DNA of 33,479 nt from the NCBI GenBank assembly GCA_003551565.1, contig PUMZ01000344.1, positions 1-33,479 of the forward strand. Direction: 5' to 3'. Source of the stretch: Candidatus Brocadiaceae bacterium. Its GTDB lineage: Bacteria > Planctomycetota > Brocadiia > SM23-32. This document shows positions 1 to 33,479 of this stretch, in pieces. The first letter of the stretch is position 1; each line of letters opens with the position of its first letter. The notes beneath the pieces were generated by a model. It was not told the origin of the DNA. It saw only the letters and a program-made list of their open reading frames with translations, and ran no database searches. The position numbers were made by a program, and so were the translations under genes.

Positions 1-660
1 GACGACGGATCGCTGATTGAGGTTGCCGAGAAAAGTGTGCTCTGGCTGAACTTCCATATCGCGGGAAAACAAACCCATGGCTCCACCCCACACCTGGGCA
101 ACAATGCCTTCCGGGCCATGGCCTCCACGGTGCAGGAACTCGACCGCCGGCTCCACCGGCGCTTCGACGCCTCCGACGACATGTTCCGTCCGCCCCTCTC
201 CACTTTCGAGCCGACACGCCACGAACGCAACGTGCCGAACATCAACACGATCCCCGGAGAAGAGACTTTCGGTTTCGATTGCCGCCTGCTGCCCGGCTAC
301 CGGATCGATGACGTGCTGGATGCCATCAAAAAAGTCCTTGCCGATATGGACTCCCGGCACTCCACACGCACGGAAATCACGGTCGAAAACCGCCTCGATG
401 CACCCCCGCCCACCTCCCCGGACGCCCCCGTGGTCAAGGCCCTGCAACGTGCACTGAAAACGACACGCGGCATCAACGGACGCCCGCTGGGGCTTGGCGG
501 CAGCACGGTGGCGGCATTTTTCCGGGAGGCCGGCTACCCGGCGGTTGTGTGGTCAACGATCGAGGGAGTCGCCCACCAGGCCAACGAACACGCCCTCCTC
601 TCCAACATCCTCGGCGACGCCGATGTGTATGAATGCCTTTTCCGCAACGGATGGGACTGA
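1..660 (+). CDS. M20-family metallopeptidase / deacylase, C-terminal part (5' truncated by window edge)
   Basis: Frame 1 is open from base 1 (DDGSLIEVAEKSVLWLNFHIAGKQTHGSTPHLGNNAFRAM...). HGSTPHLGNNA dimerisation-domain motif and C-terminal GGSTVAAFFREAGYPAVVWSTIEGVAHQANEH resemble ArgE/DapE-type M20 proteins. Confidence 0.85.
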   Translation, partial: DDGSLIEVAEKSVLWLNFHIAGKQTHGSTPHLGNNAFRAMASTVQELDRRLHRRFDASDDMFRPPLSTFEPTRHERNVPNINTIPGEETFGFDCRLLPGYRIDDVLDAIKKVLADMDSRHSTRTEITVENRLDAPPPTSPDAPVVKALQRALKTTRGINGRPLGLGGSTVAAFFREAGYPAVVWSTIEGVAHQANEHALLSNILGDADVYECLFRNGWD

Positions 661-721
661 ATTGCGGCGCCGTTTGACACTTGCTGCAGATACACCACCG
701 ACAACACGTGAAATGTCCGGG

Positions 722-1564
722 CTATGCAAGGGCGAGGATCCTGTCCATGGCCGTTGAGGTCTTCTCCACGATTCCCGGTGCGGGCGGCACCATCTCGGCG
801 GTCAGATAGCTACCGTATCCCACCTCCCGGAGCGCATCCATGACCGCTTTCCAGTCGACATCACCCTCAAGGAGGTCGCAAAAACCGTCCGCCGTGCCGA
901 CCGAGGTGTCAAAATCCTTGAGATGAACTTTTTTGATCCTGTCTCCGAGGATCCGGATCCAATCCTCGGGGTACCCGAACAGCAGGACATTGCCCACATC
1001 AAAATACACGCCCAGATAGTCGCTGCGGAACCGGTCGACGAAACCGCGCATCTCCAGGGGACTGAGCAGGAACTTGTTCCACACGTTCTCGATCCCCAGG
1101 CACACACGGTGTTTTTCGGCGACGGGCACAAGTTCTTCCAGTGCCTTAACCGCCCTCTCATAGACCACGTCGTAGGGGACGGACTGGAAGCCGGGCAGGA
1201 AAAAAACATCCACGGCGCCCGGGATCACCAGGACGGTATCCAGCCCGAGCCAGGAAGCGATCTGCAGCATCTTCGCGGCAATGTCCCTCCCCCGGGCCGC
1301 CGTGCGCGGGTCGTCATCGGTCATGGGATAGTCCCAGAAAAGACCGCTCGCAAGGCTGCTGATCTCAACGCCTGCATTGCGGGCTTTTTCCAGGATTTCC
1401 CCGCACTCCTCCTCGGTCGTATCTTCGGTGAGCTCACCGGCCGCAGACAGGGCCAGCTCCACCGCATCGTAGCCGGCTTCCCCGGCCTCACGGAAGCACT
1501 GTCCGATATCCTTCGCACCGTCCAGCCCCCCTTCAAACGACCAGTAACTGATGCTTTTTTTCAT
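722..1564 (-). CDS. sugar phosphate isomerase/epimerase-like TIM-barrel protein (AP_endonuc_2 superfamily)
   Basis: 280 aa; motifs GIENVWNKFLLSP, LGVYFDVGNVLLFGYPEDWI, IKKVHLKDFD, GDVDWKAVMDALREVGYGSYLTAEM typical of xylose-isomerase-like TIM barrels; SD-like GGAGGAG upstream of ATG. Confidence 0.85.
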   Translation of the reverse strand: MKKSISYWSFEGGLDGAKDIGQCFREAGEAGYDAVELALSAAGELTEDTTEEECGEILEKARNAGVEISSLASGLFWDYPMTDDDPRTAARGRDIAAKMLQIASWLGLDTVLVIPGAVDVFFLPGFQSVPYDVVYERAVKALEELVPVAEKHRVCLGIENVWNKFLLSPLEMRGFVDRFRSDYLGVYFDVGNVLLFGYPEDWIRILGDRIKKVHLKDFDTSVGTADGFCDLLEGDVDWKAVMDALREVGYGSYLTAEMVPPAPGIVEKTSTAMDRILALA

Positions 1565-1585
1565 ACCGACATCTCCTCCTGTTAT

Positions 1586-2614
1586 TTATGCGAACGTAAC
1601 GGCTTTGCCGGTCCGGATCGCTTCGCGTTCCATCAGTGCGACCTCCACCGCTGTCTTTGACTCTTCGGGCGGGGAAAGATCAACGCTTTTCCCCTCCATG
1701 ACGCAGTTCACGAAATATTTCAGCTCCTCATCCCAACCGGTTGCCGGGGAGTGGGACGGATATTCCGTCCGCCCTTCTCCGGTATGAACGGCAAGTGTTT
1801 TTTCCCGCCCGGCATCAAATTCCAGGGTGGCCTTTTCGCAGCTGATGAGAAAGGACATGTTGAACGGAAACGAGTCATGAAAATGCCACCCGCCTTCGGC
1901 CACGATCAGCGCCGGCGATTCCGTAGCGTAGCGGGTCAGGACGTAGTCCACACCGCTGCGGTCGGTGACGGCATTTTGCCTGGCAAATGAGCTCACTCCG
2001 CTGACCTGTCCGAAAACGTTCAATATGTAGTCGATATCGTGGATGTGGAGATCGAGCAACGCTCCGCCGCTCTTCTCCTCCTGCAGCAACCAGCTGCCAT
2101 ACGACCACGAAGGCGTGGGGGACAGGCGCCGAAAGAACGCGCTGTTCACTTCTCCGTAGCGTTTTTCACGTATCATTTGCCGGGTGAGAGCATATTCGGG
2201 CCAGAAGCGCACGCAATGACCTATCATAAGATTTTTCCCGGACCTGTCCCTTGCGCCGAGCATCCTGTCACATTCCCCGGGATCCAGCGCCATGGGTTTT
2301 TCGCAGAAGACATGCCTGCCTGCATTCAACGCCTTAACGGCGACTTCGGCATGCACGAACGTGGGCAGACATATATCGATCACGTCGATGTCGGAGTCGT
2401 TGATCAGTTCTTCGGCCTTGCCGGTCACCTTCACACCGGAGAGATCGGGCTGCTCTCCGCCGTCGCCGATATTTCCTCCCGCAATGTTCCCGCGTCGGAC
2501 CTTCTCCGGATCGACGTCAAAGATCCCGGAGACCTGCACGTCCGGAAGGTTCTGATAGATCTTATAGTGCGCCGCCCCCATAAATCCGAACCCCAATAAA
2601 CCGACCTTGATCAT
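1586..2614 (-). CDS. Gfo/Idh/MocA family oxidoreductase
   Basis: Provided ORF extends to 3628, but the SD (GGAGGAAAAA) and Rossmann start MIKVGLLGFGFMGAAHYKIY place the real start at 2614; GRHVFCEKPMALDPGECDRML is the family EKP motif. Confidence 0.9.
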   Translation of the reverse strand: MIKVGLLGFGFMGAAHYKIYQNLPDVQVSGIFDVDPEKVRRGNIAGGNIGDGGEQPDLSGVKVTGKAEELINDSDIDVIDICLPTFVHAEVAVKALNAGRHVFCEKPMALDPGECDRMLGARDRSGKNLMIGHCVRFWPEYALTRQMIREKRYGEVNSAFFRRLSPTPSWSYGSWLLQEEKSGGALLDLHIHDIDYILNVFGQVSGVSSFARQNAVTDRSGVDYVLTRYATESPALIVAEGGWHFHDSFPFNMSFLISCEKATLEFDAGREKTLAVHTGEGRTEYPSHSPATGWDEELKYFVNCVMEGKSVDLSPPEESKTAVEVALMEREAIRTGKAVTFA

Positions 2615-2696
2615 TTTTTCCTCCTCGTCTTGAAAGAGAATTGGAACCCTTTTGACGTTTATTCCCCGCGATACGCCAACGTGCCACACAATCAAT

Positions 2697-2724
2697 ATCC
2701 TACCACGCCGGATCAGGATATCAA
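2697..2724 (-). promoter_or_regulatory. candidate sigma70 promoter for the Gfo/Idh gene
   Basis: Reverse strand TTGATA - 16 nt - TAGGAT, about 80 nt upstream of the ATG at 2614. Confidence 0.3.
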
Positions 2725-2778
2725 AATGAAAGCCGGCGCTGTTTGAGTGCAGGTTCGGACGATGAGAACGGAGGAAAT

Positions 2779-2807
2779 TTGAACTGTTCTTTACAATCGC
2801 ATAGAAT
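2779..2807 (+). promoter_or_regulatory. candidate sigma70 promoter for first transporter module
   Basis: TTGAAC - 17 nt - TAGAAT, about 90 nt upstream of the 2894 start. Confidence 0.45.
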
Positions 2808-2893
2808 AATTGTATCGTGGTCGATGTTTTTGACCGTCTGATCACATAGCAGCGTTCTGTCGGCCGTGAAAAACCCCTGGTGAAGAGTAACTG

Positions 2894-5800
2894 GTGATGA
2901 ATATGCCCCGTTCGCTCAAGTTGATCGCTACCAGCCTGAAGATCCTTATCACAGCGGCGTTCCTCGTCGGCATTTTGTTCGTTTTCGGGTGGTTTATGCG
3001 GCCGGACATCCATGCCGAGCTTCCCGATTATACCCCCGAAGAGATTGCGGCTGTTGAAGAAGATCGGGACGTATCGTTTGATCCGGAAGACACACCCGTC
3101 CTGCATAAGGAGGTTGATTACTCGGAAGGCAGGCAGGGTTCCTGGTTTCCCCGTGGCGAATCGCCCATTCTGGCCGATCTGGTCGCAGAAGGGGAACTCC
3201 CGCCGGTCGAGGAGCGTGTCGGGCCGGAACCTGCGGTCATGACCGGCCGTCACGGTGTGGGCAACTACGGCGGCACCTGGTACCGCACCGAAGATGTTAT
3301 GAGCAACCGGATGTCGGGTGCGTTTTTGTTGCGCTGGTCGCCGCTGGGCTATCCGCTGATGCCGCACCTGGCCCGTGACTGGGAGGTCTCCGACGACGCC
3401 CGCGAGTATACGGTCCACCTCCGCCGCGGGGTCCGGTGGTCGGACGGTCACCCGTTCACTGCCGACGACATCCTTTACCGCTGGGAATACGAGGTTGAGT
3501 ATTTCGAGGAACGGCCCGGTCCGATGGTGGTTCGCGGCGAACTGGGCAAGGTGGAGAAAATCGACGACTACACCGTGCGTTTCATCTTTCCCCATCCGCA
3601 CGGCACCTTTCCCGAGTTGATGGCGCAAATGTTCATGCAGCTATGGGCCCCCCGGCACTACCTGAAACAATATCACCCGGAAGCGGGGGACCCGGACAAG
3701 GTCGAGGCCATGATGGATGTGCAGGGGGCGCCGAGTGCACGCGCCGCCTACCACCGCCTGAAAAGCCCCCGCAACCCGGACCACCCGCGCCTCTGGCCGT
3801 GGGTGCCCCGTACGCATCGGACCTCGCCCCCCTTCGAATACGTGCGCAATCCGTATTACTTTGTCGTCGACAGCGAAGGAAACCAGCTTCCTTATATCGA
3901 CCGGGTTCTTGTCGACCAACGCGACGAGGACATGCTTTCCGTCACGGCGGCTTCGGGCCAGATCACCATGCAGTTGCGCTTTATCCGCTTCGACGACTAC
4001 ACACTCTACATGGAAAACCGCGACCATTTCGGTTACGAAGTTTACCATTGGTTTCCGGCGACACGTTCGGATTTTGCCATCTATCCCAATACCAACCGGC
4101 GGGTGGATCCGGACCGCCCGGAGACGAAATGGAAGAGGCAATTGCTGGAGGACCGGCGCTTCCGCCAGGCGCTTTCGCTGGCCATCAACCGCGAGGATAT
4201 CATCAAGGCCGAGCACAGCGGCATCACGGAACCCGCCCAGATCGATCCCGGCCGCGAATCTTTCTTTCACAACCCCCGCCTTTTCAAAGCCTTCACCGAC
4301 TACGACCCGGATCGCGCAAACGAGTTGCTGGATGAGCTGGAATTGACCGGCCGCGACAGCGGAGGCTACCGCACTTTCCCCGACGGGACCCGGATGGTTT
4401 TTCTCCTCCATACATGCGATTTTACGGGAATCGGCCCGTCCCAATTTCTCATCGACGACTGGGCGGATGTTGGCGTGCGCGTCATCCTTTTTGACAGGAC
4501 ACGCAGCCTGTTCGAGACGCAACGGGTCAACCTCGAGCACGACCTGACGGTCTGGACGGGAGAGAGCGAGTATAACCCGATGGTTCAGCCGCGCAATTTC
4601 GTGCCCGTCGAGGGCCATTCCTGGTATGCGGTCGGATTTGCCAACTGGTACCTTGCCGGCGGTTTCCACGATGCTATCGACGACCCCGAGGAAGCGGAAC
4701 GCAGTGAACTCATACTCGAGCCGCCCATGGATCACCCGTTGCGGCGCACCATGGAAATTCTTGACCGTGCAAGGGCGGCGAAAGATGTCGAACGCCAGGC
4801 CGAAATATTCAACGAGGCGCTGGAGATTGCAGCCGACAACCTCTGGCACATCAACATCAGCACCCCGGCGCCCCAGCCGGTCATCGTGCAAGCGGGCCTT
4901 CGCAACGTGCCCCGCAACGCGCTGGTTGGGTGGAATTATTTCACGCCTTCCAATGCCGGCATAGAGACGTATTTTTTCGAGGATCCCCCTCTGACCCCGG
5001 GCGTCGACGCCCAGGTGCGTCGGGCCGTTTCCCGGGTTCGCCCCGACCCGAGTCTGAGCCTGGCGGTGGACGATGAAGGCAACGACAGGGGGCGCATAGC
5101 GGCGGTTTTGGCCCCGCTGATACGCTACCTCGTTTGGGGCACCGTCGTGCTTCTCCTGGTGCTGGTTGTTCTGAAACATCCTTTCATAGCGCGCAGATGC
5201 ATGATTCTGCTGCCCACCGTGTTTGTCATGTCCGTTATCATTTTTATCGTCATGGACCTGCCGCCCGGAAACTATATCGAGCACCAGATCAGAGTGCTTG
5301 AAGCGGAGGGGGACGCGGACGCCATCGAGCGGCTGGAAGAACTCAAAGATATCTTTCACCTCGACGACCCGCTGGTGGTGCGTTACCTGCGGTGGATGGG
5401 TGTTTACTGGTTCGCGGGCTTCAATTCCGCAGACACCGGCCTCCTGCAGGGCGATCTCGGGATGTCGATGGAACATGTCCGCCCGGTCGGTGAACTTATG
5501 GGCGACCGCCTCTTATTTTCTTTTTCGATCGCCTTGCTCACCATCCTTTTCACATGGGCGGTGGCGGTGCCGATCGGTATCTACTCGGCGGTGCGGCAGT
5601 ATTCCATTGGCGATTATTCCTTCACCGTACTGGGCTTTTTGGGCATGAGCATACCGAACTTTCTTCTTGCTCTGGTGCTTATGTATTTGGGCACGGCGTA
5701 TTTCGGAACGCATGTCGGCGGGCTGTTCTCGCCCGCCTACGCTGCACAGCCGTACTGGAGCTGGGGGAAATTCGTCGATCTCCTCCAGCACATATGGCTT

Positions 5801-6205
5801 CCGGTGGTGGTCGTCGGCACCGCCGGCACGGCCGGTATGATCCGTGTGATGCGGGCGAACCTGCTGGATGAGCTCCGCAAACCGTATGTGGTCACGGCGA
5901 TGGCGAAGGGAGTGCGTCCGGTGAAGCTGGTGCTGAAGTATCCCGTTCGCCTGGCCCTGAACCCCTTCATTTCCGGAATAGGCGGCATATTCCCGGCGCT
6001 GATCTCCGGCGCCGCCATTACGGGCATTGTCCTGAGCCTGCCGACGATCGGTCCGCTGCAGCTCGAGGCGATCCGGAGCCAGGACATGTATCTTGCCGGT
6101 TCGCTGCTTATGGTGCTCAGCCTGCTTGCGGTGTTCGGGACACTGGTGAGCGACCTGTTGCTGATGTGGCTCGATCCAAGAATCCGAATGGGAGGAAGTC
6201 AATGA
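2894..6205 (+). CDS. ABC transporter: extracellular solute-binding protein (family 5) fused to DppB-type permease
   Basis: 1103 aa: N-terminal TM anchor, SBP_bac_5 body (NYGGTWYR, REYTVHLRRGVRWSDGHPFTADDILYRWE, RRFRQALSLAINREDI), second TM (LVWGTVVLLLVLVVLKHP), then DppB-like permease with EAA loop (LRKPYVVTAMAKGVRPVKLVLKYPVRLALNP). Start GTG 2894 or ATG 2897. Confidence 0.92.
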   Translation: MMNMPRSLKLIATSLKILITAAFLVGILFVFGWFMRPDIHAELPDYTPEEIAAVEEDRDVSFDPEDTPVLHKEVDYSEGRQGSWFPRGESPILADLVAEGELPPVEERVGPEPAVMTGRHGVGNYGGTWYRTEDVMSNRMSGAFLLRWSPLGYPLMPHLARDWEVSDDAREYTVHLRRGVRWSDGHPFTADDILYRWEYEVEYFEERPGPMVVRGELGKVEKIDDYTVRFIFPHPHGTFPELMAQMFMQLWAPRHYLKQYHPEAGDPDKVEAMMDVQGAPSARAAYHRLKSPRNPDHPRLWPWVPRTHRTSPPFEYVRNPYYFVVDSEGNQLPYIDRVLVDQRDEDMLSVTAASGQITMQLRFIRFDDYTLYMENRDHFGYEVYHWFPATRSDFAIYPNTNRRVDPDRPETKWKRQLLEDRRFRQALSLAINREDIIKAEHSGITEPAQIDPGRESFFHNPRLFKAFTDYDPDRANELLDELELTGRDSGGYRTFPDGTRMVFLLHTCDFTGIGPSQFLIDDWADVGVRVILFDRTRSLFETQRVNLEHDLTVWTGESEYNPMVQPRNFVPVEGHSWYAVGFANWYLAGGFHDAIDDPEEAERSELILEPPMDHPLRRTMEILDRARAAKDVERQAEIFNEALEIAADNLWHINISTPAPQPVIVQAGLRNVPRNALVGWNYFTPSNAGIETYFFEDPPLTPGVDAQVRRAVSRVRPDPSLSLAVDDEGNDRGRIAAVLAPLIRYLVWGTVVLLLVLVVLKHPFIARRCMILLPTVFVMSVIIFIVMDLPPGNYIEHQIRVLEAEGDADAIERLEELKDIFHLDDPLVVRYLRWMGVYWFAGFNSADTGLLQGDLGMSMEHVRPVGELMGDRLLFSFSIALLTILFTWAVAVPIGIYSAVRQYSIGDYSFTVLGFLGMSIPNFLLALVLMYLGTAYFGTHVGGLFSPAYAAQPYWSWGKFVDLLQHIWLPVVVVGTAGTAGMIRVMRANLLDELRKPYVVTAMAKGVRPVKLVLKYPVRLALNPFISGIGGIFPALISGAAITGIVLSLPTIGPLQLEAIRSQDMYLAGSLLMVLSLLAVFGTLVSDLLLMWLDPRIRMGGSQ

Positions 6206-7389
6206 AGTCGTTATGGAAAAGGGTGGTCCGCAGCCCGGGACCGGGGGGGCAGGTCGGCTCCGGTCCGCAAGAGAGCGGGGCGCCTCTGGCCCGGCTTTCG
6301 CAGCGGGAGCTCATGCGCCGGCGTTTCAAGCGTCACCGCCTGGCGGTCCTGTCCCTTTACGTGCTGGCCGTGCTGTACATACTGGCGGCTTTTTGTGAGT
6401 TTTTTGCCCCCTATCCTGCGAACTGGCGCAATGTTGATTACCTTCACGCGCCGCCCCAGTTGCCCTCATTCAACCTCGAGCACGGGTGGCATGCCGATGC
6501 GCTCGAGCGGCATCAGGATCCTGTAAGTTTCCGTCAGCGCTATCAAGCCGTTGAGGATGAGGTCGTTCCCCTTTCGTTTTTCGTCCGGGGTGAGCCCTAT
6601 AAGATGTTCGGGCTGTTTGAATGGGACCGTCATTTTTTCGGTGTGGATCACCGCGCGGTCGAGAACGGGGACGTGGATCCGGACAGGGCCGTGTTTTATT
6701 TCCTCGGCGCCGACAAACACGGACATGACCTTTTCAGCCGGCTGATCTACGGAGCGCGCGTGAGCCTCTCGATCGGCCTTTTTGCCATATCGATCACAAC
6801 GGTGCTGGGCATTATCATCGGCGGGATATCGGGCTACCTCGGGGGATGGGTGGATGATTTTATCCAGCGTGCCATCGAAATCGTGCGGTCGTTCCCGCAG
6901 CTGCCGCTGTGGCTTGTGCTCGGGGCGGTCATGCCCCCGGAATGGCCGCTTGTGGTGACCTATCTCGGCATCACGGTCATACTCAGCGTTCTGGGCTGGA
7001 CCGGTCTTGCACGCGCCGTCCGGGGAAAGATATTGTCGTTGCGCGAGGAAGATTATGCGGTCGCCGCGCGTCTCATGGGCGCGAGCCACGGACGGATACT
7101 GTTCCGTCATCTCATACCGGGGTTCACGAGCCATATCCTGGTGGTCATCACGATAAGCATCCCGGGGATGATTCTGGGTGAGACGGCGCTGAGCTTCCTC
7201 GGCCTGGGCCTGCGCCCGCCGGTGGTGAGCTGGGGCGTTATGCTCCAGGACGCCATGCAGATGCAGATGGTGGCCAACTACCCCTGGATACTCATTCCCG
7301 TGGTCGCAATCGTGATCACGGTACTTGCCTTCAATTTCGTCGGCGACGGCCTGCGCGACGCCGCCGACCCATATGCAGCGATGAAATAG
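6202..7389 (+). CDS. ABC transporter permease, DppC/OppC type
   Basis: ATG 6202 with GGAGG SD, overlapping the previous stop (ATGA). C-terminal GKILSLREEDYAVAARLMGASHGRILFRHLIPGF EAA loop and GETALSFLGLGLRPPVVSWGVMLQDA are DppC hallmarks. Provided ORF start 6166 is probably upstream of the true start. Confidence 0.92.
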   Translation: MKSLWKRVVRSPGPGGQVGSGPQESGAPLARLSQRELMRRRFKRHRLAVLSLYVLAVLYILAAFCEFFAPYPANWRNVDYLHAPPQLPSFNLEHGWHADALERHQDPVSFRQRYQAVEDEVVPLSFFVRGEPYKMFGLFEWDRHFFGVDHRAVENGDVDPDRAVFYFLGADKHGHDLFSRLIYGARVSLSIGLFAISITTVLGIIIGGISGYLGGWVDDFIQRAIEIVRSFPQLPLWLVLGAVMPPEWPLVVTYLGITVILSVLGWTGLARAVRGKILSLREEDYAVAARLMGASHGRILFRHLIPGFTSHILVVITISIPGMILGETALSFLGLGLRPPVVSWGVMLQDAMQMQMVANYPWILIPVVAIVITVLAFNFVGDGLRDAADPYAAMK

Positions 7390-7511
7390 CCGATCCGGCG
7401 CCACCGGCAAACCGGAGGAACGGTCGGCGGAGGATGGATAATCGATGACGTGCGCAAATTGGTTCTGACCCGTATGCTCCCGAAGGGATCGTACACAAGC
7501 ACGTCCGGCAT

Positions 7512-7541
7512 TTGCAAGGAATCGCATTCTTCCGCTACAAT
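7512..7541 (+). promoter_or_regulatory. candidate sigma70 promoter for second transporter module
   Basis: TTGCAA - 18 nt - TACAAT, about 110 nt upstream of ATG 7650. Confidence 0.4.
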
Positions 7542-7649
7542 AAAAAGGCCGACGGGAGTCGCGATCGTAGACCCCGGCTCAACAGGTTCTTTGCCCGATC
7601 CGGTCCGCGGTTTTGAGCAAGAACAGCGAAACGATAGCAGGAGTGTGTT

Positions 7650-10600
7650 ATGACTAAAATGAAAAGTCTGGTGAAATTCTTTTTGCTCCTCATCATGGCC
7701 GGAGCCTTCCTCAACGGGATGTTCTACGTGTTCGGGGGACTCCTGCGATCCAACATCCTCGATGAACCCGTGCGGCATGACCCGGAGGATATTGCACGGG
7801 TGGAAGCCGACCGGGATACATCGTTCGATGAGGACGATCTGTACGCACTCCACCAGCGGGTCGACTACAGCGAGGGAGAAAACGCCGCATGGTATCCGAA
7901 GGGCGAATCGCCTTTCCTTGCGGAACTTGTCGACGAGGGAAGGCTCCCGCCCGTGGAGGAGCGGGTGGGCCCGGAACCTGCGGTTTTGAAGGGCGTGGAC
8001 GGCACAGGCAATTACGGCGGTACATGGCATCGCGGAGACGGCTTTGCGACAATCAGCAACCGCCTCGCCGCATCGAACTGGAAGCGCTGGTCGCCGCTGG
8101 GCTATCCGGTCAAGCCGCACTTCGCCAAAGATCTGGAGATCCGGGACGGGGGGCGCGAATACATCCTTCACATGCGGCGGGGAGTGCGGTGGTCCGACGG
8201 GCATCCGGTGACCGCCGATGACATGATCTACCGGTGGGAGCACGAGGAGAAGTATTTCGGGCACCGGCCGCGCATCATGATAATCCACGGCGAAACGGGC
8301 GATATCGAGAAAATCGACGACTATACGCTCCGGTTTACCTTCCCCCACCCCCACGGTCTGTTCCCCGAATGGCTGGCCGGACCGGAAGCGCTGATGCCCG
8401 CCCCCGCCCACTTCCTGCGCCAGTTCCATCCGGAGTTGGGCGATCCGGAGAAGATCAGGGCGATGATGGATGTGCAGGGCGCACCGAGCCCCAGGGCCGC
8501 CTATTTCCGGCTGAGAGATGTCAGAAATCCCGAGTATCCGCGCCTGTGGCCGTGGGTGCCGCGCACCTACAGCGCAAACCCGCCGTATGAGTTCGTGCGC
8601 AACCCCTATTACTGGGTGGTGGATACGGAGGGCAACCAGCTGCCGTATATCGACAGGGTGCTTTTCAACGATTTCGACGAGGACATGATCGCGGTGACCG
8701 CCTCCGCGGGCGACCTCACCATGCAGCTCCGGGACATCCGTTTCCAGGACTACACGCTGTACATGGACCAGCAGGAGGCGGGGGGGTACACGGTCTACCA
8801 CTGGGCGCCGGGCGGCGCCTCGGATTACGCGATCTTTCCCAACCTGAACCGGCGCATCAACCCCAACCGCCCGGCAACAAAGTGGAAAAGCAAGATGCTC
8901 GGCGACAAGCGGTTCCGCCAGGCGCTTTCGCTTGCCATTGACCGGGAGCACATTATCGAGGCGGAGTACGACGGGATGACGGAACCGGCACAGATCGACC
9001 CGGGGAGAGGCTCTTTTTTCCACCATCCGCCCCTTTTCAATGCCTTTACCGAACACGATCCCGCACGTGCAAACGCGTTGCTGGACGAGCTCGAACTGAC
9101 CGGGCGCGACGCCGAGGGATACCGCACGTTCCCCGACGGCACGACCATGACGTTTTTGCTGAACGTGACCGATTTCACGGGAACCGGCCCGGCGCAGTTC
9201 CTCATAGAAAACTGGAGCGAGGTCGGCGTGCGCGTCATCCTGCAGGAGCAGACACGGCCCCTGAATAATCAGTTGCGCGCATCCCACCAGCTCGACCTGG
9301 CCGTCCATGTGGGAGAAAGCGAGTATCAGCCGGTTCTTCGTCCGAGCAGTTTCGTGCCGACGTTCGCCTGGACCCTCCAGGCGCCGGGTTACGGGGCCTG
9401 GTTCCACCTGGGCGGCCTGTACGGCGACGAGGAGGCCGAGGACAGGGAGAGTGCGGTGAACCCGACGGACAGGCATCCGGATATCCTCCGGGCAATGGAG
9501 GTGCTGGAGGAGGCAAGAGCGCAACCGGACCTGGAAGACCAGCGGGAAGTGTTTAAAGAAGCCCTCGACATTGCAGCGGAAAACCTGTGGACCATCAATA
9601 TCAGCACGGCGCCGCCGCAGCCGGTGATCGTGCAGGACGGGGTCAGGAACGTTCCTCGCAACGCCCTGTGCGGCTACGTCTTCCTCACTCCGGGCAACGC
9701 CGGCATCGACACGTATTATTTCGAGGAACCATGGGATTCTCCCGGCGCCATAGCGCACATGAAACGTTCGATGATCAGGATCCGCCCCGATCCGAGTCTC
9801 ACGCTGAGCGACGGCAGGGCGCAGGAGGGGGACGAAGGCGGTGAAGAAAGGAGCAGGGCGGGGGAAGCGGCGGGCAGACTGCTGCGGTTCCTGATCTGGG
9901 GCAGCCTGCTGCTGGGCGGAGTCATGATCGCGGTCAAACACCCGTTTATCGGACGCCGCTGCCTGATCCTGATTCCGACCCTGTTCGTGATCTCCATCGT
10001 CACATTCACGATCATCCAGCTCCCGCCCGGCGACTACATCGAACACCAGCTCACGGTGCTGGAGATGGAAGGCGATGAAGCCGCCATGCAACGGCTCGAA
10101 GAGCTGAAGGATATCTTCCACATGGACGATCCGATGGTTGTGCGTTACATGAGGTGGATGGGAGTCTACTGGTTCGGGACGTTCGAATCGGGCGACCGGG
10201 GCCTGTTGCAGGGCCGTATGGGCATATCGATGGAGCACGTGCGTCCGGTCAACGATCTGATCGGCGACCGCCTTCTGCTGACGTTTTTGATTTCGCTCTT
10301 CACCATTCTTTTCACATGGGCGGTGGCGGTTCCGACGGGCATATATTCGGCGCTCCGCCAGTACTCGGTGGGGGATTACGCCCTGACGCTGATCGGCTTT
10401 CTGGGACTCAGTTTCCCGAACTTTTTGCTCGCGCTGGTGTTGATGTATATCGGCGGTTCCATACTGGGCCTGCACGTTACCGGGCTCTTCTCCCCGGAGT
10501 ATGCGGCCCAGCCGGAGTGGACGTTCGGCAAGTTCATCGACCTTCTCCAGCACATCTGGATACCGGTGGTCGTTCTGGGCACGGCGGGCACAGCCGGTAT

Positions 10601-10967
10601 GCTCCGCGTGATGCGTGCGAATCTGCTGGATGAGCTCCGCAAGCCGTATGTGGTCACGGCGATGGCGAAGGGTGTGCGCCCGGTGAAGCTGGTGCTGAAA
10701 TACCCCGTCCGCCTGGCCCTGAACCCTTTCATCTCGGGGATAGGCAACATTTTCCCCCAGCTGATATCGGGCGGAGCGATCGTTGCACTGGTGCTGAGTC
10801 TCCCGACGGTCGGGCCGCTGATGCTGACGGCGTTGCTGACACAGGACATGTATCTTGCCGGTTCGATGCTGATGCTATTGAGCCTTCTTGCGGTGTTCGG
10901 GACGCTTGTGAGCGATCTGTTGCTCATGTGGCTCGATCCGCGCATTCGAATGGGAGGTGGGGAATAA
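7650..10967 (+). CDS. ABC transporter: solute-binding protein (family 5) fused to DppB-type permease (paralogue of 2894..6205)
   Basis: 1105 aa, same architecture and near-identical EAA-loop region as the first copy; SBP motifs GNYGGTWHRGDG, REYILHMRRGVRWSDGHPVTADDMIYRWEHE. Confidence 0.92.
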   Translation: MTKMKSLVKFFLLLIMAGAFLNGMFYVFGGLLRSNILDEPVRHDPEDIARVEADRDTSFDEDDLYALHQRVDYSEGENAAWYPKGESPFLAELVDEGRLPPVEERVGPEPAVLKGVDGTGNYGGTWHRGDGFATISNRLAASNWKRWSPLGYPVKPHFAKDLEIRDGGREYILHMRRGVRWSDGHPVTADDMIYRWEHEEKYFGHRPRIMIIHGETGDIEKIDDYTLRFTFPHPHGLFPEWLAGPEALMPAPAHFLRQFHPELGDPEKIRAMMDVQGAPSPRAAYFRLRDVRNPEYPRLWPWVPRTYSANPPYEFVRNPYYWVVDTEGNQLPYIDRVLFNDFDEDMIAVTASAGDLTMQLRDIRFQDYTLYMDQQEAGGYTVYHWAPGGASDYAIFPNLNRRINPNRPATKWKSKMLGDKRFRQALSLAIDREHIIEAEYDGMTEPAQIDPGRGSFFHHPPLFNAFTEHDPARANALLDELELTGRDAEGYRTFPDGTTMTFLLNVTDFTGTGPAQFLIENWSEVGVRVILQEQTRPLNNQLRASHQLDLAVHVGESEYQPVLRPSSFVPTFAWTLQAPGYGAWFHLGGLYGDEEAEDRESAVNPTDRHPDILRAMEVLEEARAQPDLEDQREVFKEALDIAAENLWTINISTAPPQPVIVQDGVRNVPRNALCGYVFLTPGNAGIDTYYFEEPWDSPGAIAHMKRSMIRIRPDPSLTLSDGRAQEGDEGGEERSRAGEAAGRLLRFLIWGSLLLGGVMIAVKHPFIGRRCLILIPTLFVISIVTFTIIQLPPGDYIEHQLTVLEMEGDEAAMQRLEELKDIFHMDDPMVVRYMRWMGVYWFGTFESGDRGLLQGRMGISMEHVRPVNDLIGDRLLLTFLISLFTILFTWAVAVPTGIYSALRQYSVGDYALTLIGFLGLSFPNFLLALVLMYIGGSILGLHVTGLFSPEYAAQPEWTFGKFIDLLQHIWIPVVVLGTAGTAGMLRVMRANLLDELRKPYVVTAMAKGVRPVKLVLKYPVRLALNPFISGIGNIFPQLISGGAIVALVLSLPTVGPLMLTALLTQDMYLAGSMLMLLSLLAVFGTLVSDLLLMWLDPRIRMGGGE

Positions 10968-10969
10968 TC

Positions 10970-12154
10970 ATGAAGTCCGTTCTGGAGAAAGTGGTTCGCA
11001 GGTTCAGGAAGGAACGCGGAAAGGGCGCCGGAGGGGACAGCGGCGCTTCGCTGGAACAGCTCTCGCAGTGGCAGCTGGTGCGCCGTCGTTTCAAGCGTCA
11101 CCGGCTGGCTGTGTTTTCGCTGTATGTCGTTATAGCCCTTTATGTTCTGGCGGCGTTCTGCGAGTTTTTCGCCCCGTATCCGCGCCAGTGGCGGAATCTG
11201 GATTACCGCTATTCCCCCCCCCAGCTGCCGAAATTCAACCTCGAGCATGGATGGTATGCCGATGCGCTGAAGATGGAAAAGGACCCGATCACCTTCCAGA
11301 AGTATTATACACCCGTGGAAGGGGAGGAGGTGCCGCTGTCCTTCTTTGTCCGGGGAGAGACTTACAACCTGCTTGGACTCTTTGAATGGGACAGGCATTT
11401 TTTCGGCGTGGATCACCGCGCTGTGGAGAACGGGGAGGTGGAGCCGGAGAGGGCCGTGTTTTATTTCATGGGCGGCGACAAATACGGTCACGACATCTTC
11501 AGCCGGCTGATCTACGGTGCGAGGATAAGCCTTTCCATAGGCCTTTTCGCCATCATGATCACCTCGATTCTCGGCATTGTCATCGGGGGAATATCGGGCT
11601 ACCTTGGAGGATGGGTGGACGATTTTATTCAGCGGTCCATCGAAATCGTGCGATCGTTCCCCCAGCTGCCGCTGTGGCTTGTGCTCGGGGCGGTTATGCC
11701 ACCGGAGTGGCCGCTTGTGGTGACCTATCTCGGCATTACCGTCATACTCAGCCTTCTGGGGTGGACCGGCCTGGCGCGCCAGGTCCGTGGAAAGATCTTG
11801 TCCCTCCGGCAGGAGGACTATGCCGTGGCCGCCCACCTGGTCGGCGCCAGTCATGGGCGCATTCTTTTCAAACATCTGGTTCCCGGATTTACAAGCCATA
11901 TCATCGTCGTGCTGACAATAAGCATCCCGGGAATGATCCTGGGCGAGACGGCCCTGAGTTTCCTGGGACTGGGGCTGAGGCCGCCTGTGGTGAGCTGGGG
12001 CGTGATGCTTCAGGATGCCATGCACATGCAGTCCGTAGCCAACTATCCGTGGCTGCTGATGCCCGTGGTCGCAATCGTTATAACCGTACTTTCATTCAAC
12101 TTCCTGGGAGATGGATTGCGCGACGCCGCAGACCCTTATGCCTCGATCCAATAA
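10970..12154 (+). CDS. ABC transporter permease, DppC/OppC type (paralogue of 6202..7389)
   Basis: MKSVLEKVVRRFRKE... after GGAGG SD; high similarity to 6202..7389 including GETALSFLGLGLRPPVVSWGVMLQDAM. Confidence 0.92.
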   Translation: MKSVLEKVVRRFRKERGKGAGGDSGASLEQLSQWQLVRRRFKRHRLAVFSLYVVIALYVLAAFCEFFAPYPRQWRNLDYRYSPPQLPKFNLEHGWYADALKMEKDPITFQKYYTPVEGEEVPLSFFVRGETYNLLGLFEWDRHFFGVDHRAVENGEVEPERAVFYFMGGDKYGHDIFSRLIYGARISLSIGLFAIMITSILGIVIGGISGYLGGWVDDFIQRSIEIVRSFPQLPLWLVLGAVMPPEWPLVVTYLGITVILSLLGWTGLARQVRGKILSLRQEDYAVAAHLVGASHGRILFKHLVPGFTSHIIVVLTISIPGMILGETALSFLGLGLRPPVVSWGVMLQDAMHMQSVANYPWLLMPVVAIVITVLSFNFLGDGLRDAADPYASIQ

Positions 12155-12198
12155 TATTCTTTTTCGCGCTCCGTTTTGAAAAAGAATGAGAACTTTAA

Positions 12199-14322
12199 TT
12201 GTACATGCCCATGAACAGATCATTGAGCCATTCATCGGAAAAAAATTCCAAAGTTCTTGAAGTCAACAATCTCAAAACGTACTTCACCACCGAAGAAGGT
12301 GTCGTACCGGCCGTTGACGGCGTCAGTTTTTCCCTGGATCGTGGCAAAACCCTTGCCATCGTCGGGGAGAGCGGCTGCGGCAAAAGCGTCACCGCGCTCT
12401 CAATACTCCGCCTGATCCAGGAACCGGGTGAGATCGTGGGGGGAGATATCCTGCTGCATAAGGCCGACGGCACGAGTTTCGATGTGACCTCTCTGCCAAA
12501 GAAATCGGACCTGCTGTACCACATCCGGGGCGGAGTGGCGAGTATGATATTTCAGGAACCTATGACGGCGCTGAGCCCGGTGCATTCGATCGGCAACCAG
12601 GTTTGCGAAGCCATACTGACGCACCAGGATGTCGGGAAGAAAGAAGCCGAGCGTCTGGCGGTGGAGATGCTTCGCCGTGTTGAGATCCCCGACCCGGCGA
12701 AACGGCTCAGGCAGTATCCGTTCGAGTTCAGCGGCGGCATGAGGCAGCGGGTGATGATCGCCATGGCCCTGGTCTGCCGGCCCGAATTGCTGATCGCTGA
12801 TGAGCCGACAACTGCCGTTGACGTGACCATCCAGGCGCAGATCATCAAGCTGATCCAGGAACTCCAGGAAGAGATGAACATATCCGTGCTCCTGATAACA
12901 CACGATCTGGGCGTGGTTGCGCAGATGGCCGACGAGATAGCGGTTGTCTACCTCGGGCGTGTGGTTGAGAAAGCGCCCCGGCGTCCGTTGCTGAAAAATC
13001 CCCGTCACCCCTACACGATGGGACTTCTGGACTCTTTGCCGGGTATCCATGCCGGGGAGAAACGGCTCCGGGCCATCAGCGGATCGGTCCCCTCGCCTGT
13101 TAATGTTCCCCCGGGATGCCCGTTCCACCCGCGTTGTCCGTATGCGGAGCCGGGACGATGCGATACCGCCGGCCCCCCCGAACTGCGCGAGCTGGAGGAA
13201 GGGCGGTACGCGGCCTGCCTGCGGGCCGAGGAAATTGAACGGGGTGAGGCCGTTTCGGTTCAGAAAAAACCGGAGAAGAAAGAACCTCCCGCCGCCCGCA
13301 AAGAAAAGCCCGAACAGGTCCTCAAAGTGCGCGATCTTTGCAAGTTTTTCCCCATCAAGAGCACGGGTTTTTTCAAGCGCCAGGTAGCAACCACGAAAGC
13401 CGCCAACCATATCAATCTGGACCTTGTGCGGGGCGAGACCCTCGGTCTTGTGGGCGAGAGCGGCTCGGGAAAAACCACAGTAGCCCGAACAATTCTGCGC
13501 GCCTACGAACCCACCAGCGGAGAAATACTGTTCCGCAGCAACGGTTCCACAGTGGACCTGGCCACTCTGAGCAACAAGCAGCTCAAGCCGCTGAGGCAGC
13601 AGATTCAGATGATTTTCCAGGACCCCTTCTCATCGCTGAACCCGCGCATGCCGGTCGGAGACATCATCGGCGAACCGCTGATGGTGCACAAGCTGGCCGA
13701 GGGCAAAGAACTGAACAGACGCGTGGAAGAAGTGCTCGAGAAGGTCGGTCTCCGGCCCGAACACCGCGTGCGCTACCCCCATGCGTTCAGCGGCGGACAG
13801 CGCCAGCGCATCGGCATCGCACGTGCCTTGATTATGAACCCCTCGCTGATTGTGGCCGATGAGGCGGTCTCGGCCCTTGACGTTTCGGTGCAGGCCCAGG
13901 TCATCAACCTCCTGGAAGACCTCCAGGACGAATTCAACCTGACATATATTTTCGTTGCCCACGATCTGGGATTGATCCGTCACATCTCCGACCGTGTCGC
14001 GGTCATGTATGGGGGACGCATCATCGAGATGGGCGGGACGGAAGATCTCTACGATGCTCCGCGGCATCCGTACACCGAAACTCTTCTGTCGGCGATCCCG
14101 CATCCCGATCCCGACATCAAGCTTGAATTCGGTATTCGGGGCGAAGCGGCCGACCCGGCCGCCCTCCCGCCCGGCTGCAGCTTCCACCCCCGCTGTCCGC
14201 ACGCCAAAAGCGGGGTCTGCGATGTGGCGGGCGAGCCGCCCGAGCTGCGTGAGATCATGCCCGGTCGTCGCGCCGCCTGCGTGCGGATGGAGGAGATTTA
14301 CAACGATCCGCCCGGCGTGTAA
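12199..14322 (+). CDS. ABC transporter ATP-binding protein, fused OppD-OppF-like (two nucleotide-binding domains)
   Basis: 707 aa; two Walker A (GESGCGKS, GESGSGKTT), two signatures (FSGGMRQR, FSGGQRQR), two Walker B (LLIADEPTTAVD, LIVADEAVSALD), two oligo_HPY-type Cys-rich tails (PPGCPFHPRCPYAEPGRC, PPGCSFHPRCPHAKSGVC). Exact start uncertain (TTG 12199, ATG 12205 or 12211). Confidence 0.93.
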   Translation: MYMPMNRSLSHSSEKNSKVLEVNNLKTYFTTEEGVVPAVDGVSFSLDRGKTLAIVGESGCGKSVTALSILRLIQEPGEIVGGDILLHKADGTSFDVTSLPKKSDLLYHIRGGVASMIFQEPMTALSPVHSIGNQVCEAILTHQDVGKKEAERLAVEMLRRVEIPDPAKRLRQYPFEFSGGMRQRVMIAMALVCRPELLIADEPTTAVDVTIQAQIIKLIQELQEEMNISVLLITHDLGVVAQMADEIAVVYLGRVVEKAPRRPLLKNPRHPYTMGLLDSLPGIHAGEKRLRAISGSVPSPVNVPPGCPFHPRCPYAEPGRCDTAGPPELRELEEGRYAACLRAEEIERGEAVSVQKKPEKKEPPAARKEKPEQVLKVRDLCKFFPIKSTGFFKRQVATTKAANHINLDLVRGETLGLVGESGSGKTTVARTILRAYEPTSGEILFRSNGSTVDLATLSNKQLKPLRQQIQMIFQDPFSSLNPRMPVGDIIGEPLMVHKLAEGKELNRRVEEVLEKVGLRPEHRVRYPHAFSGGQRQRIGIARALIMNPSLIVADEAVSALDVSVQAQVINLLEDLQDEFNLTYIFVAHDLGLIRHISDRVAVMYGGRIIEMGGTEDLYDAPRHPYTETLLSAIPHPDPDIKLEFGIRGEAADPAALPPGCSFHPRCPHAKSGVCDVAGEPPELREIMPGRRAACVRMEEIYNDPPGV

Positions 14323-14371
14323 ATCCTCCCGGAACACCTTGCGATCCTGAATGCCTCACCCCTGTACTTAC

Positions 14372-14419
14372 CCGTTCCCCGTTCCCGGAGTCGCAGGCGG
14401 GAAAAATCAACGGGAACGG
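14372..14419. repeat. 8-bp inverted repeat with long spacer
   Basis: CCGTTCCC (14372-14379 and again 14379-14386) versus GGGAACGG (14412-14419). Confidence 0.4.
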
Positions 14420-14513
14420 ATTCTCCGGAGCAGGGCATGGCCGATCAAAGCCGGCTCGTAATGGACGCTTTCAAGGCGCCCCGCCGGTAAGCACGCATTT
14501 TCTGGACTCCTGA

Positions 14514-14536
14514 GCCCCTGAAGGGGCGCTCACTAC
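14514..14536. repeat. REP-like hairpin followed by GCTCACTAC tail
   Basis: GCCCC-TGAA-GGGGC (14514-14527) followed by GCTCACTAC; the same GGGGC/CTCACTAC junction recurs at 26878-26889. Confidence 0.45.
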
Positions 14537-14568
14537 GAACCTGTTGCAACCTTTTTTCGGCCACACTC

Positions 14569-16020
14569 TCAGGAGCCTTCCACGATGACGCTCTCCACGC
14601 CCAGGGACTCTCCGATCCTTTTGATGGTACGGGCGCGATGTCCGATGCCCAGCGCATAATGGTGGGTGGGACCTTCCATAACCCACGCCTTGATAAAGTC
14701 CTTCGTATTGGGCTCAAAGAAGCCCCGTGTGTTGGTATTGCCGGTGGGCGGTATCGGCCCTTTCTTCGATGTTCCTTCCCCTATGACGAACTTGAAGTCG
14801 CCGTGGCGGGTCTGGGTGATGCCCAGCATGGTGATCGGTCCTTCTTTCAGTTTGAACTCGACCGACGCACCCTTCCCGGGCTTTCCGTGATATTTCAGCA
14901 GGCTCCTCAGGATCGGCCGGCCCTCGGCGATGGCGATGTGGTGGGGACCGTCATGACCCACCAGGATGAAATCTTCCCGGAAATCGAAGGGATGGAACTC
15001 GGCGAAACTGCCGCCGATTCCCAGACGATCCATGATGAGCATGGCAATGCAGGTCTTGATGTCGTATTCGCTGCACATCGGTATCCCGCGGGCGTTCAGT
15101 ATCGAGTTGCCCACGATGAGCGATTCCACAACCTGGCTGTGCAGGGATGACTCAAAACCTTCATAGTAATAGGCGAGCCCCGTCAGGTCGTACTCTTCGA
15201 CGAGTTTGTCGAGCGCCACCGACGTCTTCGCCGCCTGCGCCAGATCTTCAGCGGTCAGCTTCATGGTAATCGGGTCGCTCTTCGGATCCGGCATGTGAAA
15301 TTCCCGTTGGATCAGTTGTTTCCGCTCTTCCACCTCCCCCTCCGTCACGCTCTTGTACAACTTCAACAGATCGTCGACCTCCAGCAGCGGCACGTGCAGA
15401 TTGAAAACCTTTGAAAGTGCGGTGGGATCGGCATGCATGTCGTACATCGCCTCCAGAACATGCCCCATCAGCCCCATCCGGGCGCCTTTCAGGGCATTCA
15501 GACCTTTGGCAACGTCGCACCAGTCCCGGATCTCCGCGGCGGCCTCCTCATCGTCGTAAAGGGTGCCTATTATGACATCGCTCACAGCCTTCCCCAGCCT
15601 TTCGGCCACCCCCGTAAACTCGGGCACGGAGCAAATGCTGTCGTTCTCAAGCTGCATAAAAGTGGAGGCCCGGTCGTAATCCATCGCCACGCGGGGCTGC
15701 AACGCAACCAGGACCACCGGCACATCAACGTTGCGTATGATCGGCGCAAACGTGGATGAGGTGGCGTAGGTGACCATGTCGCAGAAAAGAATGTCCAGCT
15801 CGCTCTTCCGGATCTCCGCCAACGCCGCATAAGCGCTCGCGCTGTCATCGATCATGCCGAAATCCACGACCTCAATCCCGTCGCCCCCGACCATATCCCT
15901 GAAGGTCCCATAAAACCCCATCAGGTTTTCAAGCAGTCCTTCAAACTGACTCCAGTAGGTGGTATGGCCCACCGCAAAAACCCCAACTCTGGCTGTACCT
16001 TTCCTGAGCCTCGGAATCAT
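14569..16020 (-). CDS. L-fucose/L-arabinose isomerase-family protein
   Basis: Start at MIPRLRKGTARVGVFAVGHTTYWSQFEGL with SD GGAGGG; C-terminal EGPTHHYALGIGHRARTIKRIGESLGVE similar to AraA/FucI C-termini; about 483 aa. Confidence 0.75.
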   Translation of the reverse strand: MIPRLRKGTARVGVFAVGHTTYWSQFEGLLENLMGFYGTFRDMVGGDGIEVVDFGMIDDSASAYAALAEIRKSELDILFCDMVTYATSSTFAPIIRNVDVPVVLVALQPRVAMDYDRASTFMQLENDSICSVPEFTGVAERLGKAVSDVIIGTLYDDEEAAAEIRDWCDVAKGLNALKGARMGLMGHVLEAMYDMHADPTALSKVFNLHVPLLEVDDLLKLYKSVTEGEVEERKQLIQREFHMPDPKSDPITMKLTAEDLAQAAKTSVALDKLVEEYDLTGLAYYYEGFESSLHSQVVESLIVGNSILNARGIPMCSEYDIKTCIAMLIMDRLGIGGSFAEFHPFDFREDFILVGHDGPHHIAIAEGRPILRSLLKYHGKPGKGASVEFKLKEGPITMLGITQTRHGDFKFVIGEGTSKKGPIPPTGNTNTRGFFEPNTKDFIKAWVMEGPTHHYALGIGHRARTIKRIGESLGVESVIVEGS

Positions 16021-16072
16021 GATGTCCCTCCTGTTTTCTCCTGCCGTTGTGTTATGTGATGTGTCCCGTGTC

Positions 16073-16143
16073 CGTACGCCCGCCATGGATGCGCGGCCCA
16101 AAAGACCGGGTGGCCTTTGCCGGCGTACGCATGATCCACCCGG
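16073..16143 (-). promoter_or_regulatory. candidate structured 5' leader (interleaved helices, potential pseudoknot) of isomerase-family gene
   Basis: Minus-strand order CCGGGTGG (16143-16136), CGTACGCC (16129-16122), CCACCCGG (16113-16106), GGCGTACG (16080-16073): two interleaved perfect 8-bp complementarities, with TCTTTT after the third element. Confidence 0.4.
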
Positions 16144-16158
16144 AACGACGGGCGTGTT

Positions 16159-16187
16159 ATTATACCGCCTCGGTCATCGCATCTCAA
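16159..16187 (-). promoter_or_regulatory. candidate sigma70 promoter for isomerase-family gene
   Basis: Reverse strand TTGAGA - 17 nt - TATAAT (consensus -10), about 130 nt upstream of ATG 16020. Confidence 0.55.
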
Positions 16188-16350
16188 ATACCCCTCCCGG
16201 CCCAGGAGGGATGCCCGGATGACCCCGGGCACCGGACCAAACAGCTCGCCCGCCGAACGACATTTGCATCTCATCCCGTTTCAGGGTAAACTCCTGATAG
16301 AAGGGGCAATCGGTTGCACTGCAGACCATGTGGCGGCTGCCAGCCTGCTT

Positions 16351-16391
16351 TTTCACGCGTCTCAGTGCCGTAGCTGTGGCAGAAAGCAAAC
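16351..16391 (+). repeat. partial copy (A) of an interspersed repeat family
   Basis: TTTCACGCGT-CTC-GTG ... TGTGGCAGAAAGCAAAC; matches 21402-21442, and its 17-nt end matches 26613-26629. Confidence 0.5.
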
Positions 16392-16670
16392 CCCGCAGCA
16401 TTCACACACGCGAAATAAAGACTTCTGCAGCAGATGCGGCGCCGGGACTGGCCCGCAGGGCAAAGCGCCGTTTGGAATCGCAAATCAACAATTTGGTTGT
16501 GAAACGAACGTTTATTCATTCCAAAACCCCCAGGTTGCAAAGCTTTTATGGTATATTAATTTTTGCCTGTGTCGCCGTTTTGGATCATTACGTTGGCGAC
16601 CGGGTCTCCGGGTTGTGAGGAATGCAGGATAACGTTCGCATGCTCAACCATTGAGAAAGGAGTTTTCATT

Positions 16671-17492
16671 ATGGAGAGCCACGATTACCGTCATTTGCGG
16701 CTGGAGTATCTCACATCCAAACAGGTCGCCTCTTACCTGAAAGACAACGATCTGGCGATACTGCCCGTCGGATGCACCGAAATGCATGGATCCAACCTCC
16801 CGCTGGGAACCGACACGATCCAGGACCACGCCATGGCCCTGATTCTGGCCGAGCAGTGGAACTGTCTTTGCCTTCCCCCGATCCCCTACGTCTACACCGG
16901 CGCTTCCGAATACTGGCCCGGCACCATCTCCATCTCGCCCGACGAATCATTGCATTACGTCAGGGCGGTGGCCGTATCGGCGGTCCGCGCCGGCTTCCGG
17001 CGACTGGTCGTCTCAGCCAGCCACGGGCCGATGGGGTTCATTGGAGAATCGCTGGTCCGCAGCGTCTACAGGGACACCGGCGAGATCGTCCTGTTCCTGA
17101 GCCCCTACTCCCGGATCATGGAGATGGAAGAGGAAGAGTTCGGCCGCGGCAGCGAAGACGCCAACACCCTCGGCGCCATCAAGTTGCTGGGGATGCATGA
17201 GGGCCTCGATTTCAGCGCCGACCGGGACGTCGACAGCTCGTTCCCCTTCGATAGTCTTGCAAAACTCCGCAGGATGGGGGCGCGCCTGCCGTGGGTGTTC
17301 AACCGCGACCACCAGCACGCTGGACTGCGCAGCGACCTGAAGCCGGAGGATGCCGACCGCTCGATTGCGTGCATGAAACGGGCCGCCGCAACCATGAAGG
17401 ACCTGCCCGGGCTCTTCAGCCAATACCGGGAAGAGATGGAGCGGCTGATGGAACAGCAGCCCTGGACCAGGGACGATATCTGGAGCATGTGA
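16671..17492 (+). CDS. creatininase-family (creatinine amidohydrolase-like) protein
   Basis: LAILPVGCTEMHGSNLPLGTDTIQDHAMAL (GS.EqHG.hLP.gtD-like motif), PPIPYVYTGASEYWPGTISI; AGAAAGGAG SD upstream of ATG 16671. Confidence 0.85.
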   Translation: MESHDYRHLRLEYLTSKQVASYLKDNDLAILPVGCTEMHGSNLPLGTDTIQDHAMALILAEQWNCLCLPPIPYVYTGASEYWPGTISISPDESLHYVRAVAVSAVRAGFRRLVVSASHGPMGFIGESLVRSVYRDTGEIVLFLSPYSRIMEMEEEEFGRGSEDANTLGAIKLLGMHEGLDFSADRDVDSSFPFDSLAKLRRMGARLPWVFNRDHQHAGLRSDLKPEDADRSIACMKRAAATMKDLPGLFSQYREEMERLMEQQPWTRDDIWSM

Positions 17493-17526
17493 ACACGAAG
17501 AAACGGAGAAAAGGAGGTCCAACGAC

Positions 17527-18495
17527 ATGAGTGATTCGCGAAAAAGAATTCACGTATGTCTGCCGGTTCTGGGGTTATTGGCCGCCTGCCTGCTGCCGGC
17601 GGTATCGTGTTCCAGAAACGACGAAGCGACGCCCCGGCAGAAGGAGACGCTTTCGGTGTTCGTGAACATCCCGCCACAGGCCGCCTTTGTGGAACAGATC
17701 GGCGGGGAGTTTGTCGATGTGAACGTCCTGATCCCCCCCGGCCGGGACCCGCATGTCTTCACGCCCACGCAACGGCAGATCAGGGAACTCGCTGCATCGG
17801 ATATCTACTTTCACGGGATCATGCCTTTCGGGCAGGAACTGGCGCGGAGAGTGGCGGGCCTGGATACGGGAACCCGGATTGTCGACATCACCGAAGGCGT
17901 GGAACTGCGCCGGATCGAAGAACATCACCACCATCACGATCATGACAATGGACACAATCACGCCGGTGACCACCGGCATCACCGCCATGATGGCGAGGGG
18001 ATGGATCCGCACGTGTGGCTTTCGCCACCGGAAATAGCGGTGCAGGCACGGAACATCGCAGGGGTCTTAAAAGATGCCGATCCGGAGCGTGCGGAGAAGT
18101 ATGATGAGAATCTGAACGCTTTCCTCGACAGGGTGGAGGACGTGCACCGCCGGCTAAAAGAAGACCTTGCCCCGTACCGGGGGCGCACCTTTTATGTCTA
18201 CCATCCGGCGTTCGGATACTTTGCCCGCGCCTACGGGCTCGAGCAACGGGCGGTGGAGACCGGAGGGACAAGTCCGACCATGCGGCAACTGCAGGAACTG
18301 ATACAGCAGGCCAGAGAGGAGAATGTGCGGGTTATTTTCGTCCAGCCCCAGTTTGCGGTCCAAAGCGCAGAAATCGTTGCAGACGCCATCGACGGGGTGG
18401 TCGTGCAGCTTGACCCGCTGGCGGAGGACGTGCTCGATAACCTTCTGGAAATGGGCGAACAGATCGGAAAAGCTCTCGGTACAGGCAACGAATGA
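17527..18495 (+). CDS. znuA: metal (probably zinc) ABC transporter substrate-binding lipoprotein
   Basis: Lipoprotein signal (LLPAVSCS), LIPPGRDPHVFTPTQRQIRELA, His-rich loop HHHHHDHDNGHNHAGDHRHHRHDGEGMDPHVWLSP, YHPAFGYFARAYGLEQRAVE; followed by ATPase and permease genes. Confidence 0.88.
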   Translation: MSDSRKRIHVCLPVLGLLAACLLPAVSCSRNDEATPRQKETLSVFVNIPPQAAFVEQIGGEFVDVNVLIPPGRDPHVFTPTQRQIRELAASDIYFHGIMPFGQELARRVAGLDTGTRIVDITEGVELRRIEEHHHHHDHDNGHNHAGDHRHHRHDGEGMDPHVWLSPPEIAVQARNIAGVLKDADPERAEKYDENLNAFLDRVEDVHRRLKEDLAPYRGRTFYVYHPAFGYFARAYGLEQRAVETGGTSPTMRQLQELIQQAREENVRVIFVQPQFAVQSAEIVADAIDGVVVQLDPLAEDVLDNLLEMGEQIGKALGTGNE

Positions 18496-19250
18496 CCAGG
18501 GAACCGGTAATCGAAATCACGGATGTCTCCTATTCCTACGGCGGCACGCCGGCCCTGAAGGACATCAACTTGACCGTCGGCAGGAACGAACTGGTATGTA
18601 TCGTCGGACCGAACGGCGGCGGCAAAACGACGCTGCTTCAAATTATCATCGGCCTGTTGCGGCCCGCCGGCGGGCGGGTACGGCTCTTCGGACGCCCGCC
18701 GGCGCAGGTGCGGGACCGTATCGGATACATGCCGCAGAATCCGCATCACGATCCGGGTTTCCCCATCAATGTCCTCGGCGTCGTGCTCATGGGCAGGCTG
18801 GAACGGCGCCGGTTCGGACCCTATTCCAGGGCCGACAGGAAGGCCGCTCAGCGCGCGCTTGAGGATGTGGAGATGGACGCTCTGGCGCGGCGGCCGTTTT
18901 CCGCGCTTTCCGGCGGTCAGCGCCAGCGGGTGCTCATCGCCCGGGCGCTGGCGACCGATCCGCAACTTCTGGTGCTGGACGAACCGACCGCCAACATCGA
19001 CCCCGAGCAGGAACGCCACCTGCACGGTATACTGCACCGGCTGAAGGAGCGTATGACGATCCTGATGGTTACCCACGACTTCGTTCCTGAAATGGTCGAG
19101 GAAGTTTTGTGCGTCAATCGCAGCATCGAGGTCCATCCCACCAGCAGGATCGAAGGACATGGTGCGGAGGAGGTCTTTGGAGAATCGGGCCGGATTGTAC
19201 GGCATGACCGCAGCGTATGGGATGCGGGGGAGGGCGGGAAACATCCATGA
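18492..19250 (+). CDS. znuC: metal ABC transporter ATP-binding protein
   Basis: Walker A GPNGGGKTT, signature LSGGQRQRVLIARAL, Walker B LLVLDEPTANID; overlaps znuA stop. Confidence 0.9.
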   Translation: MTREPVIEITDVSYSYGGTPALKDINLTVGRNELVCIVGPNGGGKTTLLQIIIGLLRPAGGRVRLFGRPPAQVRDRIGYMPQNPHHDPGFPINVLGVVLMGRLERRRFGPYSRADRKAAQRALEDVEMDALARRPFSALSGGQRQRVLIARALATDPQLLVLDEPTANIDPEQERHLHGILHRLKERMTILMVTHDFVPEMVEEVLCVNRSIEVHPTSRIEGHGAEEVFGESGRIVRHDRSVWDAGEGGKHP

Positions 19251-20089
19251 TTGAGTTCTTCCACGCCCTTTTCGATGCAGAATTTTCTCTCGTGCGTTAT
19301 TCCTTGTTTGCGGGGATACTTGCCAGTGTGGCTTTCGGCATCATCGGATCATACGTGGTTGTCAAGCGAATAACGTATATCGCCGGAGCCATAGCGCATT
19401 GCGTTCTGGGAGGAATCGGCGCCGCCCTGTATCTGCGGCATGAAACGGGTCTTGGGTGGATCGACCCCATGCACGGGGCCCTGGCCAGCGCGCTGATTGC
19501 GGCGCTGATTATCGGACTGGTCTCCCTCCACGCACGCCAGCGCGAGGATACCGTCATAGGCGCCCTCTGGGCCACCGGCATGGCAATAGGCGCTCTTTTT
19601 CTCGAACGCACCACCGCCTACCTCGACCCCATGATCTACCTTTTCGGCGACCTTTCGATCGTTGAGAGGGACGACCTGTACCGGATCGCGGCCCTGAACC
19701 TCGTGATCGTGGCGCTGGCGGCAATGTTCTACAACCGGTTTCTGGCAGTGTGTTTCGACGAAGAGTTTGCACGGCTCAGGGGCGTAAGAGTCGGCGCCTA
19801 TTACATACTGCTGCTGTGCCTTACGGCCCTCACCATCGTGCTTTTGGTGCAACTGGTGGGTATCGTCATGGTGATTGCACTGCTGACACTCCCGGCGGCG
19901 GTCGCAGGCCACTTTACCAGCCGGCTCTCCAGCATGATGTTGATAGCGGTGGTGTTATGTGCGGGCTTTACCACGCTCGGGCTCGGCTTCAGCTACGCCC
20001 TGGACTTCTCCAGCGGGGCCGTTATCATCGTCTTCGCAGCGGGATGCTATCTCCTGGTAACCGCCGCGTCACGAATCCTGCGCCGCTGA
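19247..20089 (+). CDS. znuB: metal ABC transporter permease
   Basis: Multi-TM FecCD/ZnuB-like protein: ILASVAFGIIGSYVVVKRITYIAGAIAHCVLGGIGAALYL; ATGA overlap with previous gene. Confidence 0.88.
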   Translation: MIEFFHALFDAEFSLVRYSLFAGILASVAFGIIGSYVVVKRITYIAGAIAHCVLGGIGAALYLRHETGLGWIDPMHGALASALIAALIIGLVSLHARQREDTVIGALWATGMAIGALFLERTTAYLDPMIYLFGDLSIVERDDLYRIAALNLVIVALAAMFYNRFLAVCFDEEFARLRGVRVGAYYILLLCLTALTIVLLVQLVGIVMVIALLTLPAAVAGHFTSRLSSMMLIAVVLCAGFTTLGLGFSYALDFSSGAVIIVFAAGCYLLVTAASRILRR

Positions 20090-20106
20090 AAACCCGCATG
20101 CCCGGC

Positions 20107-21276
20107 TCAGAAAGAGTCCCTGACATCCATCACCCGGTCGCTACCCGCTTTTTCCGGACCGCAGGAGGAGCTTTGTATGCGTTCTTCAAGCAACCCGAAA
20201 TACTTTTCTTCGTCGAGGGGCAGTTCCACCCAGTCGTCCGTCCAGGCCGACATCAGCATGGCATTGGAAAGTTCCAGGCTCCTGATACCTTCCCGGCCGT
20301 CGGCGATCATCAGTGAACTGTCGTTGTGCGCGATGGCATCCACCCATTTTTGCGTGACGCCCTTATGTCCCGGCCCCCGGCCGCTGACGGGCACCTCGCA
20401 CCTCCAGCTCTCGGGTTTGCCGAAACCGGCGGTATATTCCGCATTGAACCGGCGTTCACTGATCCGGTTGCGATGGAACGATATTCCACCGTCCTGGAGC
20501 TGCAATTTCCCCATCTCACCGCTGATCTCCAGCATGTTGGTGCCGGGCGACTCTCCGGTGGACGTGATGAACACACCGGTTGCGCCGTTCTCATACTCGA
20601 CATAAGCGGTCACATCGTCCTCCACTTCGATGTCGTGGTACTTCCCGAAGGAGCAAAATGCGCGCACGCGCCGGGGCATGCCGCAGAACCATTGCCAGAG
20701 GTCCAGCTGATGGGGGCACTGGTTCAGGAGGACTCCACCGCCTTCTCCGGCCCAGGTGGCACGCCACCCTCCGCTGTCGTAGTAGCTCTGGGATCGGTAC
20801 CAGCTCGTTATGAGCCAGCAATTCCTTTTCACCCGGCCCAGCTCATCGGACTGAAGCAGGTCCTTCATCTTTTGATTGACCGGCACAGTACGCTCCTGGA
20901 ACATCACACCGAACATCTTTCCCGATGCGTCAGCGACTTCATTCAATTCTCTGACCTGCTTTGTATAAACCCCTACGGGTTTCTCCAGAAGAACGTGCAA
21001 CCCTTTTTCCAAAGCCTTGATGCCTATCGGCGGGTGATCGTAATGGGGCGTGGCGACCAGAACGCCGTCGACACATCCGGAATCGATCATGGCCTCCGCG
21101 CTCTCAAAAGTCGCAATATCATCCCCAACCGTCTTTTTGAATCGTTGCAGCTTCCGGGGATCAATGTCGGCTCCCGCCGTCAGACGGGCATTCTCAACTT
21201 CCCCCCTGTGAAGATAACCGGCATGGCTGCTGCCCATCACGCCGATCCCAACAACTCCGATGCGTATTTCATCCAT
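20107..21276 (-). CDS. Gfo/Idh/MocA family oxidoreductase
   Basis: Start at MDEIRIGVVGIGVMGSSHAGYLHRG; KGLHVLLEKPVGVYTKQVRELNEV EKP motif; GVLLNQCPHQLDLWQWFCGMP. Confidence 0.9.
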   Translation of the reverse strand: MDEIRIGVVGIGVMGSSHAGYLHRGEVENARLTAGADIDPRKLQRFKKTVGDDIATFESAEAMIDSGCVDGVLVATPHYDHPPIGIKALEKGLHVLLEKPVGVYTKQVRELNEVADASGKMFGVMFQERTVPVNQKMKDLLQSDELGRVKRNCWLITSWYRSQSYYDSGGWRATWAGEGGGVLLNQCPHQLDLWQWFCGMPRRVRAFCSFGKYHDIEVEDDVTAYVEYENGATGVFITSTGESPGTNMLEISGEMGKLQLQDGGISFHRNRISERRFNAEYTAGFGKPESWRCEVPVSGRGPGHKGVTQKWVDAIAHNDSSLMIADGREGIRSLELSNAMLMSAWTDDWVELPLDEEKYFGLLEERIQSSSCGPEKAGSDRVMDVRDSF

Positions 21277-21356
21277 GTCCCATCTCCCCAATTTCAGGTC
21301 CAGTACGTTAACAAATCCAAGGGCACATCCACCCTGATATATTACAACGCCTGCGC

Positions 21357-21375
21357 GCATTCGTAAAATGAATGC
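21357..21375. promoter_or_regulatory. operator-like inverted repeat upstream of the Gfo/Idh gene
   Basis: GCATTC-GTAAAAT-GAATGC, perfect 6-bp arms. Confidence 0.25.
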
Positions 21376-21401
21376 CGGCCAAAACAACTTATCCCGCTTA
21401 T

Positions 21402-21631
21402 TTCACGCGTTCTCCGTGGTGCAGATGTGGCAGAAAGCAAGCGCCGCCTGCCTGTGCTCAGGCCCGAAGGCCCGATCTCAACAACCTGCCTGTGCGCCGT
21501 GCCTGCGCCATCGCATGGCAGGCAGGTTGCACCTGTCTGCGTCGCGGAAGCGACAGGCAGGCGCAGACAGGGGGCCCGGGGGAACGGGGAACGCGCAAAA
21601 CAACCAAGCTCCGCAAGGGGCGAAACAAAAT
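21402..21631 (+). repeat. interspersed repeat copy B (with internal hairpin insertion)
   Basis: TGTGGCAGAAAGCAAGC (21426-21442), 40-nt hairpin CCTGTCTGCGTCGCGGAAGCGACAGGCAGGCGCAGACAGG (21532-21571) and CCGCAAGGGGCGAAACAAAAT (21611-21631), all recurring in the same order at 26613-26769. Confidence 0.8.
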
Positions 21632-21804
21632 AGAGAAACGCAATTTTCTGAAGGTCTGGCCGAAAAGGCCAACCGGAGCGCAGAGGGAGGGGGCTTGCCT
21701 TTGCACGCATCCGCCCGGGGAGAGGGTTTGAGCCATTTGCTTTTCGTGAAGTTTCCGGGTATTCTGTGAGGGTCCGTGTTGCCCTCAATAACAGTTGATC
21801 GTTC

Positions 21805-23037
21805 ATGAATCATAACACAAACGCCGACAACCTCGTTTCCGTTCTCCTGCCCGCGCTATCGGATACTCAGACAGCCCGCAAGTGTCTGGATGCGCTGGTG
21901 GGACAGCATTATGAGCCGTTCGAAATCATCGTGCTCGCCGGCAGCAGTTACACTTCCCCCCATCAAAGCGACAAGCGCGTCAGGATTGCCAGGGTCTCTG
22001 CAACCGGCGGCATGGGGAGAATGGGGTTGCTGGCGGAGGGACTGAAACGGATCAAAGGAGGAACCGCCGTCTGGGTCGACCCCCGTTATATACCGGCGGG
22101 CGGGGACTGGCTGCAGCACCTGGTGGAACCTTTCAAAGAGTGCTCGGTGGGGGCTGTAACAGGCCGGAACCGATTCTCCTCAGGAAGCGGCAGACATTTT
22201 GGAGGACTCCTCGACTTTGCAGTTGACTCTTTCCCGGCACATTGTGGAAAGCGCCGGAAGGAGGTACCTGTCATCTCCCTGAAATGCGACGCGTTCCGCA
22301 CGGAACTCTTAAAAAAGATCCTCTCCACCGTCGACCCCGCCCCTCCCCGCCCGGCGGAGCCGGTGGAACTTTCGATGCGCATCCGCCAGGAAGGGTATCG
22401 GATCATATACCAACCCGGTGTTCAATCCGTCGCCGGGTCCGTCCCGGATGCATCCCTCAGACCGGCTCCGGGGGACACGCTGATCGGCGCTCTCCGTTTC
22501 GGCGAAGCGGACGCCTTCCTGGGCAGGCGCTGGGGGATCGACTGGCTGCACGGGCGCATTTATATGGCGGCCATTTTATCGCTTTTTCTCATTCCCCTCG
22601 CATTGATCAGCGTTCCCTACGCCACGATAGCGGCCGGGCTGCTGTTCGGATGGGGGTGGTTCTTCGGGTTCCATATTCCTTTCCTGCCCTGGGAATGGCC
22701 GGTGGCACTGGTGAATCTGGGCGTTTTTATTGCCGTAATCCTGGCGGTGCGCGATGATTGGGCGCCCTGGCTCTTCCCTCCCCGCCGGACGCATCCGGCG
22801 ATTATCCGGCAATGGCTTTTCGTTTTTTCGATGCCCATCTCTTATATCCTGATCACGCTGGCGGCGGGCTTCAGGACCGCCCTGGGGGGCATAAGCGGCA
22901 TAAGCAAGATCCATTATCTGCCGCCCCTCGCGCTGGTGTCGGCCCTGTGGCATGTTCTGTCCGGAATCGGTTATGCCGGGGAGACCTTCCGGCCCAAATA
23001 CAAGAAGAAGCAGGGCAAGAAAAACAGCAAAGAGTAA
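21805..23037 (+). CDS. family 2 glycosyltransferase with C-terminal membrane segments
   Basis: NLVSVLLPALSDTQTARKCLDALVGQHYEPFEIIVLAGSS; ELSMRIRQEGYRIIYQPGVQS; C-terminal TM helices. Confidence 0.8.
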   Translation: MNHNTNADNLVSVLLPALSDTQTARKCLDALVGQHYEPFEIIVLAGSSYTSPHQSDKRVRIARVSATGGMGRMGLLAEGLKRIKGGTAVWVDPRYIPAGGDWLQHLVEPFKECSVGAVTGRNRFSSGSGRHFGGLLDFAVDSFPAHCGKRRKEVPVISLKCDAFRTELLKKILSTVDPAPPRPAEPVELSMRIRQEGYRIIYQPGVQSVAGSVPDASLRPAPGDTLIGALRFGEADAFLGRRWGIDWLHGRIYMAAILSLFLIPLALISVPYATIAAGLLFGWGWFFGFHIPFLPWEWPVALVNLGVFIAVILAVRDDWAPWLFPPRRTHPAIIRQWLFVFSMPISYILITLAAGFRTALGGISGISKIHYLPPLALVSALWHVLSGIGYAGETFRPKYKKKQGKKNSKE

Positions 23038-23054
23038 CACGAAAATCCCGGAGC

Positions 23055-24008
23055 ATGGAAATGTCAGTGAACGTTGACAACGTAAACATATCGAGCGACT
23101 TATGCGGAATCAACCTCAAGAACCCCACCGTCCTGGCCTCGGGCATACTGGGGCTTTCGATGGATCTGCTCAAACGCCTTGCCGGGGCCGGATCGGGCGC
23201 CCTGACCATAAAATCGATAACCAACGCCCAACGGAAAGGGCACGATAACCCCACGGTAATAGCCTACGAGGCCGGCATGCTCAATGCCGTCGGCTATTCC
23301 AATCCCGGCGCCGTTGCGGCTGCGCAAGAGTTCTCCGATCTGGCCTCGCTGCCGGTACCGGTCTTTGCAAGTGTTGTGGGGCAGACCCCCGAGGAGTTCG
23401 CAACCGCCGCCGAACGCCTGATGCAATGCGACTTCGCTGCGCTGGAGGTGCCGCTCTCCTGCCCCCATACGCCCGGATACGGGACTCTCGCCGGGCATGG
23501 CACGCCCGAAGCCACCGAGGAAATCACCCGCGCCGTCTGCGGCGTCACCGATAAGCCCGTGTTTGTCAAGCTCTCGCCGAACGTGCCCGCCATCGGAGAA
23601 CTCGCTCTCGCCGCGCTGGAGGGAGGAGCCGGCGGCATTACAGCCGTCAACAGCATGGGGCCGGGGATGCTGATCGATATCGATGCCCGGCGACCGGTAC
23701 TGGATTTCGGCTCCGGCGGAGTCAGCGGCCCGGCCCTGCGCCCCGTGGCACTCAGGTGCGTGTATGATGTACACAAAGCAATCCGCGACGCCGGACGCAC
23801 GGCCCCCGTGATCGGCGTGGGAGGAGTTGCGTGTGGAGAACATGCAATGCAAATGATACAGGCCGGCGCATCGGCGGTTGGTGTGGGAACCGCCGTCTAT
23901 CAACGCGGGCCGCGGGTGTTCGGAACCATTGCACGCGAGTTGAAGGAAATCTGTTGCAGGCTCAATGCCGATAACCTCCGGGACATGATAGGAGCCGCTC
24001 ATGAGTGA
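23055..24008 (+). CDS. pyrD: dihydroorotate dehydrogenase, catalytic subunit (PyrDB-like)
   Basis: LCGINLKNPTVLASGILG, GALTIKSITNAQRKGHDNPTVIAYEAGMLNAVGYSNPG, PVFVKLSPNV, PVIGVGGVACGEHAMQMIQAGASAVGVGTAV. Provided ORF begins upstream at 22758; probable start ATG 23055. Confidence 0.93.
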   Translation: MEMSVNVDNVNISSDLCGINLKNPTVLASGILGLSMDLLKRLAGAGSGALTIKSITNAQRKGHDNPTVIAYEAGMLNAVGYSNPGAVAAAQEFSDLASLPVPVFASVVGQTPEEFATAAERLMQCDFAALEVPLSCPHTPGYGTLAGHGTPEATEEITRAVCGVTDKPVFVKLSPNVPAIGELALAALEGGAGGITAVNSMGPGMLIDIDARRPVLDFGSGGVSGPALRPVALRCVYDVHKAIRDAGRTAPVIGVGGVACGEHAMQMIQAGASAVGVGTAVYQRGPRVFGTIARELKEICCRLNADNLRDMIGAAHE

Positions 24009-24924
24009 AATGTTCGAAGACAGAGAGCAACCGGCGGGCAAGGATGATTTCATGCCGAGCCTGCCCGTTATGGTACGGCTGGTGGAGAAACGCCGGGAGA
24101 CGCCCGGAATTGTCTCGTTACTGTTCGAGCTACCCCCCGCCGATTCTCCTTCCTTCCGCCCCGCACAGAACATACCCGGGCAGTTCGTCATGGTCTGGCT
24201 GCCCGGCCTGAACGAAAAACCATTCGTCATTTCCTACCTTACAACGGCCGGATTCGGAATTACCGTCATGGTGCGGGGCAATTTTTCGCGCCGGCTGGCG
24301 GAATTGAAAGAAGGCGAAATGGCAGGTTTCCGGGGCCCGTTCGGGCGGGGGTATTCACGTTACAACAACTATCAACCCGAAAAAATAGCCATACTGGGCG
24401 GCGGCTGCGGTATGGCGCCCCTGGCGCTCCTGGCCCAGGCGGCCCCGGATGCAACCCTTATACAGGGCGCCCCATCAGCCCGGAACCTGCTGTATCTGGA
24501 ACGGTTCCCGCAGCAGATAGCCTGCACCGAAGATGGCAGTTACGGAATCAAAGGCACGCCTTTGCAGTGGCTGGAAGGGCGCGTTGCGGAAGAATTCGAT
24601 GTGGTTTATACCTGCGGACCGGAACCCTTTTTAAAAGCAGTGGTGTCACTCTGCCTGACGAAAGGGATTGCCTGCCAGGCGGCCCTCGAACGCTACATGA
24701 AATGCGCTGTAGGCATCTGCGGACAGTGCGAATGCGACGGACGGCTCGTGTGCAGGGACGGCCCGGTGTTTGATGGAACGGAACTCGCCGCAATGCCGTC
24801 GTTCGGACATTTCAGGCGCGACGCCGCGGGGCGTCGCGTATCAGCCGCTGCGGGCAGCCCCGTTGCGGGCTGTTCACCGCAGCCGTCCCGGACATGCAAC
24901 GGAGCTTCACCCACCGAACAATAG
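24001..24924 (+). CDS. pyrK: dihydroorotate dehydrogenase electron-transfer subunit (PyrK-like)
   Basis: PGQFVMVWLPGLNEKPFVISY (flavin binding), LGGGCGMAPLALLAQ, CGPEPFLKAV, 2Fe-2S motif CAVGICGQCECDGRLVCRDGPVF; overlaps pyrD. Confidence 0.9.
   Translation: MSEMFEDREQPAGKDDFMPSLPVMVRLVEKRRETPGIVSLLFELPPADSPSFRPAQNIPGQFVMVWLPGLNEKPFVISYLTTAGFGITVMVRGNFSRRLAELKEGEMAGFRGPFGRGYSRYNNYQPEKIAILGGGCGMAPLALLAQAAPDATLIQGAPSARNLLYLERFPQQIACTEDGSYGIKGTPLQWLEGRVAEEFDVVYTCGPEPFLKAVVSLCLTKGIACQAALERYMKCAVGICGQCECDGRLVCRDGPVFDGTELAAMPSFGHFRRDAAGRRVSAAAGSPVAGCSPQPSRTCNGASPTEQ
24817..24872 (+). other. two hairpin-forming inverted repeats inside the extreme 3' end of pyrK
   Basis: CGCGACGCC-GCGG-GGCGTCGCG (24817-24838) and CAGCCC-CGTTGC-GGGCTG (24855-24872). 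Confidence 0.6.
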
Positions 24925-25003
24925 CCGCCGCATCCCGAACCATAAAAGATACAGGTAGACGGCAAGACCGGACGCACGCAACAACATGAGCCCCGGCTGC
25001 AAC

Positions 25004-25047
25004 AAACAGAAAAACTCCACGGGCCGCCCATCCGGGGTCCCGTGGAG
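25004..25047 (-). terminator. intrinsic terminator downstream of small lipoprotein gene
   Basis: Reverse strand CTCCACGGG-(15 nt)-CCCGTGGAG-TTTTTCTGTTTG; perfect 9-bp stem plus T-tract. Confidence 0.75.
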
Positions 25048-25147
25048 ATCTTGGCGATAAAACCTGTTGGAAACTTTACCGCGCTCTCTTCTCTCCCCGC
25101 CACAGCTGCCCGTGGGCGCGCCGGGCGGGCGAGGCCATTTCTGTGAA

Positions 25148-25324
25148 TTACTCGAGCAAATCGTCCAGTCCATCGTCCGGTTCTTCCGGCTCCTCGACGG
25201 GCTCCGGCGGCTCAAGCGGCTCCGGCTCGTCCGGGCACCCGGTCAGCAGTACAGGTGCGGCAGCGAGAGCGACAACGAACATGCCTGCGGTCAAGAGCGA
25301 CAACACTTTCTTCTTCAAAGACAT
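25148..25324 (-). CDS. 58-aa Pro/Glu/Asp-rich predicted lipoprotein
   Basis: MSLKKKVLSLLTAGMFVVALAAAPVLLTGC | PDEPEPLEPPEPVEEPEEPDDGLDDLLE; GGAGGAG SD; terminator downstream. Confidence 0.7.
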   Translation of the reverse strand: MSLKKKVLSLLTAGMFVVALAAAPVLLTGCPDEPEPLEPPEPVEEPEEPDDGLDDLLE

Positions 25325-25416
25325 ACCTGCTCCTCCTTGCAAAAAAGTAACGTTGCGAACTCCATCATTACACATGGACCCAAAGGTAAGGCATTATTCA
25401 CCGTCCGGTCATGATG

Positions 25417-26304
25417 TCATTGGACCGGGGGCGCCTCACCTTCTTCCGGCATCCTGACCGGTGGCCCGGCCTCGGCCCCCTCCTGCTCTTTTTCCTCCAG
25501 CCAGGCCTGGTCAACGTCCACCTCGGCCGCTTCATACAGCTCCCGCACGTACCGGGCGCCCTTCTCCTGCCTTTCCTGCTGTTCCAGCATCTGCTCGAGC
25601 TGGGGCTTTATTTCATCGAACGCGGTACCTTCGGGCATCATATGCTCGTATTCATCATAAAGCGCCCTCAGCTCTTCGTCGGAAAAATCCAGTTCACCGA
25701 GGACTTCCTCGTCCAGAAGGGCCGTGGTGAGAGCATAATTTTCGATCACTTCCCGATCCAGCTCTTCCACCACTTCCGGGGACGCCTCAAGCTCGGCGAT
25801 GAGCTCCTTGTAAGCCGCAGACTCCTGGATCTCTTTTTCCCGGGCTTTCTGCAGGAGCAGCTCCTGCCGGATCAGATCGTCAAGCAACCGGTGCTGCTGG
25901 TGCTGAATCTGTTGTTGATGTTGAGGCGGGTAAAGCGCGAACTCATCATAAAGGTCCTGCAACAGGATATCTTCTCCGTTAACCGTTGCCAGCACGGTGT
26001 CCGGTGCGCGGTCGGGATCTTCAATATCGATCTCTTCCGGTTCCGGCGCCGCACCTTCAAACATATCAAACTCCTCTGCTTCCGCACCTTCCTGTTCGGG
26101 CGCGGGACTCACCTGCCCGTCGTCGGGCCGCTCTTCCCCTTGCTCGATCCCGAACTCTCCGGTTCCTCCGGTGGCGTCCACCGGCTCAACAGGCTCGCAG
26201 CCTGCCAGAAGTGAAATTCCAAATAACGATGCGACAATACCGCCTGCAATAAGTTTTACTCCTTTACATCCGCTAAAAATGGCTGAAACCTCCTGTTTGT
26301 TCAA
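25417..26304 (-). CDS. acidic lipoprotein with SurA N-terminal-like (chaperone) domain, no recognisable PPIase domain
   Basis: SLLAGC lipobox; Glu/Asp/Pro-rich linker; VLATVNGEDILLQDLYDEFALYPP...LLDDLIRQELLLQKAREKEI resembles the SurA/PrsA N-domain. Start codon uncertain. Confidence 0.75.
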   Translation of the reverse strand: MNKQEVSAIFSGCKGVKLIAGGIVASLFGISLLAGCEPVEPVDATGGTGEFGIEQGEERPDDGQVSPAPEQEGAEAEEFDMFEGAAPEPEEIDIEDPDRAPDTVLATVNGEDILLQDLYDEFALYPPQHQQQIQHQQHRLLDDLIRQELLLQKAREKEIQESAAYKELIAELEASPEVVEELDREVIENYALTTALLDEEVLGELDFSDEELRALYDEYEHMMPEGTAFDEIKPQLEQMLEQQERQEKGARYVRELYEAAEVDVDQAWLEEKEQEGAEAGPPVRMPEEGEAPPVQ

Positions 26305-26612
26305 TGATCGTCTTGATGCTCGTTCCGAAGTTCTCCACTCCCCTCCGCCCCGCGGGGAAACGCCTTCCCCCGCGGCATGGGCTTGCGTAAAAACATTGGA
26401 CTGAACTTAACCCTTAAGCATCACATGTCTTCACCTCCATGCGTTGCGGTTTCCAGAGTGCCGGCACCATCCCTGTTAGGGTGTTAGTGTGCATCCACGC
26501 ATGCAAGTTCAATGCTTTTGCCAAAAAATGCAATGGCTTTCACTGCAAAAGTGCCATTTTACAGAGAGAAAGGACTCCTGTCAAACAAACGTAAATATTC
26601 AGTAAACCACGA

Positions 26613-26769
26613 TGTGGCAGAAAGCAAACGCCGCCTGCCTGTGCGTACGCACCTGTCTGCGTCGCGGAAGCGACAGGCAGGCGCAGACAGGTAGCGCCGG
26701 GCGACCGGAGGAAGCCCGGGGTAACGGGAAGAGCACAAAAAAACAGCCCCGCAAGGGGCGAAACAAAAT
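26613..26769 (+). repeat. interspersed repeat copy C
   Basis: Contains the 40-nt hairpin identical to 21532-21571 (here 26652-26691) and CCGCAAGGGGCGAAACAAAAT (26749-26769). Confidence 0.8.
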
Positions 26770-26789
26770 CCGGAAGCGAAGGTTGTCAC

Positions 26790-26889
26790 GCCCCTCCGGG
26801 GCTGGGCATGGATAAGCAATACGGTTCCCCGCGGCTCACTCCGTTCACCGCGGGCTATGTATGTTGCCGCCCCTGCCGGGGCTCACTAC
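26790..26889. repeat. cluster of REP-like hairpins
   Basis: GCCCCTCCGGGGC (26790-26802), CCCGCGG...CCGCGGG (26828-26854), GCCCC-TGCC-GGGGC (26869-26882) followed by TCACTAC. Confidence 0.6.
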
Positions 26890-26967
26890 AAAAGAGGCCA
26901 GAGGTTGCCTTTGGTTTATGGAATATGCGGGCTGGAAGACAAACAGTCTGTCCCGTTTTTGAAAAAG

Positions 26968-29832
26968 TTATTCCTTCTCAAGAAAGCTCTGCACATCGTT
27001 GATCAGTTCTTCCCGGCGCTTGTACACCCTGTGCGGTGTGGACAGATCGCTCAGGAAACTGCGCCCGTAGGACTTCGTCACCAGGCGCCTGTCGGTGACT
27101 ACGACCACCCCCCGGTCGGTGCGGTGGCGGATCAGCCGCCCGAAGCCCTGACGGAAGTTGATAACGGCCTCCGGCAAAGTATAGTGGCGGAAGGGGTCCG
27201 TATGGTTCTCGCGCAGGTGCTGAATTCTGCCCTGTACCAGCGGGTCGGTGAAGACATGAAAAGGCAGTTTCGTAACCACCAGGCAGCTCAAACTCTCACC
27301 GAGCACGTCCACCCCCTCCCAGAAGCTCTGCGTGCCCAGCAACACAGAGCCGATGTTCTCCTTAAACCGCGCCGTCAGGCTCCGCCTGCTGCCGTCTCTG
27401 CCCTGCGCCAGCAGAGGAACGCCCACACCCTCGAGGGGGCGCTTTATGCGCTCATAAACCTTATTGAGCAGTGAATAGGAGGTGAACAACACCAGCGAAC
27501 GGCCGGCAGTCCCGCGCAACAGGTCGATCAGGAACGAGGAAAGCTCTTCATCATACGAGGCATCACGCCGCCCCCCGGCATCGGGCAGGAACGTGGGCAC
27601 ACATAACCTCGTCTGGCGTGCGAAGTCAAACGGTGAGCCGAACGCCGCACAGGACAGACGTTCCGGGCTCAGGCGCCCGGCGCCGAGCCGCTCTTTGATG
27701 TAATCGAACCCGCCCTCGACCCTGAGAGTGGCGGAAGTCATAATGACCGAGCGCATCTCATCGAAGAAAAAGGTGCGCATAAAATCCCCCACCTCCAGCG
27801 GTGCCGCCCGCAGGGTAAAGTAGTTCCGTCTTCCGCCTCCGCTGCGCTGAAGCCAGTAGACGTGGTTCTCCCCCTCCCTCTTCAGAATAAACTCCAGCCC
27901 CGCCGCCGCGTCCCGGAGGCGCCGGTTCTGGGCGGCCAGGTCCATGGCAAATTCGGGAATTGTTTCATGGCACTCGCTGTTTTCTTCCAGGCATTCGACG
28001 AGGTTCTTGACCCGCTCCTGCAGTTTCCGGCAGGCCGCATCCACCCGGGCGGCCGTTTCGCCGATCAGGCCCGTTTCCGTCACCTCCGGCCTGCACCTGT
28101 CCAGCAGGATTTTGTCCTCTGCGGGCGGCAGAGGATCGAACGGCCCGGACAACATATCGAAAAATCCGCGCACCTCCTGCCCGAGCTCCTCGACCCCCTC
28201 CACAACGCCCTGCGCCATTTCCAGAGCGGTCTCCCGCGAAAGAGCCCCGCTCTCGGGGAGGTGTTTGCTGATAAGACCTATCAGCGTGGACACCATCCCG
28301 ACACCGGAGCCGTCCCTGCGCCTGCGCCAGAGTCGGCGGCAGATACGGTAAAACGTGAAGCTGTCGACATCCACCGCCACGGCTTCGGTGGCAACGTCCT
28401 CGATGTTATGGGCTTCATCGAAGACGATACAACGCTCGCGCGGCAAATGGGGCCTGTCCAGAGCAACATCGGCAAAGGCAAGGGCGTGGTTGACCACGAT
28501 GATGTCGGAGAGCTGCGCCAGAGCGCGCGCCCGCCTGACGAAGCATTTGTTGATGTATCGGCAGCCCCGGCCCATGCATTCGTCGCCGCCGGCGGTCACC
28601 AGTGCCGACAGCGCCCCGGCCCCGGACTGCTGCAGAAATGCCGAACATTCAGATATGTCCCCGGTCCGCGTCGATGTGGCCCAGCCGACCAGGGGCATAA
28701 CGGCGGCCGCTTCCTGCGGAGCGGACAGCTCCCGGTCATGGTACCGGATCAGATTGAGGAACCTGCGCACGCACAGGTAGTTGCTTCGTCCTTTCAAAAG
28801 GGCTGTTTGAAACCGTCCGCCCAGCAGCTTTTTCAGAAAAGGCAGATCTTTCCCGTGCAGCTGCTCCTGGAGATTCTTGGTGTTTGTCGAGACGATGACC
28901 TTATCGTCATTTTGGCGCGCCCAGGCGATGATCGGCAGCAGGTAGGCCATCGATTTGCCGATCCCCGTGCCGGCCTCACACATCAGGTGCCTGCCGTGGT
29001 TCAAAGCATCGCAGACGGACTCCGCCATTCCGATCTGTTCTTCACGCGGTTCGAAATTCCCGAGATTGCGCCCCACGGCCCCGTCTTTTGCGAACATAGC
29101 GCATATCTTCTGCGTATCGACAGGCGCATCCCGCCGCTCCGGCGTCTGGAACTGCTGCGCTTCTTTGAAAATCCGTTCATGGTTCTTGAAAACACTGCCC
29201 AGCCCCGGTTCTCCCCCGTCCGAGAGGACAAATCCGGCTTTTTTGTCGGCGGCCTTTCCGAGCACATCCGCCAGGGGCGAGTCCGCCGCCATCGCCAGCT
29301 CGCTCAGGGCGACCAGCGCAGGCCCCGGCAGGTTGCGCATTTCCACAACCAAAGCGTCCCAGACGCTGCGGGTCAGGCGAGCCAGTCCGGGACTTCCCGG
29401 CATTTCAGGCGGCTCGATATGCAGTTCCCCTGCTACAGAGGCGAGGGAATAATCGGAACACCGGGGCAGCACGATTTCGGCCAGCTCCCGGCTGTCAATA
29501 ACCTGCCGGGGCGGGTGCAGGTTCGAAGCTTCGAGGAACTCCAGAAAGACGGCGGCATGATGCACGACGGTGGGTTCGTCGCCAAGCTCGGAAAGCATCG
29601 CCTCCAGGGCGTTCCGCGGCCCGCCTTGTCCTGCCGGGGGCTGATCCCCCGTCGCGGTTGATCCCCGCCCGGCCCGTGGAGATCCCGCCGCATCGGCCGG
29701 AAAGCGCTTGCACTCCACATCTCCACCCTCCGGATCAACGCGAACTAAAGCGCTCTCGAGTATGCAGTCATCGCCGGCCAGGGGCCCTGATGTGATATAG
29801 GAAAGGAAGTTGCATTGATTTGTTTTGCTCAT
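26968..29832 (-). CDS. dinG: DinG/XPD-like ATP-dependent helicase with N-terminal degenerate DnaQ-like exonuclease domain
   Basis: Walker A CEAGTGIGKSMAYLLP, DEAHNIED, Fe-S cysteines (YLCVRR ... ECMGRGCRYINKC), motif VI QGFGRLIRHRTDRGVVVVTDRR; N-terminus resembles DnaQ fold. Confidence 0.88.
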   Translation of the reverse strand: MSKTNQCNFLSYITSGPLAGDDCILESALVRVDPEGGDVECKRFPADAAGSPRAGRGSTATGDQPPAGQGGPRNALEAMLSELGDEPTVVHHAAVFLEFLEASNLHPPRQVIDSRELAEIVLPRCSDYSLASVAGELHIEPPEMPGSPGLARLTRSVWDALVVEMRNLPGPALVALSELAMAADSPLADVLGKAADKKAGFVLSDGGEPGLGSVFKNHERIFKEAQQFQTPERRDAPVDTQKICAMFAKDGAVGRNLGNFEPREEQIGMAESVCDALNHGRHLMCEAGTGIGKSMAYLLPIIAWARQNDDKVIVSTNTKNLQEQLHGKDLPFLKKLLGGRFQTALLKGRSNYLCVRRFLNLIRYHDRELSAPQEAAAVMPLVGWATSTRTGDISECSAFLQQSGAGALSALVTAGGDECMGRGCRYINKCFVRRARALAQLSDIIVVNHALAFADVALDRPHLPRERCIVFDEAHNIEDVATEAVAVDVDSFTFYRICRRLWRRRRDGSGVGMVSTLIGLISKHLPESGALSRETALEMAQGVVEGVEELGQEVRGFFDMLSGPFDPLPPAEDKILLDRCRPEVTETGLIGETAARVDAACRKLQERVKNLVECLEENSECHETIPEFAMDLAAQNRRLRDAAAGLEFILKREGENHVYWLQRSGGGRRNYFTLRAAPLEVGDFMRTFFFDEMRSVIMTSATLRVEGGFDYIKERLGAGRLSPERLSCAAFGSPFDFARQTRLCVPTFLPDAGGRRDASYDEELSSFLIDLLRGTAGRSLVLFTSYSLLNKVYERIKRPLEGVGVPLLAQGRDGSRRSLTARFKENIGSVLLGTQSFWEGVDVLGESLSCLVVTKLPFHVFTDPLVQGRIQHLRENHTDPFRHYTLPEAVINFRQGFGRLIRHRTDRGVVVVTDRRLVTKSYGRSFLSDLSTPHRVYKRREELINDVQSFLEKE

Positions 29833-29842
29833 TCAGAGTCGT

Positions 29843-31039
29843 TCAGGTATGGTAGTCGGCATTGATCTCGACATATTTTTTCGAAAGATCGCATGTCCAC
29901 ACCGACGCAGCCGCCCGGCCGGCGCCCAGGTTGATTTCTATCCGCACCTCATCTTTTTTCAGTTCCTCGCAGGCGTTCTCGCCCGTCGGGATCCCATTGC
30001 TCAACACCCGTACGTCTCCCAGCAGCAGTCCGGCATCGCCGGGATCGAACTTCGCCCCGCTCCGGCCGGCCGCGCAGACGATCCGCCCCCAATTGGGGTC
30101 CTCGCCATGTACGGCGCATTTGACCAGCAGGGAGTTGGCGATGGATTTTGCCACTTTGACCGCCTCGCGGCGGTTCCTGGCGCCGGACGCCCGGACCACG
30201 ATCAGTTTTGTGGCTCCTTCGCCGTCGGCCGCGATCTGCATCGAGAGATCCCGCATCAGATGGAACAAAGCATCCGCAAATTTCCTCTTCGCTCCGGCAT
30301 TGGTCCGTACCGCCGCCCTGCCGCTGGAAACGAGAAAAACGCTGTCGTTGGTGCTTGCATCCCCATCGACGGTTATCATGTTGAAGGTCTCCTCCACACA
30401 TCGTTTCAGGAGATCATGCAGTTCGTGGGCGCCGGCCGGCATATCGGTCGTAACAAACGCCAGCATCGTGGCCATATCCGGTGCGATCATCCCGGATCCC
30501 TTCGCCATCGCGCCGATCGAGACGGGGACTCCTCCGCATTCAAACCTTACGGCGCAGGACTTCGGGCGGGTGTCGGTGGTCATGATCGCTTTTTCGGCAT
30601 TTCTTGCCGACAGGCCGGCAGCGGAGAGCGTCGCAAACGCTTCCCGGAGACCCTGTTCCACCCGGGTCATGGGCAGGGGTCTTCCGATGATGCCGGTGGA
30701 AGCCACGCCCACCTGTTCGGGCCGGCAGCCGGCCAGGGACGCTACGGTTTTTGCCATCTGTGCGGCATCCCTGCTCCCCTGTGCTCCCGTACATGCGTTG
30801 GCGTTTCCGCTGCAGACGGCGATCGCCCGGAGGCTGTCGGAGGGCAGGATCGACCGGGACCATGCCACCGGCGGGGCGGCGAAGAGGTTCCGGGTAAAGA
30901 CCCCGGCCGCGCTGAGTTCCTCTTCACCCATCAGCAGCGCTATATCCGGTTCACCGGCGGTCTCTTTCAATCCGCAGGAACTCGACCCGGCCCGGAACCC
31001 CGGCGGCGTCAGAACGGAACCGTCCTTTATACATTCCAT
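29843..31039 (-). CDS. argJ: bifunctional ornithine acetyltransferase / N-acetylglutamate synthase (ArgJ)
   Basis: GVFTRNLFAAPPVAWSR, GNANACTG, VASTGIIGRPLPMTRV, autocleavage region KGSGMIAPDMATMLAFVTTD, DPNWGRIVCAAGRSG. Confidence 0.95.
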   Translation of the reverse strand: MECIKDGSVLTPPGFRAGSSSCGLKETAGEPDIALLMGEEELSAAGVFTRNLFAAPPVAWSRSILPSDSLRAIAVCSGNANACTGAQGSRDAAQMAKTVASLAGCRPEQVGVASTGIIGRPLPMTRVEQGLREAFATLSAAGLSARNAEKAIMTTDTRPKSCAVRFECGGVPVSIGAMAKGSGMIAPDMATMLAFVTTDMPAGAHELHDLLKRCVEETFNMITVDGDASTNDSVFLVSSGRAAVRTNAGAKRKFADALFHLMRDLSMQIAADGEGATKLIVVRASGARNRREAVKVAKSIANSLLVKCAVHGEDPNWGRIVCAAGRSGAKFDPGDAGLLLGDVRVLSNGIPTGENACEELKKDEVRIEINLGAGRAAASVWTCDLSKKYVEINADYHT

Positions 31040-31149
31040 GACTGATGCTCCCTATTCTTTCAGACCGTTCCGCACGCAACCCCTTTCCCGCCATCCGCCG
31101 GGCGGGCCATGAGGTTCTCCTGTGAAAGCAATGCCGGGGCTTTGAAGGG

Positions 31150-31225
31150 TGGTACGCCCGAGAGGGTTCGAACCCCTAACCTGCGGTTCCGTAGACCGCC
31201 AAGGCTCTCCCCTAAGCACCTGCAT
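31150..31225 (-). tRNA. tRNA-Arg(ACG)-like sequence; 3' half canonical, 5' half degenerate (probable pseudo-tRNA or tRNA 3' fragment)
   Basis: Reverse strand GCGGT-CTACGGA-ACCGC anticodon arm, AGGTT variable loop, AGGGG-TTCGAAC-CCTCT T-arm, CGGGCGT-A-CCA 3' end. No canonical ACGCCCG 5' acceptor strand; the D-arm does not pair. Confidence 0.5.
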
Positions 31226-31403
31226 AACTGCATCCTACAACATGGAAAAAAACTGTTGTATGCGCATTTGACTGCTTTTTGTGCAGATTATCCCTTATGT
31301 TGACGGCTCAACTGTCACGTATTCCGGCTTTTTTTCAGTGCACCTGTCAACCTATCCGGCAGGTTCAACACTTAAAAATACGGCCTATCCTACTCCCACC
31401 TGA

Positions 31404-31419
31404 GAGTCCAATTGGACTC
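31404..31419. promoter_or_regulatory. 16-bp perfect palindrome
   Basis: GAGTCCAATTGGACTC. Confidence 0.3.
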
Positions 31420-31685
31420 GCAACACCGGAACAAATCCTTGCATTTTTCTGCCAATCGGATTCGATCCGTATTATACCACATTCAGCCGCCACTTGCACC
31501 TCGACGCCACGCCCGAAAAAGCACAATACGGACAAGGATAAATCTTCGGGAATTATAACCGAGGTGCCCTACCCCCTTGCACCATTCAAAGATCGCCTTG
31601 TGAGCGATTCTGTGGGGGCTCAGGGGGAAGCCAGTGCCTGTCCCGAGAGGTCAGAAAGGTGCAGCATGAGAGCCGCATCCAGCCC

Positions 31686-31714
31686 TTGACAACCGGGATA
31701 TTTTGACGTATGTT
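31686..31714 (+). promoter_or_regulatory. strong sigma70-type promoter
   Basis: TTGACA - 17 nt - TATGTT; operator-like GTTCG-GT-CGAAC overlaps the -10/+1 region (31712-31723). Confidence 0.6.
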
Positions 31715-31720
31715 CGGTCG

Positions 31721-31919
31721 AACCAATAGGATCACAATATGATCGAGAGGATCCGGAAGTCCGGCGATCTGCTAGGCATCAAGCGCCGGATCATCTGATC
31801 ATCGCACCGGCGACGCTCCAGGTCGGCCACATCTATTACAGCTTTGCCGAGAACGGCTGTCTGAAGTGAACATTAGTCAGGGCCGGTGGGAGTGATAGCG
31901 CTTCTGCCGGCCTATTTTT
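31721..31919 (+). ncRNA. candidate small RNA (~200 nt), no family assigned
   Basis: Bounded by the 31686-31714 promoter and an intrinsic terminator at 31881-31919; several short hairpins inside; no ORF of 60 aa or more on the plus strand. Confidence 0.4.
31881..31919 (+). terminator. intrinsic terminator
   Basis: GGCCGGTGGGAG-TGATAGCG-CTTCTGCCGGCC-TATTTTT: 12-bp stem (with G-U pairs), 8-nt loop, T-tract. Confidence 0.7.
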
Positions 31920-32011
31920 GTGGAATATTTCTTCGCACAAATTCTCTGCCGGCGCGAGGTTCTGAGATCGTGCTCGAATATACACGTTTTCCCTAAACAT
32001 AACATTTTTCC

Positions 32012-33214
32012 TTAATATTTTTTAGCCCCCTCACCTATACGCCCCATGAGTTCAAGGTTGCATACATGTATGAGAGGAAGCCCGTCGTCATCTGACACCA
32101 GCTTTCCCAATCTATCTAACGAAAGCAGTATGTGGCTTCCTTTCAGGTTGAGCGCTTGCACTCCCGCCCCCGAAAGGCGTCGGGCTGTTTTTTTAATGCA
32201 GGCTTCATAAATTTTCTGGTCTATGATGCCGCGCCGATATGCCCTCAGGGCATCAATACTTTTATAATATTCCTCATCTTTTTCCGCAAGATATTCATCC
32301 GGTCCGTTCCAGTAACCCCAGATCGTTACGTATCGGTGCTGCAAGCTCAGTACCGGGTGGCCTTCCGGGGTCACCAGGTGCCTGTGGCTTCTGAACCGCC
32401 GCCTGTCGGTGGGGCCTTCCTGTTCTTCATCCCGCCGGTGCCCACTCATGTAGACGGCCCGGGGATACACGGTGGGGATACCGCGCCTGTTCAGATCAAA
32501 GCTCAGTGCAATCTCCTCGAACGGGTTGTTATAGCCATGCGAGATTTTTTTAACGCCATCCCGATCCAGCACGTCCACATCCGGGACGCGTCCGACTTTC
32601 GATACCCGGCAGACGACATGCACGTTATCCTTGGTCCGCGTATCATACGTTCTCCCATGTTCGGAGAGGTTTTGTTTCGGGCTTTCGCGCCATTTTTCCG
32701 GCAAAAAATACTCGAAAAGTTCCGGGTCTTTTCCCACGACCCAGAGCACGCCCCCGGTGCTTTCAACTCGACCATAGACATAACTGACGCCGAATATTTC
32801 GACCGGGTGCAGGTCCGGCGGAAATTGTTTGTCTGTCTCAAACCGTTTGGCTTGCTTTTTCAGGTAGCCGCTGCGCCTTGCCGCCTTCACCCGCCGTTCG
32901 TGTTCGGGGGTACTTTCCAGCAGATCAAAATCCACCAGCGCATAAAGCGTCTGGCCGTTGCGATCGGAGACCGGTCTTCGTGATTTTGAAGGGCGGAGTA
33001 TGACGTGGTGGGGCTTATTGTCCCGGACGATGAATCCCTTCTCTGCCAATTCACGGGCGGCCCGCTCGGTGAGACGGTGCATCTGATGCTCTTCTAAAAT
33101 CCCTTCTTTCCGGGCTTCCGCGGCATCCATACCTTTTATCCACTCGTAGATGACAGCATATTGCCGGTTGGGGTCCAGAGTGACTTCCCGGTGGCTTTCC
33201 TGCAGGTCTTTCAT
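32012..33214 (-). CDS. uncharacterised protein with divergent kinase-like motifs (duplicated units)
   Basis: 400 aa; GFIVRDNKPHHVILRP...YALVDFDLLESTPEHE resembles a kinase catalytic loop plus DFG-like segment; related segment near the C-terminus (VQALNLKGSHILLSLDRLGKLVSDDDGLPLIHVCNLELM). Confidence 0.7.
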   Translation of the reverse strand: MKDLQESHREVTLDPNRQYAVIYEWIKGMDAAEARKEGILEEHQMHRLTERAARELAEKGFIVRDNKPHHVILRPSKSRRPVSDRNGQTLYALVDFDLLESTPEHERRVKAARRSGYLKKQAKRFETDKQFPPDLHPVEIFGVSYVYGRVESTGGVLWVVGKDPELFEYFLPEKWRESPKQNLSEHGRTYDTRTKDNVHVVCRVSKVGRVPDVDVLDRDGVKKISHGYNNPFEEIALSFDLNRRGIPTVYPRAVYMSGHRRDEEQEGPTDRRRFRSHRHLVTPEGHPVLSLQHRYVTIWGYWNGPDEYLAEKDEEYYKSIDALRAYRRGIIDQKIYEACIKKTARRLSGAGVQALNLKGSHILLSLDRLGKLVSDDDGLPLIHVCNLELMGRIGEGAKKY

Positions 33215-33479
33215 TCAGTAGCTTTTCCGGCCGATCCGCTCGCTCTCCACAAATTTGCGCGGCACATAGATCGCCAGAGGCTTATGGGTCAGGACGGATT
33301 TTCCGTATTTTCGCGCGAGATCTTTTAGCTCCATAACCAGCCCGAATTCCTCAAAGGGACTGTTGAACTTTGCTCCCGCGATGTCCGAGACTTCTGTCTC
33401 GCCGGGGATATCCTGTCCCATCCGGCTCCATTTGAGGACGATCTGCTTTGAGACTTCGTCGACCGGTTTGGTCTGTATC
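33215..33479 (-). CDS. C-terminal part of an uncharacterised protein (5' end beyond window), in the same frame as 32012..33214 and separated only by a TGA
   Basis: Open to the window edge: IQTKPVDEVSKQIVLKWSRMGQDIPGETEVSDIAGAKFNSPFEEFGLVMELKDLARKYGKSVLTHKPLAIYVPRKFVESERIGRKSY*. Shares PFEE...PLAIYV with NNPFEEIALSFDL...PRAVYM in the downstream ORF. Confidence 0.6.
   Translation of the reverse strand, partial: IQTKPVDEVSKQIVLKWSRMGQDIPGETEVSDIAGAKFNSPFEEFGLVMELKDLARKYGKSVLTHKPLAIYVPRKFVESERIGRKSY

Follow-up and report, generated by a model that had tools for sequence, protein, structure and literature searches.

Comparison with described systems

The described situation closest to the present locus is the nonsense mutation, or incipient pseudogene, in which a lone stop, private to one copy, occupies a sense position of a gene that is otherwise intact and whose homologues are uninterrupted. 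The gene analysed here is alike in all of these respects; it differs in that it carries no further decay, and an error in the base retains some probability. Bacterial selenoproteins also have an in-frame TGA within a longer homologous frame, but here the ancestral residue is Trp, the stop is not conserved and the selenocysteine (Sec) machinery was not found.

With regard to the encoded protein, the nearest described fold is that of the protein kinases and their relatives (PknB, ULK2, WaaP, WbdD), with which the first unit shares K, RD.KP and DFE in kinase order. However, the best structural match has an E-value of only ~1e-4 with low TM-scores, and no Pfam or NCBIfam family is matched. Furthermore, two units stand in tandem here, the second of which lacks RD.KP, and a His is found where kinases have the catalytic-loop Asn.

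The interrupted gene

The window, i.e., the whole stretch of 33,479 nucleotides that was analysed, makes up the whole of contig C414, which belongs to a medium-quality MAG of 416 contigs (88% complete, 6.5% contamination). On its minus strand, an in-frame TGA (33217-33215) lies between an 87-aa fragment (33218-33478), whose frame is open to the contig end, and a 400-aa ORF (32012-33214), which ends with a TAA stop. The codon directly after the TGA, at 33214, is an ATG in the same frame, exactly as a first-pass annotation of this DNA had described. The contig end is 262-264 bases from the TGA, and the 5′ end of the gene (about 71 aa) is missing from the window. With an intact homologue as the query, the match starts at its residue 72 and runs through one TGA; when the remaining contigs of the genome were searched for the absent 5′ part, no copy besides the one in the window turned up. 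The 488 codons of the gene contain no further stop. The 87-aa fragment, with 97.7% amino acid identity to the same-genus loci L002 and L003, carries IVLKW, whose VAIK-like Lys is encoded at 33433-33431, as well as the SPFEEF stretch (within 33218-33478), and the 400-aa ORF, with 91% amino acid identity to L002, comprises the remainder of a first unit and the whole of a second.

A tandem, probably kinase-like protein

The first-pass annotation had noticed that the protein pattern across the TGA parallels one within the downstream ORF, and had proposed that the TGA splits one homologous unit. Both observations were borne out: the second half of the 400-aa ORF matches the first unit through the TGA (E 1.6e-6, tblastn against the locus), and a profile–profile comparison of the two halves of intact homologues finds them homologous (hhalign; probability 99.3%, E 8e-21, 234 columns). 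The intact protein is built of one ~275-aa unit duplicated in tandem, with the TGA inside unit 1. This unit, cut by the TGA and truncated by the contig end, occupies 32867-33478, the boundary being approximate and set by the split at residue 275 of L002 that was used for hhalign; unit 2, with the terminal stop, occupies 32012-32866.

A kinase-like nature of the unit had likewise been proposed, and structural modelling points the same way. AlphaFold2 modelled L002 with moderate confidence from a 10-sequence alignment (pLDDT 75.5, pTM 0.56). All 50 matches listed by Foldseek against the PDB were kinases or kinase-fold proteins, among them PknB, CDK12, ULK2, WaaP and WbdD, with a best E-value of 1.1e-4 and low TM-scores, suggesting that a kinase-like fold is probable. 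Unit 1 presents, in kinase order, IVLKW, SPFEEF, a hinge-like YEWIKG, VRDNKP and DFE. The catalytic-loop-like VRDNKP (33011-33028) is placed on HRDLKP of ULK2 by a weak profile match (E 0.12), and D224 and K226 of L002 are invariant in the 10-sequence alignment. The DFG-like motif (32924-32932) reads DFD in the window and DFE in all aligned homologues. Unit 2, which does not have the RD.KP motif of unit 1, may be a pseudokinase.

The TGA corresponds to Trp159 of L002, which the model places in a short, poorly modelled helix between strands 138-143 and 179-183, so that the TGA parts the Lys/Glu portion of unit 1 from the portion with the catalytic-loop-like and DFG-like motifs. According to the model, truncation at the TGA should abolish unit 1, which we infer to be a kinase. 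Pfam and NCBIfam scans of both window pieces gave no match, Pfam on ten homologues gave nothing above chance level, PHROGs and PADLOC gave none on L002 and the 400-aa ORF, and literature searching returned nothing useful.

Homologues at the position of the stop

A scan of public genomes gave ten loci, to which searches of related genomes added more; some loci are duplicates, the same sequence having been reached via two tools (L002/L013, L003/L018 and L005/L015). When homologues were aligned across the TGA, as the first-pass annotation had advised, each of the 12 distinct full-length homologues inspected (~554-700 codons, counted stop to stop) proved to be one ORF through this position, without an internal stop. 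The codon at the site is TGG (Trp) in three same-genus copies, i.e., L002 (=L013), L003 (=L018) and L014, and CGG, CGC, AAG or ATA (Arg, Lys, Ile) in nine more distant homologues, while TGA occurs, among the homologues inspected, in the window gene only. The residues found at the site are thus W, R, K and I, with neither Cys nor Sec among them. Separate conserved genes with the same boundary, which the annotation had named as the observation that would speak against an interrupted unit, were looked for, and no homologue inspected is split there.

In the same-genus relatives, the site reads Trp-Met, so that the Met codon after the TGA site is common to them. Because these relatives carry TGG beside the same Met codon, the stop is best read as a derived, private, one-base change, a G>A transition from TGG to TGA, and the ATG after it as inherited coding sequence, i.e., an ancestral in-frame Met codon rather than a start that evolved for coupling.

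Age of the lesion and selection

The alignment between the window and L002 is free of gaps on either side of the TGA, with nucleotide identities of 92.7% upstream and 89.7% downstream and pairwise dN/dS values of 0.03 and 0.12, respectively. With L014 as the outgroup, the private changes downstream of the TGA on the window branch amount to 22 synonymous and 11 non-synonymous, the corresponding counts for the intact copies being 17:16 (L002) and 27:25 (L003). Tested by these branch counts, the window branch shows no sign of relaxed selection, and the gene, when searched for further decay beyond the TGA, has none; the remainder is intact. The absence of relaxed selection implies that the stop is either recent or not real. 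Similarly, the lack of decay fits only a young lesion or an error, and the term that applies is nonsense mutation, not established pseudogene.

Three private downstream changes fall at otherwise invariant sites (E>D in DFE, R>S and S>N) and were considered as a possible mark of relaxation. Other members of the family have similar numbers of such changes, and the branch counts show no relaxation.

Origin of the stop

Among the options that the first-pass annotation had offered, the TGG of the three same-genus copies favours a recent nonsense mutation over programmed recoding or a conserved split gene. The base is presumably real, and the stop is probably a recent nonsense mutation in one gene copy, with ordinary loss of function. 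Normally, the gene encodes one protein of ~555-600 aa that has two kinase-like domains in tandem. Here, one G>A change would have converted a Trp codon of domain 1 to TGA, at which translation would end, leaving a truncated product that lacks both the catalytic-loop-like and the DFG-like motif. Reinitiation at the old in-frame Met codon would then be the only route to the 400-aa remainder. The lesion would be young, given an intact remainder and a substitution pattern typical of purifying selection.

Two points count against a nonsense mutation. First, the TGA lies near a contig end of a medium-quality MAG, where the consensus is least safe. Second, a base error would equally leave neither decay nor relaxed selection. 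An error of base calling or assembly consensus, or a base from a minority strain, with the real gene intact, is unlikely but carries appreciable weight; the advice of the first-pass annotation to re-sequence the site points to such an error. It agrees with a one-base lesion that stands alone in an otherwise intact gene whose selection is not relaxed, with the short distance to the contig end, and with the fact that the same-genus genome G001 has two diverged copies of the kinase-like gene. However, direct evidence of an error was not seen, and the contig 5′ of the TGA reads cleanly in frame, with the high identity to relatives given above.

It is improbable that both pieces are made, through reinitiation at the adjacent ATG or low-level read-through, and work together. 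The adjacency of TGA and ATG, which at first sight suits such an arrangement, is inherited, this Met being ancestral within the genus, and the low dN/dS downstream of the TGA, which would also suit it, is explained by the history that preceded a young stop; moreover, no homologue is split at the site, and the cut falls inside domain 1. It is quite improbable that the pieces together restore a working double kinase-like protein via stop-restart or read-through, with the stop tolerated or used for control. The maintenance of a split by translational coupling, another of the options offered, was also considered and is contradicted by the uninterrupted homologues, which have no boundary here.

Searches of the genome (MAG 88% complete) gave no match for selA, selB-like matches that were all below the cut-off, and no tRNA-Sec above the cut-off, the best-scoring places being ordinary Leu and Ser tRNAs. 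The tRNA-Trp found has the anticodon CCA (4 of 38 tRNA matches were left untyped), prfB is present, with an uninterrupted match above the cut-off, and the window, scanned against Rfam at gathering cut-offs, gave no match. Programmed recoding is hardly credible, since a TGA read as Trp, although it would restore the protein from an ancestral Trp codon, is opposed by the CCA anticodon and the presence of prfB, and read-through as selenocysteine by Sec machinery that is below the cut-off or without a match and by homologues with a sense codon that points to Trp, not Sec.

Distribution and neighbourhood of the family

An isolated nonsense codon in a single MAG, although accurately observed, is an ordinary phenomenon that matters little. 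It does serve as a warning: an in-frame stop close to the end of a contig calls for comparison with homologues before one invokes recoding. The kinase-like family is of more interest than the TGA. Its tandem-duplicated members (L002, 3722-5398; L003, 805-2529; and others) match no Pfam or NCBIfam family and are patchily distributed, being present in 6 of 99 relatives and, across the phylum, in 11 of 296 genomes, counts that include weak matches as well as the window's own genome. The hosts are planctomycete MAGs and also MAGs labelled Actinomycetota and Spirochaetales.

The kinase-like gene (window 32012-33478) has 90% DNA identity to a copy in G001, whereas the nearby argJ (29843-31039; Pfam ArgJ) reaches only 67% identity with its match there, and L002 and the window have almost no flanking DNA in common. 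Because of this difference in identity and the barely shared flanks, horizontal exchange of the kinase-like gene is suggested, with argJ as the one comparison gene.

Elsewhere in the window, the plus strand at 458-2596 holds four consecutive open stretches in the same frame, with one stop codon between each. Pfam gave no match on these four stretches; given the GC-rich DNA, the frames may be spurious. In G001, the final 89 bases of argJ have two more equal-score matches, at L080 (C358:3175-3263) and L081 (C223:5010-5098). One of these extra matches is inverted and lies ~108 bases behind argJ itself, and the repeat of the argJ end in G001 is possibly an assembly palindrome.
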